From Filimonas lacunae (GTDB taxonomy: Bacteria; Bacteroidota; Bacteroidia; Chitinophagales; Chitinophagaceae), in NCBI RefSeq assembly GCF_002355595.1, contig NZ_AP017422.1:1798001-1862000 (forward strand): a stretch of 64,000 nucleotides of DNA, in the 5' to 3' direction. Shown here one piece after another: positions 1 to 64,000 of this stretch. A program made the translations under genes and the position numbers. Below the pieces are notes generated by a model. That model saw only the letters and a program-made list of their open reading frames with translations, did not search any database and was not told the origin of the DNA. Positions within the stretch are counted from its first letter, which is position 1. Each line of letters opens with the position of its first letter.

Positions 1-2
1 TT

Positions 3-773
3 ACCGCCAACTGGGCATTGAACCGCAATAAAGTGTTGAAATTAACAGATGCCGTAGGTGGTAGTATGGTGTTGAATGAAGGTGCACGTGGTACGCTGGA
101 AGCGCATGAGGGTCGTCCTTTAGGCGATTTGTATGGTATTGGTGTACAGCGTAGTCCTGATGGCCAGGTGATTTTTGAAGATGGTTTAGCGAAGCAAACT
201 ACCGATACCAAATTGCTGGGTAATACAGCGCCTGACTGGCGTGGTGGTTTAGCCAACATGTTCACCTATAAAAATATTTCATTAAACGTACTGTTCGATT
301 GCCGTGTAGGAGGTGTGATGTATTCACTGAGCCATGCAGTAGCTATGGAGCAGGGTAAGTTGAAAGAATCATTGCCGGGCCGCGATGCACCTATTGTGGG
401 CAAAGGCGTGATGCTGGTAGATGGTAAATATGTAACCAACACAGTGGCAGCAGCCGATGTGTCTAAATACTACGATGCCTTGTATAACAGGGATGTGGTA
501 GAAAACAATCTCTACAGCGCCGGGTTTGTAAAACTACGCGAAGCTACCCTGCAGTATACCTTACCTAAAAAATGGTTTGCAGGTAAAGGCCTGAAGTTTA
601 TACAGGGCGGTTCTATTGGAGTATATGGCAGAGATCTGTTTGTATGGACCAAATTCCCTTTATATGATCCTGAAACAGCTACGTTGGATAACAACACTAT
701 TATACCAGGTTTTGAAACAGGGCAGTTCCCTTCTACCAGAACTATGGGCATGAATGTGAAACTTAACTTCTAA
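3..773 (+). CDS. SusC/RagA-type TonB-dependent outer membrane transporter, C-terminal fragment
   Basis: The reading frame is already open at the left window edge, so only the last 256 residues are present. The first visible residues (TANWALNRNKVL) match the late beta-barrel strands of SusC-like receptors, and the fragment ends in the usual aromatic strand (GMNVKLNF), which fits an outer-membrane beta-barrel terminus. SusC proteins import oligosaccharides or peptides across the outer membrane with a SusD lipoprotein lid, driven by TonB. A SusD-like gene follows 15 bp downstream, so the two form one operon. The substrate cannot be read from this fragment. A TTG at 18 is in frame but is internal. 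Confidence 0.93.
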   Translation, partial: TANWALNRNKVLKLTDAVGGSMVLNEGARGTLEAHEGRPLGDLYGIGVQRSPDGQVIFEDGLAKQTTDTKLLGNTAPDWRGGLANMFTYKNISLNVLFDCRVGGVMYSLSHAVAMEQGKLKESLPGRDAPIVGKGVMLVDGKYVTNTVAAADVSKYYDALYNRDVVENNLYSAGFVKLREATLQYTLPKKWFAGKGLKFIQGGSIGVYGRDLFVWTKFPLYDPETATLDNNTIIPGFETGQFPSTRTMGMNVKLNF

Positions 774-788
774 AAAGCATTTACGGCA

Positions 789-2222
789 ATGAAAAAATAT
801 ATCCTTTTATTACTGGTTCCCGTAGCGCTTTCTTTGGGCGCGTGCACCAAAAACTTTGACACCGTTTATTCCGATCCGGAAGCACTGAAAAATACAGCGG
901 CGGGTTATTTCTTAAACGAAATATTGTATGATGGCGCTAATGCGGGTATGCGCCAGGCATTGTTTACCAACAATGAGCTTACGCAGGTTACGGTATACTC
1001 CTCCGATACCCGCGAAACACAGCGTTATTTAATCCGTACTACGGAGTACGATTATAGCTGGGAAAATTACTACGCTATTTTAAAAAACGTAAAAGACATG
1101 CGCCTGGCTGCCCAGCGCGATAAATATGTAAACTGCGAAGCCATCTCTTTAGTGTTGTGGGCGTGGCTGTTTGAAAACCTGGTGGATACTTATGGGGATA
1201 TTCCTTATTACCAGGCTTTGAAAGGTTATCCGGAATACCAGCTGCGTAATAAATTTGACAGGCAGGATGAAATTTACCAGGACCTGGTAAACAAGCTGGA
1301 TACGGCGAATAACATGTTTAATACCGCCGCTAAAATGGAGATAGGAAGTGATTTTATGTACAATGCGCAGGACAGCACCACAGGAACTACCACCTGGAAA
1401 AAGCTGGGCAATTCACTGCGTTTGCGTTTGCTGATGCGTATTTCGGCTAAGTCGGCCGAAGCGCGTGCTCAAATTAATCTGATCCTTTCCAATCCTGGTA
1501 AATATCCTGTGTTTACTGCTGCTACTGAAAGCGCGGCAGTTCGTTACACCAACACGGGCACCTTCCTTAACCCATACTTTAACGCCCGTAATGTAGACTG
1601 GAATGGCAACAGGGCTATGGGTAAGTTTTTTATAGATACACTAAATGCCTGGAACGATACACGTTTAGCTAAATGGTGTGCGCCTACCAGCGGGCAGTAT
1701 GTTGGCATGCCCAGTGGCTTTACCCGTGCCGAAACAGATTCCATTACAGACATACCTACCTCTGTGTTATTGCTGGATTTAAAGAGTTCTTCTTTAACCG
1801 GACAAATTATGCAATATGCCGAAGTGGAGTTTATACGCGCCGAAGCAATATTAAGAGGGTACACCAGCGGTGATGCTAAAACCGCTTACGAAAACGGTAT
1901 TAAGGGGTCATTCTCTTACTGGGGTCTTTCTACGCCTTCCGATTATTTAAGCAGGGCAGGGGTAGCTTATAATGGCACTATTCCGCAAGTAATGCTGCAA
2001 AAATATTATGCACTGTTCTTTAACGATATGCAGCAATGGGCCGAAATAAGAAGAACCGGTTATCCTGTTTTACCACGGGGTAATGCAACTAAAGATAAAG
2101 AGTATCCACGCCGTATTCCTTATCCGCTGCTGGTGCAAAGCACTAATGCCGAAAACTACCAGCAGGCAGTTATCAATATGGGCGGCGATGCACTCACTAC
2201 TAAACTCTGGTGGCAGCCATAA
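789..2222 (+). CDS. SusD/RagB-family nutrient-binding lipoprotein
   Basis: 477 residues with a lipoprotein signal peptide: MKKYILLLLVPVALSLGAC, with the lipidated cysteine at 19. The body is rich in Asn, Tyr and helical TPR-like segments and resembles the SusD-like/RagB families that cap SusC barrels. C-terminal residues such as LQKYYALFFNDMQQWAEIRRTG (shortened here) are typical of the SusD-like_2 group, which often serves peptide or glycan uptake. It lies 15 bp behind the SusC gene and 30 bp ahead of a DUF5689-like lipoprotein gene, so all three are probably cotranscribed. The function is surface substrate capture; the ligand is unknown. Confidence 0.92.
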   Translation: MKKYILLLLVPVALSLGACTKNFDTVYSDPEALKNTAAGYFLNEILYDGANAGMRQALFTNNELTQVTVYSSDTRETQRYLIRTTEYDYSWENYYAILKNVKDMRLAAQRDKYVNCEAISLVLWAWLFENLVDTYGDIPYYQALKGYPEYQLRNKFDRQDEIYQDLVNKLDTANNMFNTAAKMEIGSDFMYNAQDSTTGTTTWKKLGNSLRLRLLMRISAKSAEARAQINLILSNPGKYPVFTAATESAAVRYTNTGTFLNPYFNARNVDWNGNRAMGKFFIDTLNAWNDTRLAKWCAPTSGQYVGMPSGFTRAETDSITDIPTSVLLLDLKSSSLTGQIMQYAEVEFIRAEAILRGYTSGDAKTAYENGIKGSFSYWGLSTPSDYLSRAGVAYNGTIPQVMLQKYYALFFNDMQQWAEIRRTGYPVLPRGNATKDKEYPRRIPYPLLVQSTNAENYQQAVINMGGDALTTKLWWQP

Positions 2223-2252
2223 TATCAATTCAACTTAACAAGCAAATCCTTT

Positions 2253-3581
2253 ATGAAAAAGTATTTTCTGCTATATACCTTCCTGCTGGCATTGTTTTCT
2301 ATACAGGCATGTAAAAAAGATTCGGATACACCGGTGAAAGTGGTGGCCGATCCCTCTAACCTGGGGGTGCCCGGCAGCACTATTTCCATTGATACCCTGC
2401 GTAAGGCGTATGGAGATACTGCAGTGGTGATGAAGCATTATAAAATTACGGGTACGGTTATTTCCAATCCCACCTCGGGTAACTTTGTACCAGGCTATGT
2501 GGTAATACAGGACGGGAAAAAAGGCATCACCCTGTCGTTAACGCAGAGCCAGGCTTTGCAATACGCTACCGGCGATTCTCTGTTGATCAGTATTACGGGG
2601 GATACGCTTACCAACCAGTTAGGAACCCTGGTATTAACCGGCATTCATCCGGATAGCATTCAAACCGTAGGCACCGGCAAAACGGTAAAGCCGGTGATTG
2701 TAACACTGGTACAGCTGTCGGCTGCTTTTGAAAGTTATGAAGCTACCCTGGTAAGGGTGGTGAACGCTTCTTTAAACCCGGTTCCCGGGCCTACTGATAA
2801 GTATGTGGGTGATAAGTTTCTTTCCGATGTTTCGGCTGTTTCTACCGTGATGTTGCATACAGAACCTGCTACCTCCTGGGCCAACGACAGTGTACCAGCT
2901 ATGGGTACGTTTATTGCTATCCCTTCCTTTTATAACAGCGATGGAGAGAATACCAATGTATGGGCCAGCAAACGTTTGCTGATAAGAACCCTGGAAGATG
3001 TAAAAGCAGTGAGTGTTATTGCCGGATGGCAGCTGACCACTCCTGCGGCTTTAGGCAACGAGTTATCTTTTACAGCTACTACGGTAAGTCCGTCACTGGT
3101 AGCGCCTGCCTTAACAAGGGGCAGTGGTTTAAATAGTTCTGCATTGGCCAGGGGTTTTTCGTCCAACGCCGCTTATATCATTAAAACCCGCGACGATGCC
3201 AATACCTATAATTCTTACCTGCAGTTTAGGGTAAAGGCCAGCACGGATGAAAATATTTCCCTGAATTCTATCACAGCCCGCATGCGTCGTAGTGCAGCTG
3301 GTGCCAATGTGTACCGCTGGACGTATAGCCTGGACAGCACTAATTTTACTGATATAGGCAGCAGTGATATTATGTTTACCAGCACGGTAGATGGGGTAGA
3401 CCAGGCGCCGGTTGATTTGTCAGAAACGCCAGGTTTGCAAAATGTTCCTCCGGGCACTACTATTACGTTGCGCCTGTATATATGGGGCTTTAGTAATGTA
3501 GGTTCCGGCACTTTTGCTATAGGCAGGTATGCTTCGGGTGTTAACACCAACAGCTTATCGCTTACCGGCATTATTCAATAA
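2253..3581 (+). CDS. DUF5689-like surface lipoprotein of the SusCD locus
   Basis: 442 residues. The signal peptide ends in a lipobox (SIQAC, Cys20), followed by an Asp/Lys-rich linker typical of exported Bacteroidota surface lipoproteins. Residues about 40-240 (IDTLRKAYGD, YKITGTVISN, GYVVIQDGKKG) resemble the DUF5689 OB-like domain frequently encoded just after SusCD pairs. Residues about 255-442 form a second beta-rich, probably carbohydrate-binding-like module. Position as the third gene after SusC/SusD suggests an accessory binding protein of the same transporter. The domain name comes from pattern memory; the role is inferred. Confidence 0.8.
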   Translation: MKKYFLLYTFLLALFSIQACKKDSDTPVKVVADPSNLGVPGSTISIDTLRKAYGDTAVVMKHYKITGTVISNPTSGNFVPGYVVIQDGKKGITLSLTQSQALQYATGDSLLISITGDTLTNQLGTLVLTGIHPDSIQTVGTGKTVKPVIVTLVQLSAAFESYEATLVRVVNASLNPVPGPTDKYVGDKFLSDVSAVSTVMLHTEPATSWANDSVPAMGTFIAIPSFYNSDGENTNVWASKRLLIRTLEDVKAVSVIAGWQLTTPAALGNELSFTATTVSPSLVAPALTRGSGLNSSALARGFSSNAAYIIKTRDDANTYNSYLQFRVKASTDENISLNSITARMRRSAAGANVYRWTYSLDSTNFTDIGSSDIMFTSTVDGVDQAPVDLSETPGLQNVPPGTTITLRLYIWGFSNVGSGTFAIGRYASGVNTNSLSLTGIIQ

Positions 3582-3603
3582 ATAGCTTTCCATCCCCCAA
3601 TTA

Positions 3604-3634
3604 AAAAGCAGGTGTTTATAGCACCTGCTTTTTT
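3604..3634. terminator. Bidirectional intrinsic terminator between convergent genes
   Basis: A 9-bp perfect stem (AAGCAGGTG / CACCTGCTT) with a 7-nt loop is flanked by an A-run on the left and a T-run on the right, so it can terminate on both strands. It sits between the rightward SusCD operon and the leftward sigma-factor gene. Confidence 0.85.
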
Positions 3635-3722
3635 AGTTAATAGTTGGTAGTTTATGGTAAGATAGTCGGTTTGGGGTAGAAGTCCTTTGTTGCGAATAGT
3701 GAGGTGAAAATGCTGAATGTAC

Positions 3723-4265
3723 TTAATAAGCTTTTTCCAGTGCGTTGCGTAAAAAGCGCAGGCCCATTTTAAGGTGGGTTTTTAATGAGTTTACGGAGAT
3801 GCCCATTTCGCCGGCAGCATCTTTATAGCTTCTTTCTTCCATGTACACCAGTTTAAAGGCTGCCTGGCGTTGTGGTGGCAGTTCTTTTAACGCGTTGTGC
3901 ATATGATCGGGTAAGCCGGCATCGCCGGTGCTGTCAACAACGCCCTCTACAGGCAGGTTTTCTGCGTAGTTGTTCTTTTGCCTTTCATATACCTTCCTTT
4001 TTTCCAGGAAGTTAAGGCACTTATTGCGCACAGCAGTGTGCAGGTAGGCTTTTACCGAAATGTCAATGTTCTTATACAGCTCTTTAGTCCAGATATCCTC
4101 AAAAAGCTGTTGTACAATATCCTCAGCGTCCTGTTCATCATCCAGTAATAAAAAAGCCGCTGTTTTCAATGTGCTATAATAACAGGTGAACACCTGCTCA
4201 AACGCCTGAACATTTCCCCTCTTAAAGTCCTCCAGCAAGTGCGTGTCATTTATAGCCTGCATCAT
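3723..4265 (-). CDS. ECF sigma-70 factor, Bacteroides-expansion type
   Basis: 180 residues. Region 2 is visible as LLDDEQDAEDIVQQLFEDIW, and region 4 helix-turn-helix near the C-terminus as LPPQRQAAFKLVYMEERSYKD and GISVNSLKTHLKMG. Such factors redirect RNA polymerase to SusCD-type operons and are held by a membrane FecR anti-sigma factor. Here the FecR gene is divergent, starting 180 bp away, instead of downstream on the same strand. The 147-bp spacer up to 4412 carries a long dyad. The gene is convergent with the SusCD operon. The likely regulon is that operon and/or the FecR run, which is inference from position. Confidence 0.93.
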   Translation of the reverse strand: MMQAINDTHLLEDFKRGNVQAFEQVFTCYYSTLKTAAFLLLDDEQDAEDIVQQLFEDIWTKELYKNIDISVKAYLHTAVRNKCLNFLEKRKVYERQKNNYAENLPVEGVVDSTGDAGLPDHMHNALKELPPQRQAAFKLVYMEERSYKDAAGEMGISVNSLKTHLKMGLRFLRNALEKAY

Positions 4266-4337
4266 GCAACCAATATTGGATTGTGTTTACGAAAAGCAAA
4301 TTTTCAAAATAATATCAAAGAACTAATGTTATGTAAT

Positions 4338-4366
4338 AGTTATCAGTTTGCGCCGCAAACATAACT
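4338..4366. promoter_or_regulatory. Long dyad in the sigma/FecR divergent spacer
   Basis: AGTTAT-CA-GTTTGCG-C-CGCAAAC-ATAACT: a perfect 7-1-7 inverted repeat extended by a second 6-bp arm pair, interrupted only by CA on the left side. It lies between the two divergent starts and could be an operator or a leader hairpin. No U-tract follows, so a terminator is unlikely. Confidence 0.55.
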
Positions 4367-4445
4367 GACACATATTTTGAAAAATATTTATCATCCGTTC
4401 ACCTGTTTTTAGATGTATACTTGTCTTATTAAAAAACGGAAGTGG

Positions 4446-5582
4446 ATGGAAGACAGTAAGGCGTATATCAGCAGGTTGCTAACTGAAAAATTAACCGGGA
4501 TTATTGATGCTGATGACGCAGCCATTATAGACAAGCTTATTGAAACGGAACCAGATGTTCGTGCGCAGTGGGAGCAGATGCAGGCAAAAATTTCAGCTGC
4601 CGTGGAAGCCAAACATTTTAACCTGGATAATGCTGCCGAAGCCTGGCTGCGATTACAGCCGGTAACCGTTCGCAAAAAGCGGTATTACCGCATTATAGCT
4701 ATGGCAGCAGCTGCCTGCCTGGCTGGATTGGCGGTGCTGGGATATGTATTTTCTCATCCTGCCGAAAAAACTTCCCGGAACGACTTTTTTGCCCGTGCCA
4801 AACAATGGCCCGACGATAGCATTGTAATGCAAACTGAACAGGGAGATATTGTTAACCTTACTACCGCTCAAAACCAGGAAGTGATGGTGGGAGAAGCCAG
4901 GTTATCGCTTACCGACAGCAGCATGCTGGTGCATAGCACCAAGGCTGACGTATCAGGATGGCAAACATTGCTGGTGCCGGATATGCTTACCTATAAAGTA
5001 ACGCTGGTAGACGGTTCGGTGATAAAACTGAATTCGGGCACCCGCATTCAATTTCCGTTGGAATTTGCCGTTGGCAAGCGCGAAGTATATATCGAAGGAG
5101 AAGCTTTTTTTGATATAGCCCATGATGCGCAATCTCCTTTTATTGTGCACACTGCAAAATCAGATATACAGGTGCTGGGTACCAGCTTTAACATAAACAC
5201 GTATGAGCCGGGGCAAGCCAGAACATCATTGGTAAGTGGTTCGGTACGTGCCACCAGCGCTAAAGGAAACACGGTGTTGCAACCAGGTCAGGAAGTGGTG
5301 TTTACTGATAGCAGCTTCACCACATATAGTTTTGATGTAGCAGCAACTTTGTCATGGTTGGAGGGCGCTTATTATTTTCATGAGGTGCCTTTGCAAAACT
5401 TATCGGGTATACTGTCGAGGTGGTTTAAAACACGCGTGCAGTTTGATAAGCCAGAATTGGAAAATAAAATGTTCAGCGGCGCGCTGTTAAAAAATCAGCC
5501 TTTACAGGTGTTCCTCGAAAACCTGGAGCTTAGTGATAATATTCATTCTACTTTAAAAGACGGCGTAGTTCACTTTCAATAA
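4446..5582 (+). CDS. FecR-family anti-sigma factor
   Basis: 378 residues from the ATG at 4446; an in-frame ATG at 4413 would add an unusual basic 11-residue leader, so 4446 is preferred because family members start close to the ISRLL-type helix. Residues about 1-75 are the cytoplasmic sigma-binding region, followed by one membrane segment (IIAMAAAACLAGLAVLGYVF, about 83-102). The periplasmic FecR domain follows (YKVTLVDGSVIKLNSGTRI, GEAFFDIAHD), then a C-terminal DUF4974-like STN-related domain. It transmits receptor occupancy to the ECF sigma factor encoded divergently. It is followed after 27 bp by a secreted EEP-fold gene. Confidence 0.93.
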   Translation: MEDSKAYISRLLTEKLTGIIDADDAAIIDKLIETEPDVRAQWEQMQAKISAAVEAKHFNLDNAAEAWLRLQPVTVRKKRYYRIIAMAAAACLAGLAVLGYVFSHPAEKTSRNDFFARAKQWPDDSIVMQTEQGDIVNLTTAQNQEVMVGEARLSLTDSSMLVHSTKADVSGWQTLLVPDMLTYKVTLVDGSVIKLNSGTRIQFPLEFAVGKREVYIEGEAFFDIAHDAQSPFIVHTAKSDIQVLGTSFNINTYEPGQARTSLVSGSVRATSAKGNTVLQPGQEVVFTDSSFTTYSFDVAATLSWLEGAYYFHEVPLQNLSGILSRWFKTRVQFDKPELENKMFSGALLKNQPLQVFLENLELSDNIHSTLKDGVVHFQ

Positions 5583-5609
5583 TCCACCCGCTATTTAATT
5601 CACTCAAAT

Positions 5610-6971
5610 ATGAAAAAGTTATTGGTAGCAGCAGCCTTATGGCTGGCTGTAGCAAATGGTTTTGCCCAAAACCTGCATATTGCTTCTTATAATCTCCGTT
5701 ATGATAATGCAGGCGATGCCAAAGAAAATCCCTGGACCAAACGTTACCCGCATATTGCTGCGCTGGTAACACAAGCCAACCTGGATGTGTTTGGTACGCA
5801 GGAAGGATTGTTTCACCAGTTGTCCGATCTGTTGCGCGTGCTGCCCGATTATGAGTACAGTGGTCTGGGGCGTAATGGCGGCAGGGAGGGAGAACATTCT
5901 GCCATCTGGTATAAGCGGGATAAATTCACCTTACTGCAATCGGGCAATTTCTGGTTATCAGCCACGCCCGAAGTGGTAAGCAAGGGCTGGGATGCCAAGC
6001 TGGAGCGTGTTTGCAGCTGGGCCGAGCTGGCTGATAAACAAACGGGTTTTACCTTTTACTTCTTTAACACACATTTTGACCATAAAGGGGCAGAGGCGCG
6101 TAAAAAAAGCATCGACCTGGTTTTTCTGCAAATAGCCAGGATAGCAGGGAATTCACCGGTGATTCTTTCCGGCGATTTAAACATGCATCCGAAAGATGTA
6201 GCTTATACCGGTTTTGCCCAGTATACCGGTTTTAAAAATGCGCATGACATTGCTGCCGACCTACAGGATGGGAACACAGGTACTTTTAATGGTTTTGATA
6301 CTGCACGCCATAGAACAGACCGCATTGATCACATTTTTGTTTCCGATGCCTTTGCTGTAGAAAGCTATCGTTTAGGAAAAGACAGGTACGACGGCAGTAA
6401 GTTTCCGTCTGATCATTTTCCGGTGCTGGTAAATCTGCAACTGAAAAAGGTAGATGAGAATGCGAAGCTGTATCCTTCTTTCCCGGAAGATTTTGACAGT
6501 GCACCTGAAAAACTAAAATACGACCGTGCCGGCATTACCATGAAAACAGGCGATTGGATATTGGACAACTGTGTAATACAAAACACGGCTAATGATGTAC
6601 CCAGCAGTGGTGCTTGTGCCGCCCGTTTTTTAGGTAATAACACCTCCTCAGCCTACCTGCAAATGGATTTTGATTTAGCAGAGGGAGCCTCCAAAGTTAC
6701 TATCGCGTATAGCTCTTATGCGGCCAAGGCCGATCCTGCCTGTGTTTGGGCGCTGGAATATTCCACCGACAAAGGCAAAAGCTGGCAGCAAACCGGTAAT
6801 GCTATTGTAGCAGAAAACAAGCGCAGCAAGGAAGTGGCCATGTTTCCCGTAAGCATACAGGGGCCGGTAAGATTTCGCATTAACAAACTGGGCCTGGGAT
6901 CGGACAAGGTGGATGCCAACATTAAGAACGGCCGTTTAAGTGTAGATGATTTTGCCGTGTTTAAATATTAA
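5610..6971 (+). CDS. Secreted endonuclease/exonuclease/phosphatase-family protein with C-terminal beta domain
   Basis: 453 residues with a signal peptide cleaved after FAQ (about 20). The EEP/DNase I-like fold is clear from ordered motifs: ASYNLRYDN, FGTQEGLFHQ, EHSAIWYKRD, NTHFDHKG, LSGDLNMHP and RIDHIFVSD, SDHFPV, which contain the metal-binding Asn/Glu, catalytic His and Asp-Asn pair. EEP enzymes hydrolyse phosphodiesters or phosphomonoesters (nucleic acid, inositol phosphates or sphingomyelin). About 165 further residues (from about 290) look like a beta-sandwich module and are an addition to the minimal fold. It is the second gene of the FecR run. The substrate is not determinable from sequence. 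Confidence 0.88.
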   Translation: MKKLLVAAALWLAVANGFAQNLHIASYNLRYDNAGDAKENPWTKRYPHIAALVTQANLDVFGTQEGLFHQLSDLLRVLPDYEYSGLGRNGGREGEHSAIWYKRDKFTLLQSGNFWLSATPEVVSKGWDAKLERVCSWAELADKQTGFTFYFFNTHFDHKGAEARKKSIDLVFLQIARIAGNSPVILSGDLNMHPKDVAYTGFAQYTGFKNAHDIAADLQDGNTGTFNGFDTARHRTDRIDHIFVSDAFAVESYRLGKDRYDGSKFPSDHFPVLVNLQLKKVDENAKLYPSFPEDFDSAPEKLKYDRAGITMKTGDWILDNCVIQNTANDVPSSGACAARFLGNNTSSAYLQMDFDLAEGASKVTIAYSSYAAKADPACVWALEYSTDKGKSWQQTGNAIVAENKRSKEVAMFPVSIQGPVRFRINKLGLGSDKVDANIKNGRLSVDDFAVFKY

Positions 6972-7011
6972 TAGTAAACAGCATCGATGATAATTCAATA
7001 AACCATAGAGT

Positions 7012-7686
7012 ATGAAAATTATAAACAGTATCATTATTCTGCTGTTGGCCATTGCGAATGGTCATGCACAAAATATCAACTGGGACAGTACTTACAGGCC
7101 ACCCAGTTACGATCTTCGCCTGGCACAGTTCAGAATGTTTCCCAACTCTAAAAATGATATTATCTTTTTAGGCAACAGTATCACCGCGGGTGTAGAGTGG
7201 CAGGAACTGCTGGGAAACCCTAATGTACGCAACAGGGGCATTTCGGGAGATATTACGTTTGGAGTATTAAACAGGCTGGATGAGGTAACAGAAGGGCAGC
7301 CTGCTAAAGTGTTTATATTGATTGGGATTAACGATGTGGCCAGGGGCATACCTGATTCTGTAACCTCAGCCAATCATAAAAGAATGGTGCAGTATATTAA
7401 GGCACATTCTCCCGCTACTAAAATATACCTGCAAACATTACTGCCCGTGAACAAAGATTTTGCAAAACACGCGGCGCATTACAATAAGGATGAAAAGATA
7501 TTGCGCATCAACGAAAACCTGCGCAAACTGGCTAAAGAAGAGCAAGTAGAGTTGATTGATCTGTATCCGAAATTTTTAAACAACAGCGATAAGCTGGTAG
7601 ATAAATATACTTATGACGGACTGCATTTAACTGCCGAAGGCTACAAGCGTTGGGCAGCGGTGTTGAAGGAGTATAACGCTTTATAA
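7012..7686 (+). CDS. Secreted SGNH/GDSL-type hydrolase
   Basis: 224 residues with a signal peptide (cleavage after HAQ, about 20). Block I is IFLGNSITAG with Ser56 as predicted nucleophile; block II Gly is in NRGISGDITFG; block III is IGINDVARG with the oxyanion Asn; and block V is DGLHLTAEG with Asp202/His205. This is the platelet-activating-factor-acetylhydrolase-like branch, often acting as carbohydrate or lipid acyl esterase. It lies 40 bp after the EEP gene and is closed by a strong terminator, so it is probably the last gene of the FecR-EEP-SGNH unit. Confidence 0.9.
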   Translation: MKIINSIIILLLAIANGHAQNINWDSTYRPPSYDLRLAQFRMFPNSKNDIIFLGNSITAGVEWQELLGNPNVRNRGISGDITFGVLNRLDEVTEGQPAKVFILIGINDVARGIPDSVTSANHKRMVQYIKAHSPATKIYLQTLLPVNKDFAKHAAHYNKDEKILRINENLRKLAKEEQVELIDLYPKFLNNSDKLVDKYTYDGLHLTAEGYKRWAAVLKEYNAL

Positions 7687-7703
7687 ATACCGGGGATTTT
7701 ATT

Positions 7704-7745
7704 GCACAAAGGCGCTGGAAACAGCGCCTTTGTGCTTTTTTATTT
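7704..7745 (+). terminator. Strong intrinsic terminator
   Basis: A perfect 14-bp stem (GCACAAAGGCGCTG / CAGCGCCTTTGTGC) with a GAAA tetraloop is followed by a T-rich tail. It ends the FecR-EEP-SGNH unit. Confidence 0.95.
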
Positions 7746-7926
7746 TGCGGAGTGCAGGCAGTCATGCATTTGTTGCCAGAAGAGAATATATAGAGGGCTG
7801 CATTTTAAAAAGTATCTTTCCCTGTACCAGGTGAAATTGTTTGAAAATGAATGATTTACAGACGAGCATGGGCTTTATGGAAACGGCTTGTTTTTTGCAG
7901 ACTTAGCTAAACCTGTCAGCGCTATT

Positions 7927-8421
7927 ATGGGAAGAACACTTCACTTTTTTGAGTATACAGAAATGCTGGCAAAAGATTATGCCGGCTTACAGCCCCAGCG
8001 ATTAATGGCGTTGTCTTACGCTATTATAGAAAACTTGTATACTCCAATGGCCGAAGTGGTGCACACGCATAAAATATATAAGATTTTTGGGGAGGAGGTA
8101 GATGGCATAATGGTTTTACTGAATGCAGCTGCGGCAGATCTTTATAATAGACCCTATGGCCAGGTAGATCATTATCAGCTTACCATAGACCAGATGCACA
8201 CCAGGGTTTCCCGGAAAATTAAAAACACCGATGATTACAGGCAACGGCTTGCACAGCTGGCGGGCGCCCTGCTTACCGGTATTTATTATTTGAAAACAGA
8301 AGATCCGATATACGTACTCAGTCTGCTAAAAAGCGGTGCTGCTTTAAGTGAAACCATGCAGCAGGAATATGCTTATGAGTTACAGTTACTGGCCAAACTT
8401 CAACAGGTACTGAAATATTAA
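7927..8421 (+). CDS. Hypothetical alpha-helical protein
   Basis: 164 residues from the ATG at 7927. A TTG at 7888 would add 13 residues, but the ATG gives the more natural start (MGRTLHFFEY). The protein looks cytoplasmic, helical and soluble, with no signal peptide or membrane segment. It contains a conserved-looking EEVDGIMVLLNAAAADLYN stretch and a C-terminal LLAKLQQVLKY helix. It precedes two more small genes by 16 and 34 bp, so the three are likely cotranscribed. I do not recognise the family. Confidence 0.7.
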   Translation: MGRTLHFFEYTEMLAKDYAGLQPQRLMALSYAIIENLYTPMAEVVHTHKIYKIFGEEVDGIMVLLNAAAADLYNRPYGQVDHYQLTIDQMHTRVSRKIKNTDDYRQRLAQLAGALLTGIYYLKTEDPIYVLSLLKSGAALSETMQQEYAYELQLLAKLQQVLKY

Positions 8422-8437
8422 CGCTTTATCTATTACT

Positions 8438-9001
8438 ATGAAAAAACAAATTACCGAAGAACAGCTGGATGCTATGATCAGTGAAAGAGTAGTGGCTTTT
8501 GCTGAAAAGGGTAACCCTCGCCTGTGGCACCAGATGGCTATGGAATGGAACTGGGATAGTGATAGTCCTTTCCTGCACTGGCTTATTGATAACCCTGCTA
8601 CAGACAAAGGAACCGTGTTAATGATATACTGGCGGTTTGGGCCACGTTACTGGTGTCAGTATACAAACAAAGAAGATGCTTTGGGCCACACTTCGCTGGT
8701 AAAGGGATATGAAACGGTAAACTATATAGAAGCGAAGTATCTGAGCGGTTTTTATCCCAATGCCTGCTTTGCTTTCGATCCGAATGTAGAAGATGAAAGC
8801 GGGACCATATGGGCGAAGGAATACCTGGATATACCGGCCGTGCGCGAACTGCCTGCCGAAATGTACCGAAAAATAGAAGGGGAGCAGGTAGAAGAACCGA
8901 TGGGTTTTGAAGAAGGTATGCCCCCCGAATTAACTGCCCAGTTGGACGAATTGTTGGAGTTGTATGATACTGACGGAGATGACGAAGAAGCGGATGATTA
9001 A
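8438..9001 (+). CDS. DUF4274-like hypothetical protein
   Basis: 187 residues, acidic, soluble. Residues about 45-75 (LHWLIDNPATDKGTVLMIYW) match the short DUF4274 pattern of a helical pair with a conserved LxxNPxxDxGTxLxIYW core. The C-terminus is very acidic (ELYDTDGDDEEADD). DUF4274 proteins are often found near polymorphic-toxin immunity genes or stand alone; no toxin is adjacent here. It is probably in one operon with the flanking small genes. The family assignment is from memory of the motif. Confidence 0.65.
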   Translation: MKKQITEEQLDAMISERVVAFAEKGNPRLWHQMAMEWNWDSDSPFLHWLIDNPATDKGTVLMIYWRFGPRYWCQYTNKEDALGHTSLVKGYETVNYIEAKYLSGFYPNACFAFDPNVEDESGTIWAKEYLDIPAVRELPAEMYRKIEGEQVEEPMGFEEGMPPELTAQLDELLELYDTDGDDEEADD

Positions 9002-9035
9002 AAAATATTCGTTAGTTTACGGTTACGTTAAATGA

Positions 9036-9380
9036 ATGGCAATGAAAAAACAACCCGGTATAGATAATTTTGCGGCTATTGTTTACGAAAAGCTGCTGGC
9101 CTGGACGCAGGCAAAGGGAATTACCATGGACAGCATATTTACAGGCAACCTTAGCAAATATCAGCAACTAAAAAACAGGGTAGCCATTGTAAGGCAGGTG
9201 CTGGAAGAGGGTATGACCAACCGTTTAACAAAAGAAATTCAGAAGCTGCATTACTACGATGAAGTAAATGAGATTATATTAAAACTGGCGGATGCAGAAT
9301 CAAAATTTCGCCCCTTGTTTGTGGGCAAAGAGCAGGGAAGCGAGCGTATATCCCAGTTGTATAAGCAATATGCGGGATAA
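9036..9380 (+). CDS. Hypothetical small helical protein
   Basis: 114 residues, basic to neutral and predicted almost fully helical (NFAAIVYEKLLAW, RVAIVRQVLEEG, EVNEIILKLADAES), without signal or membrane segments. An alternative ATG two codons in (9042) is possible. It is the last of three small genes on the same strand and is followed by a terminator-like hairpin. I do not recognise the family. Confidence 0.65.
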   Translation: MAMKKQPGIDNFAAIVYEKLLAWTQAKGITMDSIFTGNLSKYQQLKNRVAIVRQVLEEGMTNRLTKEIQKLHYYDEVNEIILKLADAESKFRPLFVGKEQGSERISQLYKQYAG

Positions 9381-9446
9381 TATTTGCCATAACACCGGTT
9401 CATGTGCTGCCTGATGGTAGCTATAGTGCAAACGATAAAGTAATAA

Positions 9447-9481
9447 CATACCCAGGCTGAGAGGTCTGGGTATGTTTGTTT
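9447..9481 (+). terminator. Terminator-like hairpin
   Basis: A 9-bp perfect stem (CATACCCAG / CTGGGTATG) with a 10-nt loop and T-rich tail follows the three small genes. Confidence 0.7.
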
Positions 9482-9629
9482 ATGGGCAGGCCGGGGAAAG
9501 CGGATGTCAGAATTTGCCTGCTATAACCGAATGGCAACCAGCAGATGCTGGTCAGTGATTCGCTTGTGCCACAAACTGGCGGTTCTACTCTATTTTTGCA
9601 AAAATCATTAGCTCATAATCAGGTAAGAT

Positions 9630-10655
9630 ATGATCAGTTTTAAAAACGACTATAGCGAAGGGGCGCATCCGGCTATTTTGCAGGCGCTGGTTGATACGAA
9701 TAACAAGCAACAGGCTGGTTATGGAGAAGATGAATATTCTTTGCAGGCAGCACAACTTATTCAGCAGAAAATGAATAACCCCAGGGCTGCGGTTCACCTG
9801 GTATCGGGTGGTACACAAGCTAACCTGGTGTTCATTTCGTCCGTTTTACGGCCTTATGAATCTGTTATAGCGGCAACCTCAGGGCACATTAATGTGCATG
9901 AAACAGGAGCTATTGAAGCCACAGGGCATAAAGTGGAAACAGTGGAGTGTATGGATGGGAAGGTGACACCTGCGGATGTGGCTTCTATTGTTGATGTGAA
10001 TGACCCTATACACATGACTCTGCCGCGCATGGTATATATTTCTAACTCTACTGAGCTGGGTACACATTATCTTAAACAAGAGTTAGTGGCGCTTTGGAAT
10101 TACTGTAAAAGCAAGAATCTGTATTTGTATATGGATGGCGCGCGTTTGGCTTCCGGATTACAGGCGGGTGATATCACTTTTGAAGATCTTGCCTTATATA
10201 CAGACGCTTTTTATATTGGTGGTACCAAGAACGGAGCTTTGATTGGAGAAGCGATTGTGATTAATAATCCAGCCTTACAGGAGAATTTTGCTTTTCATTT
10301 AAAAATGCGAGGTGCGTTATTGGCAAAGGGCCGCTTGTTAGGAATACAGTTTATTGAACTTTTTAAAGAGGATAGGTACATGGCCATTGGGGCGCACATG
10401 AATAACATGGCTGCAATATTAACAGCAGGTATTCAACAGGCAGGCTTTTCTTTTTTCACTACCTCCACAACCAACCAGATTTTTCCCATACTACCTGATA
10501 CAGTCATTGATACGTTGCGGGAAAAGTATGCATTCTATACCTGGAAGAAGCTGGGTAATGGCAGCTCTGCTGTTCGTTTGGTAACCAGCTGGGCCACTAC
10601 AGAAGAAATGGTACAACTGTTTCTGAACGACTTGCCAGTAATGACACGTTCCTGA
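9630..10655 (+). CDS. Threonine aldolase/beta-eliminating lyase family PLP enzyme
   Basis: 341 residues, cytoplasmic. Fold-type I PLP enzyme of the low-specificity L-threonine aldolase family, which cleaves threonine or allo-threonine to glycine and acetaldehyde. Supporting motifs: FKNDYSEGAHPAIL at the start, SGGTQANL (phosphate-binding region), SGHINVHETGA, MDGARLASGL (PLP-binding Asp/Arg) and YIGGTKNGA with Lys200 as the Schiff-base lysine. Length fits the family. It is monocistronic, between hairpins at 9447 and 10664. The aldolase versus a related lyase activity cannot be separated from sequence alone. Confidence 0.88.
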   Translation: MISFKNDYSEGAHPAILQALVDTNNKQQAGYGEDEYSLQAAQLIQQKMNNPRAAVHLVSGGTQANLVFISSVLRPYESVIAATSGHINVHETGAIEATGHKVETVECMDGKVTPADVASIVDVNDPIHMTLPRMVYISNSTELGTHYLKQELVALWNYCKSKNLYLYMDGARLASGLQAGDITFEDLALYTDAFYIGGTKNGALIGEAIVINNPALQENFAFHLKMRGALLAKGRLLGIQFIELFKEDRYMAIGAHMNNMAAILTAGIQQAGFSFFTTSTTNQIFPILPDTVIDTLREKYAFYTWKKLGNGSSAVRLVTSWATTEEMVQLFLNDLPVMTRS

Positions 10656-10663
10656 TAAATGCC

Positions 10664-10695
10664 AACGCTGCGCTGTTGTATAATAGCGCAGCGTT
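10664..10695. terminator. Bidirectional terminator between convergent genes
   Basis: An 11-bp perfect stem (AACGCTGCGCT / AGCGCAGCGTT) with a 10-nt loop. The right arm overlaps the stop codon of the leftward MerR gene. U-tracts are weak. Confidence 0.65.
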
Positions 10696-11053
10696 AACGA
10701 TTTTGGATGTTTTTCATGCAAATGGCAATTTGCTGCTTCATGGCTTTCAGCTCCTGTATTTTCTCATCAATCTGTAGCAGCTTTTTTTCTAACACATCTA
10801 TCTGGGCTTTCTTGCTTATCTTTTTCAAGTACCATACATCAATCACCTCTTTAATTTCGTTCAACGTAAACCCTACAGCTTTAGCCATTTGTATAAACCG
10901 TAGTTTGTCTGTTACATCCTCGCCATAATACAAGTAATTATTGGTGGTGATCTCTGCCTTTTTCTCCCCGTTGATAAGACCGGATTTTTCATAAAAGCGT
11001 ATAGTGCCTATCGGAATGCCTGTTTCTTTGGAAAGTTGATGAATAAGTTTCAT
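10694..11053 (-). CDS. MerR-family transcriptional regulator
   Basis: 119 residues from the ATG at 11053. The frame is open further upstream, but MKLIHQLSKETG is the canonical MerR start. N-terminal winged helix: TGIPIGTIRFYEKSGLI, then DKLRFIQMAKAVGFTLNEIKEVID. A C-terminal coiled coil follows (VLEKKLLQIDEKIQELKAM). There are no Cys pairs suggestive of metal sensing beyond one near the end (ICMKN), so an organic or redox ligand is more likely. It is divergent from an epoxide-hydrolase-like gene, with a 91-bp spacer; that gene is the likely target. Confidence 0.92.
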   Translation of the reverse strand: MKLIHQLSKETGIPIGTIRFYEKSGLINGEKKAEITTNNYLYYGEDVTDKLRFIQMAKAVGFTLNEIKEVIDVWYLKKISKKAQIDVLEKKLLQIDEKIQELKAMKQQIAICMKNIQNR

Positions 11054-11144
11054 TATAAAAATAAATATGTAAACTATGTAGTATACTGTATGGTTTTCGG
11101 AGCCAAAAGTATTATTTAAGTTTGGCCCCTCAAGCGAATATTTT
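11054..11144. promoter_or_regulatory. MerR divergent promoter region
   Basis: The spacer between the divergent MerR and alpha/beta-hydrolase genes carries the perfect palindrome AGTATACT (11080-11087) inside an imperfect longer dyad (ATGTAGTATACTGTAT). MerR regulators usually bind such dyads between the promoter boxes of their target; assignment is inference. Confidence 0.45.
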
Positions 11145-12035
11145 ATGAAAGCCAGTGACATATATTCAGATCAGGAATTGATAAAACAGCTTCCCGGGTT
11201 TAGTAACAATTATATAGAAACGAATGGAACCAGGTTGCATTACGTAGAAGGTGGGGAGGGCGCCCCTTTGGTATTAATTCCCGGATGGCCGGAAACCTGG
11301 TGGGCGTATCATAAAGTAATGCCTGTTCTGTCAGCAAAATATAGAGTAATAGTGGTGGATGTGAGGGGCATGGGAAGTTCTGAAAAGCCTTTGGATGGTT
11401 ACGATAAGAAGAATATGGCAAAGGATATTTATGGATTGGTGCAACAATTGAACCTTGGTAAAATAGGCATTTGCGGGCATGATATCGGCGCTCATGTATC
11501 GTTTAGCTTTGCTGCTACTTATCCCCAGGCAACAGAGAAATTAATCATGCTGGATACACCGCATCCCGATGAAAGTATGTACCAGTTGCCCATGTTACCT
11601 ATACCGGGTTTGGATTATACCTATCCCTGGTGGCTTGCTTTTAACCAGGTAAAAGCACTGCCGGAATCTCTTTTAGCCGGAAGGATGCACCTGGTGATGG
11701 ATTGGATATTTAAAGCATTGCTAAAGAACCCGGATAGCATGAATGAGTTTGATAAAGCTGTTTATTGTCAGGCTTATGACAGCCCCGATGGGATAAGAGC
11801 TTCTAATGCCTGGTACCAGGCGTTTACACAGGATATACAGGATAGTAAAAGCTATGCAGCTATGAATATCCCCGTACTGGGAATAGCATGTAGTGGTAGC
11901 TATGGTATGTTACAAAGCGGGCTGGCTAAATGGGCCAAAGAGGTAAATATGAATAAAATAGAGGATAGCGGGCATTTTATGCTTGCCGAACAACCAGGGA
12001 AGGTGGCAGAATGGATGATGCAGTTTTTAGGATAA
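11145..12035 (+). CDS. Alpha/beta hydrolase, epoxide-hydrolase-like
   Basis: 296 residues, no signal peptide. Alpha/beta-hydrolase fold with PGWPE (46-50, the HGxP-type oxyanion motif), DVRGMGSS, and the nucleophile elbow GHDIGA with Asp113 rather than Ser. An Asp nucleophile is characteristic of epoxide hydrolases and haloalkane dehalogenases. The catalytic His is His277 in DSGHFMLAEQP. Epoxide hydrolase would need lid tyrosines; several Tyr/Trp occur in the cap (about 150-190). Divergent from a MerR regulator, suggesting ligand-induced expression for detoxification. Confidence 0.85.
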   Translation: MKASDIYSDQELIKQLPGFSNNYIETNGTRLHYVEGGEGAPLVLIPGWPETWWAYHKVMPVLSAKYRVIVVDVRGMGSSEKPLDGYDKKNMAKDIYGLVQQLNLGKIGICGHDIGAHVSFSFAATYPQATEKLIMLDTPHPDESMYQLPMLPIPGLDYTYPWWLAFNQVKALPESLLAGRMHLVMDWIFKALLKNPDSMNEFDKAVYCQAYDSPDGIRASNAWYQAFTQDIQDSKSYAAMNIPVLGIACSGSYGMLQSGLAKWAKEVNMNKIEDSGHFMLAEQPGKVAEWMMQFLG

Positions 12036-12150
12036 GATGATGGCAGCTGTGTGTAAGGGCAAATGATGGTGTTTGCTTTGATGGAAGGGTAATGTTTTCA
12101 TAATAAACCGGCATCGACGGATCGCTCGATTCCTGATAGCTTTGCTTTCC

Positions 12151-13125
12151 ATGAGTGAGAACCAATTTGACAGAAGGAGTTTTCTCAGAAAATCCCTGAT
12201 TCCCGCAGGAACGCTTTGTCTTTCTTCCGTACTGCCTGCTCAGGTATTGGCACAATCCAAAGCAGCAGCTCCGCAAGCAACATCCTCACCACTGAGCCAA
12301 CGGTTGCAATCCATCACCCGCGCCACCGCATGGCAGCCTGCTGGTCAGGTAAAAGTTCAGTTTAAAACCTTTCATCCGCAGGGCATGGTAAAGATTGGGG
12401 ATGATTTCTGGGTGTCATCAGTGGAGGTGCAACGGCCTGCCGCCGGTGAAACTTTCGACTGGCGAAAGGGGAAAGGCCATCTCTTTCGTATGGATGCCAG
12501 TGGGCATCTGCTGGCTGATATTCCCATTGGAGAAGGTACTATGTATCATCCCAGCGGCATCGATTTTGACGGCAGCCATATCTGGATTGCCGCGGCAGAA
12601 TATCGCCCCGACAGTCAGTCTATCATCTATCGCTTTGATGTGGCATCTATGCAATTGCAGGAGGTGTTCCGTTGGCAGGATCATATTGGTGGTATTCTGC
12701 GTAATCCGCATACGAATGCGCTGCACGCTATCAGTTGGGGATCGCGCCGCTTTTACCAATGGCAGCTGGATGCGAAGGGTATTCCGGAGCTTCCTGCCCC
12801 GCCGCATCGCAATGCAGCAATTGTCAACCCTTCTCATTATATCGATTACCAGGACAATCAATACCTGGGTGGGAATGAAATATTATTTACAGGATTAGCT
12901 GCATTTAAAAAACAGGATAGTACACCGGTTATCATTGGTGGATTTGACATTGTAAATGCTACTACACATCTACCTGTTCACCAGGTGCCGTTGAATATAT
13001 GGTCACCTGCTACTGGTGCTGTCATCAGTCAAAATCCCAGTTTCTTTGAACTGGCGGAAGAGAAGGTGCGCGCTTATTTCATGCCCGATGATAACGATTC
13101 CACCATTTATATTTTTGAAGCGTGA
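12151..13125 (+). CDS. Tat-exported hypothetical protein, beta-propeller-like
   Basis: 324 residues from the ATG at 12151; a TTG three codons upstream is less likely. The N-terminus has a twin-arginine motif (DRRSFLRKSL) and a hydrophobic segment ending VLAQ, so export in folded form is likely. The mature part has repeated short beta segments (VKIGDDFWVSS, GHLFRMDASG, PSGIDFDGSHIWIAAAEY, GGILRNPHTNALHAISWG), which suggests a beta-propeller. It may belong to the DUF6454 group, a tentative recollection. Convergent with the gene at 13143; no partner gene suggests the substrate. Confidence 0.72.
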   Translation: MSENQFDRRSFLRKSLIPAGTLCLSSVLPAQVLAQSKAAAPQATSSPLSQRLQSITRATAWQPAGQVKVQFKTFHPQGMVKIGDDFWVSSVEVQRPAAGETFDWRKGKGHLFRMDASGHLLADIPIGEGTMYHPSGIDFDGSHIWIAAAEYRPDSQSIIYRFDVASMQLQEVFRWQDHIGGILRNPHTNALHAISWGSRRFYQWQLDAKGIPELPAPPHRNAAIVNPSHYIDYQDNQYLGGNEILFTGLAAFKKQDSTPVIIGGFDIVNATTHLPVHQVPLNIWSPATGAVISQNPSFFELAEEKVRAYFMPDDNDSTIYIFEA

Positions 13126-13142
13126 TGGGATAGTGGAAGTGA

Positions 13143-13499
13143 TCAGTTACGTGGCGTTTTATAGATTGCGTAGTCCACTTCTTCTTTTTGAAACAGGGGG
13201 CTTTTATTCAATATGGCATCAATGGCTATAATGCAAGGCTGGTTTTGTTCTGCCATAATGAATGCGAAGCCCCAAATGTCTTTTGAATATAAAAAGGTAC
13301 CCTTATCACAGGATATAGTGAGCAATATCTCATCATTCATCCACATATCGTCTACGTGTTCAATGTTAGGACGAATTTCCTGTAATGTGTCTAGCAGGTC
13401 TTTTTCAAACCCGGAGTCCGGGTTATTAATAAAAAACTCCAGCAGTAGTTTGTCCGAACCGTAGCCAGGTCTTAAATGGTATGTATAGAATGTGTTCAA
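13143..13499 (-). CDS. Hypothetical small acidic protein
   Basis: 118 residues, acidic, soluble, no signal peptide (MNTFYTYHLRPGYGSD). Mixed alpha/beta with a DDMWMNDEILLTISC segment and a conserved-looking IWGFAFIMAEQ strand. Lone gene, convergent with the Tat-exported protein gene (17-bp gap). The composition and the ATG start support coding, but I do not recognise the family. Possibly an immunity-like or DUF protein. Confidence 0.65.
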   Translation of the reverse strand: MNTFYTYHLRPGYGSDKLLLEFFINNPDSGFEKDLLDTLQEIRPNIEHVDDMWMNDEILLTISCDKGTFLYSKDIWGFAFIMAEQNQPCIIAIDAILNKSPLFQKEEVDYAIYKTPRN

Positions 13500-13818
13500 T
13501 ATGAGCTTTTTAGCAGTGTTTGATAAAAATACAACTAATAGGGATATGTGGTTTGGGATTGCCGCATCAGCATGGTATGTAAAGTGCTGAGTTTTCTTTA
13601 TATTAGTAGTCTATTAAACAAATGCAAATGCGTCATCTATTTTCTGCCAACACACCTCCTCCGGTAGCTTAAGGGCTAAATAACCGGATTGTATCAGTCA
13701 CTTTTATTTCCTGCATGCCTGCGGGAGAAGGTTCCTTTTGTTTTTTTCAGTCTGTTCAAGGTTGTTTAGTCTCGTGTAATACGGTGGTTATCATTTTACT
13801 ATTTTACAATCTTGAATA
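13500..13818. other. Intergenic region without recognised content
   Basis: 319 bp between divergent genes. I see no ORF of substance, repeat or terminator; it should hold the promoter for the DMT transporter. Confidence 0.5.
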
Positions 13819-14727
13819 ATGAACAAGTTTAGATATGCTTTTATGGTTTTGCTGGGCGGAGCCATGTATGGAACAATGTCCTCGTTTGTAAAACAATCCT
13901 ATGCTAAAGGATACCATGCAGCTGAAATCGCGTTTTATCAGGCTTTTATAGCGGCACTGCTATTAGGAGGATATTCCCTCTTCACACTTTCCGGAACTGA
14001 TTACAGGAAAATGACATCAAAGAGTGGCGGCTTTCTGCTATTAGCCGGCGGTTGTATTGGATTAACCAATTTCCTTTATTATCAGTCGGTCAGTTATATT
14101 TCAGCATCTTTAGCTATTGTAATCCTGATGCAGTTTACCTGGATAAGCATGCTGCTGGAGTGGTTGTTCTTTCGTAAAAAGCCGGGCGCTGTTGAATGTA
14201 TTACAGTAGCGTTTATACTGGCTGGTACTGTGTTGGCAGGGGAGTTGACTCATGCAAATGTGTTTTCTGTTTCGTGGAAAGGGATTGTGCTGGCATTGGC
14301 AACCTCCTTTACGTATGCCTTGTATATCGTTGCCAATAGCAGGATGGGAAAAGAAGTGAAATGGCAAATGAAAAGCACGGTTATTATGCTAGGTTCATCG
14401 TCGCTGATTTTCCTTGTCAATCTCAGAACTATTGTTGCCGGTAATTACTTGAATCAGGAGTTTCTATTATGGGCTATCTTTCTGGCAGTCGCCGGCACTA
14501 CTATTCCTACAGCGCTTTTCTCTGTGGGAATTCCTAAAATAGGTGCAGGTACAAGCGCTATACTGATGACGGTAGAGTTTCCTGTGGCGGTTTTATGCGC
14601 TTATGTTGTACTGGGCGAGGCTTTAAATATCGTGCAGATAATAGGAATTGCGATAATGCTTGTGGCAATAACAGCAATGAACTATGTTAAACTAAGGGTG
14701 ACGAATAGGGTAATTCCTTTTAGTTGA
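13819..14727 (+). CDS. EamA/DMT-superfamily membrane transporter
   Basis: 302 residues with about ten hydrophobic helices arranged as two EamA repeats of five (first about 5-130, second about 150-290). Typical features are the small GGAMYGTMSSFVKQSY start, the FLYYQSVSYISASLAIVILM helix of repeat one and a matching late helix in repeat two. DMT proteins export or import amino acids, nucleobases or drugs across the inner membrane; the substrate is not predictable. Monocistronic, closed by a strong terminator. Confidence 0.92.
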   Translation: MNKFRYAFMVLLGGAMYGTMSSFVKQSYAKGYHAAEIAFYQAFIAALLLGGYSLFTLSGTDYRKMTSKSGGFLLLAGGCIGLTNFLYYQSVSYISASLAIVILMQFTWISMLLEWLFFRKKPGAVECITVAFILAGTVLAGELTHANVFSVSWKGIVLALATSFTYALYIVANSRMGKEVKWQMKSTVIMLGSSSLIFLVNLRTIVAGNYLNQEFLLWAIFLAVAGTTIPTALFSVGIPKIGAGTSAILMTVEFPVAVLCAYVVLGEALNIVQIIGIAIMLVAITAMNYVKLRVTNRVIPFS

Positions 14728-14750
14728 AAACTTTTAGATATAGTAACCAA

Positions 14751-14785
14751 AAGTAAGTGGAGTAAATGCTCCACTTACTTTTTAC
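14751..14785. terminator. Bidirectional intrinsic terminator
   Basis: A perfect 12-bp stem (AAGTAAGTGGAG / CTCCACTTACTT) with a 6-nt loop and T/A-rich flanks sits between convergent genes ending at 14727 and 14789. Confidence 0.9.
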
Positions 14786-14788
14786 AAA

Positions 14789-15322
14789 CTATTCTGTAAT
14801 AAGCGCGCCCACAAAGGTGCCTGTAACCTTTTTATTCTCCCTTACAGTAAGGTCATACACTATTTTATAATTCTCTCCCTCTTTGCTAATGGTTACGGTG
14901 CTGGGGGCAAGGGCATTTAAACCTATGGTATTTTCGGTAAACAGGTTGAATATGGCCGAGCTGCCAAAGAAATTACTGCTTTTATTAAAGCTGGCATCAG
15001 CGGTATCTTTAAACGTAAAGGTACCCGTTACAATGGTAGTGGGTGTATATTGAATATCCAGCATATGCGTGATGGCAGTAGAACCACCGGCCAGCTCACT
15101 CAAATTGCGGGAAGACAGACGGATAACACCATAGTCAATGTCTTTTGTTTCATCGTGTTGTATTACAAAATAGCCTTTGTCTATTGTGTAACTGGTAGAG
15201 TCGTAAGTGAATACGTTAGGCGTTACCGCTGGTGTAACGGCATCTTTCTTTTTGTTGGAACAGGAGGATAATGATAAAAGTGTTGCCACTGAAAGTAAAG
15301 CAGTTAGTGAAAGTGTCTTCAT
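14789..15322 (-). CDS. Hypothetical lipoprotein
   Basis: 177 residues with a lipoprotein signal (LLSLSSCSNKKKD; lipidated Cys21 followed by a lysine-rich linker). The mature part is beta-rich (VFTYDSTSYTIDKGYFVI, TTIVTGTFTFKD, YKIVYDLTVRE) and ends in a GTFVGALITE strand, typical of small Bacteroidota periplasmic or surface lipoproteins. No catalytic motif is visible. Monocistronic. Function unknown. Confidence 0.82.
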   Translation of the reverse strand: MKTLSLTALLSVATLLSLSSCSNKKKDAVTPAVTPNVFTYDSTSYTIDKGYFVIQHDETKDIDYGVIRLSSRNLSELAGGSTAITHMLDIQYTPTTIVTGTFTFKDTADASFNKSSNFFGSSAIFNLFTENTIGLNALAPSTVTISKEGENYKIVYDLTVRENKKVTGTFVGALITE

Positions 15323-15600
15323 CCTTTATTAGTTTGGTTGATTGATAATGTGGCTAAGGTATAGGGATGTTTTTATGATTAATAAATAAATGGATGCTTT
15401 GTGTGGAAATTAGTAGTTTTTAGCTACGCCTTTGCCCCGGAATGGAAACAGAAAGGCTACTAACAACTGTTATTAGTGTAGGTGATAAATAAGTAGCAAT
15501 GATGACTAATGTCATTTTTTACCTGTGCGGTACTGCTCATCTTTGTTGTGCCTGCTGTTGAAAGCATTTAAACACATGCTAAAACACAATTGAACAACAT

Positions 15601-15918
15601 ATGAATTTCCTTAAAAAACTTCTGGGCAAAGCTCCGGAAACAAACATCGTTCCTCTGATACAAGAGGGGGCTTTATTGGTAGATGTAAGAACTGCCGGAG
15701 AGTATAATGCCGGGCATGTAAAGGATTCTGTAAATATCCCTCTGGATCACCTGGAAACTGAGCTGTCTGCACTAACCCATCAAAAAAACATTATTGTTTT
15801 TTGCCAGAGTGGAGGCCGAAGCCGGATGGCCAAAAAGCTATTGGAACAGTATGGTTTTTCCAACGTAGTGGATGGCAAAACCTGGAAGCAGGTAGAAGCG
15901 GGTTTGGCACAGGGGTAA
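15601..15918 (+). CDS. Single-domain rhodanese-like protein
   Basis: 105 residues, cytoplasmic. Rhodanese fold with LLVDVRTAGEYNAGHV and NIPLDHLE at the start, and the active-site loop VFCQSGGRS with Cys68 as the predicted persulfide-carrying residue. The six-residue loop from Cys fits sulfurtransferases. It likely moves sulfane sulfur, but there is no neighbouring sulfur gene. Monocistronic. Confidence 0.92.
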   Translation: MNFLKKLLGKAPETNIVPLIQEGALLVDVRTAGEYNAGHVKDSVNIPLDHLETELSALTHQKNIIVFCQSGGRSRMAKKLLEQYGFSNVVDGKTWKQVEAGLAQG

Positions 15919-15996
15919 ATAACGGGCGTCAGGAAAGGTTTTGTGCAACCTGTTGTAATCAGTTATAAGTATGATATGGGATAACCGGTTGTGAAC

Positions 15997-16014
15997 CTGA
16001 ACAAAATGAACAGG
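15997..16014 (+). repeat. 18-nt element, copy A (identical at 33636)
   Basis: CTGAACAAAATGAACAGG, which contains a direct repeat TGAAC-AAAA-TGAAC. The same 18 nt occurs once more, same orientation, upstream of the gene at 33721. Here it lies about 150 bp before the GH2 start. A regulator site is possible. Confidence 0.5.
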
Positions 16015-16162
16015 CGTGCATAGTATCCTGTATTAAGTTCATTAGAGTTGTTACGCCAGGAATAGATAAATAATAAGTATACCCCCAATGAAGCCCATGT
16101 ATGCTATTTAATTTATATTAGATGTTGTAATGACATGTATACGATTGCCAAAACCTTGAATC

Positions 16163-18577
16163 ATGTTTTCCAAATCCATATTGGTTTGCTTTTGCCTGTT
16201 CACTTCTATCGCTGCTATTGTAGCTCAGCCGGTTGTTGCCAGCAATGAACGTTCTGTTTTATGGGATAATAGCTGGAAATTTGCGCTGGCAGACGACCCG
16301 GAAGCCGCATTACCGGGGTATAACGATAAAGAGTGGTTACACCTGAATATACCGCACGACTGGAGTATTGCAGGGCAAACCTCCCCGGATAACCCGATGA
16401 AAGGCGCCGGCGGGTATTTTCCGGCAGGTATAGGCTGGTATCGTAAAGCATTTACTGTACCTGCTTCCTGGAAAGGGAAAAAAGTTGCTATTTACTTTGA
16501 GGGGGTATATATGAATGCCGAAGTGTTTATCAATGGTAAATCGTTGGGTAAACATCCTTATGGCTATACTGCTTTCTATTACGATCTTACTCCTTATCTC
16601 CAAAGCAATGCAGTCAATTTGTTGGCAGTACGGGTAAATAATGCAGACCAGATTAACAGCCGCTGGTACAGTGGCTCTGGCATTTACAGGCATGTGTGGC
16701 TTACCATTACCAACCCGGTGCATATTGCACAGTGGGGGATAGGGGTAACAACTCCGGAAGTAACTGACGTCCACGCAAAGGTGGTGGTGAAAACGTTGGT
16801 GAAGAACGAAAGCGATGTTGCCGAAAAGCTGGAAGTAGTAACACAGGTGCTGGGTAAACAGCAACAACAATCGGTAAAAACAAAAACACTGCTGGAGTTG
16901 CCACCACATGCGCAACAAACGATAACGCAAGAGGTGCAGGTAATAAAGCCGCGTTTGTGGCAGCCGGAAACGCCGGTATTATACCAGGCCCGTGTGCAGG
17001 TGAATAAAGGCGGAAAAGCTATAGATGCACAAACAATTGTTTTTGGTATACGCTCCTTACAGTTTACCACGCAAAATGGCTTTCAGCTGAATGGTAAAAC
17101 GATTAAACTCAATGGTGGCTGTGTGCATCACGATAATGGATGCCTTGGAGCTGCTGCTTACGACCGGGCAGAAGAACGCAAAGCGGAATTGTTGAAAGCC
17201 GCGGGCTTTAATGCCGTAAGAACAGCGCATAACCCACCTTCGGAAGCCTTTTTGAATGCTTGCGACAAACTGGGCCTGCTGGTGATAGACGAAGCTTTTG
17301 ATGGCTGGCGTGAAAGCAAGAATAAATACGATTATTCCCTGTACTTTGATGAGTGGAGCGAACAGGATGTGCAGTCGATGGTACTGCGCGACCGCAATCA
17401 TCCTTCTATTATTTGCTGGAGCATTGGCAACGAAATTATAGAGCGTAAAAAGCCGGAAGCCGTAACCACTGCCCGCCGGCTTTCGCAGGCTGTAAAAGCC
17501 ATTGATACTACCCGGCCTGTTACCTCGGCCATGACCACCTGGGATAAAAACTGGGAGATGTTTGATACCCTGTTTGCCGCACATGATGTAGGGGGATATA
17601 ACTACCAGTTGCATCGTGCACTGGCTGATCATGCCCGTGTGCCTTCCCGTATTATCATGCAAACAGAATCTTATCCAAAGGATGCATTCTTTTGCTGGAA
17701 CATGGTGCAGCAATATCCTTATATCATTGGTGATTTTGTATGGACCGCGATGGACTACCTGGGCGAATCGGGTATAGGCCGTTATTATTACCCGGGCGAG
17801 CCGGCAGGGGAGCATTGGGAAAAAGAATTCTACCCCTGGCACGGTGCCTATTGTGGCGATATTGATGTAACCGGCTGGCGAAAGCCCATATCGCATTATC
17901 GCGATATGCTGTATAACAATAAGGAAAAGCTATACATGGCAGTAAAAGAGCCTAATCCACACAAAGGAGTTATTAAAACCACTTTATGGGCGGTATGGCC
18001 TACCTGGGAAAGCTGGACATGGCCTGGTTATGAAAACAAGCCTGTAGAGGTAGAGATCTATTCCCGGTACCCGGCTGTTCGCCTGTATCTGAATAACCAG
18101 TTGGTGGCAGAAAAGCCTACCGGTAAAGAGCAGGAATATAAGGCGGTGATACCAGTACCTTATACGTCCGGAGTGTTAAAGGCAGTAGGGATAGAGAACG
18201 GTAAGGAAGTAAACCCGGTGCTACTGCGCACGGCAGATAAGGCAGCAATGATTACAGCAGTGGCCGATCGCAAGGTGATTCATGCCAACGGACATGATCT
18301 GTCTTATGTAACAGTAGAGATAAAAGATAAACAGGGTGTGCTACAACCTAACGCTTCGCATCAATTGAATTTTACCATTACAGGGCCGGGCGAAATTGCC
18401 GGTGTAGATAACGGCGATTTGAAGGATATATGTTTATACGTGGCTAACACACGAAAAGCATGGCATGGCCGTGCCATGGTGGTGATAAAAAGTAAAACTA
18501 CTGCGGGTGCTATCCGGCTAAAAGTAGAAGGAGAGGGATTGAAAACAACAGAGCTAACGGTGAAAAGCAGCTATTGA
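16163..18577 (+). CDS. Secreted glycoside hydrolase family 2 (beta-galactosidase-like)
   Basis: 804 residues with a signal peptide (about 1-22). Order: GH2 sugar-binding jelly roll (about 45-190; PHDWSIAG, GIGWYRKAFTVP, YMNAEVFINGK), Ig-like domain (about 195-300), TIM barrel (about 305-590) and a C-terminal DUF4982-like plus Ig-like region. The acid/base is Glu424 in CWSIGNEI and the nucleophile is Glu502 in MQTESYP. NGGCVHHDNG and RTAHNPPSEAFLNACD are family hallmarks. Likely acts on beta-galactosides in the periplasm; beta-glucuronidase or beta-mannosidase cannot be excluded. It is monocistronic. Confidence 0.92.
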   Translation: MFSKSILVCFCLFTSIAAIVAQPVVASNERSVLWDNSWKFALADDPEAALPGYNDKEWLHLNIPHDWSIAGQTSPDNPMKGAGGYFPAGIGWYRKAFTVPASWKGKKVAIYFEGVYMNAEVFINGKSLGKHPYGYTAFYYDLTPYLQSNAVNLLAVRVNNADQINSRWYSGSGIYRHVWLTITNPVHIAQWGIGVTTPEVTDVHAKVVVKTLVKNESDVAEKLEVVTQVLGKQQQQSVKTKTLLELPPHAQQTITQEVQVIKPRLWQPETPVLYQARVQVNKGGKAIDAQTIVFGIRSLQFTTQNGFQLNGKTIKLNGGCVHHDNGCLGAAAYDRAEERKAELLKAAGFNAVRTAHNPPSEAFLNACDKLGLLVIDEAFDGWRESKNKYDYSLYFDEWSEQDVQSMVLRDRNHPSIICWSIGNEIIERKKPEAVTTARRLSQAVKAIDTTRPVTSAMTTWDKNWEMFDTLFAAHDVGGYNYQLHRALADHARVPSRIIMQTESYPKDAFFCWNMVQQYPYIIGDFVWTAMDYLGESGIGRYYYPGEPAGEHWEKEFYPWHGAYCGDIDVTGWRKPISHYRDMLYNNKEKLYMAVKEPNPHKGVIKTTLWAVWPTWESWTWPGYENKPVEVEIYSRYPAVRLYLNNQLVAEKPTGKEQEYKAVIPVPYTSGVLKAVGIENGKEVNPVLLRTADKAAMITAVADRKVIHANGHDLSYVTVEIKDKQGVLQPNASHQLNFTITGPGEIAGVDNGDLKDICLYVANTRKAWHGRAMVVIKSKTTAGAIRLKVEGEGLKTTELTVKSSY

Positions 18578-18634
18578 TCAGGGTTTTCGGTGATGAAAGT
18601 ACTTGAAAATGCACGTATAAGAATGCGCTAATAT

Positions 18635-18650
18635 TACCGGTTTTCCGGTA
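18635..18650. other. Short hairpin after the GH2 gene
   Basis: TACCGG-TTTT-CCGGTA, a 6-bp stem with a tetraloop but no U-tract. It may slow or end GH2 transcription, or belong to the leader of the HTH gene at 18693. Confidence 0.35.
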
Positions 18651-18692
18651 TGGGGGCTATTGTTATAGTTAGATATATTTGTTATACCTGTT

Positions 18693-18980
18693 ATGTCAAC
18701 TTTAAACAAGAAGAAACTTTGCATAAAAATTAAACTATTTAACACCGTGAAACAGATTATTGATGCCCCCTCCATCTATCACTTGTTAAGCAGACGGCAA
18801 CTTCAGATTTTGCGAATGATTGTAGAAGGAAAAACTGATAAGGAAATAGCCAATAGCCTTAATATCAGCTTTAACACTGTGAGAACACACCACCAGAATA
18901 TACTCAACCGCACCGGGCAACACAGTACCGGTGGCTTAATACTATTTGCATTAAGGAATGATGTAAGCCAACTGGTATAA
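18693..18980 (+). CDS. Stand-alone LuxR/GerE-type HTH regulator
   Basis: 95 residues. Residues about 30-90 are a complete LuxR-type helix-turn-helix: LLSRRQLQILRMIVEGKTD, KEIANSLNISFNTVRTHHQNIL and a final helix ALRNDVSQ. No receiver, PAS or ligand domain is present; the roughly 28-residue N-terminal extension is basic (NKKKLCIKIKLF). It is the first gene on the strand of the giant-protein cluster and ends 249 bp before it. Three helical-turn-spaced repeats lie just downstream, so it may be its regulator (inference). Confidence 0.85.
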   Translation: MSTLNKKKLCIKIKLFNTVKQIIDAPSIYHLLSRRQLQILRMIVEGKTDKEIANSLNISFNTVRTHHQNILNRTGQHSTGGLILFALRNDVSQLV

Positions 18981-18998
18981 ACTGCAAGGCAGTTGTAC

Positions 18999-19028
18999 TA
19001 CTGCATATATACTGCATAAATACTGCAA
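18999..19028 (+). promoter_or_regulatory. Three TACTGCA(T/A) repeats at 11-bp period
   Basis: TACTGCAT at 18999 and 19010 and TACTGCAA at 19021 are spaced exactly 11 bp, about one helical turn, so they face the same side of DNA. They lie in the spacer between the LuxR-type gene and the giant-protein cluster and are candidate operator half-sites. Confidence 0.45.
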
Positions 19029-19094
19029 TTGAAGTATTGCACAGGCTGCCGGTCAGTTCTACTTTTAATGCGTCATCTCTGCTACAGATTATTC

Positions 19095-19108
19095 TATTCT
19101 TTAGAATA
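19095..19108. promoter_or_regulatory. Short AT-rich palindrome
   Basis: TATTCT-TT-AGAATA, a perfect dyad upstream of the gene at 19230. It could be a regulator site in the cluster promoter; no other support. Confidence 0.3.
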
Positions 19109-19229
19109 CATCTCTTCCATGTTTTTGATATACTGTTTTCAAAGATCCTGGAATGGGAGGGCATTCTCGTGGATATACCTGAACAGTAGCGTAAACAAAA
19201 TTTATTTATTGATATAAAATTGTAAAAAA

Positions 19230-19952
19230 ATGAGCGACGTAACAACCGTTTTGGAAGAAAGGAAATTGGGTTATTTACCACCTTCTACCCAGGCAACCAC
19301 CAGCATTACCATTAACTCTGTAACAGGCAACCAGGTTGGTATCAGTTACAATGGTTTAATTAATAACAACCCTGGCGCCAATAAAAACTTTATTGCTATT
19401 TACCAATCACCAACGCCTGATTTTCCTTTTGGTGCAACTACTCCTGTCGTGGCTTCTGCCAATGTAAATGGCAATTCTTCCGGTAGCTTGATCATTCCTG
19501 CTCAAATACTGGTAAATACTTCTTATGTAGTAGGATATGGTGTAGGTGCAGTGGCAACAGCGCCGGCGCAAACCTATGCCAACATTTGTGCCACTGCTTT
19601 TATTCCTACTGCTGGTTCCGGATATACCAACGCATCGCCCAGCCTTATTTTAAATGATGTAGAATCTAACTATATCTCTATCGACTATAACGTGCCTAAT
19701 GGATTAACTCCCGGCAACAATGGTGCATGGGCTGGTTTGTGGGTAGGCAATAACCCCAGCTATTCATTGGCTCCTACTGCTTATTCTCAAATCACTTCTA
19801 ACACGGCAGTAGGTGGCCCGTTGTTATTTAACAATATTCAAATTCAAAGAGGTACCCTGTATTCTGTAGCATTGTTTATGACAGGATGGGTAAAGGGCGG
19901 CATTGGTAGCTTACAAACGGCTATGGCCTGTACTCTTCAATTTACTTCTTAA
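19230..19952 (+). CDS. Unrecognised protein with two tandem beta-sandwich-like repeats
   Basis: 240 residues, no signal peptide (MSDVTTVLEERKLGYLP). After a roughly 20-residue leader there are two related units of about 105 residues (about 24-125 and 134-240). They align around SITINSVTGNQVGISYN / SLILNDVESNYISIDYN, then NPGANKNFIAIY / TPGNNGAWAGLW, and end in CATAFIP / CTLQFTS. The composition (Asn, Gly, Ser, Thr, aromatics) suggests extended beta structure, perhaps a ligand-binding sandwich. It is the first gene of a four-gene cluster (103 bp before the 1156-aa gene). Function unknown; no catalytic motif is seen. Confidence 0.75.
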   Translation: MSDVTTVLEERKLGYLPPSTQATTSITINSVTGNQVGISYNGLINNNPGANKNFIAIYQSPTPDFPFGATTPVVASANVNGNSSGSLIIPAQILVNTSYVVGYGVGAVATAPAQTYANICATAFIPTAGSGYTNASPSLILNDVESNYISIDYNVPNGLTPGNNGAWAGLWVGNNPSYSLAPTAYSQITSNTAVGGPLLFNNIQIQRGTLYSVALFMTGWVKGGIGSLQTAMACTLQFTS

Positions 19953-20055
19953 TAATACGGGAACACTGTTCTCTGTTTATCCACTTCCTTACCTATACTT
20001 ATTGTAAGCATAGGTAAGGAAGCTATTTTATCGCATAAAGGCTCTCAATATTCCT

Positions 20056-23000
20056 ATGGACTACTTTCAGAAAGCGTTTACCGACTTTAATCTCTATACA
20101 GGACAACAGCAGCCCGGCGACAGGGGATTTGCAGGGTTGGTAATTCCGGGTGATAATGTGGATGTGTCGTCTATTGGCCTGAATGATGCCTTGATTAACA
20201 CCGGCAGCTACAATAGTATTTTTGTTTTTTCTACCATTACACCCAAACTCACGGCTGCTAATGCGGCAACATTTATTGCAGCTGTTATAAATGTGGTAGG
20301 CAGCTCCCGTGCGTTTATCTGGCTCAACGACCCGGAAAATATTACTGCTGATACCTGTAGTTATTTTTCCCTCTCTAATGATGGATCTTCCACTAATTCT
20401 GCTGCTAATTTTGTACTGGGTACCAACCTTACTTTGGTAATACAAAGCGGCATGGGATTGTCGGTAAATGGCACAGTGCTTGAATTTGATGGAGGAACAT
20501 CAGGTGCACTAATACAACTGAGTGGCAACCAGGCTTCGTTAGAAGCCACGTCTGCTACCTATGGCACGCTGGCATTTTCCGGGCCTGATAAAGGAACGGT
20601 GAATTTTACCAGTTATATCGGGTTGTCTTCCCTGGATGGATACCTGCAATGGGGATTCCAGTTTTTATATACCAACGCGAACGGAGAGCTGGTAGGTCAA
20701 TGGCTACCTTTTGTTGAGGAAGATGCTGACGATATTTCTATAGGTTTTACTGTATGTATAGATCCCTCGGATGTATACAATATAGTGTTTGATCCTTGTG
20801 CGTCGGGTAGCTGCACAAATACAGATGCTTATGCTTCGCGCAGAACTTATTTTGCCTTTACGGGCGCCAACCTGGGTGGTGGCAGTACCATTATTGCGTC
20901 TAATTATATGAATAGTTTTGGCATATCGGCCAACCTGCAGCCGGTGGTGAATGCCGGAACTGCATTGCCAGCCCGGCTTGTTATTACCCCCTCGGCTGTA
21001 AACGCCACGCTGACTACCAATTTTATATTTTCACCGGAAGGTGATTTTACAGTGCAACTACCCGGTGTAACCAATGCACTGAACTATAACTTATTATGTG
21101 GTGTAAACGGTACCGAGTATTTTACGGTTACACCGCAGGTGGCTGCTGGTACAGGAGATACTATACGCTTTATCTCTAAAAAGCCCGCCTATGCCCCTTT
21201 ATATCCTTTTTCCGGAACAAGCAGTGTTTCCGGAAATCCCTCCACCTTACTTACTAATCAGTATACCACTTCCTGGGCAATGCTCCTCAACAATGCATCG
21301 CCCAATATTCAATATATTTCACAGCCACATGGTGCTTCTTTATATGCCTTGAATCAGGATGTGTTTAAAACCTCTACAGAACCGGTATTAGGCTTTTATC
21401 CTTCTTCTTTTACGCTATCCTCTGCTAATACTTCCATCACGGTTCCTTTTGTACCTTATGGTGGTGTGCAGAATGATGTAGCCAACTGTCAGTTGCTGGA
21501 ACAGCAGATTGTTGGCCCGGTGCGCAAATGGTATTTGCAGCAGGATATGTTAAGTGCGGGGCCACCTGCCCCTGTTAATGGCCCTGGGCCATCAACAGGT
21601 TCGATATTGCAAACAACAAGCCCGCAGGGGTTGTATATCAACGTAGATACCAGTAACAACCAGTGGACTTTGCTGCAACTGGCGGCCAACCTGGTGGAGG
21701 AAATGGTGAACGGCAAGCTTACAAAAGTGCCTTACTCCCTGCAGTTTTCTAACCTGCAGCCTTTATTGCAATCCGCATTTCAAACCAATCAGCTGTTCCT
21801 GGTAATGTCGTGCATTAACCAGGAAACGTCAGATTCGTTTACGAAGAATAACGGGAATGAAATGTCGATAGAAGGATGGCCGTTTCTATTTAATATACCC
21901 ACGGCTAATCCTAATGGCATTTTTAATAACGTACTGATCTTTAAATTCATGAAAGGCGTAAGCCTGTCTGAGTTGGTGCAAACCCCGCAGCAATGGACTA
22001 TGCGGGATGATTTTAATTACACAGCAGACAGCGGCAGTTTGAATAACCTGGTTTCGTGGCTGCAAGGCTATATCAGCAGCGGCGTAAACCGGTTCCAGGT
22101 AAATAATGATAATGATTATGCCAAATTTGCCAACATCGCAACCAACCCGGAATGGCAGGGGATTATAGGGTTGAATGTGAATATTGATCTGGGCGATTTT
22201 CCGGAGCAATTACAGGGATTGCTTGCCGGTATTGATCTTACCCGCTTTAACGCCCATCACTTTGGTATTGATCTGAATAATGTATTGCTCTCCGGTGGTA
22301 GCCTGAACATGCAGCAGAATAGTTCCCTGTTTGGGTTGATTGATTACGAAGATGTCATTTTTCAATCGTTCAACTATTCTATATCCGACTACCAGCAACA
22401 AGCGCCCATCGACACTTCGGCAGATTATGTGTTTAAGGTGCTTTCTTTAAAAGTGTTGTTTGAAAACTCGAAGATCACTAACTATGGCAGTTACCTGGCC
22501 ATGACCATTAATAAGCTGTTTGGAGAAAGCATTCAACAGGATAACCGGCAAAACCTGGTGATTTTCCAGGGCAGTTATGAAGATCATAACGGTGCGCCGG
22601 TGTACACGTTTAATAGTATTCCACCATCGTCCGGGCAAACGGGAAGTTCCAGCAATTATATACTGAATGCCAATAGCGCTATTATCAATAACATCCAGAT
22701 TGCGGGGGCCAGTTTCAATACACTGGTAGCCGCGGAAGCATCGCAAAATCAAACCGTGAACTCGGTTTTTTCGCTGAATGGTTTTATTGATTTTAACAGC
22801 CTTACGGGGTTCGACCTGCTTTCATTTGGTAGTGAAGTGGATGCTGTTGTAGCAGGGCAGGGGCTGGCTTTTACCAACATGTACATTGATTTGTCTTTTC
22901 CACTGGCAGCGCCGCAGGCTACCACTTTTACATTTGACATTTCACAAATGGCTTTTGATCCTGCGCAAAGCTATGCGCGCAGCAATAGCCTGGTAAGTAA

Positions 23001-23526
23001 GTTTCCCATACAGTTAACCGGCATACTCAGCAGCGATTATTCGCCCACACCTGCTTCGCTGGGCTATTTGAATGTGCAGCTACCTTCTTTACAACAAAAG
23101 CAGGCGGTAGGCACTAGATGGTATGCACTACAGTATAACCTGAATATGGGTACCCTGGGCGATTTAACCGGCGCGCTGGGCTTTAATACTACTTTCCTGG
23201 CGGTATGGAATGTGGGCGGCACAGGTGCAACAGCAGCGTTAAAATTACCAGGTGTAAATCCGCAAGCACCATTCTTTAGCCTACAGGGAGTGATAAAAGT
23301 AAATATAGGCAGCATTCAGCTGGTGGTGGCAGATAGCGATGGTGGTAATGATGCTAATGGCACTGCTTATCTCATGAAGATTAACAATATTGCTTTAAAA
23401 CTACTCAGCCTTTCTTTTCCGCCGGGTGGTAATGTCAACTTTTTCCTTTTCGGTAATCCCAATGGTCCGGCACAGCCGCAAAGCGTGGGATGGTATACCG
23501 GTTATTTACAGAAACCTAAATCCTGA
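20056..23526 (+). CDS. Giant unrecognised beta-rich protein (1156 aa)
   Basis: 1156 residues without signal peptide or clear membrane helices. Dominated by short alternating beta segments rich in Asn, Ser, Thr and Gly. A region at about 465-520 is more helical with a Pro/Gly-rich linker (AGPPAPVNGPGPSTG), and 530-640 looks like a mixed alpha/beta domain (NQWTLLQLAANLVEEM, NGNEMSIEGWPFLFNI). The C-terminal third (about 800-1156) resembles in style the N-terminal part of the 2890-aa protein, which suggests shared modules. Only 18 bp separates it from the next gene. I do not recognise a family and see no catalytic motif. Confidence 0.78.
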   Translation: MDYFQKAFTDFNLYTGQQQPGDRGFAGLVIPGDNVDVSSIGLNDALINTGSYNSIFVFSTITPKLTAANAATFIAAVINVVGSSRAFIWLNDPENITADTCSYFSLSNDGSSTNSAANFVLGTNLTLVIQSGMGLSVNGTVLEFDGGTSGALIQLSGNQASLEATSATYGTLAFSGPDKGTVNFTSYIGLSSLDGYLQWGFQFLYTNANGELVGQWLPFVEEDADDISIGFTVCIDPSDVYNIVFDPCASGSCTNTDAYASRRTYFAFTGANLGGGSTIIASNYMNSFGISANLQPVVNAGTALPARLVITPSAVNATLTTNFIFSPEGDFTVQLPGVTNALNYNLLCGVNGTEYFTVTPQVAAGTGDTIRFISKKPAYAPLYPFSGTSSVSGNPSTLLTNQYTTSWAMLLNNASPNIQYISQPHGASLYALNQDVFKTSTEPVLGFYPSSFTLSSANTSITVPFVPYGGVQNDVANCQLLEQQIVGPVRKWYLQQDMLSAGPPAPVNGPGPSTGSILQTTSPQGLYINVDTSNNQWTLLQLAANLVEEMVNGKLTKVPYSLQFSNLQPLLQSAFQTNQLFLVMSCINQETSDSFTKNNGNEMSIEGWPFLFNIPTANPNGIFNNVLIFKFMKGVSLSELVQTPQQWTMRDDFNYTADSGSLNNLVSWLQGYISSGVNRFQVNNDNDYAKFANIATNPEWQGIIGLNVNIDLGDFPEQLQGLLAGIDLTRFNAHHFGIDLNNVLLSGGSLNMQQNSSLFGLIDYEDVIFQSFNYSISDYQQQAPIDTSADYVFKVLSLKVLFENSKITNYGSYLAMTINKLFGESIQQDNRQNLVIFQGSYEDHNGAPVYTFNSIPPSSGQTGSSSNYILNANSAIINNIQIAGASFNTLVAAEASQNQTVNSVFSLNGFIDFNSLTGFDLLSFGSEVDAVVAGQGLAFTNMYIDLSFPLAAPQATTFTFDISQMAFDPAQSYARSNSLVSKFPIQLTGILSSDYSPTPASLGYLNVQLPSLQQKQAVGTRWYALQYNLNMGTLGDLTGALGFNTTFLAVWNVGGTGATAALKLPGVNPQAPFFSLQGVIKVNIGSIQLVVADSDGGNDANGTAYLMKINNIALKLLSLSFPPGGNVNFFLFGNPNGPAQPQSVGWYTGYLQKPKS

Positions 23527-23544
23527 TAACACCCATCTATTTGT

Positions 23545-24741
23545 ATGAGAAAAATATTTTTTATCCTGGTACTGCTTTTAGCAGGCATTGGTACACGTGC
23601 CCAAAGTGTAATGATTCATCATATAGGTGTAGGGCAGGGAGATGCTACCCTTATTATTTTCAGCAGCAGGGCAAAAGCGAAAGCTATCTCCATATTAATT
23701 GATGCAGGCAATAGCAAATCCAAGGGGGATGCTGTTTTTAAGGTTTGCAGCACTTATCTGATAAAGCACATTGACTTTGTAATTGTGTCGCATTTGCATA
23801 GCGATCATATAGGTGGTATGGAGCGGGTGTTGGAGAAGATGGAGGATAATGGATGGACGGTGGATTATATCATTGACCGGGCTGCGGGTGAAATAGGTAA
23901 TATTGAAGATTGTTATTCGGCTGCCGATTCGGCTGCTATTATACAAAATGATCCTTCGCCTGTTATTCCTTCCAGCAAGGTGGTGAGTAGTTATGCGTCA
24001 TTTGTGGAAGGGGCGGTAGGAACGCTTCAAGTGAAACAGTGGATTAACCTCGATACCAGCCAAAACCTGGTGTTTGATACTACTGGATTTGGAGATATCA
24101 GTTTTGTATCACTTACAGGCAATAGAAATGTGAGCGGATCGCCCAATAGAATAGCGCCTGGGAGTGGCTATAATGAGAATGATAATTCTTATTCTTTTTT
24201 ATTAAAAATGGGGCAGTTTAAATATTTTACAGGCGGTGATATTGGTGGTGGGGCGCCTTATGCCGATTTGGAAACGCCACTGGTTAATTACTTCCGGGGC
24301 CAGAATGATGCTAATTTTCACTTTTGCGGATATAAAGCCACGCATCATGGCAGTGCGCATAGCACCAATCCCACCTTTGTTTTTTACACCAAACCCACAT
24401 TGACGGTTACTCCTTCTGCCTTGCGCTCTTTTAGCGGAACTAGATTGCCAGGTAAAGAAACACTGGAAAGAATTAAAGCCAGAAATGATATTTTAGGTAA
24501 TAATAGTTACTTCTTCTATACCTATCTGAAATCGGAACTCCCCAAAATAAACGGATCTAACATTGCAGTTTATTCTACCGGAACAGTTACTGCCTATAAT
24601 GATGTGGTTTTAAAGGTGGATAGAAACACTTTTAATAACAACCATACTTTCACTGCCACCCAGGCCCGCCGTGATAAAACTAATTTAACACTTGGTCTGT
24701 GGAGCAGCCCGGTAACAATCACCTGTGATAAGGCGCATTAA
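23545..24741 (+). CDS. Secreted metallo-beta-lactamase-fold hydrolase, ComEC/Rec2-like branch
   Basis: 398 residues; signal peptide cleaved near TRAQ (about 20). The MBL metal motif is SHLHSDHIGG (His83, His85, Asp87, His88), with further ligands in FTGGDIGGG and KATHHGSAHS. The start HHIGVGQGDATLI is typical of the ComEC/Rec2-associated MBL branch, whose members are nucleases or phosphodiesterases. Unlike ComEC there are no membrane helices. It is the only clearly exported product of the cluster: 18 bp after the 1156-aa gene and 58 bp before the 2890-aa gene. Substrate unknown. Confidence 0.88.
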   Translation: MRKIFFILVLLLAGIGTRAQSVMIHHIGVGQGDATLIIFSSRAKAKAISILIDAGNSKSKGDAVFKVCSTYLIKHIDFVIVSHLHSDHIGGMERVLEKMEDNGWTVDYIIDRAAGEIGNIEDCYSAADSAAIIQNDPSPVIPSSKVVSSYASFVEGAVGTLQVKQWINLDTSQNLVFDTTGFGDISFVSLTGNRNVSGSPNRIAPGSGYNENDNSYSFLLKMGQFKYFTGGDIGGGAPYADLETPLVNYFRGQNDANFHFCGYKATHHGSAHSTNPTFVFYTKPTLTVTPSALRSFSGTRLPGKETLERIKARNDILGNNSYFFYTYLKSELPKINGSNIAVYSTGTVTAYNDVVLKVDRNTFNNNHTFTATQARRDKTNLTLGLWSSPVTITCDKAH

Positions 24742-24799
24742 TGAAACCATCTGCGCGTTCTGAAAGCATTCATTCTACTTTACTTCTAAATAAAGATTC

Positions 24800-27700
24800 G
24801 TGGCCAATACACTTGAACAAATTAAGCAAAACCTGATAGCAAAAGCTTCTTCCGCAGGGGGACAGCTTCAGCTGGATAACAGTATTATACAAAGTGATTG
24901 TTATGCACAGGTGCTACAGGCTGCTAAAGTAACGCAGATTCCTGTTCAGGTAGATAAAACAACGCCTGCCAATGATATTTATATTACCGGAACCACCTTG
25001 TTTATAAAAGGTACGGCCACACTCTATAATGGTACAGTGCCCGATTTTATGTTGCAACTAACAGGGGAAGAGGCAACTACCCGAACTGCACAATTTTCAG
25101 GCACATTGTCTTCTCTGAATATTACCCAGTTAAATACATTGGGGCTCATTGCTACCAACCCCTCGCTACCTTCCATTGCTTTACCCAATGTAACACTTTT
25201 AGGAGCTTCTAATCCGCCCAAAGGTGGCTATGCTACTTTAAGTGTTAGTTTACAAACCAGTACAGAAAGTTGGCCTGCCTTGTTACCTGATATTGGTATT
25301 AGCCTTACAGGCATTGGTATAGCGTTAACTACCAGCGCCGGTGGAAGTAGCTCGCTGGGTATTACAGGTAACTTTCTGTTACCCAATACCAGCTCAGGCA
25401 AACAGGTGAACATCACAGTTACCATACCCACCAGCACCTTAGCTACACCAGTGTGGAGTATTGGTTTAAGTGCTGCCCAGGGCGCTACGTTAATAAACCT
25501 GGGCGACATCAGCACCTTGCTGGCAGGCACCAATGTGTTTAGTCAGCTTCCTCCGGGATTGTCCGGAGTAGGGGGCTTTGGCCTGGTAGCGTTACAAATT
25601 AATTTTACACAATCAGCAGGCTCGTTCTCTATTCAAAAAATTGCGGCACAGATAGGCTGTAATAACTGGCCAGTAGGACCAGCTGATAAGCCTATATTCA
25701 CCATAACCAGTGCCGGTGTCAATATTACTGTGCAAGACCCTTTCATTTCGGCCAGCAGAAGCATCAGCACTTTTATTTATGGTAATTTTCAAATAGACCC
25801 TACAGACAGCACCACCAATCTGAGCATTAACATGAGCATCCCCCCGGGTAATGCAGATTGGGTGTTGAATGCCTACGGAGAAGTGGATTTGAAAAACGTG
25901 TCTGTATTTAATAAGCTACCCGGTGGGATAGATGCAGGTTCTTTAAATTTGCCGGCAGCGGTAGCGGGCAATACGCTTGCACTCAACTACTTTACTATTT
26001 CCTTTAACCCCAGCTCTTTACAATTATCTTATATCACCTTTTCGGTAGCGGTGAATGCTACCTGGTGGATTATAGACCAAAGCTTTGGTATAGCCAACCC
26101 CATGCTGCAGGTGTATATTCCGGGTGCATCCTTGCCATCCCCTCCACCGTTAAGTGTGTCGGCTGCCGGCCAGATATTGCTACCGGATGATGTGGTGTTG
26201 AATCTGGCTGCGGCTTATGCCAAAGGAGGACCGTGGAGTTTTAATGCAGCGCTGGCGCCGGGTTCGGTTATTAATGTGATAAAGCTGGCGCAAAAGCTGA
26301 TTGGCAGCGAGGTGAATCCCGATTCGGCTTTAGGTTTGGATACGTTAAATATTACTGCTTTGAGCATGGGCGTGGTGTCAAACCCAGCTACTCAGCAAAC
26401 TACGTATACTGTAAGCGGCACTACCGTGGGCAACTGGAACACTACTTTTGGTGTGTTACCTGCCATTAACGCAGTGGCCGATTTTTCTGTTACCTATAAT
26501 GGCGGCACCAGTGGTAGTATAGGGCTAACGATGGATGTGTTTGGCATATCCTTTAAAGTTACTTATGCCTTTACCACTACCAACACCTATTCATTAGGAT
26601 TGGAGTGGCAAGGCTTTAGTTTTGTATACGATAGTAAGTCGGATACCATCACTGCCAAAGGTGGTGACTGGACGTTGGGAGGAATATTAACGGCGCTGAT
26701 CAATGAAATAGATCCTTCGCAGGATTTTTCTTTACCCGATCCCTGGAGCCTGCTCAACTCCATCTCTTTAAAAGGGCTGGAATTAAGTATTAACCTTACC
26801 AGCAAAACGGTTTCTCTCAAATATAACTTATCATCACCTATCAAGCTGTTCTTTATCAATATTACGGGACTGTCTGTATCGGTAGAAAACAACTCGCAGG
26901 TGAATGTGCAGCTGGAAGGAAGTTACCTGGATGGTAAGCCAATACCTAAATGGGATGCGGCCAGCCAGTCGCCACCAGCCGTTCCGGGCTCGGGTAGCGA
27001 CCTGTTTGATCTGAAGTTTCTGGCGTTGGGGCAGCATGTATCGCTTACAGGGTTGGATAAGGTAAATAAAGTACAGGCGGCATTGGCCAACTACGAAAAA
27101 TACTTAGCGCCACCCGATCAGGGAGGTAATACGGTGCCGGTAAAACAAACACCTGCTACCCCCACAACAGGTACACTGGTGTTTAATGCCAATAACAGCT
27201 GGATGATAGCCGCTGATTTTACAGTGGCGAAGTTTTACCAGCTACAGTTTGTGTTTGACGATCCTGATCTGTATGGTTTGCGCATTGGCATAGCCAACGG
27301 AGCTACTTATTTTGCCGGGCTAGATTTTGAAATACTCTATAAAAAAATCACCGACACCATTGGCATGTACCAGGTGATTCTGCAATTGCCCGATGAATTC
27401 AGGCATATTGAATTAGGAGAGGTGTCTATTACCCTGCCCAATGTATTGGTGCAGGTGTATACCAATGGCAACTTCTACGTTGACTTTGGTTTTCCTGCCA
27501 GCATCACCGATTTTTCCCGCTCTTTCAGCATACAGGTATTCCCGTTTGTGGGATACGGAGGATTCTATTTTGGCATGCTTAGCGGTGCCACTTCTACCAG
27601 CGTGCCGGTAACCCAATATGGGCAGTTCAATCCCGTAATAGTAGCCGGTTTGGGCTTGTCGCTGGGCGTGGGCAAAACCATTGAAGCCGGTATTTTATCA

Positions 27701-30700
27701 GCTGGTTTGTCTCTTACCGTGGTGGGTATATTTGAAGGGGTATTAGGCTTTTATACCTGCTATGCAGATAGCAGTAAAACAGCCACTTATTACCGCTTTT
27801 CTGCCACTGTGGGCATTGTAGGGCATATTTACGGGCAGGTGAACTTTGCTATCATCTCGGCCCAGTTTGATATATTGGCTTATATCTATGCCACACTGGT
27901 AATAGAAAGCCATCGTGCTATTCCTATCAATTTCCAGGCGGGTGTAACCATCAGGCTTACGGTGCGTATTAACCTCGGCTTATTTAAAATATCCATTTCG
28001 CTCAGTTTCAGTGCTACCATCAGCGCTTCGTTCAGCATAGGAACCGATACCTGGAACCAGGCTTTATGGAACAACCCATGTGTGGGTAGTGGTGCGGCGG
28101 CACTGGTGTTAGCGGATAATGAAACGTACAAACTGGTATGGCAACCTTTGCAATACGACAGTGGTTTGGCTGCGGCACCCGCCATGCAGTTGTATTTTAT
28201 ACCCCATCTTACTATTGGCGAAGGAGCTGCGAATGCCACAGCAGCACAATATGTAGCCATGCTGTACATTGATGCGCCGGCGGCAACGGCTACCGTGGAT
28301 AACAGTTCGTTAGGCAGCCTGGCAAGAGGGGTGCTGGCCTGGTGTGTGAACGCTATTGTAAACAGCGGAACCGCTCATACTACGTACAGCCAGCTGATTG
28401 CACAGGAGGTGACTGTGCAGCAGTTAACCGCCTTAATGTGCGTGTTTAACAACCAGCAAGATAACCAGGCACCTTTCAATTATAATAATCCCATCACGAA
28501 TGGCTACGATGTAAAAGGATTTTTACAGGCTTACTTTACAGATGGCGCCGGCACTACCATTAATATCTCGGCAGTAGCGCAGGATACCGATACTACTTTG
28601 AATGCAGCTGTATTTCCACCTATGCCTGATTTACAATTGCAGGCAACGTTGAATGGTAATACAGTAGCCAATGCAGATTTTGCTACCACCAACATGACGG
28701 GTACACAGAACTATATTGGGGATGTTACCGCCATTCTGAACATGCTGAACGCGAATTACAGCAGCAACACTGCCACTGTGAATGATGCGGCCTGTTTATC
28801 ATCGGTAGACAACAGCGGGGTGGCTATAGAAACCAACCTGTCAATGGCTACCTTCTTCTTTACTGATTTTATCAACCTGGTAGGCAAGCAAATGATCCGG
28901 CAGGCACTGGATTATGTCAATGGCCAACAGGTGACTTCTGTTAATATTGGCGATTTGTTGAACAACGTTTGCACACCGGGCAATATTATCAGTCTTTCCG
29001 GTATGGCTTCCCGGTTCCTGCTGCATGGTTTGCGTTTACCAACACCACCGGTGGCGGCCAGTGGAGCTATTGAGCCATTGTATGTGCTTACCGGCCAACA
29101 GTTTACTATCCCGGCCCTACAGGCCGGTAAGGATGCATTTAGTGTAACGTTACAAAAAGCAGAAAGTACTAACTGGATCAGCTTTAATAAAGACGCGAAA
29201 GCCACTGCATTACCCGTGGTGATCAGCAGCACCGAAATGACGCGCATAACAGATACTGCAGCTGCAACTCTGGCTGCGGCTATTCAGCCTGGTTATCCGG
29301 CACCTGCACCGGTATATTACGATGGACAACAATCCTTTACCCTGGGCAGCCCTGCCCTGTGGCAATATCCCGGTGATTATTTTGCGGGTGAAGCCAACCA
29401 GCCTTATATACTGAAACTGCCTTCTCATTTACAGAATGAACTGGCTGCTTACCAGGGTGCTGCTCCTGTATTTACTGTGCAGTATTTAGATACTACGGTA
29501 GCAGATCCTAAACCAGTGGCGGTGAACAATTATGTATGGGCTACTACGGTTGCAGTAACGGTGCAGAAGGTTACGGCTGGCAATGTCATCACCTCGCCAT
29601 TGCAGGGCAACATGTACAACCTTACAGGAGCCGATGATACCGGCGTACATTTTCTCGAAAGCCTGGTGGCTTACCTGAACAGTGCAGCAGGCAAGGGCTT
29701 TAGCGGTCAGGTACAGTTGTTATATCAGCCAGACCCTACTACTAACAGCAAGGGTGGCTATGTATCGGCTGCCAGCAATACTACAATGCCGCCTGATAAG
29801 GTAGCTATTGCCATAGTGCAGGCCAACCTTTCTACCGAAACCAATCCGGAGCAAGGGTTTATGCTGAATAAAGTGGCTTTGGGCGACGTTGTCGCGCCTT
29901 CTAATACCCTCAACACTTTTGCTGACTTTGTTACCTTGTTATGGGAGTGCAGTATTGTGCGTTCAGGTGGTTTTTATTTATACTACAATGATGTGGCGGC
30001 AGGCAATGCCGGATTGCCGGATGCGCTGTTCGATGGCAATAATTCAGCTAAACTGGAGCTGTTAATTACCTATAACAGTTTTGTGGCACAGCCGTTTTTA
30101 AACAGCATGGTTATTGGTGATGCTATTAACTATAATAACACATCGGTATATGCGCAGTCGGCTTCGTTTATGTTACGATCGTCGATGATGTTGCAGGGGA
30201 ATATTGGTTATGTGTTGAAGCGGGCCAACCCCGGTGAATATACGCCACCAGCCGATCCTGATACCCCACCTTCTATAACAGAAGATGGCATTTACCTGGG
30301 CAACCAGTTTAACCTGCTGGGTGTAAGCTTACCTGCCAATCCATTATACCAGAACCTGCTTCCGTCGGGCCCTGTAGATGGCGATAATACGCAGGACAGG
30401 CAAACGGTAACAGAGGATGGTTTGTGGCATTATACGGGTATTATGCCCTATAATAGCTTTGTAGCGGGTATTGCCAATAAATGGAACATCACAGACCCTT
30501 ACGCGGGCATTGGCACAACAGCTACGTTGTTGCTGAACTGGCAGGATATGTTTGGTAATACCCTGCCGCTGCCTGCAGATAAAGAAAAGCTGAATATTCC
30601 TGTGTTGTATACGGATAATATTGTGGCGGTATCTCAATGGCCTTCTGCATCTGTTTCTTATCAGTTTGCAGGCGATGGAACTGTTAACCCTGTTTGTAAC

Positions 30701-33472
30701 GTATCCTTTGTGTTTAATACCGGCAGGTATGCACAGGGCGATCAAAGCTCGAAAGAGAATGCGGCAGCAGATGTCATTACCTGGGCCAGGTTATGGTTTC
30801 AGTTAAGCCATAGTGCAGATATACAAATGACCTGGACTGTTTCAGTAAATGCTACCGCAGCGCTTCCGGCGGGTGTGGTGCAGCCGGTAAACATTACACA
30901 GTTATTGCAACAGTTTGTAACACCGGTGGTGGACTACCTGTATGCAGTGGCCCAGGGTGCAACGCCACCTGCGGCTCCCGGCAGTTATGTATTAGCTCAA
31001 ACGATAGACCCTGCAAATGTTACCAGCTATCAATATATTTTCGCATTGGCGGCCGCTATCACTATCAGCCGCACTCAAAATGTAGATCCTGATTTTGCCA
31101 GCGTGGCTGGGGTGGCTTCTGCTGTAACGCCTGTGCAGCCTTATATGCAAAGTGCTGCCAGTGGCGATGCTTCCCTGCTGTATTTTGCGCAAACATTTGA
31201 AGCGGCGTTTAACAACCCGGCTTCTTCTGTTGTATATAAGGTGGCTACAGCTACCAATGTTACTACGGCATCGAGCGATCCGGTTGCCGCTGCGCCTGTA
31301 TGGATTGTTCGTTTTGATACTGCAGGCAAGCAAGGTATCAGCATCAGCTATCAGCAGGATACAGCGCATTACCTGGCGCCTATACCATTGGCTACTTCTT
31401 TACAAAATATCAGTGCGCCGGTAATAGGCTATCAAACAGGTGTGCCTTTTAACCCGCAAGCGCAGGGCGTAACTACTAATTTCACGTCTATCGACCTGGA
31501 TAACTGGTGCCTGCAATTGCTGGAAGCCATTGATAAGTTTTTAAGTCCTGCTTATGCCGTACCTGCCTTTTTACTGGATAATGGTACCAGCCTGCAAAAG
31601 GTGCTGGATGCCAAACAGCTGATAGCAGAAGCGATTGCGGGCATGGTAGATTATATTATTGAGCCTTCGGATACACCAGATGCCAATGGCTTTAATAATG
31701 CACAGCAAAAATGGTATCAGCAATTGCTTATCCAGTTGTCTGCCGCCTATGAATATTCTGCGGCGGTGCAACGGCCTGTGTCGGTACAATCGTGCTGGGG
31801 TGGGTTAAATACCGATCCGCCATTCGAAGGCGCGGCTCCAAGGCTGTATGGTAAAGTGTCGGGTGTGTTTGAGCCGGGGGAGCAAAGCAGTACCGAGCAG
31901 AACGCTGTGTTCTCGGCTGCCAAATTACCGGTGGCTGCGGGCGACTCCTGGTTAACCTTTATGTTCCGGATCGACAACAGCCAATCGCAAAGCGCCGATT
32001 TCTCTGCGGTGAATTTTGAGGTGTCGCATATAGAGTGGCAGTATGAGCAGGTAGAAGGTATTGATGGTTACCTGGCTTCTTCGTGGTTGTTGTTGCTGAT
32101 ACCGCAAACATTACCGGTTACCTATACCAGTGCGGGAGAAATGAGCATACCGGTTCCTTTAAAGGCGTATCCATTCTCACCCTATGTTACCGGTCAGTCA
32201 GGCAATTATCCATCACTGGTTGCGGCCAATACACCAGACCCCGTATCGGTGGCCAGAAGCTGGGATTATGTTTATACCTACCAGGCACCGGCTGCCGCAC
32301 AGGACACTACGGTGATGCAAGTGCAGTTTAATGTAACACCACCTGACAGATCAGCGCTGCATAATAATAACGCAGCGTTAAACCTGAACCAGGCACTGGT
32401 GCAGTTTACAGCCATGTATCCGCAGTTAAGCAGCGATTTTGACGCTTACCTGGTGAATGTAAAAGCAGCAGGGGATGGTAACTCGGCTTACGCAGCCAAT
32501 GCAGTAAATGCATTTGTATCCATTCTGAATATTATTGGCAATGCCTGGAAGCTGAGTGCCAACCAGGTGAACCCTTTTAAACCTTCTGTAACGAAAGAGT
32601 GGGTAAAGGTAAAAGCGGGAACGGATGTGCTGGCAAAAGTGGTATTGAAGTATACGGTAGAAGAAACGGAGAATGTGCAGTTGCCACAACCACCGTTGAT
32701 CATTAATGTTACACCGGATAAGTCTAACACGCGTGAACTGGTGCCCCTGGTAGATATTGCAGGATATGACAGGATTGCCAGCACTGTGGGCAATACCACC
32801 AGTTATACTTATATCAGTCAGGCAGATCAAACTCCTTTATTGTATAGTAACCGGAATGTAGTGCCTGGCCGTAGCGCCACTTTGCAATCGCTGGATGTAT
32901 TCGAAACCCAGAATGCAGTAGCGGGGTTGCAGTTAAAGAGAAACCTGGATCTGCTGTTGGTAAAAGGTTCTACTACAGAATGGCAAACCACCAATCCACT
33001 GTTTGTGTACCAGACGCCATTGGTTATGTTCTATTCCATTTATCAGCCGTTGTTCTCGCTGGATGCTGTTATTAATATCGCGTCTATACCTTCATCGGAT
33101 GGTACGCTGCCGCAACAACGTTCATTGCCGGATCAGTTATTGGCTTGGGCCAATGCGCTTACGGTACACATCACCGATCTTACTTCACTGACCGTAAAGG
33201 TGGAGTGTATGTATGAATACCAGATGGGAACGAGTGGGCTGATGGTAAGTATTCCTGTGTTACTGTTGCCGCCTTATACGGTAACAATAGCAGACAAGGG
33301 TGCAGCATTTGCCAATATGCTGGCAGCCAGTATGCAACTTTGGCTGAACGCGCATGCGCCGGTTTCTGTAACGGCACAATGGACATTCAGTTTACAGGTG
33401 TATTCTGCCTTTGGCAGCAACCTGCCTTTGTTAAGCAGGGAGTTTAATTTGCCATTAACAGCGATACTGTAA
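24800..33472 (+). CDS. Giant unrecognised multi-domain beta-rich protein (2890 aa)
   Basis: 2890 residues from a GTG at 24800; no signal peptide. Residues about 1-870 are a long series of beta-strand modules (TATLYNGTVPDFMLQLTGE, SIGLTMDVFGISFKVTY, ITGLSVSVENNSQVNVQLEG). Residues about 890-1090 are glycine-rich and unusually hydrophobic with alternating pattern (GYGGFYFGMLSG, GLGLSLGVGKTIEAGILS, INLGLFKISISLSFSATI), ending at WNQALWNNPCVG. The remaining roughly 1800 residues are mixed and end in a beta domain. The DUF6603 family is one possible match for the middle region, tentatively. No active-site motif is visible. It probably forms a very large scaffold or groove (inference). Confidence 0.82.
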   Translation: MANTLEQIKQNLIAKASSAGGQLQLDNSIIQSDCYAQVLQAAKVTQIPVQVDKTTPANDIYITGTTLFIKGTATLYNGTVPDFMLQLTGEEATTRTAQFSGTLSSLNITQLNTLGLIATNPSLPSIALPNVTLLGASNPPKGGYATLSVSLQTSTESWPALLPDIGISLTGIGIALTTSAGGSSSLGITGNFLLPNTSSGKQVNITVTIPTSTLATPVWSIGLSAAQGATLINLGDISTLLAGTNVFSQLPPGLSGVGGFGLVALQINFTQSAGSFSIQKIAAQIGCNNWPVGPADKPIFTITSAGVNITVQDPFISASRSISTFIYGNFQIDPTDSTTNLSINMSIPPGNADWVLNAYGEVDLKNVSVFNKLPGGIDAGSLNLPAAVAGNTLALNYFTISFNPSSLQLSYITFSVAVNATWWIIDQSFGIANPMLQVYIPGASLPSPPPLSVSAAGQILLPDDVVLNLAAAYAKGGPWSFNAALAPGSVINVIKLAQKLIGSEVNPDSALGLDTLNITALSMGVVSNPATQQTTYTVSGTTVGNWNTTFGVLPAINAVADFSVTYNGGTSGSIGLTMDVFGISFKVTYAFTTTNTYSLGLEWQGFSFVYDSKSDTITAKGGDWTLGGILTALINEIDPSQDFSLPDPWSLLNSISLKGLELSINLTSKTVSLKYNLSSPIKLFFINITGLSVSVENNSQVNVQLEGSYLDGKPIPKWDAASQSPPAVPGSGSDLFDLKFLALGQHVSLTGLDKVNKVQAALANYEKYLAPPDQGGNTVPVKQTPATPTTGTLVFNANNSWMIAADFTVAKFYQLQFVFDDPDLYGLRIGIANGATYFAGLDFEILYKKITDTIGMYQVILQLPDEFRHIELGEVSITLPNVLVQVYTNGNFYVDFGFPASITDFSRSFSIQVFPFVGYGGFYFGMLSGATSTSVPVTQYGQFNPVIVAGLGLSLGVGKTIEAGILSAGLSLTVVGIFEGVLGFYTCYADSSKTATYYRFSATVGIVGHIYGQVNFAIISAQFDILAYIYATLVIESHRAIPINFQAGVTIRLTVRINLGLFKISISLSFSATISASFSIGTDTWNQALWNNPCVGSGAAALVLADNETYKLVWQPLQYDSGLAAAPAMQLYFIPHLTIGEGAANATAAQYVAMLYIDAPAATATVDNSSLGSLARGVLAWCVNAIVNSGTAHTTYSQLIAQEVTVQQLTALMCVFNNQQDNQAPFNYNNPITNGYDVKGFLQAYFTDGAGTTINISAVAQDTDTTLNAAVFPPMPDLQLQATLNGNTVANADFATTNMTGTQNYIGDVTAILNMLNANYSSNTATVNDAACLSSVDNSGVAIETNLSMATFFFTDFINLVGKQMIRQALDYVNGQQVTSVNIGDLLNNVCTPGNIISLSGMASRFLLHGLRLPTPPVAASGAIEPLYVLTGQQFTIPALQAGKDAFSVTLQKAESTNWISFNKDAKATALPVVISSTEMTRITDTAAATLAAAIQPGYPAPAPVYYDGQQSFTLGSPALWQYPGDYFAGEANQPYILKLPSHLQNELAAYQGAAPVFTVQYLDTTVADPKPVAVNNYVWATTVAVTVQKVTAGNVITSPLQGNMYNLTGADDTGVHFLESLVAYLNSAAGKGFSGQVQLLYQPDPTTNSKGGYVSAASNTTMPPDKVAIAIVQANLSTETNPEQGFMLNKVALGDVVAPSNTLNTFADFVTLLWECSIVRSGGFYLYYNDVAAGNAGLPDALFDGNNSAKLELLITYNSFVAQPFLNSMVIGDAINYNNTSVYAQSASFMLRSSMMLQGNIGYVLKRANPGEYTPPADPDTPPSITEDGIYLGNQFNLLGVSLPANPLYQNLLPSGPVDGDNTQDRQTVTEDGLWHYTGIMPYNSFVAGIANKWNITDPYAGIGTTATLLLNWQDMFGNTLPLPADKEKLNIPVLYTDNIVAVSQWPSASVSYQFAGDGTVNPVCNVSFVFNTGRYAQGDQSSKENAAADVITWARLWFQLSHSADIQMTWTVSVNATAALPAGVVQPVNITQLLQQFVTPVVDYLYAVAQGATPPAAPGSYVLAQTIDPANVTSYQYIFALAAAITISRTQNVDPDFASVAGVASAVTPVQPYMQSAASGDASLLYFAQTFEAAFNNPASSVVYKVATATNVTTASSDPVAAAPVWIVRFDTAGKQGISISYQQDTAHYLAPIPLATSLQNISAPVIGYQTGVPFNPQAQGVTTNFTSIDLDNWCLQLLEAIDKFLSPAYAVPAFLLDNGTSLQKVLDAKQLIAEAIAGMVDYIIEPSDTPDANGFNNAQQKWYQQLLIQLSAAYEYSAAVQRPVSVQSCWGGLNTDPPFEGAAPRLYGKVSGVFEPGEQSSTEQNAVFSAAKLPVAAGDSWLTFMFRIDNSQSQSADFSAVNFEVSHIEWQYEQVEGIDGYLASSWLLLLIPQTLPVTYTSAGEMSIPVPLKAYPFSPYVTGQSGNYPSLVAANTPDPVSVARSWDYVYTYQAPAAAQDTTVMQVQFNVTPPDRSALHNNNAALNLNQALVQFTAMYPQLSSDFDAYLVNVKAAGDGNSAYAANAVNAFVSILNIIGNAWKLSANQVNPFKPSVTKEWVKVKAGTDVLAKVVLKYTVEETENVQLPQPPLIINVTPDKSNTRELVPLVDIAGYDRIASTVGNTTSYTYISQADQTPLLYSNRNVVPGRSATLQSLDVFETQNAVAGLQLKRNLDLLLVKGSTTEWQTTNPLFVYQTPLVMFYSIYQPLFSLDAVINIASIPSSDGTLPQQRSLPDQLLAWANALTVHITDLTSLTVKVECMYEYQMGTSGLMVSIPVLLLPPYTVTIADKGAAFANMLAASMQLWLNAHAPVSVTAQWTFSLQVYSAFGSNLPLLSREFNLPLTAIL

Positions 33473-33635
33473 GTATATAGGTGAAAAAGCCGGGCAGTGA
33501 TAATTGAGGGGGGGGCTATAGTTTAACAACTTAATCATTCAGTTGGAAAAAGCCTCCCCCGTTAGCCTTGTTAATTACACAGAGGCGTTATTAAGCGTTA
33601 GAAAGGAGTTTAAAGAGCAAAATTAGAATGAGACT

Positions 33636-33653
33636 CTGAACAAAATGAACAGG
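33636..33653 (+). repeat. 18-nt element, copy B (identical at 15997)
   Basis: CTGAACAAAATGAACAGG, identical to the copy at 15997 and 68 bp before the start at 33721. The two sites bracket the GH2 and giant-protein region. Confidence 0.5.
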
Positions 33654-33720
33654 GGAGCCAGGTGCTATAGAAATATCTTAGTTGTGAAAGCTCATTCATT
33701 CACGTAATAGTAAAAAGCAC

Positions 33721-34178
33721 ATGCAATATGAGAAATACAATGATGTAATTGTTTCCCCTGATTTTCTGGAATTTGAATTTGTAAGTGTTGGGCCTAAAGG
33801 AGAAATTAAAAAGGCGATTCAGTTTGTACATACTTCTCAGCCTGATACGTACAATTTATCCTTTGGTAATTTAAGGCTGATAGGAGTATTGATGATATGG
33901 CTGTTGATGATAATAAAGACAGGGATAAGATTTTAGCAACGGTGGTGTATGCTACTACGCTTTTTTTCAAGGAACATCCTGGCAAACAGGTGGTTTTTAC
34001 CGGTAGTACTGCACAGAGAACCCGGTTGTACAGGATGGCAATTTCAGTGAATTTAGTGGAGTTATCAACTGAATTTCATATATATGGGTTGCTGAAAGAC
34101 ATGGAATCCTATGTTATTCTACCCTTTCAAAAGGGATTAGACTATTTCGGCTTTCTTGTGAAAAGGAAAAAAGTTTAA
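33721..34178 (+). pseudogene. DUF6934-like gene broken by a -1 frameshift
   Basis: Two overlapping reading frames together make one protein. The first (33721-33936) gives MQYEKYNDVIVS, FEFVSVGPKGEIKKAIQF and YNLSFGN. The second, up to 34178, gives SIDDMAVDDNKDRDKILATVV, STAQRTRLYRMAISVNLVEL and FHIYGLLKD, which are the continuous hallmarks of DUF6934. The break is at the T-run 33870-33872: one extra T would join the frames as GN-FKADR-SIDD. The restored protein would be about 152 aa, cytoplasmic. Either a genuine pseudogene or a sequencing error. The rest is well preserved, so inactivation would be recent. Confidence 0.8.
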
Positions 34179-34188
34179 ATTTGCTTGT

Positions 34189-34353
34189 ATGAAGGACAAA
34201 AAACAAGAAATCATTGATTATGCTAAATCGCTGGGAATAAATCTCACGATTGATCCTGCTTTGAAAGAAAAGCATGGAAGCAAGGTTTTGGCTTCTGAAA
34301 AATTGGCGAAAGTCAATGAGATGCTTTCCAATATGAAGTCACTTCCTAAGTAA
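34189..34353 (+). CDS. Small helical partner of the DUF6934-like gene
   Basis: 54 residues (MKDKKQEIIDYAKSLGINLT ... SNMKSLPK), too short for many gene finders. It is charged, helical and soluble, starts 10 bp after the frameshifted DUF6934-like gene and is followed by a terminator. The tight spacing suggests a two-gene module; similar short lysine-rich genes commonly accompany DUF6934 in this phylum, from memory. A toxin-antitoxin-like role is only a guess. Confidence 0.65.
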   Translation: MKDKKQEIIDYAKSLGINLTIDPALKEKHGSKVLASEKLAKVNEMLSNMKSLPK

Positions 34354-34473
34354 GTTATATTACAGAAATATAAAAACACCATTATGCAATCAACATTAAA
34401 TAGCGAACAGCTTTTTTCATACCAGACGGCAGCCAAAGCATTAATATAATACAAGCGATTCAGTAACATATTT

Positions 34474-34514
34474 AACAGCATTTGTACGTAAAAGTATAAA
34501 TGCTGTTTTTGTTT
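34474..34514. terminator. Intrinsic terminator
   Basis: A perfect 10-bp stem (AACAGCATTT / AAATGCTGTT) with a 14-nt loop and a T-rich tail. It ends the small-gene module and may also serve the leftward CobW-type gene. Confidence 0.75.
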
Positions 34515-34559
34515 GTACACGTAGGTAAGCCCGGCTTTTGTGTTTGTATAACCGCGTGT

Positions 34560-35540
34560 TTATATTTCCTGCTCGTCTGGTATAATACAGGTGTTAATGT
34601 ATTTTTCCAATGTAGCCCGCTGCAGGTTTTTACCAATGAACACCAGCCGCGTTTGGCGGGGTTCCTCTTCCTTCCAGGGCGCGCCAGCTATCCAGCAATG
34701 TGTGCCGGCAACGGATTGTATAATCATCCGGTTGGGTATGTTATCGCCATATACAAACCCTTTAATCCGGTACAGGTTGTTGCCAAATACATCTTCCAGG
34801 GAGTGTAGCAGAAAATTGAGTGCCGAAAATACCACCGGCTCATCCAGGGTGAAAGTGAGTGCCTTTATTTTTTCGTGTGGTTGACGGGCTTGTTGAAACA
34901 CCTGCTCGGTAGTCTGCACCATCTTATCCGTTCTGTAAGCAAACAGCTGCCATATATCACAATCCTTCACCACCCCAAAATCACAGTCATGTATAGCGGC
35001 CAGCGGGTTAATGGAAGTGAGCAAAGCGGTTACTTCGCTTTTGCGCGCCGCTGCTTCGGGAATATCTGTTCTGCTAAGTAGTAATACATCTGAAAAAGCT
35101 ATCTGGCGTCCGGCTTCTTCTGTTTCTTCCAGCAAACGTTCAATGTGTTGCACATCAACCATACAAATCACCGCATCCATATAACAGTGTTGCTGTACCA
35201 TTTCATCCAGTAAGCTGCCTGCCACACCCGCAGGATCGGCTACACCGGTTGCTTCAATGATAATGTGATCGTAGCCTTCCGGGCTTTCTGCCATTTGTAA
35301 CACCGCTTCGGTTAAAGCGCCGCTTTGCGTGCAGCAAATACAGCCTGAGCTGATGGTGCGGATAGCTTCTGCTTTATTCTCGAGCAAATCGGCATCAAAC
35401 GCATAAGATGCAAATTCGTTTTCAATCACCGCTATCTTCTTATCCTTTTTGTCTTCTAACAGCTGGTTGAGTAAAGTGGTTTTACCACTGCCCAGGAAGC
35501 CGGTTAATATAGTAATGGGAATTCTTGTTTCTGTTATCAT
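34560..35540 (-). CDS. CobW/COG0523-family GTPase, putative metal chaperone
   Basis: 326 residues from the ATG at 35540 (a longer in-frame start would add an unlikely 16-residue leader). Walker A is GFLGSGKTTLL (14-24). The metal-binding CxCC motif SSGCICCTQSG holds Cys67, 69 and 70. EATGVADPAG and the DLLLSRTDIPE switch/NKxD-type region follow, and a C-terminal CobW_C domain is present (RLVFIGKNLQRATLEKYI). COG0523 GTPases deliver zinc or other metals to client enzymes. Divergent from rpiA (117-bp spacer). The client is not evident from the neighbours. Confidence 0.92.
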   Translation of the reverse strand: MITETRIPITILTGFLGSGKTTLLNQLLEDKKDKKIAVIENEFASYAFDADLLENKAEAIRTISSGCICCTQSGALTEAVLQMAESPEGYDHIIIEATGVADPAGVAGSLLDEMVQQHCYMDAVICMVDVQHIERLLEETEEAGRQIAFSDVLLLSRTDIPEAAARKSEVTALLTSINPLAAIHDCDFGVVKDCDIWQLFAYRTDKMVQTTEQVFQQARQPHEKIKALTFTLDEPVVFSALNFLLHSLEDVFGNNLYRIKGFVYGDNIPNRMIIQSVAGTHCWIAGAPWKEEEPRQTRLVFIGKNLQRATLEKYINTCIIPDEQEI

Positions 35541-35657
35541 ACACAGGTATTGTGTTCGTATGCTGCGAAGGTAATATATCTTATGCAATGATGTTGCAAT
35601 AGTGGGAGGGGGATTGTTTGCCAGGTTGTTGCAGTAAACTTTTTACTTTTACAGGAT

Positions 35658-36347
35658 ATGACGAAGGATGTACGAAAAATAGCGGCGCAGGCTGCCTGCG
35701 AATGGATACAGAAGGGGATGACGGTAGGATTGGGGGCGGGTACAACCATTGCCTACCTGGTAGAATTTCTTGCGGTGGACAGGGAGTTGGCGGAATCGCT
35801 TGTTTTTTTATCTGCATCGGCCGGAACCACCCGGTTGTTAATAGATAACGCACTTCGTGTAGACGACACCGCCCATCACGATCAGGTGGATGTATACTTT
35901 GATGGGTGCGACCAGCTGGATCAAAGATTGTATGCCTGGAAAAGCGGTGGTGGCATTCATACCGATGAAAAGATACTGGCATCTATGGCTACCGATTTTA
36001 TATTGCTGGCAGATGATTCCAAACTGGTAGATGTGCTGACCTTACATTTTCCACTAGTACTGGAAGTGCTTCCGGCAGCGCAGCAAAAAGTGAAGTCCAC
36101 TATTGGCAAAATGTTTCCTGGCGTGGAGCTTACTTTTCGCCTAACAGCAGAAGGGGCGCCTGTGCTTACTGCAAGAAACAATGTGTTGTTAGAAGCCCGT
36201 TTTCCGGTACTGCCCGGGTTGGATGAACTAGATCGCTTAAAAATGCTGCCGGGTGTGGTGGATCATTCTTTGTTTTACAAAATGGCATCCAAAGCCATTG
36301 TAGCAAGCTATGGTGATGTAAAGGTATTGCAGGCTTCGCGGTTTTGA
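35658..36347 (+). CDS. rpiA: Ribose-5-phosphate isomerase A
   Basis: 229 residues, cytoplasmic. Interconverts ribose 5-phosphate and ribulose 5-phosphate in the pentose phosphate pathway. Hallmarks are GLGAGTTIAYLVEFL (phosphate loop), the FDGCDQLDQ region with catalytic Asp, KSGGGIHTDEKI with the catalytic Glu/Lys area, and FILLADDSKLV. Length fits the family. The start ATGACGAAGGATG at 35658 has Arg/Lys-rich beginnings typical of rpiA. Monocistronic, followed by a strong terminator. Confidence 0.94.
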   Translation: MTKDVRKIAAQAACEWIQKGMTVGLGAGTTIAYLVEFLAVDRELAESLVFLSASAGTTRLLIDNALRVDDTAHHDQVDVYFDGCDQLDQRLYAWKSGGGIHTDEKILASMATDFILLADDSKLVDVLTLHFPLVLEVLPAAQQKVKSTIGKMFPGVELTFRLTAEGAPVLTARNNVLLEARFPVLPGLDELDRLKMLPGVVDHSLFYKMASKAIVASYGDVKVLQASRF

Positions 36348-36386
36348 TAAGGCTTTACTAGCCTGGAAAGCTTTGCTTACATATAC

Positions 36387-36424
36387 AAACAGCGCCGGCA
36401 GTTTTCCTGCCGGCGCTGTTTGCG
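36387..36424. terminator. Strong bidirectional terminator
   Basis: A perfect 15-bp stem (AAACAGCGCCGGCAG / CTGCCGGCGCTGTTT) with a 5-nt loop (TTTTC) lies between convergent rpiA and the PepSY-like gene. Its A and T ends provide tails on both strands. Confidence 0.93.
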
Positions 36425-36443
36425 TTAAAAAATGAGATACTGA

Positions 36444-36878
36444 TTATTTAGTTGATTTTTTAAATACACTTACGTCTCCGCTTGTAGTCACTTTTACCAC
36501 TACTTTCTGGTTGTTGGTTTCCAGTGATACATAATAGGAAGAACCTTCTGTGTTGTGATCCAGTTCAATCACTTCTGTAGTGGTATATCCGTTGTACTTG
36601 CTTTGTAAAGTAGTAATAGCGCGTAAGGGCAGCTGTTGGTAACTGATAGTACGGCTGGTAGCTACCAGTTCCCCTTCATTATAGAAAGCCTGCATGTTAG
36701 TGCTATCCATAACAAAGCTGATGCTTACCAGTTCACCTATAGTTTTATAGTGAACGTTGGTGGCACCCGGATAGGCAGTTTTAAACTGGTTGATAACACG
36801 GCTGTCGTTATTGTCGGCAGCAAAGGCAGAAGTAGCTAAAGTGATAACGGTGATGGCGGCGATGATGAACTTTTTCAT
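36444..36878 (-). CDS. Secreted PepSY-like protein, paralogue 1
   Basis: 144 residues with a Sec signal (MKKFIIAAITVITLATSAFA). The mature part resembles the PepSY-like small periplasmic domains of Bacteroidota: AYPGATNVHYKTIGELVSISF, MQAFYNEGELVATSR, and a VVVKVTTSGDVSVFKK end. A close paralogue is encoded at 40929 on the same strand, sharing the signal peptide, most of the body and about 170 bp of upstream DNA. Function unknown; PepSY domains may inhibit proteases or sense envelope state. Confidence 0.85.
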   Translation of the reverse strand: MKKFIIAAITVITLATSAFAADNNDSRVINQFKTAYPGATNVHYKTIGELVSISFVMDSTNMQAFYNEGELVATSRTISYQQLPLRAITTLQSKYNGYTTTEVIELDHNTEGSSYYVSLETNNQKVVVKVTTSGDVSVFKKSTK

Positions 36879-36937
36879 AATAGTAATTTTTATAATGATG
36901 TTGTTTTTTCGTTTTCAGTAGTAATAAGGCCAACGCA

Positions 36938-37048
36938 ATGCCAAACCGCTATGCCAGTTGTAAGTGTTTGATAATCAATTGTGAATGAGATTGGGTATGG
37001 AGATGCTGTTGTAACGGAAGCGAACAGTCTCTGTGCGGTAATGTATCA
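36938..37048 (-). promoter_or_regulatory. Conserved upstream block, copy 1
   Basis: The upstream DNA of the PepSY-like gene is conserved with that of its paralogue at 40929. TGCCAAACCGCT (about 36939) and the longer TTGTAACGGAAGCGAACAG block (from 37009) followed by CTGTGCGGTAATGTATCA are almost invariant. Conservation of non-coding DNA after duplication suggests promoter or operator function for the leftward gene. Confidence 0.6.
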
Positions 37049-37120
37049 GACAGACAAACTTGCGTCATTGGGCTCAATAGTATGGGCTTATTTTAGGGTA
37101 CAGCATCAGTTTGCTTGCTT

Positions 37121-37414
37121 TCCAATAGCTATTGGAAACTGAGCAGCGTCTGTTGGATGTGGTCCAATAGCTATTGGAAACTGAGCAGCGTCTGTTGGAC
37201 GCGGTCCAATAGCTATTGGAAGCCGTGCAGTGTCTGCTGGACGTGGTCCAATAGCTATTGGAAGCCGTGCGGTGCATGCTGGATGCGGTCCAATAGCTAT
37301 TGAAAGCCATGCAGTGTCTGCTGGGTGCGGTCCAATAGCTGTTGGAAGCTGTGCAGTGTCTGCTGGACGGGGTCCAATAGCTATTGGAAATTACGCGGTG
37401 AGTGGGCCAGGGGG
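37121..37414. repeat. Seven-copy 42-bp tandem repeat with 16-bp palindrome
   Basis: Exact 42-nt units start at 37121, 37163, 37205, 37247, 37289, 37331 and 37373. Each begins TCCAATAGCTATTGGA, a perfect 16-nt palindrome in units 1-4 and 7, with one mismatch in units 5 and 6. In the first copy it extends to 20 nt (37119-37138). The second half has GCAG-TGT-CTGC-type inverted repeats (units 3, 5 and 6). The last unit diverges after the palindrome. Because 42 is a multiple of 3, several strands look open; these reading frames are artefacts. Function unknown. Confidence 0.93.
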
Positions 37415-37610
37415 TAAATAGTGTTGGGCGTATTGTATTTATAATGATTTATTTAATGTATTTCCCTGGAGGTATCTTTGTGCAGTTATTATCCCGGAAT
37501 ATGTATATTTATCTGCACTCTTATAAAAAGTGTTCTCCCTTTCCCTTGCCATTTATCCTATAACTGCTTATTACTGTGAAGTGCCGCTATTAATAACCGA
37601 ATAGATCGCT

Positions 37611-38807
37611 ATGCCTTTGACATTACTTTGCGCGCCTTTTGACGCTGCTGGGTGCGCGCTGGCTCAATTAAAACTGGCTACCCTGTGTAAGTCGCACCCT
37701 AATAGTCTTCAACACACACGTACCGAACTGCATGCCTATATGAAGCTGGCTGTTCTTTATTTGCAGATGCAATTAGCTACCCGGCTGATGGATAGCAGAG
37801 ACCATTCCGAAAAACAGATAAAGCTATCCGAAGTCTGTACAGTTCTGGTTGAATGTTTAGACCATTTGTACAGCTACAGAAAACATTATCCTTCCTGCTA
37901 TGCTACCTCTCAGCTGTATTCGTCGCTGATGCTGCTTTTGCAGGATTGCTTTGATGATGTCAGGAAAAAACTGGATGCTGCGGGTTGTCGCAGCCTAAAG
38001 GTGCCGGATATACAATTGGCAAAGGAAAAGATGGGCTTGTGTCGCAGGTTGCATTCATTGGCGCAATACTGGAAAGGAAGAGATAAAACTACTGCCGATG
38101 CGGTACTGATGCCCATGAAAAAAATACTATATGGCAGGGATACACGCGATTTTACCTATGAAGTATTAGAGTATATCCAGCATATATTTCCCGTGCTGGA
38201 GCAGGCTATACGCCAGGCAAAGTCCGACGATGAAATTGTGCAGTTGTTACTGGATCATAATTTTAATCATCCGGAGATTCTGTTCCTGCACGAGCAGCAG
38301 TTGGATGCGGAACTGGCTGATATGTCCAACAATAAAAAAATAGCACATCTGGAACGGCAGTTGAAAATGGTGAAATCAGGTTTGTTCACTTATAAGGGAG
38401 CCTTGTTGCCGGGCGGGAAGTCGGCACGGAAGATGAAGAAAAAGCGTTATAAAAAGCTGAAAGATTACTACAGTCACCTGGAGCAGGTTGCCTGGGATGC
38501 AGCTTCTGCCACTGCCGGCATGCCCAGCTTTGAACCACTGGTATGGAATATGTCTACCCGGGAGTTTGCCGCTTTTTGCAAGATGTGGAAGGAGTGTGAG
38601 GTGTTTAAGAACAAAGATTTTATAGCCATATTGCGCACCCTGTTGCTGGTAAGCAGGTTTTCTGATACGAAAGAGCCACCCAAAGCCGATCATGTAAATA
38701 ACCTGGCTAAACAACTTTCCTTTCCTACTCATACAAAACTTTCACGGCTGGTGCAAGACAGCAAAAGCTATCTCAATAGCCGCAGTATGCGTGCTAAAAA
38801 AGAGTAG
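37611..38807 (+). CDS. Hypothetical alpha-helical protein (398 aa)
   Basis: 398 residues without signal peptide or membrane helices. It is helical with several coiled-coil-like stretches (HLERQLKMVKSGLFTYKG, RKKLDAAGCRSL) and a very basic patch (SARKMKKKRYKKLKDYY, about 268-284), which could bind nucleic acid. A C-terminal helix (KLSRLVQDSKSYLNSRSM) follows. An ATG opens it at 37611, about 200 bp downstream of the 42-bp array. I do not recognise the family; a resemblance to RteC-type regulators was considered but is weak. Monocistronic. Confidence 0.7.
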   Translation: MPLTLLCAPFDAAGCALAQLKLATLCKSHPNSLQHTRTELHAYMKLAVLYLQMQLATRLMDSRDHSEKQIKLSEVCTVLVECLDHLYSYRKHYPSCYATSQLYSSLMLLLQDCFDDVRKKLDAAGCRSLKVPDIQLAKEKMGLCRRLHSLAQYWKGRDKTTADAVLMPMKKILYGRDTRDFTYEVLEYIQHIFPVLEQAIRQAKSDDEIVQLLLDHNFNHPEILFLHEQQLDAELADMSNNKKIAHLERQLKMVKSGLFTYKGALLPGGKSARKMKKKRYKKLKDYYSHLEQVAWDAASATAGMPSFEPLVWNMSTREFAAFCKMWKECEVFKNKDFIAILRTLLLVSRFSDTKEPPKADHVNNLAKQLSFPTHTKLSRLVQDSKSYLNSRSMRAKKE

Positions 38808-39204
38808 TGTATGTATAAGTGTTTGGTTAATAGTTGAATTTTGGCCTTCCTGTTTCTTTATGGAAGGTGCAGTCAGGGTATTTATAGCCAGGAAAATGCC
38901 TGCAAGCCTTGCGGAACGCCTATGCACGTATGCTTGTCGTCTTTGTTGCGCTCCCGCATAAAATAATATAAAAATTTATTTCCTTGTCTGCACTGCATTA
39001 CAGCTATGCTGCCGGCAGTATGCCGTTTGCAGAGCTGTAGCATTCTATGTCTTTTTACATCGTCAACAGGCGCTGCATGTTACACAAAGAACGGCCGTTC
39101 GCCTTTTCCTGCTTCGCTTCCGGTTATTGCGCATAAAGCGGCAGGGGAGGGTTACAAACAGCAGATGCCAACACTTACATTTTTTATTACATAAAACAAA
39201 AGAC
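38808..39204. other. Intergenic region
   Basis: 397 bp between two rightward genes. I see a weak CCTTCC/GGAAGG hairpin at about 38848 and no convincing gene. A 62-codon open frame from 39006 lacks protein-like composition. Confidence 0.45.
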
Positions 39205-39828
39205 ATGATAAAGAAGCATGTGCATTTTATACCGCAACAAGAAGGTTTATTATTACTATGGTTAACCAACCTGAAAGAGAAAATAGGAACAGCGGGTGCA
39301 GCCGCTGGTATGCCAGCAACAGAAATTACCGAACTGGAAACATTTCTTACGGCGCTGATAGGTGCCATTAACCTGGCGGAAATAAAGCGGAATGAGTTAA
39401 AGAATGCTTTGACAGAAAGGGATGAACTGAAAAAGATAAACCTGAAGGGTATTATGGTGCTGGTAAATCGCCTGAAGAACCTGCCTGGCTATAAAGCCAG
39501 CATAGGTAGCGAACTGGGATTGAACAGCACCTCTCAGGTGGTAGATCCTTTGTTGCTGAAACCTGATATTAAAGCAGCGGTATACCCCGGCAAAGTGCTG
39601 ATTACATTTAACCTGCAGCTGATGAATTGTATTACCATTTACAGCCGAATTAAAGGTTCTAACGGATGGGACAGGCTGGGCAACGATTATGAATCGCCGT
39701 TTGAAGATGTGCGCCCTTTAATGGTGGCCAACCAACCGGAAACCCGCGAATACCAGGCACTTTACTTTAATGGCCGGCAGGATGTGGGGTATGCCAGTGA
39801 TATAATAGAAGTTACTTACGGAGGTTAA
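39205..39828 (+). CDS. Hypothetical protein with C-terminal FN3-like domain
   Basis: 207 residues from the ATG at 39205 (the frame is open further upstream, but MIKKHVHFIPQQEG is a natural start). N-terminal about 85 residues are helical (ITELETFLTALIGAINLAE, RNELKNALTERDEL). The C-terminal 90 residues look like one fibronectin type III-like beta sandwich (VLITFNLQLMNCITIYSRI, YESPFEDVRPLM, GYASDIIEVTYGG). It is 12 bp before the DUF5675 gene and 4 bp separates the next pair, so the three are one operon. The shape resembles phage or tail-like structural accessory proteins, which is inference. Confidence 0.72.
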   Translation: MIKKHVHFIPQQEGLLLLWLTNLKEKIGTAGAAAGMPATEITELETFLTALIGAINLAEIKRNELKNALTERDELKKINLKGIMVLVNRLKNLPGYKASIGSELGLNSTSQVVDPLLLKPDIKAAVYPGKVLITFNLQLMNCITIYSRIKGSNGWDRLGNDYESPFEDVRPLMVANQPETREYQALYFNGRQDVGYASDIIEVTYGG

Positions 39829-39840
39829 AAAACTGTACAG

Positions 39841-40239
39841 ATGCAACTAATATTACAACGTACCTACTATGCCAATGGCACCAATGGTAACCTGTATGTG
39901 GATGGCCGGTTGTTTTGTTATACTATTGAATTGCCGTGGCTGCAAAACAAAACCTGTGTCTCCTGCATACCCGAAGGCACTTACCGGTTGGTGAAACGTT
40001 TCAGCGATAAATTTAAGAGCCACCTGCATGTGCAGGGAGTAAAAGGCAGAAGCCTTATCCTGATTCATCCCGCTAACAATGCCCTGCTGCAATTGCAGGG
40101 ATGTATTGCGCCGGTTACCACCATCACCGGACCGGGCTGCGGTAATTTGTCCAGGGCTGCGTTTCAGCCGTTAGTGCTAATGGTGTACCATGCATTGGAT
40201 AATAACAAAAGTGTTTTATTAACTATTACCACAATCTAA
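39841..40239 (+). CDS. DUF5675-like protein
   Basis: 132 residues, no signal peptide. Matches the DUF5675 pattern: FCYTIELPWLQNK, CIPEGTYRL, LILIHPANNALLQLQGCIAP. The ordered His (about 79) and Gly-Cys (about 90) recall the His...GC arrangement of L,D-transpeptidase-type catalytic cysteines, so a peptidoglycan-acting enzyme is a reasonable hypothesis. It sits between an FN3-like protein and a small membrane protein with 12-bp and 4-bp gaps, a lysis-cassette-like layout. Function is not established for the family. Confidence 0.85.
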   Translation: MQLILQRTYYANGTNGNLYVDGRLFCYTIELPWLQNKTCVSCIPEGTYRLVKRFSDKFKSHLHVQGVKGRSLILIHPANNALLQLQGCIAPVTTITGPGCGNLSRAAFQPLVLMVYHALDNNKSVLLTITTI

Positions 40240-40243
40240 AAAA

Positions 40244-40501
40244 ATGAAGTTCTATAATCAGTTATTAACGCTTTTACAGCGTATCAAAGCGCCAACGCCT
40301 TCCTTTTTTAAAAAGCTGCGTGCAATAGGGTTGACGTTGATGGCCGTTAGCGCGGTTATCATAGCCGCTACAGATGTGTTGCCTCATATTGTAATACAGA
40401 TAGCAAAATACCTGGCAGTGGCAGGTGGTGTGCTATCGGCAGTAAGTCAAACCACCGTGGATAATGCAGTGTTACAGGCTGCTAAACAGCTGGATGAATA
40501 G
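40244..40501 (+). CDS. Small membrane protein, holin-like
   Basis: 85 residues. Basic N-terminus (FFKKLRAIG), then two hydrophobic segments (LTLMAVSAVIIAATDVL, IAKYLAVAGGVLSAVSQT) and a polar tail. Size and topology fit small phage holins or their domesticated relatives. It starts 4 bp after the DUF5675 gene. No sequence motif proves holin activity; the call rests on topology and context. Confidence 0.6.
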   Translation: MKFYNQLLTLLQRIKAPTPSFFKKLRAIGLTLMAVSAVIIAATDVLPHIVIQIAKYLAVAGGVLSAVSQTTVDNAVLQAAKQLDE

Positions 40502-40505
40502 CAAA

Positions 40506-40643
40506 ATGGTTGAACATAATAATAACAGCCACCTTTCGGGGTGGCTTTTTGCTGCGCAATGGGCAGAGCTGGATGCGCGTTTTCCGGAACAGGTGCAGCA
40601 AAAGTTTTTGAAGATAGGAGATACTACAAAGCTATTTGGCTAG
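40506..40643 (+). CDS. Possible 45-aa ORF overlapping a terminator
   Basis: An ATG 4 bp after the previous stop opens 45 codons (MVEHNNNSHLSGWLFAAQW ... TKLFG). It has protein-like composition, but the GTGGC hairpin lies inside it. Could be a small peptide gene or chance. Confidence 0.25.
   Translation: MVEHNNNSHLSGWLFAAQWAELDARFPEQVQQKFLKIGDTTKLFG
40527..40550 (+). terminator. Intrinsic terminator
   Basis: AGCCACC / GGTGGCT stem with a 6-nt loop and a TTTTT tail, directly after the DUF5675-holin-like operon. Confidence 0.8.
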
Positions 40644-40878
40644 AAAAAAATAAGCCCAGGCCTTAGACAAGGCGGGCCGTTTGCTAACCTATGAAAAACA
40701 CCTAGTTTATAATAAGGTAATTGATATCTTTTCTTTGTTTGCGAAGCCGCTTACCGTGCTTTGCGATATAAAAGTAGAACGTTTTTTATTACGATGAAAT
40801 CATTGCTGTAGTTATAATTTCTTTTTAATCTATGTTAGGCCGGCTTCATCAGTAAGCTTAAGAATTACTGAAAGAAAA
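40631..40878 (+). repeat. About 250-bp intergenic direct repeat, left copy
   Basis: Shares a roughly 250-nt block with 43402-43655 in the same orientation. It starts at CTATTTGG...AAATAAGCCCAGGCCTT and ends at CTGAAAGAAA. Long stretches are identical, including about 70 nt from AAATAAGCCC to AATAAGGTAATT. There is no ORF. It carries an imperfect GCCC..GGGC stem. It brackets the PepSY-like and effector genes with the right copy. Confidence 0.9.
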
Positions 40879-40902
40879 TGCCGGCAGTCATTCTGCCGGC
40901 AT
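40871..40902 (-). terminator. Terminator for the leftward PepSY-like gene
   Basis: A perfect 10-bp stem (ATGCCGGCAG / CTGCCGGCAT) with a 5-nt loop; on the minus strand it is followed by a T-rich tail (TTTCTTTC). Confidence 0.8.
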
Positions 40903-40928
40903 AGTTATTATACAGATAAATCACTTGT

Positions 40929-41360
40929 TTATTTAGCTGATTTTTTAAAGAGGCTTACTTCTCCGTTTACACTCACTTGCGCTACTACTTTCTGGCTGCT
41001 GGTTTCCAGTGATACATAGTAAGAAGTACCTTCTATGTTATGATCCAGTTCAATCACTTCTGTTGTTGCATATCCGTTAAATCTGTTTTGTAAAGCGGTG
41101 ATGGCGCGGGAGGGCAATTGCTGCAGGCTGATGGTGCGGCTAATGGCTATCTGCTCGCCCTCGTTATAAAAAGCCTGCATGTTGTTACCGTTGTCAACAA
41201 AGCTGATGCTTACCACTTCCCCTATGGATTTATAATGCACGTTGGTTGCGTTGGGATAAGCTGCTTTAAACAGGCTGGCTACGTGGCTGTTGTTGTCTGC
41301 TGCAAAGGCAGTAGTAGCTAAAGTGATAAAGGTGATGGCGGCGATGATAAACTTTTTCAT
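40929..41360 (-). CDS. Secreted PepSY-like protein, paralogue 2
   Basis: 143 residues with signal MKKFIIAAITFITLATTAFA and a mature PepSY-like region (AYPNATNVHYKSIGEVVSISF, MQAFYNEGEQIAISR). It differs from the paralogue at 36444 in many positions of the middle but keeps the ends, so the duplication is old enough to have diverged. It ends ahead of a terminator at 40871 and lies between the two 250-bp repeats. Function unknown. Confidence 0.85.
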   Translation of the reverse strand: MKKFIIAAITFITLATTAFAADNNSHVASLFKAAYPNATNVHYKSIGEVVSISFVDNGNNMQAFYNEGEQIAISRTISLQQLPSRAITALQNRFNGYATTEVIELDHNIEGTSYYVSLETSSQKVVAQVSVNGEVSLFKKSAK

Positions 41361-41420
41361 AATTGTAATTTTTATAATGATGTTGTGTTTTGCGATTACA
41401 TAACAGATAAGTCCAACGGA

Positions 41421-41531
41421 GTGCCAAACCGCTGTACCAATTGTAAGTGATTGATAATCATTTTTGATGAGGTGGTGTCGGTAAAGAGCAGTTGTAACGG
41501 AAGCGAACAGTTTCTGTGCGGTAATGTATCA
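41421..41531 (-). promoter_or_regulatory. Conserved upstream block, copy 2
   Basis: Upstream of the second PepSY-like gene. GTGCCAAACCGCT (41421) and TTGTAACGGAAGCGAACAG (from 41492), then CTGTGCGGTAATGTATCA, match copy 1 at 36938-37048 at nearly every base. Confidence 0.6.
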
Positions 41532-41610
41532 AACGAACAGGCTGAAAGGGTAGTATAGGGGCAGGTTAAAAATGTTTACATTTATAGCACTCTTTTCATA
41601 AAAAACACAG

Positions 41611-43386
41611 ATGAAGCAAAGTGAATCTACTACAATTGCCAGGGCGGCTGATAATCAGCCGGGCGTATATTCATCGAACCCTATGCAGTTGCTGGAACAA
41701 AAGAAGCCAGGAGTAAATCCTATTCAGTTATTTCCTCAATATTTAAAGACGTCGCACCAGTCCGGAAATAAAACAGGCATATCTGCGGCCAATGGACCGG
41801 TGCAGTTAGAGCGTTCTGCCGCGATCAAGTGTATTATGGGAGTAATACCGGTGAGTGTGTATGAGGCGATGATTTACTACGAATTTTTATCCTCTTCTTA
41901 CCGGTGGCCAATAATGATAGGTTCCTTTTTATTGCCATGGGTGGCACCTTATTTACGCAGGATGTATCAAAGTACACTGGATTACATGGCTGTTGAACCA
42001 GAGAGGGTAACACAGGGGGACAACAAGGAGAATATGACCCCGAAAGTAACCACAGGGCTGGAATTGAGTCATATTGCAGATTTAAGAAAGGATGCTTATT
42101 TGCAGGAAGGAGAGGGTAACCTGTTAGCTAACAGGTGGGGAGTGAGTGCCACTGTGTATGTAGATAGTGGTGTGATACGAGCGGATAAATTGCGGTTGAT
42201 CAATGCTAATGGTTTAAATTATGGCAATGGCGGAAGGCAGGGATATGCATTGTTTACAGGGGGGAATCATTACATCAATCTGGTAAGTGATGTGGCCGGG
42301 AAATATATAGATGGAGATGGTAACCGGTTTAGGGAAGGAAAAAAAGCTATTGCAGATGGTAATTGCCTGATAGATGTATTACATATTATTGCCCGGAATG
42401 AAAAAGGGACCCCCGAAATTTTTAAGGAAGCCAGAAAGTATATCGCTGATAATATTTCACGTGATACGGTAAGAGGTACGTTGAATGGAATGATTACGGG
42501 AATGCTGGCAGGCGAACATCAGCCGGGTATTGGTACCAATGTGCTTAGAATTATGAATAAGGATACGGCGTTTATGAAGGTGTACGGGCAGGAACTTGCT
42601 CTAAAACAGGAAGCAGAAGCGCTAAAGCGACAGCAGAAGCAAGAGGAGAAACTAAAGAAAAAGCAGGAAGAAAAAGACCGGCTAAAGAAATTAAAAGAAA
42701 ACGGCCTTAAAGGCAAAGAGGGGGCTGGAGATGCGAGTAGTTTGGTGGATGATATTTCAGATGAGGGAGATGATAGTGAGCCGGATTCGGATGATGATAA
42801 GGAAGAAGGGGGTGAAGCGCTTCGCGCAGATGGAGTTGAGAAGGCCCATGAAGATGGAGGAGACTCAGGCCAAAAGAATATTTATACTGCGGATATAGGT
42901 ACTCAGCTGGGATTGATGAAACGTTCACTAGGCATTGCTGCGCCATTTACTGCCCGGCATAAGGGATTAATCCGAAGAATAGATGTTGTGCTGGATAGCT
43001 TATATATAGAAAGGAAGCAGTATAAGAGATTGTTGCATGAATTAAAGCAACCCGATTTTGTACCTGGTAAAAAAGCAGCGGCTGCTGGTCCGGCAGTAGT
43101 AATTACATACGAAACTACTACGCTGGAAGAATTTATTAATAGTGATTCGGATATCTTAGGTACTGTTGATAACGTACTTACACACGGGTTTGGTAGTAGT
43201 TACGGTACCAATCAAACAGAACAGATTAATAACCGTAAAGTGAAACATCAGCATGTGGAAGGCGGCACCGCGATAGCTTTTGCCTGGGTGGATAAAGACA
43301 CTTTGCATATAGCGGGATTTGGTACGAAGTCAGACTCTGCCGTAAAAGGATCGGGTGGCTATAAATGGGATACCAAGCCTAAATAA
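41611..43386 (+). CDS. Predicted secreted effector with reversed-order OTU-like motifs
   Basis: 591 residues, no Sec signal. The N-terminus (VNPIQLFPQYL, SGNKTGI about 51-57, NGPVQLE) resembles leaders of DUF4157-type payloads of contractile injection systems, but the HExxH part is absent. Two hydrophobic stretches follow at about 71-115. Residues about 170-285 contain GGNHYINLV (His220) followed by ADGNCLIDVLHII (Cys252): the OTU cysteine-protease residues in reversed order. A Lys/Glu coiled coil (about 320-370), a very acidic linker and a C-terminal beta domain ending GYKWDTKPK come next. It is flanked by 250-bp repeats. Effector status is inference. Confidence 0.7.
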   Translation: MKQSESTTIARAADNQPGVYSSNPMQLLEQKKPGVNPIQLFPQYLKTSHQSGNKTGISAANGPVQLERSAAIKCIMGVIPVSVYEAMIYYEFLSSSYRWPIMIGSFLLPWVAPYLRRMYQSTLDYMAVEPERVTQGDNKENMTPKVTTGLELSHIADLRKDAYLQEGEGNLLANRWGVSATVYVDSGVIRADKLRLINANGLNYGNGGRQGYALFTGGNHYINLVSDVAGKYIDGDGNRFREGKKAIADGNCLIDVLHIIARNEKGTPEIFKEARKYIADNISRDTVRGTLNGMITGMLAGEHQPGIGTNVLRIMNKDTAFMKVYGQELALKQEAEALKRQQKQEEKLKKKQEEKDRLKKLKENGLKGKEGAGDASSLVDDISDEGDDSEPDSDDDKEEGGEALRADGVEKAHEDGGDSGQKNIYTADIGTQLGLMKRSLGIAAPFTARHKGLIRRIDVVLDSLYIERKQYKRLLHELKQPDFVPGKKAAAAGPAVVITYETTTLEEFINSDSDILGTVDNVLTHGFGSSYGTNQTEQINNRKVKHQHVEGGTAIAFAWVDKDTLHIAGFGTKSDSAVKGSGGYKWDTKPK

Positions 43387-43401
43387 AGAAAATATTATCC
43401 A

Positions 43402-43655
43402 AACTATTTGGGTTGGCTGAAAAAAAATAAGCCCAGGCCTTAGACAAGGCGGGCCGTTTGCTAACCTATGAAAAACACCTAGTTTATAATAAGGTAATTA
43501 AAATCTTTTTCTTTGTTTGCGAAGCTGCTTATCGTGCTTTGCAATATAAAAGTAGAACGTTTTTTATTACCACGAAATCTTTGCTGTAGTTATAATTTCT
43601 TTTTAACCTATGTTGTGCCTGCTGTATCAGTAAGCTTAATAATACCTGAAAGAAA
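43402..43655 (+). repeat. About 250-bp intergenic direct repeat, right copy
   Basis: Right partner of the repeat at 40631-40878, same orientation, differing by scattered substitutions and a few short indels. It begins 15 bp after the effector gene stop. Confidence 0.9.
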
Positions 43656-43659
43656 TATC

Positions 43660-43688
43660 ATAAAAAATCCCAGGGAGACACCCTGGGA
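43660..43688 (-). terminator. Terminator for the leftward outer-membrane-protein gene
   Basis: TCCCAGGG / CCCTGGGA 8-bp stem with a 5-nt loop; on the minus strand it is followed by ATTTTTTATG. Confidence 0.8.
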
Positions 43689-43748
43689 CGCACCAACGGC
43701 CGATACCGGTATGGCGCCCAAATTCATATGTTACAGGCTTTGCAATGA

Positions 43749-44771
43749 TTACAGGAAAGGCAGTACCGATACGGTGAGGTTGGCGTAGGGAACTGCGCCA
43801 AACCTGCTTTCCATAAAATAATCAGTCGCCTTTTTATCTTTATCAAAAGCCCTGCTTTTCAGGTTGCTGAAAATGCCGCCATTGATGCCTATCATTATTT
43901 TCTTACTTATCAGGTATTCCAGCCCTAACCCGGTTTTCAGTTCCATGCTGGAGTAGTTCACGTTGTTGGGAATGCCCACATACGTCTGATCATTGAAGAA
44001 GGAGATATTACCGGTAATGTTAGTGCCAGCGCTTAGCCATAATCTGCGGGCCAGGGGTTGCTTCAATGCTAAACGCGAAGGCAGGTTAATATCTATTTCC
44101 AGTCCGTTGTTAAACTGGTGCCAGTAGCCTATTACAGGCAGAAAGGGGATGTTGAGAGAAGGATCTATGTTTAACATGCCGCCCAGGGATACACGGGTAT
44201 TACGCGTTTGTTTCAACGTAAAAACCGCGCCGGCCAGATAACTCATTTTCTTTACCGATTGCACATCGCTGGAAGTACCTGTTACGGCCGCCGTATAATA
44301 TACAGGCACGCCAAATAAAGAGTCTATCCGGGAAAAAGAAGCAGTAACCCCTACGGTTAATTTATTATAGTTCAGTTGTTCTTTATTCAAAGAGGTGGTT
44401 GCATTGTTTACCTCGCTAAAATGGGCTATCTGCTGTAAGGTAAGTACCGAAAGGCCTACCGTGTTTTTGTTCCATCTTACCACGGGGATATTAAAAAGTG
44501 ATGCGGTGCGGTATTGTTCCATTTTACCTTCCAGTACCTGTTTGCCATTCACATCTGTATGGAATTTGCTTTTGCTGATGTAATCGCCCGACATGGTTAT
44601 CTGCCGCAGCAAGGGATTCATAATAGCGGCCTTGGTCATGCCTTCGTTTCTTAATGAATCCGCTACAGAGGTTTGGTCGATAGTGGTGCCGGTTTGAGCC
44701 TGCACACGGGTGATTGCCAGGGCGGCGAAAAAGATAGAGAATACGGAAGTTTTAGCTATAGTAGTCATCAT
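43749..44771 (-). CDS. Predicted outer membrane beta-barrel protein
   Basis: 340 residues from the ATG at 44771 (a second ATG follows at once at 44768). Signal peptide ends VQAQ. The mature part has many amphipathic strands (TVGLSVLTLQQIAHFSE, ARRLWLSAGTNITGNISFF, SSMELKTGLGLEYLISK), and the C-terminus ends in an aromatic-type strand (NLTVSVLPFL). Such a pattern fits a beta barrel of unknown function, perhaps the DUF6268 group (tentative). It lies downstream of a LytS/LytTR regulator pair on the same strand, 131 bp after the regulator gene, and may be its target. Confidence 0.75.
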   Translation of the reverse strand: MMTTIAKTSVFSIFFAALAITRVQAQTGTTIDQTSVADSLRNEGMTKAAIMNPLLRQITMSGDYISKSKFHTDVNGKQVLEGKMEQYRTASLFNIPVVRWNKNTVGLSVLTLQQIAHFSEVNNATTSLNKEQLNYNKLTVGVTASFSRIDSLFGVPVYYTAAVTGTSSDVQSVKKMSYLAGAVFTLKQTRNTRVSLGGMLNIDPSLNIPFLPVIGYWHQFNNGLEIDINLPSRLALKQPLARRLWLSAGTNITGNISFFNDQTYVGIPNNVNYSSMELKTGLGLEYLISKKIMIGINGGIFSNLKSRAFDKDKKATDYFMESRFGAVPYANLTVSVLPFL

Positions 44772-44902
44772 TGATACATTTGATGCTGCAAAGTTGCTGT
44801 GCAGGGCAATGGCTGTCAAGCTAAAACAAACCGAAAGGGACAAAATCCAACCTCAGTGTTCCTAATGCCAACTGAAAGTACAGGGCAAAGCGCTACAAAC
44901 GT

Positions 44903-45670
44903 CTATGATTTACTTAACCATTCCAGGAAGGCAGGAATGCGGTTTTTGCTTACGGTAATGCGTTCCGGAAATTCAATGGTAAGGTTTAGTGACAGCTTAC
45001 GGGAGAAAAAGCTGCTGGCGTCAATAATGGCTTTACGGCTGATCAATACCTGCCGGTTGGCCCGGAAAAATTGGAATCCGGTGGCCTTTTCCAGCTCTTC
45101 CAGGTTTTTATTGGGGAAGTAGATTTTGCCGTTGAAAGTGCGCAGGTGTATCACTTCTTTCTCCAGGTAAAAAAGGGCAATGTCTTCTGTTTTAACAGGA
45201 ATGATCTTGTCCTGGAAATGCACCAGCACCGAGGTGTTGGCAGTGCTTGCCTGCTGTGTATGTAACAGGTGTATCAGCTCTTTGTAACTGGCGGCCTGTG
45301 GAGGGGTGAACACCTCTTTAAACTGCTGGTATTTAAGAAGGGCAGCTTCTATAGCTGCAACTGAATAAGGCTTGAGTATATAGTCGATGCTATTGGTGCG
45401 AAAAGCCGTAATGGCATATTCGTCAAATGCGGTGCAGAATATAACCGGTGCGGTAACAGGCACCTGTTCAAATATGTCAAAGCTCAACCCATCGCCCAGC
45501 TGTATATCGCTGAAAATAAGGTCGGGGGCAGGATGACTTTTAAAATACTTTACGGCTTCTTTTACACTATGTAACTGTGTAATAACAGTGGGTTCCTGTA
45601 CAATAGAAGTAATGCTTTCTTCCAGGTCTTCTGCTACCAATCTTTCATCTTCTATAATTACTATGTTCAT
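44903..45670 (-). CDS. LytTR-type response regulator
   Basis: 255 residues. Receiver domain about 1-120: IVIIEDERLV, phosphoacceptor Asp in LIFSDIQLGDG, and the conserved Lys in DYILKPYS. C-terminal LytTR DNA-binding domain about 150-255: TEDIALFYLEKEVIHLRT, GFQFFRANRQVLISRKAI, ERITVSKNRIPAFLEWL. Overlaps the upstream kinase gene by 26 bp, so translation is coupled. LytTR regulators bind paired direct repeats upstream of targets. Confidence 0.95.
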   Translation of the reverse strand: MNIVIIEDERLVAEDLEESITSIVQEPTVITQLHSVKEAVKYFKSHPAPDLIFSDIQLGDGLSFDIFEQVPVTAPVIFCTAFDEYAITAFRTNSIDYILKPYSVAAIEAALLKYQQFKEVFTPPQAASYKELIHLLHTQQASTANTSVLVHFQDKIIPVKTEDIALFYLEKEVIHLRTFNGKIYFPNKNLEELEKATGFQFFRANRQVLISRKAIIDASSFFSRKLSLNLTIEFPERITVSKNRIPAFLEWLSKS

Positions 45671-46688
45671 ATGGTAATAGTTTAATGCTTACGGAAAACA
45701 CTTCCGCATCTTCCCGGATAAGGATATCCTCACCGGAAAGCAACTTGTAACGTTCTGATAAATTAGCCAATCCGTTACCGGTAGATATTTCCCGAACGCT
45801 TTTGCGTTGCAGGTTGTTAGATACGATAATGTAATCTTCTTTTTGTACAATGGAAACGGCTAAAGGCTGCTCGTTGGTAACCTCGTTATGTTTAATGGCA
45901 TTTTCTACCAATGGTTGCAGCGAAAAGGTAGGCAGTGCACAGCTGTGATAAGTGTGCGCTGGTATGTTAATAGTGCATTCAAAAGCACCTTTAAAACGGA
46001 TCAGCTGCATTTCTACATAATCTTTTAAAATGGCTATTTCTTCGTCTACACTGGAAAGTCGCTCAGTGTGGGTAGATACAGAAGCCCGTAAAAAATTAGC
46101 GAGGTGCAGCAGGTAGGTTTCCCCGTTTTTCTGGTCTTTCTTATACAAGGTTTTTAAGGTGTTTAACGCGTTAAACAGAAAGTGGGGATGTATCTGCTGC
46201 TTTAACAACAGGTTGGCTGCTTCTGCCTGCGCTGTTTTTAAATGGGCAATCTCCAGGTCGGAGCGTATTTTCTGGCTGGTTACTATTACATAGTCCTGCA
46301 TCAACAGCACAAAGGTGTTGATCATTACATTGGAAATAAGAAAGGTAAGCAGTTGATGCAAAGGAATGCTGGTCCACGATAAATGCGCTCTCCAGGCAAA
46401 TAGCGGCCACATGGCTAGGTATACCAACGTGCTGGCGGCATAACTGGCAATATAGCGGATAGTATTTGCCTGGGTTTTAGACTGCTCAAAGCGACGCTGA
46501 AAAAAAACAAGCAGGTACAGGTTTACAAAACCTACCAGGGAAATGATAATTAAAGCGGTGAACAGGTAAAATACAGACAGGTAGAACGGCTGACTTAACA
46601 ACAGGAATAAAAACACCGTTATGCTTACAATGATCGTAAGCAGAACGTTCATACGGATTAAATTTCTAACCGGAAGCCTTTTTTCCAT
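45645..46688 (-). CDS. LytS-type sensor histidine kinase
   Basis: 347 residues. The N-terminal about 150 residues hold four hydrophobic helices (LTIIVSITVFLFLLL, FTALIIISLVGFVNLYLL, TLVYLAMWPLFAW, ISNVMINTFVLLM). The His_kinase domain has the phosphoacceptor box QIHPHFLFNALNTL and the ATPase part is YHSCALPTFSLQPLVENAIKH plus TGNGLANLSERY. Partner of the LytTR regulator encoded next. No periplasmic sensor domain is present, so the signal is probably membrane-related. Confidence 0.94.
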   Translation of the reverse strand: MEKRLPVRNLIRMNVLLTIIVSITVFLFLLLSQPFYLSVFYLFTALIIISLVGFVNLYLLVFFQRRFEQSKTQANTIRYIASYAASTLVYLAMWPLFAWRAHLSWTSIPLHQLLTFLISNVMINTFVLLMQDYVIVTSQKIRSDLEIAHLKTAQAEAANLLLKQQIHPHFLFNALNTLKTLYKKDQKNGETYLLHLANFLRASVSTHTERLSSVDEEIAILKDYVEMQLIRFKGAFECTINIPAHTYHSCALPTFSLQPLVENAIKHNEVTNEQPLAVSIVQKEDYIIVSNNLQRKSVREISTGNGLANLSERYKLLSGEDILIREDAEVFSVSIKLLPYEHSNYRR

Positions 46689-46784
46689 CGTGTAAAGGTA
46701 GTTACGTTACCTGGCTTTGTGCCTGGTGAAAGCCGAAGTGGACAATATAGCCCCTGAATGGACATCGGGCGGCGGGAGAGGACA

Positions 46785-46813
46785 GCAAAGCCTTTTGTAA
46801 CGAAAGGCTTTGC
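46785..46813 (-). terminator. Hairpin after the DoxX gene
   Basis: An 11-bp perfect stem (GCAAAGCCTTT / AAAGGCTTTGC) with a 7-nt loop, 30 bp past the DoxX stop on the minus strand. The U-tract is missing, so it may be a weak terminator. Confidence 0.5.
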
Positions 46814-46844
46814 CGGTATTCTATGTAAGAAACAGGTAGCGCTG

Positions 46845-47225
46845 TTATTTGCTTACCATAGGCAGGTATTTTTTCCAGTTATCTGCGATTGCCCAAATAA
46901 GGATGGCTATAAGGATGCATACAATAGGCAAGCCGGATGGAGCCATACTGATGTTGGCAAACAGGATACCTGTTAGCAATGGAACCAGCACTACTGCACC
47001 TAATGCCCGGGTTCTTTTAAATATCAGCAATAACCCGCCGAGTATTTCGGCAAAGCCCACCAAAGGAATCAGCCAGCCAATTTCGTTAAAGGCGGCCATT
47101 GCTTTCATCATTTTTTCCGGCATTTCTTTAGGCATGGGCATATAGTGTAAAAATTTATCCAGCCCCGCATTCATAAACATAAGGCCCATTAACAGGCATA
47201 GTACAAACAGAATTTTAGCTTTCAT
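46845..47225 (-). CDS. DoxX-family membrane protein
   Basis: 126 residues with four hydrophobic helices; the first has MGLMFMNAGLDKFLHYMP, typical of DoxX, followed by ILGGLLLIFKRTRALGAVVLVP. DoxX proteins take part in thiosulfate, quinone or thiol-redox processes in the inner membrane. Divergent from an AraC-type regulator with a 137-bp spacer, which suggests it is the AraC target. Confidence 0.9.
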   Translation of the reverse strand: MKAKILFVLCLLMGLMFMNAGLDKFLHYMPMPKEMPEKMMKAMAAFNEIGWLIPLVGFAEILGGLLLIFKRTRALGAVVLVPLLTGILFANISMAPSGLPIVCILIAILIWAIADNWKKYLPMVSK

Positions 47226-47362
47226 AGTGAGAGTTTTATATGTTAAAGCAATCAGTTGTTAATTTACGTGCAATCGGTTGGTTTCTCAAAAATTTTTTCC
47301 AGGCCGGGTGCTTTAGAATGTTTTTAGAATCGAAATAGAATTTTACCAGCTCACAGAGTGGT

Positions 47363-48211
47363 ATGATAGAACTGTATTCGAAAGATCAATTACTTATTCA
47401 ATACCTGAAAGAAACGGTAAACGAGGAGTGGAGCTATGCGGCAGATGTGCATAGGCCACTGCTGTTGCTGGTGTGTGTGACAGGGCCCGGGCTAATGCTG
47501 GAAAACAATGAACAAACTATCGTAATAGATAAACCTAACCGTTTTACCGTGCTATATCTGCCCTGCATGCAAGGGCGCTTACGGGCTATCCGGCCAGGTA
47601 AGGTGGAATTATTTGTGATACAGTTTTCTGTGGAATGGTTACTGAAATTAACGAGACAGGATGCTTCACTCACCGCCCGCCTGCAGCAACTGGTGCTGGC
47701 AGATGTACCGGCCGCATTGTTGCAGGAGCCACTGGTGGCCGATCAGCTGATAAAAGAGCCCTTTTATGAAATGCTGCTGGCAGGTGCTTATGCAAAGCAG
47801 GTGTATAACCTGCTGGTAAAGGCCAATGTAATGCGCATTTGGGCTTATGTTATGCACCTGCAGTCGCTTCCGCTGCCCGAGGTGCAGCTGAAACACAGAA
47901 ACCTGACGCTGGCCGAAAAAGCGCGGAAATACCTGGACAGGTTGCCGGACAAGGTGGATTACACCATTGTTTCTTTAGCGGAAGAATTAGGTACCAACGA
48001 AACCACGTTGAAGGTGGCGTTTAAAAAACTAACGGGCACCACCATTCATAAGTATTATCATAAAAAGAGAATGGAAAAAGCCGAAGCTTTATTAAAGGCG
48101 GGTAAAACGATTGGGGAAACTTCCAAGCTCATTGGGTACAGCCAGCTTTCGCATTTCTCCTATATCTATAAAAAACAATACGGCATTTCGCCCAGTAAAA
48201 TTTATAAGTAA
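47363..48211 (+). CDS. AraC-family transcriptional regulator
   Basis: 282 residues. N-terminal about 185 residues form a divergent cupin-like sensing part. The C-terminal AraC DNA-binding domain (about 190-282) contains two HTH motifs: VSLAEELGTNETTLKVAFKK and IGETSKLIGYSQLSHFSYIY, ending FKKxYGxSP-like (KKQYGISPSKIYK). Divergent from the DoxX gene. Ligand unknown. Confidence 0.93.
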   Translation: MIELYSKDQLLIQYLKETVNEEWSYAADVHRPLLLLVCVTGPGLMLENNEQTIVIDKPNRFTVLYLPCMQGRLRAIRPGKVELFVIQFSVEWLLKLTRQDASLTARLQQLVLADVPAALLQEPLVADQLIKEPFYEMLLAGAYAKQVYNLLVKANVMRIWAYVMHLQSLPLPEVQLKHRNLTLAEKARKYLDRLPDKVDYTIVSLAEELGTNETTLKVAFKKLTGTTIHKYYHKKRMEKAEALLKAGKTIGETSKLIGYSQLSHFSYIYKKQYGISPSKIYK

Positions 48212-48291
48212 GCCACTGTACTGCCTTTGAAAAGCAAGCCCGGTGCGCTTATACAGTTTGTCTTCAGAATCGGCGGCTACTTTGCGTTGCT

Positions 48292-49323
48292 ATGCTGATA
48301 TCCATACTTATCTTCCTTGTATCGTTCCTTGCTTTTATACTAAGCGCCATTTGTGGTGGCGGAGCCAGTTTTTTACTGATACCTACGTTGGGCGTTATTT
48401 TGCCCACAGCCGAAGTGCCGGCTGCCTTAACCCTGGGCACAGCCACCAATTCCGTTTCGCGCATTATTGTATTCTGGAAAAATATCCGCTGGAAAATGGT
48501 GGCCTGGTTTATTCCGCCTGCTATCCCTGCCGTATGGTTGGGGGCAAAGCTGCTGGTGTATTTAAACCCGGTGTATGTAGAAATGCTGATAGGCATATAC
48601 CTGCTTACCAACCTGCCTATGATTTTCAGGAAGAAAGCAAAGCCTGTAGCGGTGCGGGAAAAGCATATGGCCGGGGTGGCTGTGATAGGTGCGTTAACCG
48701 GGTTTATTTCCGGATTAACCGGGGCGGTGGGTTTATTGTTTAACCGGTTTTATTTAACCCGTAATCTGCATAAAGATGAAATCATTGCTACCCGGGCAGC
48801 CAATGAATTGCTGCTGCATTTGATAAAGCTTTTTTTATACGCATCTTTCGGGTTGTTGACTTCCCGTGTGTTGTTATATGGAGTGTTGCTTTCTGTGGCG
48901 GCCATACTGGCATCGCTGGCTACGAAAAAAGTACTGACTTTTTTAAGCGAAACGTTATTTCAGAAGATAGGATATGTGGCGATGGTGTTGAGTGGTGTGC
49001 TGATGTTTGGCTCGGCCGTAAGACATATCAGCGACAGCAATCACCTGGTGCTAAGCTTTTCGCCTGTTACCGGCGGGCATGAGGCTACCGTGCAATGGAA
49101 CCAGAGTAGTTTTGTATTGGAGCTGGAATACGACGAAGGGTTTGAACTGGAGCGGAAGGTGTCGTTTAACGAAGTACCTGTAGCGGTGCAGGAGCTGGTA
49201 ACACTGTTAACACAGGGAAGTAAACGGTATATGATAGAAGAAGTGTTTGGCTTTAGAAAGCATTACTACGAGTTATATGTAATAGAGGATAAGAAAGTAG
49301 TGAAATATGATATTAACCAATAG
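48292..49323 (+). CDS. TauE/SafE-family permease with C-terminal soluble extension
   Basis: 343 residues. About 1-250 hold roughly eight hydrophobic helices with the TauE/SafE pattern (ISAICGGGASFLLIPTLG, TLGTATNSVSR, TGFISGLTGAVGLLFNRF). TauE/SafE proteins export sulfite or organosulfonates, but many have unknown substrates. The last about 85 residues are soluble and beta-rich (VQWNQSSFVLELEYDEGF, RYMIEEVFGFRKHYYELYV), unlike the minimal family. The 3' end overlaps the convergent kinase gene by 11 bp. Monocistronic. Confidence 0.88.
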   Translation: MLISILIFLVSFLAFILSAICGGGASFLLIPTLGVILPTAEVPAALTLGTATNSVSRIIVFWKNIRWKMVAWFIPPAIPAVWLGAKLLVYLNPVYVEMLIGIYLLTNLPMIFRKKAKPVAVREKHMAGVAVIGALTGFISGLTGAVGLLFNRFYLTRNLHKDEIIATRAANELLLHLIKLFLYASFGLLTSRVLLYGVLLSVAAILASLATKKVLTFLSETLFQKIGYVAMVLSGVLMFGSAVRHISDSNHLVLSFSPVTGGHEATVQWNQSSFVLELEYDEGFELERKVSFNEVPVAVQELVTLLTQGSKRYMIEEVFGFRKHYYELYVIEDKKVVKYDINQ

Positions 49324-50593
49324 CAGGCGCTGCCCATTGAAGGGTAAAGGTGTGTTGGTTGTTTTGATAACTATAGCTTATACCGATATGGCTTAGGTCG
49401 CATATTTCTTTTACAATGGAAAGCCCCAGCCCGTGGTGCGTGCTGCTGGTTTGTGCTTTATAAAAGCGTTTGAACAATTGTTGTTGATTGGCTTCAGGGG
49501 CATGGCTGGTATTGGTGATAGACAGCAGGCCAGACGTTAGTGTTATTTTAATGCTGCCATTGGAATAGTTGTGGTTAATGGCATTGGATAGCAGGTTGTT
49601 GAGCAGTATATCGCAAAGGCTGTTATCCATTTGCACTACGGCTGGTGACAGTGAAGCCGAAACCGTAATGTTGTTACTGTTCCATATCTCTTTAAACAGG
49701 TTTATCTTATCCTGCACCTTTTCATCCAGCTGAATAGATACTACCTGGTCAAACTGCTGGTTCTCTATCTTCGCCAGCAGCAGTAATGATTTATTGAGTT
49801 TAGACAGGCGGCTGATGCTGCTTTGTGTGCTTTGCAGCAGTTCGCTTTGTTTTTCTGAAAAATCAGATTCCTGCGCCAGCAGGTCCAGCTTCGAGCGTAT
49901 AATGGCCAGCGGCGTTTGCATTTCGTGCGAAGCGTTTTCGGTAAACTCCTTCAGTGTTAAATAATCGTTGCCGGCTTTGTTCATGGCATGCTCCATAGCC
50001 GCATTCATAATGGTAAATTCATCGGTGTTGCTGGGGGGCAGGCTGAAGGGGGTAGCAGAACCAATTTTGTAGCTCTTGAGCCCTTCCAGCGCTTCGTAAA
50101 AAGGCTTCCATAACTTTTGAAAGATAATGCGGTTGGCCAGTGTAGTAGCCAGCGCTATCAGGAATAAGGTGAGTATGGTAATGGCGGCAATATTGCGTAA
50201 CAGGTTTTTAGTTCCTTCCAAAGGCCGGGCTATCGATACTTCGTAATACGTATCGCCTGCTTTTACACAAAACCTTGCCTGGCGGTATAATTCATCTTTA
50301 TGTTCGTATTGGTTAAACAGGTTAATGGTTCGTTCCTTCTTTTTAAATACTTTCTTTTCACTGATGGGAGTATAAGAAACCATTAAATCATCGCTACGCT
50401 CGGCCATGTTTTCCGGAAGTGCGTTGTGTTCCTTTACATACCCGGTAATTTTATCACGGGTCACATCCAGGCTTTCATTTACTTCATTGAGTAGTATCGT
50501 GTATAAGGCAAAATAGAAAGCAACACTGGCCAGCAGAAAGATGCACCCCATAAGGGTAATATTAATACGGCTATATCTGGTTAACAGCTTCAT
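49313..50593 (-). CDS. Membrane sensor histidine kinase
   Basis: 426 residues. First membrane segment about 14-35 (MGCIFLLASVAFYFALYTIL), a roughly 110-residue periplasmic part, and a second segment near 135-160 (IAAITILTLFLIALATTLA). Cytoplasmic kinase: H-box HEMQTPLAIIRSKLDLL, N-box NLLSNAINHNYSNG, G-box HHGLGLSIVKEICDL. Its likely partner is the OmpR-type regulator encoded at 54592, the first gene of the same-strand run, with three genes between them. Start codon ATG at 50593. Confidence 0.92.
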   Translation of the reverse strand: MKLLTRYSRINITLMGCIFLLASVAFYFALYTILLNEVNESLDVTRDKITGYVKEHNALPENMAERSDDLMVSYTPISEKKVFKKKERTINLFNQYEHKDELYRQARFCVKAGDTYYEVSIARPLEGTKNLLRNIAAITILTLFLIALATTLANRIIFQKLWKPFYEALEGLKSYKIGSATPFSLPPSNTDEFTIMNAAMEHAMNKAGNDYLTLKEFTENASHEMQTPLAIIRSKLDLLAQESDFSEKQSELLQSTQSSISRLSKLNKSLLLLAKIENQQFDQVVSIQLDEKVQDKINLFKEIWNSNNITVSASLSPAVVQMDNSLCDILLNNLLSNAINHNYSNGSIKITLTSGLLSITNTSHAPEANQQQLFKRFYKAQTSSTHHGLGLSIVKEICDLSHIGISYSYQNNQHTFTLQWAAPAIG

Positions 50594-50607
50594 ATGGTAC
50601 GATACTG

Positions 50608-51192
50608 CTAATTAAGCATATTTTTCAGGATCTCTATGTTATTTTCTATTCCTTTTTCCAGTAGCTGCCTGCAATAGCCTGTAAAATAACGTTGTGCGCG
50701 TAAAAACTGTATGCTGTGCTGTGTCCAGTCTGTAAACTTTTTACAGGTGCGCAGCTCCATTTCTTTTTTCACCTTTTTGTCGGATATAAAAAACTGGTCG
50801 GTGCCCAGGTGGTAAATGTCTGCATCGCAAAGGATAGATTCCTGGAAATTCTGCGGATTAGTAGGCATGCGGGTGGCCATAATGCAGCCAGCAATAGCCT
50901 GTATGGTTTCAACCCTTTCTTCGGTTTCAGCAAAGTACTGGCGCATCACTTCCACGCTTTTCTGTTCATGCCCTTCCAGTATAAATAAATGCCCTATATC
51001 ATGAAACCAGGCTGCGGCCAGTACTATAAAACGGTCTTCTGTGTTCAGCTGATAATGGTCTGCAATTTCAGTAACATACTTTACCACCTCTTCGGTATGC
51101 TGTATATTATGGTATACCAGGAAAGGAGGTGTGTTCATCATAAACAATGAACCAATATAGATACTGATATCGTTAAGGTCTTTTCTGGTCAT
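50608..51192 (-). CDS. HD-domain phosphohydrolase-like protein
   Basis: 194 residues, cytoplasmic. HD fold with the first His in PFLVYHNIQHTEEVV and the HD pair in AAAWFHDIGHLFILEGHE, plus a later Asp in CDADIYHLG. HD enzymes hydrolyse nucleotides or other phosphoesters with bound metal. It ends 15 bp before the kinase gene, suggesting co-regulation. Substrate unknown. Confidence 0.9.
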   Translation of the reverse strand: MTRKDLNDISIYIGSLFMMNTPPFLVYHNIQHTEEVVKYVTEIADHYQLNTEDRFIVLAAAWFHDIGHLFILEGHEQKSVEVMRQYFAETEERVETIQAIAGCIMATRMPTNPQNFQESILCDADIYHLGTDQFFISDKKVKKEMELRTCKKFTDWTQHSIQFLRAQRYFTGYCRQLLEKGIENNIEILKNMLN

Positions 51193-51253
51193 AGAAGCAA
51201 AGTAACATTCAATTCTAAAAAAATACTAAACAGCAAAGCGCTAAGCCCGGCCA

Positions 51254-53725
51254 TTAAGTGCCGGGCATGTTTTGTATAAAGTTGTTATTGTCGTCTTTGC
51301 TTTTCTTAAATTCCAGCTTGCCAAACTTATACAGGAAGCTGATGCCGAAAGAACGGTAAGGAATCCAGGTAGTGTTATAAGCCAGGTAATTAAGGCTGTT
51401 AATGGTAATTACCTGCGACACGTACCTGCTGAATGGATTAGTAGCCGTAAGGCCGATGCTGGCGTTTTTGTTCCAGAACTGTTTACGCAGTGCCAGTGTA
51501 TACGTTAATGATTGCGGACGTTTACCCTGGATGGTATTAATGCTGGAATTATAATTACCAAACGCTTCTACTATCAGGTCTTTAGGCAATGTGTAGCTGC
51601 CATTCAGGTTAAAGCGGTAGTTGGTGCCATTGGCTATATTGCCGTTAGGCAGGTTGTTTACTACCCTTCTCTGGAACACCATTACGTTACCGCGAAGGTT
51701 AAACTGCCTGGTAACAGGTACTGAGCCGGATAACATAAGGCCGGTATTATATTCCTTACCAATGTTCTGACGGTTGGTAACCGATACATTGGTGTATACA
51801 GAATCTCCCACAGTATAAGTGGGATAAAACAGGGTGTATGGCTTTAAGTCGTTGGTGTTGATGCGTTCCACCACTGCTAAGTAAATATTGCCGCCTTTGG
51901 GAAAGGTAAGACCATAGCCCAGTTCAAAATTATTGCCTATTTCAGGTTTCAGCAACGGGTTGCCGGTGGTGAAGTTATACGGATCGCTGCGGTTGATAAA
52001 GGGGTTTAACTCCTTATATTCCGGACGTTCCAGCCTGCGGCTATAGGTAAGTTTTACAAACTTTTTATCGCTGATGTGGCGTATAAAAGCAATGCTGGGC
52101 ACCAGGGTGTTGTAGGAGGGGATAGTGGTGTTAGGAAAGTCAATCTGCAATGCTGTATGTTCAAAACGGGCTCCTGCTTTTACATCGAGGTAGTTAAACA
52201 GGGGAAAGGAAGCTGAAACATAACCTGCATATACTTTCATGTCGTAACCTAACTGGTACGACTGGCTGGGGTCGTAGGCATAATCATGCCCGTTAGCCGC
52301 CAGGTTGTTGATGGCAGAAGAGCTGTTAATATGCTGCCATACGGTTTTAACACCTGTTTCCAGAGATACTTTATCGCTAAGGGGATGTGTGTAATCTATG
52401 CTCAGGTTATGCTCATGGTCGGTACCCGGGTTATTGCTGAATGAGCCGGTATAAGGGGTGGGTTGCCCGGTATAGTTCTGGCTGAGTAGGTAACTGTTTT
52501 GCGGTGTGCCAAAACTGGCGCTGTATAACACGTTCAGTTCCTGGCCCTCTTTACGCAGCTTTTTCTGGTAACCTGCACTCCAGTCGAAGGAGTTGTTATG
52601 CGAGCGGCTGTTGGAATAACGGGTGGTATTTACGGTAGACAGTAGATTAGCGCTGGCATCCGTAGTCATTTGTTGTTGTGCAGTAATCCCCCCCAATGCG
52701 TTGCCAAAATAGCTGTAGCCGAAGGAAGCAGTGATATTGTCTTTTTTGCCGGGACTCCAGTCAAAACTTAACCCGGTTTGATAACTGTGCCTGGTAAAGT
52801 CGCTGCTGCCATCCTGAACAAGGCGGGTATAGTTTTTAGAAATAGTATCGTACGAGGTGCGATCCTGGTAAGAAGGCGTGCGGGAACTGAGTTGCGCATT
52901 GGCGTTAAAGAAACCGCTCAACCCCCAGTTGCCCTGGCGATAGTTGAGGTTTACCGAACCGGATTCGAAACGGGTGCCGGCCGAACCATTTACAGTGCCG
53001 TTAATGCCACGCAACCTGTTGTCTTTTAAAATAATGTTGATAATGCCGCCGGTGCCCTGTGCATCGTATTTAGCGCCGGGGCTGGTAATGGCTTCAATGC
53101 TTTTAATCTGGCTGGCAGGTATAGAAGCCAGGGCATCGGCCAGGCTGTTGCCAAAAGAACTGGAAGGCTTGCCGTTGATTAAAAAACGGATATTGGCATT
53201 GCCCTGTAATTCCACATTACCGTTAATATCCACATTTACCTGTGGCACCTTTCTTAATATATCAATAGCGCTGCCGCCTTGTGAAGTAACATCCTTTTCG
53301 GCATTAAACACCACTTTGTCTATTTTGTTCTCTACCAGTGGTCTGCTGGCTACAATGGTTACGCCTTGTAAATCGCTGATCTGTTTAACCAGTAATATAT
53401 TACCCAGTGCCACTTGCTGACCTGCTTTAACCACTATGCTGTCCATTATTAAAGATGCATAGCCTATGTAGGTAACAGACACCTTATACAGGCCACTGCC
53501 CGCTACCGGTAGCGTAAAAGCGCCATTGGCTTTAGTGGTAATGCTGGCAATACTGGTTTTATTGTTGTTTTTATAAAGTGTTACTGTTGCGGCTGCTATG
53601 GCTTGCTGTTGGTCTTTATCCATCACGTTACCAGTGATGGCGGTACCCGCCGGGTTGGTTTGTGCATTAGCATAGCTTGCTGCCAGCATGATGCAACAAA
53701 GGGTCAGGCGTAGGAAAAGATTCAT
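51254..53725 (-). CDS. TonB-dependent-receptor-like outer membrane protein (OMP_b-brl_3 type)
   Basis: 823 residues. Signal peptide ends YANAQ. Then a carboxypeptidase-regulatory-like beta domain (about 28-110; AITGNVMDKDQQQAIAAATV), a plug domain (about 120-225; VVFNAEKDVTSQGGSAIDIL, SIPASQIKSIEAITSPGAKYD), and a barrel of the OMP_b-brl_3 type ending near FLYKFGKLEFKKSKDD. Unlike SusC it has no SusD partner. Likely transports or senses a metal complex, peptide or other ligand. Between the PAP2 and HD genes in the two-component run. Confidence 0.93.
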   Translation of the reverse strand: MNLFLRLTLCCIMLAASYANAQTNPAGTAITGNVMDKDQQQAIAAATVTLYKNNNKTSIASITTKANGAFTLPVAGSGLYKVSVTYIGYASLIMDSIVVKAGQQVALGNILLVKQISDLQGVTIVASRPLVENKIDKVVFNAEKDVTSQGGSAIDILRKVPQVNVDINGNVELQGNANIRFLINGKPSSSFGNSLADALASIPASQIKSIEAITSPGAKYDAQGTGGIINIILKDNRLRGINGTVNGSAGTRFESGSVNLNYRQGNWGLSGFFNANAQLSSRTPSYQDRTSYDTISKNYTRLVQDGSSDFTRHSYQTGLSFDWSPGKKDNITASFGYSYFGNALGGITAQQQMTTDASANLLSTVNTTRYSNSRSHNNSFDWSAGYQKKLRKEGQELNVLYSASFGTPQNSYLLSQNYTGQPTPYTGSFSNNPGTDHEHNLSIDYTHPLSDKVSLETGVKTVWQHINSSSAINNLAANGHDYAYDPSQSYQLGYDMKVYAGYVSASFPLFNYLDVKAGARFEHTALQIDFPNTTIPSYNTLVPSIAFIRHISDKKFVKLTYSRRLERPEYKELNPFINRSDPYNFTTGNPLLKPEIGNNFELGYGLTFPKGGNIYLAVVERINTNDLKPYTLFYPTYTVGDSVYTNVSVTNRQNIGKEYNTGLMLSGSVPVTRQFNLRGNVMVFQRRVVNNLPNGNIANGTNYRFNLNGSYTLPKDLIVEAFGNYNSSINTIQGKRPQSLTYTLALRKQFWNKNASIGLTATNPFSRYVSQVITINSLNYLAYNTTWIPYRSFGISFLYKFGKLEFKKSKDDNNNFIQNMPGT

Positions 53726-53792
53726 GAGTATTATTTTAGTCGGGTAAAACTAGCAGGGCAATCTGTAGACATTTTGAATTGCTCTGCCTGTT

Positions 53793-54488
53793 TTAGTAAG
53801 AAGCAGCCGGGCTGTGCTTGTGCCGGCTAAGCATTTTTTGAATACGGGGATACAGGAAGTAAGCTGCCTGTGTAGAAAGGATGCCAATGCCCGCACCGGC
53901 TATTACATCATGTAACCAATGTTTATCGTTATACAGGCGCAGGTAGCCGGTAGTGGCCGCCGCGGCGTAACCCGCAATACCATACCAGGGCGATACATCT
54001 TTGTATTCCATGCGTAAAAACTCTGCGTTGGCAAAAGCGGTGGAAGTATGGCCGGATGGAAACGACATCAGGTTGCTGTTGTCGGGCCTGTTTTCGTGCG
54101 TAGCATCTTTTATAGCAAAGGATGCGCCCCCCTGTAACAAAGTAGCCATGCCAAACAGCAGGGTTCTGTCTTTAAAATTATGTGCGCCCTTTACACCAGC
54201 CAGGTTAAGGCTATATACGGCCACGGCAGGCGCCCATTGCAAATAATTATCTACGCTTACATGGTTGGCCGGATTGATTTGCGAAACGCCCTGGTGTACA
54301 TTATAGCTCCATTGCTGCAGGCGCGACACGTGCATGGCGGTGAAGCCGTAAACTGCCATAGCCGCGGGTATAATTACCGTGGTGGCTTTGGGGGTATACA
54401 ATCGGGTGGAATCGTTATTTTGTGCAATAAGTGCAGGGGCATTGGATACAGTTACCAATAGCCACAGGAGGTAGTGTTTACGTGACAT
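53793..54488 (-). CDS. PAP2-family membrane phosphatase
   Basis: 231 residues with a signal-like N-terminus and several hydrophobic segments. The three-part phosphatase signature is complete: KDATHENRP (KxxxxxxRP), SFPSGHTSTAF (PSGH) and LRLYNDKHWLHDVIAGA (SRxxxxxHxxxD-like with Arg and His present). PAP2 enzymes act on undecaprenyl pyrophosphate, phosphatidate or lipid A phosphates at the periplasmic face. Second gene of the run from the OmpR regulator. Envelope-modification is a plausible role. Confidence 0.92.
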   Translation of the reverse strand: MSRKHYLLWLLVTVSNAPALIAQNNDSTRLYTPKATTVIIPAAMAVYGFTAMHVSRLQQWSYNVHQGVSQINPANHVSVDNYLQWAPAVAVYSLNLAGVKGAHNFKDRTLLFGMATLLQGGASFAIKDATHENRPDNSNLMSFPSGHTSTAFANAEFLRMEYKDVSPWYGIAGYAAAATTGYLRLYNDKHWLHDVIAGAGIGILSTQAAYFLYPRIQKMLSRHKHSPAASY

Positions 54489-54591
54489 AGGATAAACCTA
54501 GCCGGAGATTCTGAAGAGAATCTGAAATTCCGTGGTTTGCAAGGATTTTCCGTTCTTTTTTTAGCTTTTATACAACAGTTTGCAGCACTTA

Positions 54592-55272
54592 TCAGGTAGG
54601 AATGGCAAACTTATAGCCCATGCCGTAAACGGCTTTAATATAATCGGGGCAACCTGCCTGCTGCAGTTTTTTACGCAGGTTTTTGATGTGGGCGTATAAA
54701 AAGTCGAAGTTATCCGGCAGGCTCATATCATCGCCATACAAATGTTCAATAATAGAGTCTTTGGAAATAACCTTGTTTTTATTGCTGATGAAATACAATA
54801 GCAGGTCGTATTCTTTGCGGGTTAGATCGATAGGTACCTCATCCTTCATCAGTGTTTTACTGTGCAGGTCAATAGTGAGGTGATCGAGTTGCAGGATGCT
54901 GTTGCCGTTAAATACTTTGCGGCGTATAATGGCATCTACCCGTGCGCCCAGCTCGGAAAGGTGAAAAGGCTTGGCCAGGTAATCATCGGCACCCGATTTC
55001 AGGCCCAGTACTTTATCGTCGGTAGAATCTTTGGCAGAAATAATAAGCACACCGTCGGATTTGCCGTCGGCTTTCAGGGTTTTCAGCAGTTGCAGGCCGC
55101 TGCCACCAGGCAAACCAATGTCTAATATAATGCAGGCATAATCGAATACTTCCAGCTTTTCCAGGGCTGAATGGTAATCGTGAACGGCTTCGCAAAGAAA
55201 ATGCTCGCTGCTCAGATAAGCTTTAATGCTATCTGCCAGTTCTTTTTCGTCTTCTACAATCAGCAATTTCAT
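54592..55272 (-). CDS. OmpR-family response regulator
   Basis: 226 residues. Receiver about 1-118: LLIVEDEKEL, phosphoacceptor Asp in CIILDIGLPGG, GADDYLAKPF with the conserved Lys. C-terminal winged helix about 130-224: IDLTRKEYDLLLYFISNK, LPDNFDFLYAHIKNLRKKL, VYGMGYKF. First gene of a minus-strand run PAP2, receptor, HD, kinase, so it probably controls that run with the kinase encoded at the far end. Confidence 0.95.
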   Translation of the reverse strand: MKLLIVEDEKELADSIKAYLSSEHFLCEAVHDYHSALEKLEVFDYACIILDIGLPGGSGLQLLKTLKADGKSDGVLIISAKDSTDDKVLGLKSGADDYLAKPFHLSELGARVDAIIRRKVFNGNSILQLDHLTIDLHSKTLMKDEVPIDLTRKEYDLLLYFISNKNKVISKDSIIEHLYGDDMSLPDNFDFLYAHIKNLRKKLQQAGCPDYIKAVYGMGYKFAIPT

Positions 55273-55325
55273 AAGGTAAATGTTATGGCAAATTCTGAAT
55301 TTTTCCTGTACCCGGCCATTAAATG

Positions 55326-55524
55326 TTAGTCTTTTTTTTCTGATACGGCTTTGATAAACTTGCCGTTGGCGTCAAATAACAGGTCTTTTTTATTCACTTC
55401 TGGCAGAAAATTCTTTACCACCTTTTTCGAAACCTGCTTTTATGGCGGCAGGTGGTGTTTGAGCAGATGCTTCGAAAGTGATGCCTGCGGCTGTCACAAT
55501 CAGAAATAGTAACTTCTTTTTCAT
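55326..55524 (-). pseudogene. Frameshifted small secreted protein gene
   Basis: The ATG at 55524 starts a signal peptide (MKKKLLFLIVTAAGITFEA, SAQTPPAAIKAGFEK), but the frame stops after 44 codons at 55390. Removing one base from the T-run 55423-55427 (A-run on the coding strand) opens a continuous frame to 55326, giving 65 residues with KVVKNFLPEVNKKDLLFDANG and KAVSEKKD. The second part suits a tiny PepSY-like domain (DANGK). Either a true recent pseudogene or a homopolymer error. Confidence 0.65.
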
Positions 55525-55721
55525 GCATCAGTATTGAAAATGAAGCAAACCTAACTGTCGATTCTGTGGGAAAATTGAATTACAGGGTATGTTGCTGTTG
55601 TATTATTTATAGGTTATAAGAATATTAACAAACAGTTTTATGATTCAAAATTCAAAATGTCTTCAATATTGACCCGTTAGCTTGCAACAAATGAATACTA
55701 AATTTTAATACTAATAATTAT

Positions 55722-56729
55722 ATGAAGCGAGTAAAAGCGAAAGTGCTATTAGTGATAGCATTACTGATAGCAGGTACTACAGAGGCACAAATAGATACAC
55801 CTGCTTATCAACTGGTGAAGAAAATAAGTTTATCGGGGGATGGTAAGTGGGATTACCTGAAAATAGATGATGAACAAAAGCGTTTGTTTGTATCGCATTT
55901 TGATAGAGTACATGTAGTGGACCTGAATACGGGTAAACAAATAGGAGAGATTGACAGCCTAAACGGCGTGCATGGTGTTGCCCTGGTAAAAGCTTTGGAG
56001 AAAGGGTATATTACCAACGGTACTGTCAATACTGTAACTGTATTTGATTACAATACTTTCCAAGTGATTAAAACTATTAAGGTGAGTGGTGTAAAGCCAG
56101 ATTGCGTGATTTTTGATAAAGTATCTGATAAGATCTATGCTTTCTGCGGCGATTCGCACAGCGTTTCTATTATCGATCCTCATACCAACACAGAAACAGG
56201 TACTATCGAACTGGGGGGGAAACCTGAGTTTGCAGTACCAGATGACAAGGGGCTTATATTCAACAACCTGGAAGATAAAAATGAAGTAGTGGTGATTGAT
56301 GTAAAACTGGCTAAAATTGTGCGCCGTTACGCGCTGAAAACGGGAGTGGCACCTACCGGTATTACTATTGATAACTCTACGGGCAGACTATTTGTAGCCT
56401 GTAAAGAAAGCCGCAACCTGCTTGTGCTGGATGCGGCTACCGGTAATCAGGTTGATGAGTTGCCTATTGGCGGGAAGGTAGATGGGGTAGTGTATGAAAA
56501 AGAGCTGAAACTGATCATTACTTCTAATGGGGAAGGTAATGCCAGCATTATTCAACAGGATGGTGCTGACAGCTACAAAGTAATACAGACTTTACAAACA
56601 CGGCCAGGTATGAAAACTTTGGCATACAGTGGAAATACTCACCAGATTTTTCTGAGTGGTGCTGAAATAAAAGATGGGACTATACAGCAAGGCACGTTTG
56701 GTGTGGCTGTCTATGGTTCTGCCAGATAG
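55722..56729 (+). CDS. Secreted YncE-like beta-propeller protein
   Basis: 335 residues with signal peptide ending TEAQ. Repeats of about 40 residues built from hydrophobic strands: KRLFVSHFDRVHVVDLNTG, KGYITNGTVNTVTVFDYNT, DKIYAFCGDSHSVSIIDPHT, GRLFVACKESRNLLVLDAAT. This is the YVTN/YncE seven-bladed propeller type, likely a periplasmic binding or scaffold protein. Monocistronic with a terminator at 56766. Function unknown. Confidence 0.88.
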   Translation: MKRVKAKVLLVIALLIAGTTEAQIDTPAYQLVKKISLSGDGKWDYLKIDDEQKRLFVSHFDRVHVVDLNTGKQIGEIDSLNGVHGVALVKALEKGYITNGTVNTVTVFDYNTFQVIKTIKVSGVKPDCVIFDKVSDKIYAFCGDSHSVSIIDPHTNTETGTIELGGKPEFAVPDDKGLIFNNLEDKNEVVVIDVKLAKIVRRYALKTGVAPTGITIDNSTGRLFVACKESRNLLVLDAATGNQVDELPIGGKVDGVVYEKELKLIITSNGEGNASIIQQDGADSYKVIQTLQTRPGMKTLAYSGNTHQIFLSGAEIKDGTIQQGTFGVAVYGSAR

Positions 56730-56765
56730 AATTGATATAACTAATGTTTCCATATCTATCGTTTA

Positions 56766-56792
56766 TCTGTCTCCTTTTGGAGACAGATTTTG
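56766..56792 (+). terminator. Intrinsic terminator
   Basis: TCTGTCTCC / GGAGACAGA 9-bp stem with a TTTT loop and T-rich tail, after the beta-propeller gene. Confidence 0.85.
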
Positions 56793-56798
56793 TTGCAG

Positions 56799-56820
56799 CC
56801 TGCCAGAAAATGCTGGCAGG
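56799..56820 (-). terminator. Terminator for the leftward redox/metal operon
   Basis: CCTGCCAG / CTGGCAGG 8-bp stem with a 6-nt loop, 11 bp past the di-heme gene stop; convergent with the previous terminator. Confidence 0.65.
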
Positions 56821-56830
56821 TTATGGATAG

Positions 56831-58195
56831 CTACAGGGTTTTGAGGAAGTTTAACAGCTGGTTACGGTCGGCTTTGGAAAGCTGCATGTATTGCTGTTTG
56901 GCTTTAGTGGCTTCGCCGCCATGCCATAGAATGGCTTCTTCTATAGTACGTGCGCGACCATCGTGGAGGTAGTAAGGTATGCCATTGGTTTTTTCAAATA
57001 GCCCGATGCCCCATAAAGGCATGGTACGCCATTCGTTGCCGGTGGCCAGGAAGTCGGGCCGTCCGTCAGATAAGGCACTGCCCATGTCATGCAGCAGCAG
57101 GTCGGTGTAGGGATGAATACGTTGTGTGCCCATTTGTATCGCTACATTGGCATCGGTTTGTATGGTTTGTCTGTGGCAACTGGCGCAATTCACCTGTATA
57201 AATAATTGTTCGCCACCCCTGTTTTCGTTTACACTACGGCGGGCAGGCACAGCCAGTGTTTGTACGTAATAAGTAACATAACGCAATACCGTATCGGGTA
57301 ACTCAGGATCATCGGTAAGCTGATCGGCCTGCGATTGACCATATACGCTTTCTTTAGGAAACAGGTAGCTGGTAATTCCCATATCCTGCTGGTAAGCGGC
57401 GGCTACCTGGGTAAGCAGGGTAGAGGTATTGGCTTTTAAACCAAAGCGACCCAGCTCTTTTTTGCCGGTAGCGGGGTTGTACACATAGTTAGGTTTGCCG
57501 CTGATGCCATCGCCATTGGCGTCGTTTTCATCCGCATAATCAGTGATGGTCTGGTCTGGAATACTTTCCAGCAAACCCGCGCCAAATACCGGTGGCGCCA
57601 GGCGTGGGGATAGCATGTAGCCGGCAGGCAAGGGTATGTACGAGCTGGCTACGGTATAGGAAGGTTTACGAAGGGTTGCCACGCTACCATCAGGGTAGGT
57701 GACTAATGAATCGGCATAACTGATATTTATTTTTACTTCTGGTTGTACATTAATCAATGCCCTGTCCTGCAATTGCAAACCAAAGCCGGGTACTGCTACG
57801 GGGCCACCGTTTTCATCCATGCCGGGTAAGCTGGTTCTGAATAGCAGCGATGAACGTATGTCGCCGGCAGTAGGGGTGCCTTTACCATCATTGTGGTGGC
57901 AGGATATACAGGATACATTGTTAAACACCGGACCCAGCCCGCCAAACAATGGTGCCGGGCTGGATACGAATGTTTGAGAAAAATCACCATCTCCTATACC
58001 ATGCACCCTTGCATTGCGTTCGCTTAAACCATCGAACGAATGCGTGAAGGCTTTGGACGTTTCATCAAAAACTGTTGCTGCACCACCACTCAGCCGGTCG
58101 TCGTACCCGCTGTCGGGGAACAAACCTGCTTTGTTACACATGGTGAATAAGGTTACCAGTATAATAAGGGCGCTGAGTACAAACAACTTTTTCAT
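56831..58195 (-). CDS. Di-heme oxidoreductase-like (DUF1111) lipoprotein
   Basis: 454 residues; lipoprotein signal with Cys20 (LFTMCNKAG). Two heme c CxxCH motifs: CISCH (Cys96-His100) in the N-terminal half and CASCH (Cys337-His341) in the C-terminal half, the DUF1111/DHOR arrangement. LGRFGLKANTSTLLTQVAAAY and RTMPLWGIGLFEKTNG are family hallmarks. Last gene of porin-Rieske-imelysin-DHOR (21-bp gap). DHOR proteins pair with imelysin in periplasmic iron or redox systems. Confidence 0.92.
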   Translation of the reverse strand: MKKLFVLSALIILVTLFTMCNKAGLFPDSGYDDRLSGGAATVFDETSKAFTHSFDGLSERNARVHGIGDGDFSQTFVSSPAPLFGGLGPVFNNVSCISCHHNDGKGTPTAGDIRSSLLFRTSLPGMDENGGPVAVPGFGLQLQDRALINVQPEVKINISYADSLVTYPDGSVATLRKPSYTVASSYIPLPAGYMLSPRLAPPVFGAGLLESIPDQTITDYADENDANGDGISGKPNYVYNPATGKKELGRFGLKANTSTLLTQVAAAYQQDMGITSYLFPKESVYGQSQADQLTDDPELPDTVLRYVTYYVQTLAVPARRSVNENRGGEQLFIQVNCASCHRQTIQTDANVAIQMGTQRIHPYTDLLLHDMGSALSDGRPDFLATGNEWRTMPLWGIGLFEKTNGIPYYLHDGRARTIEEAILWHGGEATKAKQQYMQLSKADRNQLLNFLKTL

Positions 58196-58216
58196 GAGAC
58201 GAGTAAGAAAGGGTAA

Positions 58217-59302
58217 TTAATCTTTAATGTATTGCAGGATAAAGGCGTCCAGTTCTGATAACGTTGATTTCAGCGACTTATCAGCTGCGTTTTCGCTCAC
58301 CAGCAGGGTCATCGTTTGATTGATGGCGGCAGACTGGTTCAGGATCGCATCTTCATAATATCCTTTAATGTTGTCGAATGAGTTGATAGCAGCTGTAAGA
58401 CTGGCTTGTATACGGTTATCCAGGTCTTTGTTTTTAGCAGCGATCAGTACATTTAAACCAGTGCTGCCATTAATGCCAATATATACATTCTGGATGCCAA
58501 TAATGTTGTTTTTGAAGTCGATGGTAGAGTTACCGGAGTAAGGTGATTCTACTTTTTCCGGGGCTTTTTGTTCAAAAGGTTCCAGCATTTTACCGCCGCC
58601 TACTTCATCACAAATACCGATAAGGCCATTGTCTACCAGGGCAGAAAATACTTCTTTACGGGTTTTGTATTTGCCGTTGGCAGAAGGTGTAGCTACCTGT
58701 GCAGCAAAGTTGTCTGCGCCGGTGGTCCAGCTGTCGTACAAATTGTTACAGATGTTTACTACATCGGCGCTCAGGCTTAACATGTATTGCTTTTGGCGGG
58801 CAGTGATATCGGTTGCCTTACGGTCGCCGTGGTTGCCAAAGATGATATACTCAATCGGGTGAAAACCTTTTAAAGCATCGTCGTAACCCTGTATTTCTGC
58901 CAGGCTTAAAGTTTTGCTGTTGTCGGCCAGTACAGCATCCATCTGTGTGTAATCTGTAGGCCAGGTATCCATGCTGGGATCGTAGTCGTTGTCTTCTACA
59001 GGGCCTATCAAAAAGCCTTCGCACTGTTCCCATACCAGGCGCAATGCTTTCCAGTTGGTGCGGGCTGTGGTAAGGTTGGCTTCTGTGGCTGAACTATTTA
59101 ATGCCACCAGGGAAGTGTTCAGATTGGCTGCAGCTGTTTTTAAATCCAGGTAGCTTTTTACAGCCACCTTGGCGGTGAAATCGCTCAACACCTGTTGTTC
59201 CAGGGTGGTGAAGTCGGTAGTGGTGCTGGTGTCATCTGATTTCTTGCAGGACGATGCCAGCACTAATGTAGCCAGGCATATTCCCATGCTCAATTGTTTC
59301 AT
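58217..59302 (-). CDS. Imelysin-family lipoprotein
   Basis: 361 residues; lipoprotein signal with Cys19 (LVLASSCKKSD). Imelysin/peptidase M75 helical bundle with the GxHxxE-type motif in LKGFHPIEYIIFG, plus WEQCEGFLIGPVEDNDYDP and DTWPTDY at the N-terminal half. Imelysins bind iron or act in iron uptake; protease activity is doubtful. Second half has NNIIGIQNVYIGINGS. Eight bp before the Rieske gene in reverse order, so one operon. Confidence 0.92.
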   Translation of the reverse strand: MKQLSMGICLATLVLASSCKKSDDTSTTTDFTTLEQQVLSDFTAKVAVKSYLDLKTAAANLNTSLVALNSSATEANLTTARTNWKALRLVWEQCEGFLIGPVEDNDYDPSMDTWPTDYTQMDAVLADNSKTLSLAEIQGYDDALKGFHPIEYIIFGNHGDRKATDITARQKQYMLSLSADVVNICNNLYDSWTTGADNFAAQVATPSANGKYKTRKEVFSALVDNGLIGICDEVGGGKMLEPFEQKAPEKVESPYSGNSTIDFKNNIIGIQNVYIGINGSTGLNVLIAAKNKDLDNRIQASLTAAINSFDNIKGYYEDAILNQSAAINQTMTLLVSENAADKSLKSTLSELDAFILQYIKD

Positions 59303-59309
59303 AAAAGTG

Positions 59310-59741
59310 TTATTTCTTTAAATAGATAATGATAGCATCCTGGTTAACGGATGTCGGGTATTGTGTTAAAGCTTCTTCGGCAGGGCCTTTGGTTACTTTG
59401 CCTTCTTTGGTAAAAGTGCTGCCATGCTCACTGCACACATAGCCATTGCCGGTTACCTGCAATCCGTTTTCCTGGTGGGTGCATTGCAGCAATAAAGCGC
59501 TATAGGTGCCATCTTCTTTTTTGCGTACAGCGATATCAAAATAAGTACCTGCGGGCCTTACAATTTGTAAGGATGACTGCGCAAACAATGCCACGGGTAA
59601 ACTCACGGTATTGTTCACTACCGGTGTTTTGGTTACCTGGTAAGTGGCAGGGCTGCAACCGGCTAACGTATGTGTGAGGTAACCAGCGGCTCCCAGCAAA
59701 CAAACCCGGCAGGATGATTTTAAAAAGTCTCTGCGCTGCAT
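59310..59741 (-). CDS. Rieske [2Fe-2S] protein, exported
   Basis: 143 residues. The N-terminus has a Tat-like RRDFLKSSCRVCLLG and a hydrophobic segment with a possible lipobox (LAGCSP, Cys29). The Rieske cluster ligands are complete: CTHQENG (Cys87, His89) and CSEHGSTF (Cys103, His106), with the preceding SALLLQ strand. Electron carrier, probably passing electrons between the di-heme protein and a membrane or substrate partner. Its position between porin and imelysin genes suggests a metal- or oxidant-related redox step. Confidence 0.93.
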   Translation of the reverse strand: MQRRDFLKSSCRVCLLGAAGYLTHTLAGCSPATYQVTKTPVVNNTVSLPVALFAQSSLQIVRPAGTYFDIAVRKKEDGTYSALLLQCTHQENGLQVTGNGYVCSEHGSTFTKEGKVTKGPAEEALTQYPTSVNQDAIIIYLKK

Positions 59742-59763
59742 AACGGTATATTTAAATAGTATA

Positions 59764-61011
59764 TCAGAAAGAATAACCGATGCCCAGGTTAATGAGCTGG
59801 TTGTTTTGCTGATAAGGTAAAGCGTTAGGTGGTGGGTTCACAATCAAGGCTTCGTTTTGCTTACCGGTATGTACAAACCGCACATCTGCTTTCACTACCA
59901 CGTTAGGAACAGGCAGGTAGCTAAAGCCGGCTATTACATGCGTTTGCTGTAATGTGCCATCGTAGCGGTCTTTCTGGCCGTTGGGGAGGGTGGAATTAAG
60001 GTCCAGCCGCTCGGTACGTACAAAGGTGATAAACTGATCCTGCTTGTGACGGCGATACAGCCAGTCGTAACCCACTTCGGCATAAGCGCCATACATGGCC
60101 GATGCAATGTCTTTACCGTATGCCTGGTAAATTTTATGTGCATCGGGGTAGGATACATATACGGCCAGTGCTTTGAAAGAAAGGCCGTGGTTAGACCATT
60201 GCATATTGCCTTCGGTAAGATATACCGGTGTACCAAAAGTGCCCCCTTTCAGGCCTACGTTCAGACTGTCGGCAGCGCGTTGCGATAAGCCTACCGTACC
60301 GCCCATATAGCCGGATACCTGGAATTTAAAATTACCGGGATTGTATTGTAAAGAAGCGGTTAGTGCCAGGTTATTGGCCAGGGCATAGCTGCCTTCGGCA
60401 CGTGCGCCCATTAAACCGGTGGAGTGTTCCAGCCCGGCGCTGTTTAAACCATTGACCAACGCCACGCTATAGTTAATGGGCATGCGGTTGGCTGAACCAT
60501 AAAAGCCTACACCTACCTCGCGCCAGGTGGCGGGTATCACATAGGTTTCTACCTGGGTTCTTTCCACGCCGTTAAAGTTTACGGGCAGGTGGTTTTCGTT
60601 TAATATACCTATGCGGGGTACAAAAAGGCCCGCCACTATATATTGTTTGGGATTGAGGTTGAATTTTAAAAATGCCTGCTCCATCGCAATTTCTCCCGCG
60701 CCGCTTTCGCCCGCAGTTACTTTGGCATTTTCAAATTCCAGCTCGGAGAAGAACGAGATTTTACGGTTAAACTGGTGGCCTACAAACAAAACCGCCCGTT
60801 CCAGGCTGGCTCTGGCCACAGAAAGGTTGTTGTTGCGTTGGTAATAGGCGCTTCCGTAACCGGAAACCACTGTTTTGTTTTTATTAAGGCCGGCGTTGAG
60901 CGAGTCTTCATTGGTCATCACCAATTGCTGGGCTTGTGTTCGATACTGGGCCTGGGTAGATACAGAAAAAGCCAGGCAGGCAGTAATGAAACAACCTGTT
61001 ATCTTTTGCAT
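59764..61011 (-). CDS. Porin-like outer membrane protein
   Basis: 415 residues from the ATG at 61011, giving a normal signal peptide (MQKITGCFITACLAFSVSTQ). The mature part is beta-barrel-like (FSELEFENAKVTAGE, AFLKFNLNPKQYIVAGLFV, QTHVIAGFSYLPVPNVVVKAD) and ends LINLGIGYSF with a terminal Phe, the typical barrel signal. Resembles OprO/OprP-type phosphate-selective porins. First gene of the Rieske-imelysin-DHOR operon, 22 bp before Rieske. Confidence 0.88.
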   Translation of the reverse strand: MQKITGCFITACLAFSVSTQAQYRTQAQQLVMTNEDSLNAGLNKNKTVVSGYGSAYYQRNNNLSVARASLERAVLFVGHQFNRKISFFSELEFENAKVTAGESGAGEIAMEQAFLKFNLNPKQYIVAGLFVPRIGILNENHLPVNFNGVERTQVETYVIPATWREVGVGFYGSANRMPINYSVALVNGLNSAGLEHSTGLMGARAEGSYALANNLALTASLQYNPGNFKFQVSGYMGGTVGLSQRAADSLNVGLKGGTFGTPVYLTEGNMQWSNHGLSFKALAVYVSYPDAHKIYQAYGKDIASAMYGAYAEVGYDWLYRRHKQDQFITFVRTERLDLNSTLPNGQKDRYDGTLQQTHVIAGFSYLPVPNVVVKADVRFVHTGKQNEALIVNPPPNALPYQQNNQLINLGIGYSF

Positions 61012-61174
61012 GTCTTGTCTTATAGTAGTAGGGCGCAAAATTAGCGGTAGGGAGAAGGCCCGGTTTTACCATATCGGGAATAAATTATTCTTTTAATTTT
61101 CCGGATCTCGATATGGATAAATGGCGAATCTTCAGAAAGTCTTTAGAATTGATTGTTATGGATTTATTGTAAGA

Positions 61175-61288
61175 ATGAGGGGATGGATGAGCCGTATAAA
61201 GGGGCTGCTAAACCGGAAAAGAGAGATGCTGATAAATATCATTTTTTTTATGGGTATTCTTTCTCTGAATCTATATTTATATAGGTAA
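61175..61288 (+). CDS. Possible 37-aa membrane peptide
   Basis: 37 codons (MRGWMSRIKGLLNRKREM then LINIIFFMGILSLNLYLYR): a basic start and one hydrophobic segment. A terminator-like hairpin follows 17 bp after the stop, so a short transcript is plausible. This resembles type I toxin or small membrane peptide genes, but no antisense RNA was identified. Uncertain. Confidence 0.3.
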   Translation: MRGWMSRIKGLLNRKREMLINIIFFMGILSLNLYLYR

Positions 61289-61305
61289 GGGATCTCTGTT
61301 CTGTT

Positions 61306-61341
61306 GAATTCAATATAAACACTTTATTGAATTCTATTTTT
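61306..61341 (+). terminator. Orphan terminator-like hairpin
   Basis: GAATTCAATA / TATTGAATTC 10-bp stem with a 9-nt loop and a TATTTTTTA tail. No conventional gene precedes it on the plus strand; only the 37-aa ORF does. Confidence 0.65.
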
Positions 61342-61464
61342 TACTGTTTTCACAATAGGTGGAAAGAAGCCATGTTAAAGCAGATGTAGCGGGCAGTGTG
61401 AGGAGGGATGAAGTTATCCGCTGAATGCAGGGGTAGTTGGAGGGAGCAATGCTGCCAGATAGTG

Positions 61465-61504
61465 ATCCCTGCAAAGTACAATTACAACTATACTTTGCAG
61501 GGAT
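61465..61504 (-). terminator. Terminator of the methyltransferase gene
   Basis: A perfect 14-bp stem (ATCCCTGCAAAGTA / TACTTTGCAGGGAT) with a 12-nt loop, starting 6 bp after the minus-strand stop. U-tract is weak. Confidence 0.75.
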
Positions 61505-61509
61505 TGTTA

Positions 61510-62283
61510 TTAAAAATCAGTGCCACTGTTCCAATACAATACGGTATTGAATTTCATGTGTACAAAACCGCTTTCGTTGCAGGCTATGAACAATTGAATC
61601 AGGGAATTGATCATTTGCTGATAGGATGGGTGACCAGGCAGGGGAATATACGAAGAGGACAATAGCTGTCCTTTCAGACCTTCAAAATCCAACGTTTGTG
61701 TGTTGGGGAAGATAGCTGTTTCAAAACCACCGGGCAGGAAGAAATCGGAAATAGCGTATTCGTTAATTTTTTCCGGCATCTTCTCTTCGCCTTTATATTC
61801 GTCTTTTAATTGCAGGTAGCGGGTCATAAAAGGCGTATCTACCTGCGGTATATTCCAGGCCAGCACCACGTGGCCACCTGGTTTCAGTATACGGCGAAAC
61901 TCTTCTTTGGTAGCAATGGGGTCCAGCCAATGGAAAGCCTGGGCCACGGTGATAAGGTCCTGCGATTGTGCAGGCAGGGCAGTTTCTTCGGCCCGGTTGC
62001 GCAGGCTGGTGAATGCGGAATATTTACTCAGCTTGGCTTCTGCTGCTTCTGCCATTTCCACGTTGGGTTCCACACCGGTAACTGCATATCCTTTTTTCAA
62101 CAGCAACTCACCAAACAAGCCGGTGCCTGATCCTATATCTGCTACGGATGCAGATTCCGGAAGGGCAAATCTTGTTTCCAGGAATGGTACCAGGGCTTCG
62201 GGATAACCCGGCCTGTACTTCATATAGTTTTCCGCGCGGTTAGAAAAGCGGGATATGGAATTGTATGTGATCTCCTCTACCAT
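61510..62283 (-). CDS. Class I SAM-dependent methyltransferase
   Basis: 257 residues, cytoplasmic. Motif I VADIGSGTGLFGELL (SAM-binding glycine loop), motif II TGVEPNVEMAEAA, then LITVAQAFHWLDP and LKPGGHVVLAW (post-I/III region) typical of Methyltransf_11/25. C-terminal about 110 residues likely recognise the substrate, which is unknown. Monocistronic with a terminator at 61465. Confidence 0.93.
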   Translation of the reverse strand: MVEEITYNSISRFSNRAENYMKYRPGYPEALVPFLETRFALPESASVADIGSGTGLFGELLLKKGYAVTGVEPNVEMAEAAEAKLSKYSAFTSLRNRAEETALPAQSQDLITVAQAFHWLDPIATKEEFRRILKPGGHVVLAWNIPQVDTPFMTRYLQLKDEYKGEEKMPEKINEYAISDFFLPGGFETAIFPNTQTLDFEGLKGQLLSSSYIPLPGHPSYQQMINSLIQLFIACNESGFVHMKFNTVLYWNSGTDF

Positions 62284-62902
62284 AATAATCTCTTTTTCGA
62301 TGTAAATGATTCCTTTGCGCTTAATAAGTTGTTGCCAGCTTTATTACGCGTTGTGTTTAAATAGCGTTTTGCTCCTTGGTCACTTTGGCGGTCCAATGTC
62401 CGGGCCGCGAAGTTATTGTTTATTATAGCAAGAATTGCCTGTTTTAATATGACCATTCCATGGATGTAAAAGGTAATAGCCACCTGCTGCATTGCAGGCG
62501 CTGAAAAGGTGTATAAAGCTTGCATGGGTTGTTGTACGTTCAACATCGGTGCTGCGCGGGCAGGCAACCTGTAATGGGATATAGAATAAAGCGGAACATA
62601 TATATCATATACAACCTTGTTATACCGTGCCCTTATATAAAAGTACAGGTGACTTACGGTAATGTGCGGGGCAAAAATACAATAGTGGAGACGATAAAAC
62701 AATAAAAGTCCATTGAAAAGGTGGGTTTTTTGTTTTCTTTAGGAAATAGTACTGATAAGCTTTTAGGAAGCTTGTTTGCTTTCAGAGAAATTGTTGAACC
62801 AGCTATCCTGTTGCGCGCCGGCTTGTTTTATATAAAGTTATCGTGTTAACGTGGTGAATAATTATTATATTTATTATCATTCATTTTAATTGCTTATTGC
62901 TA
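62284..62902. other. Intergenic region between divergent genes
   Basis: 619 bp separating the methyltransferase start from the rhamnosidase start. An open frame of 141 codons on the minus strand (62277-62702) overlaps the methyltransferase start and has no protein-like pattern. I see no terminator or repeat; the region should hold both promoters. Confidence 0.45.
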
Positions 62903-64000
62903 ATGAAACTTGCTTCCACCCTCCGTACACAAATCCTTTACCTGTTTGGCCTGTTATGTATAGGCTGTAGCCTTTATGCACAGCCGGTAGTTACCTGGAA
63001 AGCCCGGTGGATAGAAGCAGGGTACCCGGAGGATAGTGTTCACCGGCCAGCTATCTATTTTCATAAAGCCTTCATCCTGAATAAGAAGGTGAAGAGTGCC
63101 CGTGTATATATTACCAGCCGGGGGTTATATGAAGGGCAGGTGAACAGGCAGCGTATAGGCCAGGCTTATCTAACACCGGGCTGGACCAGCTACAACAAAC
63201 GGCTGCAATACCAGGAGTATGATGTAACGTCGTTAGTAAAAACGGGCGCAAACGCATGGAATGTGTGCCTGGGCGATGGCTGGTATAGGGGAGCTATGGG
63301 TTTTAACGCACATAGGGATCGTTATGGGAAAAGCCTTGCTTTGCTTTGTCAGCTGGAAATTACTTATCAAAACGGCAAAAAGGATATCATCTGTTCTGAC
63401 AGTAGCTGGGCATGTTCAGAAGGGCCTATCCGTTCTGCTGAAATTTATGCCGGGGAAACAGTAGATGCAAGAGTGCAGGCTGTATATGATAAGCCCGTTC
63501 GGATAACTAACTATCCTTATGATAATATTATCGCTACAGAAAATGAATTGATTACCAGACACGAGACTTTTAAGCCCCTTCCCATCATCACCACGCCCAA
63601 AGGAGAGAAGGTGATTGATTTTGGACAAAACCTTACTGGTTGGGTTATGGTAAAAGCAAGAGGTAAAGCGGGTAGTGTTATTACTATTCGTCACGCAGAG
63701 GTATTGGACAAGGCAGGTAACTTCTATACCGAAAACCTGCGCTCAGCACAGGCCACTGCCACCTATACACTTGCTGGCACAGGGGAAGAGTTGTTAGAAC
63801 CGCATTTTACTTATTTCGGCTTTCGCTATATCGCAGTAGAAGGCTATCCTGGTGAATTAAACCCGGACGACTTTACAGCGGTAGCCTTATATTCTGATAT
63901 GAAGCCCACCGGCTTTTTTGAATGCTCCAACCCGTTGCTGAACCAGTTACAGCATAATATACAATGGGGCCAGCGGGGCAACTTCCTGGATGTTCCTACG
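62903..64000 (+). CDS. Alpha-L-rhamnosidase (GH78)-like, N-terminal part
   Basis: Open at the right window edge; 366 residues are visible. Signal peptide (ILYLFGLLCIGCSLYAQ) ends near 31. Domain order fits GH78: N-terminal beta sandwich (about 35-200) with ITSRGLYEGQVN, QEYDVTSLVKTG and CLGDGWYRGAMGF, then the Bac_rhamnosid region (about 225-330: VIDFGQNLTGWVM, HAEVLDKAGNFYTENLR, FGFRYIAVEGYPG). The catalytic barrel starts with NIQWGQRGNFLDVPT at the window end; the acidic catalytic residues lie outside. Releases terminal rhamnose from pectin-like glycans. Confidence 0.9.
   Translation, partial: MKLASTLRTQILYLFGLLCIGCSLYAQPVVTWKARWIEAGYPEDSVHRPAIYFHKAFILNKKVKSARVYITSRGLYEGQVNRQRIGQAYLTPGWTSYNKRLQYQEYDVTSLVKTGANAWNVCLGDGWYRGAMGFNAHRDRYGKSLALLCQLEITYQNGKKDIICSDSSWACSEGPIRSAEIYAGETVDARVQAVYDKPVRITNYPYDNIIATENELITRHETFKPLPIITTPKGEKVIDFGQNLTGWVMVKARGKAGSVITIRHAEVLDKAGNFYTENLRSAQATATYTLAGTGEELLEPHFTYFGFRYIAVEGYPGELNPDDFTAVALYSDMKPTGFFECSNPLLNQLQHNIQWGQRGNFLDVPT

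Follow-up and report, generated by a model that had tools for sequence, protein, structure and literature searches.

The question raised by this locus of Filimonas lacunae is what three proteins of no described family, the largest of 2890 residues, could be doing together with a regulator and a hydrolase. The cluster consists of five ORFs, all on the plus strand, at 18693-33472 (approximately 14.8 kb) of the window, by which is meant the whole stretch of 64,000 nucleotides of NZ_AP017422.1 that was analysed. The initial annotation had described a five-gene single-strand cluster with intergenic gaps of 249, 103, 18 and 58 bp, and these coordinates were confirmed exactly. It had also proposed a self-contained system of unknown function, which holds with the correction that the enzyme of metallo-beta-lactamase (MBL) fold is exchangeable and not a fixed part of it. 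The features of the cluster are the following.

18693..18980, plus strand: likely regulator of the cluster, a LuxR-type (GerE) HTH protein of 95 aa without receiver domain (GerE E=4.6e-16)
19230..19952, plus strand: p240, a small accessory protein of 240 aa, beta-rich by eye, no family match
19984..20022, plus strand: hairpin with a 13-bp outer stem between p240 and p1156 (RNA fold)
20056..23526, plus strand: p1156, putative conserved carrier protein of 1156 aa, without signal peptide by hydropathy; family of 25 sequences in 5 phyla
22252..22266, plus strand: A-H-H-x-G motif of p1156, residues 733-737 (alignment of 25 relatives)
23488..23505, plus strand: C-terminal GWYxxY motif of p1156, residues 1145-1150 (alignment of 25 relatives)
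23545..24741, plus strand: enzyme slot, holding a ComEC-like MBL-fold hydrolase of 398 aa with a signal-like N-terminus
24800..33472, plus strand: p2890, the giant putative carrier protein, 2890 aa, GTG start
24800..26224, plus strand: probable N-terminal docking region of the giant, approximately residues 1-475, mapped from Flavobacterium residues 1-420 and lying in an internal repeat array
27200..28099, plus strand: conserved core of the giant, residues 801-1100, with HMM matches in 19 of 19 giants tested
27770..28063, plus strand: strongly amphipathic beta segment in the giant core, residues 991-1088 (beta-alternation scores)

The three unknown proteins had been thought to lack a known family, and p240, p1156 and p2890 indeed gave no match beyond chance level in Pfam, NCBIfam, PHROGs, PADLOC or the PDB, chance-level matches being for example antibody chains at E 0.19 and a PHROG at 0.31. 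PDB searches with p1156, the giant, p240 and the enzyme-like family GHQ described below returned only antibody chains, ribosomal uL4 and a cell wall hydrolase, with E>=0.15. A match of the giants to well-characterised families had been named as one outcome that would speak against such a system, and none was obtained in the libraries searched. With respect to every one of these libraries p1156 and the giant are new families; the idea of DUF6603 was dropped, there being no such Pfam match and no paper found. The absence of a signal peptide from the three unknowns agrees with their hydropathy, and among the relatives neither signal nor anchor was seen by hydropathy in 24 of 25 p1156 and 18 of 19 giants, the exceptions being the p1156 of G195 and a Niastella fusion. 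The kinship suspected between the C-terminal third of p1156 and the N-terminus of the giant failed in blastp (best E=0.64, located elsewhere in p1156) and in profile-profile comparison (probability 0.1%).

Lys and Arg together make up 2.1, 3.3 and 3.8% of the three unknowns, the lowest values in a set of 41 window ORFs that do not overlap and reach 150 aa or more (the median being 9.5%), and the Bacteroidota members of the carrier families are rich in Asn, Gln, Ser and Thr and low in charge. The dN/dS of p1156 and the giant was 0.054-0.127 in six comparisons, and this purifying selection on the relatives indicates that the window ORFs are genuine genes. The GTG start of p2890 is backed by the same start in the Filimonas homologue. 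The fold of 19950-20056 reached -28 kcal/mol (z=-4.0; none of 200 shuffles as low), and the 13-bp hairpin in it is a possible attenuator or terminator; it is absent from the terminator-like sites of the window scan. Scans of the window for promoters (39 sites vs 32.2 in shuffles) and terminators (14 vs 16.5) were both near chance. As regards an empty site, a genome of the same genus (G002) carries a 75% ortholog of the left-flank GH2 gene, and the next genes there differ from the right flank of the window. Downstream of the giant, at 33720-34180, a short frame seems by eye to be split by a frame change, and a small ORF comes after it; the two may be a decayed pair of small genes.

The system was found at 27 loci in five phyla (Bacteroidota, Pseudomonadota, Bacillota, Cyanobacteriota and Actinomycetota), eight of them on plasmids: the window, L002-L013, G032, G195, G466, L056, eight plasmid records, G777 and G707. 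It is not restricted to Bacteroidota. Absence of co-occurrence in other genomes had been named as another outcome against such a system; p1156 is followed by the giant at 27 of 27 loci. p240 was found at only five, window included, and the regulator varies in type and was not seen at every locus. In the contig scan, 12 p1156 loci were obtained from Filimonas, Chitinophaga, Niastella, Flavobacterium and Mucilaginibacter records, with a giant following on the same strand in 12 of 12. Two of the 99 genomes searched as relatives contained p1156, one being the window's own genome. A draw of 395 genomes of the phylum yielded p1156 in four and the giant in the same four, plus a remnant in G337 (Fisher p=5e-9), and a draw of 398 Flavobacterium genomes yielded p1156 in six, two of them new (G777 and G707) and both with the giant. 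The giant was present in 15 of 15 p1156 genomes tested, and among 72,556 plasmid records the same eight hold both genes (two from Azospirillum and one each from Mycetohabitans, Lysinibacillus, Nostoc, Paenibacillus, Tistrella and Embleya). The giant-protein set is thus rare, accessory and spread over five phyla.

The p1156 tree and alignment comprise 25 of the 27 loci, G777 and G707 being left out. In the tree, two Bacteroidota members, G195 and a second set of Chitinophaga hostae, group with Azospirillum, Mycetohabitans and Paenibacillus (support 98/99), a placement that suggests cross-phylum transfer and calls for caution as the branches are long. This second, distantly related p1156-GHQ-giant set (L056 3745-18970) shares its genome with the MBL-type set. 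In G337 (L069) a GerE/PAS-LuxR-type regulator is found near a 139-aa fragment of the giant C-terminus, and this remnant suggests loss of the cluster by deletion. A phage origin was considered and rejected, p1156 and the giant having no match among 50,697 records of phages; of the stretches in viral contigs, 144 fitted a pattern and none was confirmed as a p1156 relative.

The enzyme has its place after p1156 and before the giant, or else is fused to the start of the latter. Over the 27 loci this slot holds an MBL-fold protein in nine, GHQ in 13, an EEP-nuclease-like protein in three and nothing recognised in two, no enzyme being seen in the slots of Lysinibacillus and Paenibacillus; the Chitinophaga slot contains two tandem MBLs. 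The window protein had been called an exported MBL-fold enzyme, and this was supported by its metal motifs (IDAG, HLHSDH, GGD and HHGS), which include the HxHxDH, Asp and His ligands of the fold, and by a hydrophobic, signal-like N-terminus judged by eye and hydropathy. It matches Lactamase_B at 29.9 bits, over the cut-off, and ComEC_Rec2 at E=4.4e-10, far below the cut-off of that model; its best PDB match is a competence protein (E=1.8e-5), and a phosphorylcholine esterase (E=2.5e-4) is also among its PDB matches. Signal-like N-termini are present on the MBLs of the window, Filimonas, Chitinophaga, Niastella and G032, the last with a lipobox by eye.

Leave-one-out HMMs recovered eight of eight MBL sequences (E<=7.9e-14), L004 and L005 being left out as close relatives of L003. 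The weakest was that of Tistrella (7.9e-14), which has no Pfam match, and the Embleya MBL (2.2e-16) scores 17.4 bits in Pfam, under the cut-off of 22.7. For GHQ all 13 sequences were recovered (E<=5e-54). The three EEP-like proteins match Pfam only under its cut-off, and the leave-one-out value of Azospirillum lipoferum, 5.6e-4, is weak. Pfam and PHROGs returned nothing for GHQ, and the PDB nothing meaningful; it may be a GT-B-like glycosyltransferase to judge from the motifs GxGHQ and EGxxTAxLxLNxGKPY, read by eye and without a family match. It occurs in one of 395 Bacteroidota genomes, within the cluster there, and once per genome in eight of eight carriers tested. A tblastn search that started from the GHQ domain of Azospirillum recovered no record other than the plasmid it came from, despite the existence of the distant Mycetohabitans GHQ, and is too weak to establish absence. 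On the p1156 tree the slot type changes at least six times by parsimony, counting 'none' as a state, and given the starred branches GHQ and MBL must each have changed at least twice; the EEP label changes no less often than in shuffles. By this comparison of loci, the MBL is one type in an exchangeable enzyme slot and not a fixed part of the system.

An exchange was observed between Flavobacterium collinsii (L007) and Flavobacterium nzgw149 (L013). Their p1156 proteins are 93.7% identical and the small upstream proteins small109 and sec156 97% and 90%, vs 28.4% for the enzymes. In the giant, residues 1-400 are 49-67% identical and the remainder mostly 88-98% (one bin 80%). At the DNA level the final 100 bp of p1156 are 91% identical and the 100 bp after them 42%, and identity is back to 94% at L007 nt 10201, so that the swapped cassette of approximately 2.8 kb consists of the enzyme gene and the first ~400 residues of the giant. 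The same association was seen across seven loci after removal of p1156 divergence, the enzyme covarying with giant bins 1-100 to 301-400 (partial r=0.91/0.87/0.64/0.55; p=0.0014/0.0004/0.0075/0.018) and with none of the 25 later bins at p<0.05. With G777 added, the enzyme gave r=0.84 (p=0.0002) against giant residues 1-400 and r=-0.15 against 451-end, with one later bin (801-900) at p=0.034; these correlations rest on seven to eight taxa. The G777 carriers are approximately 50% identical to all others, its enzyme is 46% identical to that of L007 and 24-30% to the rest, and residues 1-200 of its giant are 54% identical to L013 vs 49% to L007. Enzymes diverge faster than carriers in the pairs compared, the MBL pair included; in Chitinophaga, small109 evolves no more slowly than the MBLs, with a dN/dS of 0.39 (L003/L005) vs 0.33 and 0.18 for the MBLs (L004/L005).

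Fusions point to the same end of the giant. GHQ is fused to its N-terminus in Azospirillum B510, G195, the second C. hostae set and G707, and in Mycetohabitans GHQ is joined to an apparent giant N-terminal part while the remaining giant is a separate protein. Co-occurrence, enzyme exchange and the co-inheritance or fusion of GHQ with the giant N-terminus can be read directly from the sequences. Because the enzyme is fused there at other loci, and in view of the cassette swap and covariation, the N-terminal ~400 residues of the giant are probably an enzyme-specific dock, and the simplest account would be that the enzyme docks on them and that both are exchanged together. By analogy such docking may extend to the MBL type of the window. 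No swap was found among the MBL loci, the Chitinophaga L004/L005 giants being 90-94% identical in the first five bins, much as elsewhere. In Niastella (L010 13113-22454) the MBL and the giant share one reading frame with a signal-like start, and the MBL end and the first ~160 giant residues are missing at the join; this fusion may be a deletion product and was not used as docking evidence. The L007 and L013 cassettes contain no separate immunity gene among the ORFs of at least 50 aa examined, the four and five extra ORFs respectively (51-95 aa) all lying inside the enzyme gene or the giant start. The enzyme is therefore probably no threat to siblings.

The putative carriers range in the giant from 2,100 to 4,100 aa, and in Mycetohabitans, Paenibacillus and Tistrella the giant is divided over two proteins. 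In p1156, H734 and H735 of the A-H-H-x-G motif are each kept in 23 of 25 relatives, and W1146 and Y1147 of GWYxxY in 25 and 23 of 25; the sec156 proteins of several loci likewise end near a GWY. The giant contains a self-repeat in which residues 108-539 align with 241-674 (hhalign E=1e-9). Its core HMM (801-1100), built from 13 rows, matched 19 of 19 giants at E<=7.8e-33, nine of these being among the rows and ten independent; the count concerns 19 giants, not 27, and was taken from the hit table, as some rows of the alignment as printed show a weak first match instead of the core. Beta-alternation scores were obtained for 184 ORFs of 200 aa or longer, taken from 16 loci together with the window. 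Of these ORFs 15 are giants, and the top 14 scores all belong to giants, at a homologous segment. The window giant reached 3.55 vs 2.4 for a SusC barrel control (one protein), its bin 1001-1100 had z=8.4 vs shuffles, and in the Lysinibacillus and Tistrella giants the peak lies elsewhere within the core. Such amphipathic strands would suit membrane hairpins or a lipid groove, and residues 991-1088, in the best conserved part of the giant, are a candidate membrane-contacting part. The highest score outside the giants (3.11) belongs to a 364-aa ORF at window 43749-44843 on the minus strand, perhaps an outer-membrane barrel.

The upstream partners are more variable. Immediately before p1156, relatives of p240 are present in Filimonas (61%), in G195, as two copies in Azospirillum B510, and in Mycetohabitans; a possible SKICH-like fold of p240 was set aside. 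Eleven loci have small109 and the secreted-looking sec156 upstream. Beyond these, G032 has small109-like proteins and A. lipoferum has sec156. Pfam scans of selected proteins found LamG upstream in Nostoc and FN3 at two loci, that of Embleya and, with a weak match, that of Tistrella; the Paenibacillus locus has a NAL1/trypsin-like upstream protein. Collagen-like proteins, which are likely adhesion parts, lie beside three clusters, that of G466 (together with Kelch), that of G707 and the second C. hostae set.

L059 9289-10878: collagen-like protein, Pfam Collagen over cut-off, G466 cluster
L088 16174-17412: collagen-like protein, Pfam Collagen over cut-off, G707 cluster
L056 2571-3833: collagen-like protein, Pfam Collagen over cut-off, second C. 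hostae set

LysM was detected in four giants, in one of them just below cut-off. By the numbering of the window giant, Azospirillum B510 and Mycetohabitans have it near residues 1371-1402, Tistrella between 1082 and 1377 and Paenibacillus between 1786 and 1816. On the Tistrella plasmid a protein near the cluster (L027 7921-9666) has a Hint-domain match below cut-off. The cluster regulators are LuxR-type with architectures that differ among loci; GerE regulators are upstream at L003, L007 and L013 and on the opposite strand at L002, and the G195 regulator matched a receiver domain only.

These observations may best be explained by a modular carrier complex, which would take up an exchangeable enzyme as its cargo and deliver it to other cells, a reading to which we give a probability of about one half. 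In it p1156 and the giant would be the conserved carrier, and one enzyme (MBL-fold, GHQ or EEP-nuclease-like) would dock on, or be fused to, the N-terminal ~400 residues of the giant. Small proteins (p240, or at other loci different adhesion-type proteins) and, in some giants, LysM modules would bind the target or a surface; the giant would touch or enter a membrane with its amphipathic beta segment, by which the enzyme would be carried to other cells, and the LuxR-type regulator would switch on the set. We infer physical docking, action outside the producer, membrane insertion and a non-sibling target, and likewise delivery itself, its export route and its target. The lack of an immunity gene together with the adhesion-type modules suggests delivery to unrelated cells, as Tc toxins do.

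The same parts could also belong to a cell-surface or matrix assembly, in which p1156 and the giant would form an extracellular adhesive or shell layer, the slot enzyme would modify or protect that layer or digest extracellular polymers (DNA, phosphoesters, glycans), and enzyme exchange would mirror different environments and not warheads. The signal-like N-termini of the MBLs, the small secreted-looking sec156 proteins, the collagen, Kelch, LamG, FN3 and LysM modules and the low-charge Asn/Gln/Ser/Thr-rich composition of the Bacteroidota members would all suit such a layer. However, the carriers themselves are without signal or anchor by hydropathy, they are found in both Gram-negative and Gram-positive bacteria with a very patchy distribution, and a matrix does not need the joint swap of enzyme and giant N-terminus. 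This alternative seems less likely than the carrier complex. The carrier complex has its own difficulties. Signal-like N-termini are found on the MBLs but not on the carriers, which favours an extracellular or surface role and is a poor fit with simple cytosolic loading; no secretion or lysis gene was recognised at the loci; and the three enzyme folds are general ones, none a toxin domain proper. Also against it are the mixed identities of G777 and the later bin 801-900 seen with eight taxa, the EEP label on the tree, the EEP and Tistrella MBL matches that fall short in Pfam, the missing swap among the MBL loci, the rate of small109 in Chitinophaga, the Lysinibacillus and Paenibacillus slots, the displaced beta peaks of the Lysinibacillus and Tistrella giants and the small number of taxa behind the covariation.

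The amphipathic beta segment fits a lipid-binding groove as well. A giant acting as groove or bridge for lipids or other hydrophobic ligands, with the enzyme acting on the ligand, would be in keeping with the conservation of the amphipathic core in five phyla and with the phosphorylcholine esterase match of the MBL (E=2.5e-4); it is nevertheless unlikely, as taken alone it leaves the enzyme exchange, the co-swapped N-terminus and the LysM and lectin-type modules unexplained. A defence system acting inside the cell, against phage or otherwise, appears very unlikely. It would be under LuxR control, patchy and at times carried on plasmids, with an MBL or nuclease as effector. Its patchy occurrence with eight cases on plasmids is what would be expected, and the window MBL scores against the PADLOC models LmuA (1.4e-13), RTasMBL (3e-9) and Avs1a (8e-6), but the best stretches cover approximately residues 22-110 only, the shared MBL motif region. 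Moreover, no sensor or NTPase was recognised in the window cluster, the carriers match no PADLOC model, and the signal-like N-termini of the MBLs do not suit an intracellular effector.

Whichever reading holds, a multi-gene system of giant proteins is present in five phyla without a family name in any library searched, and the cluster suggests what the unnamed enzyme-like family GHQ might do. If the carrier complex does take enzymes to other cells, it would represent delivery of a new kind, and its natural docking code could be read from allele pairs. No paper describing the system was found in the open-access literature as far as its text could be searched, subscription papers and preprints being outside the scope.

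Among known systems, the window enzyme shares fold and motifs with ComEC-type MBL hydrolases but lacks the ComEC membrane part, and it is an occupant of the slot only, not the system. The Lamassu and AVAST anti-phage systems differ in that PADLOC recognised no partner NTPase or sensor beside the window MBL; the window HTH protein matched only the CARF3/CasR/Csa3 models, around its HTH. LysM domains occur in extracellular contractile injection systems. These systems are present in environmental bacteria, according to PMC8213781, and so is the cluster, but no sheath, tube, baseplate or ATPase gene was recognised in the ORF lists or by Pfam and PHROGs on selected members, and p1156 and the giant have no PHROG match. 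The tail-sheath PHROG match of the small109 protein is at chance level (E=0.067), and that of the window MBL to a PHROG 'tail protein' (E=5.4e-15) has its best stretch at residues 20-100, the MBL motif region.

RHS and SpvB are family names of the TcA/TcB/TcC proteins, and no Tc, RHS or SpvB match was obtained in p1156, the giants or the partners scanned. Tc toxins, according to PMC10847046, are large multi-subunit proteins with a conserved carrier and a variable enzyme, which they deliver to cells, and the cluster resembles them in its large multi-subunit proteins and in joining a conserved putative carrier to a variable enzyme. Its variable part is, however, a separate gene or N-terminal whereas that of Tc toxins is the C-terminal HVR, and no lysis cassette was recognised at the clusters. 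Polymorphic toxins likewise exchange a variable enzyme on a conserved carrier by recombination (PMC3482391), much as in the L007/L013 swap and the covariation described above. They differ in that the cassette of the cluster takes in the enzyme gene plus the N-terminal part of the protein encoded after it, with no separate immunity gene in L007/L013 and no extra GHQ copies in eight of eight carrier genomes; the cluster is also without RHS carrier, its enzyme is separate or fused N-terminally and not C-terminal on the carrier, and a Hint match is only weak and confined to the Tistrella neighbour protein. By the tests run, the system is neither a Tc toxin nor a polymorphic toxin, contractile injection or known defence system. 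Our best reading is that the putative carrier complex works like Tc or polymorphic toxins without homology to them. More tentatively, and with the odds against it, it may constitute a new class of machine for delivering proteins outside the cell, with no relation to Tc toxins, contractile injection systems or RHS carriers. Such a machine would combine an N-terminal enzyme dock with an amphipathic beta core inserting into target membranes, would have spread horizontally through at least five phyla and would be re-armed by the swap of enzyme and dock as a single cassette.
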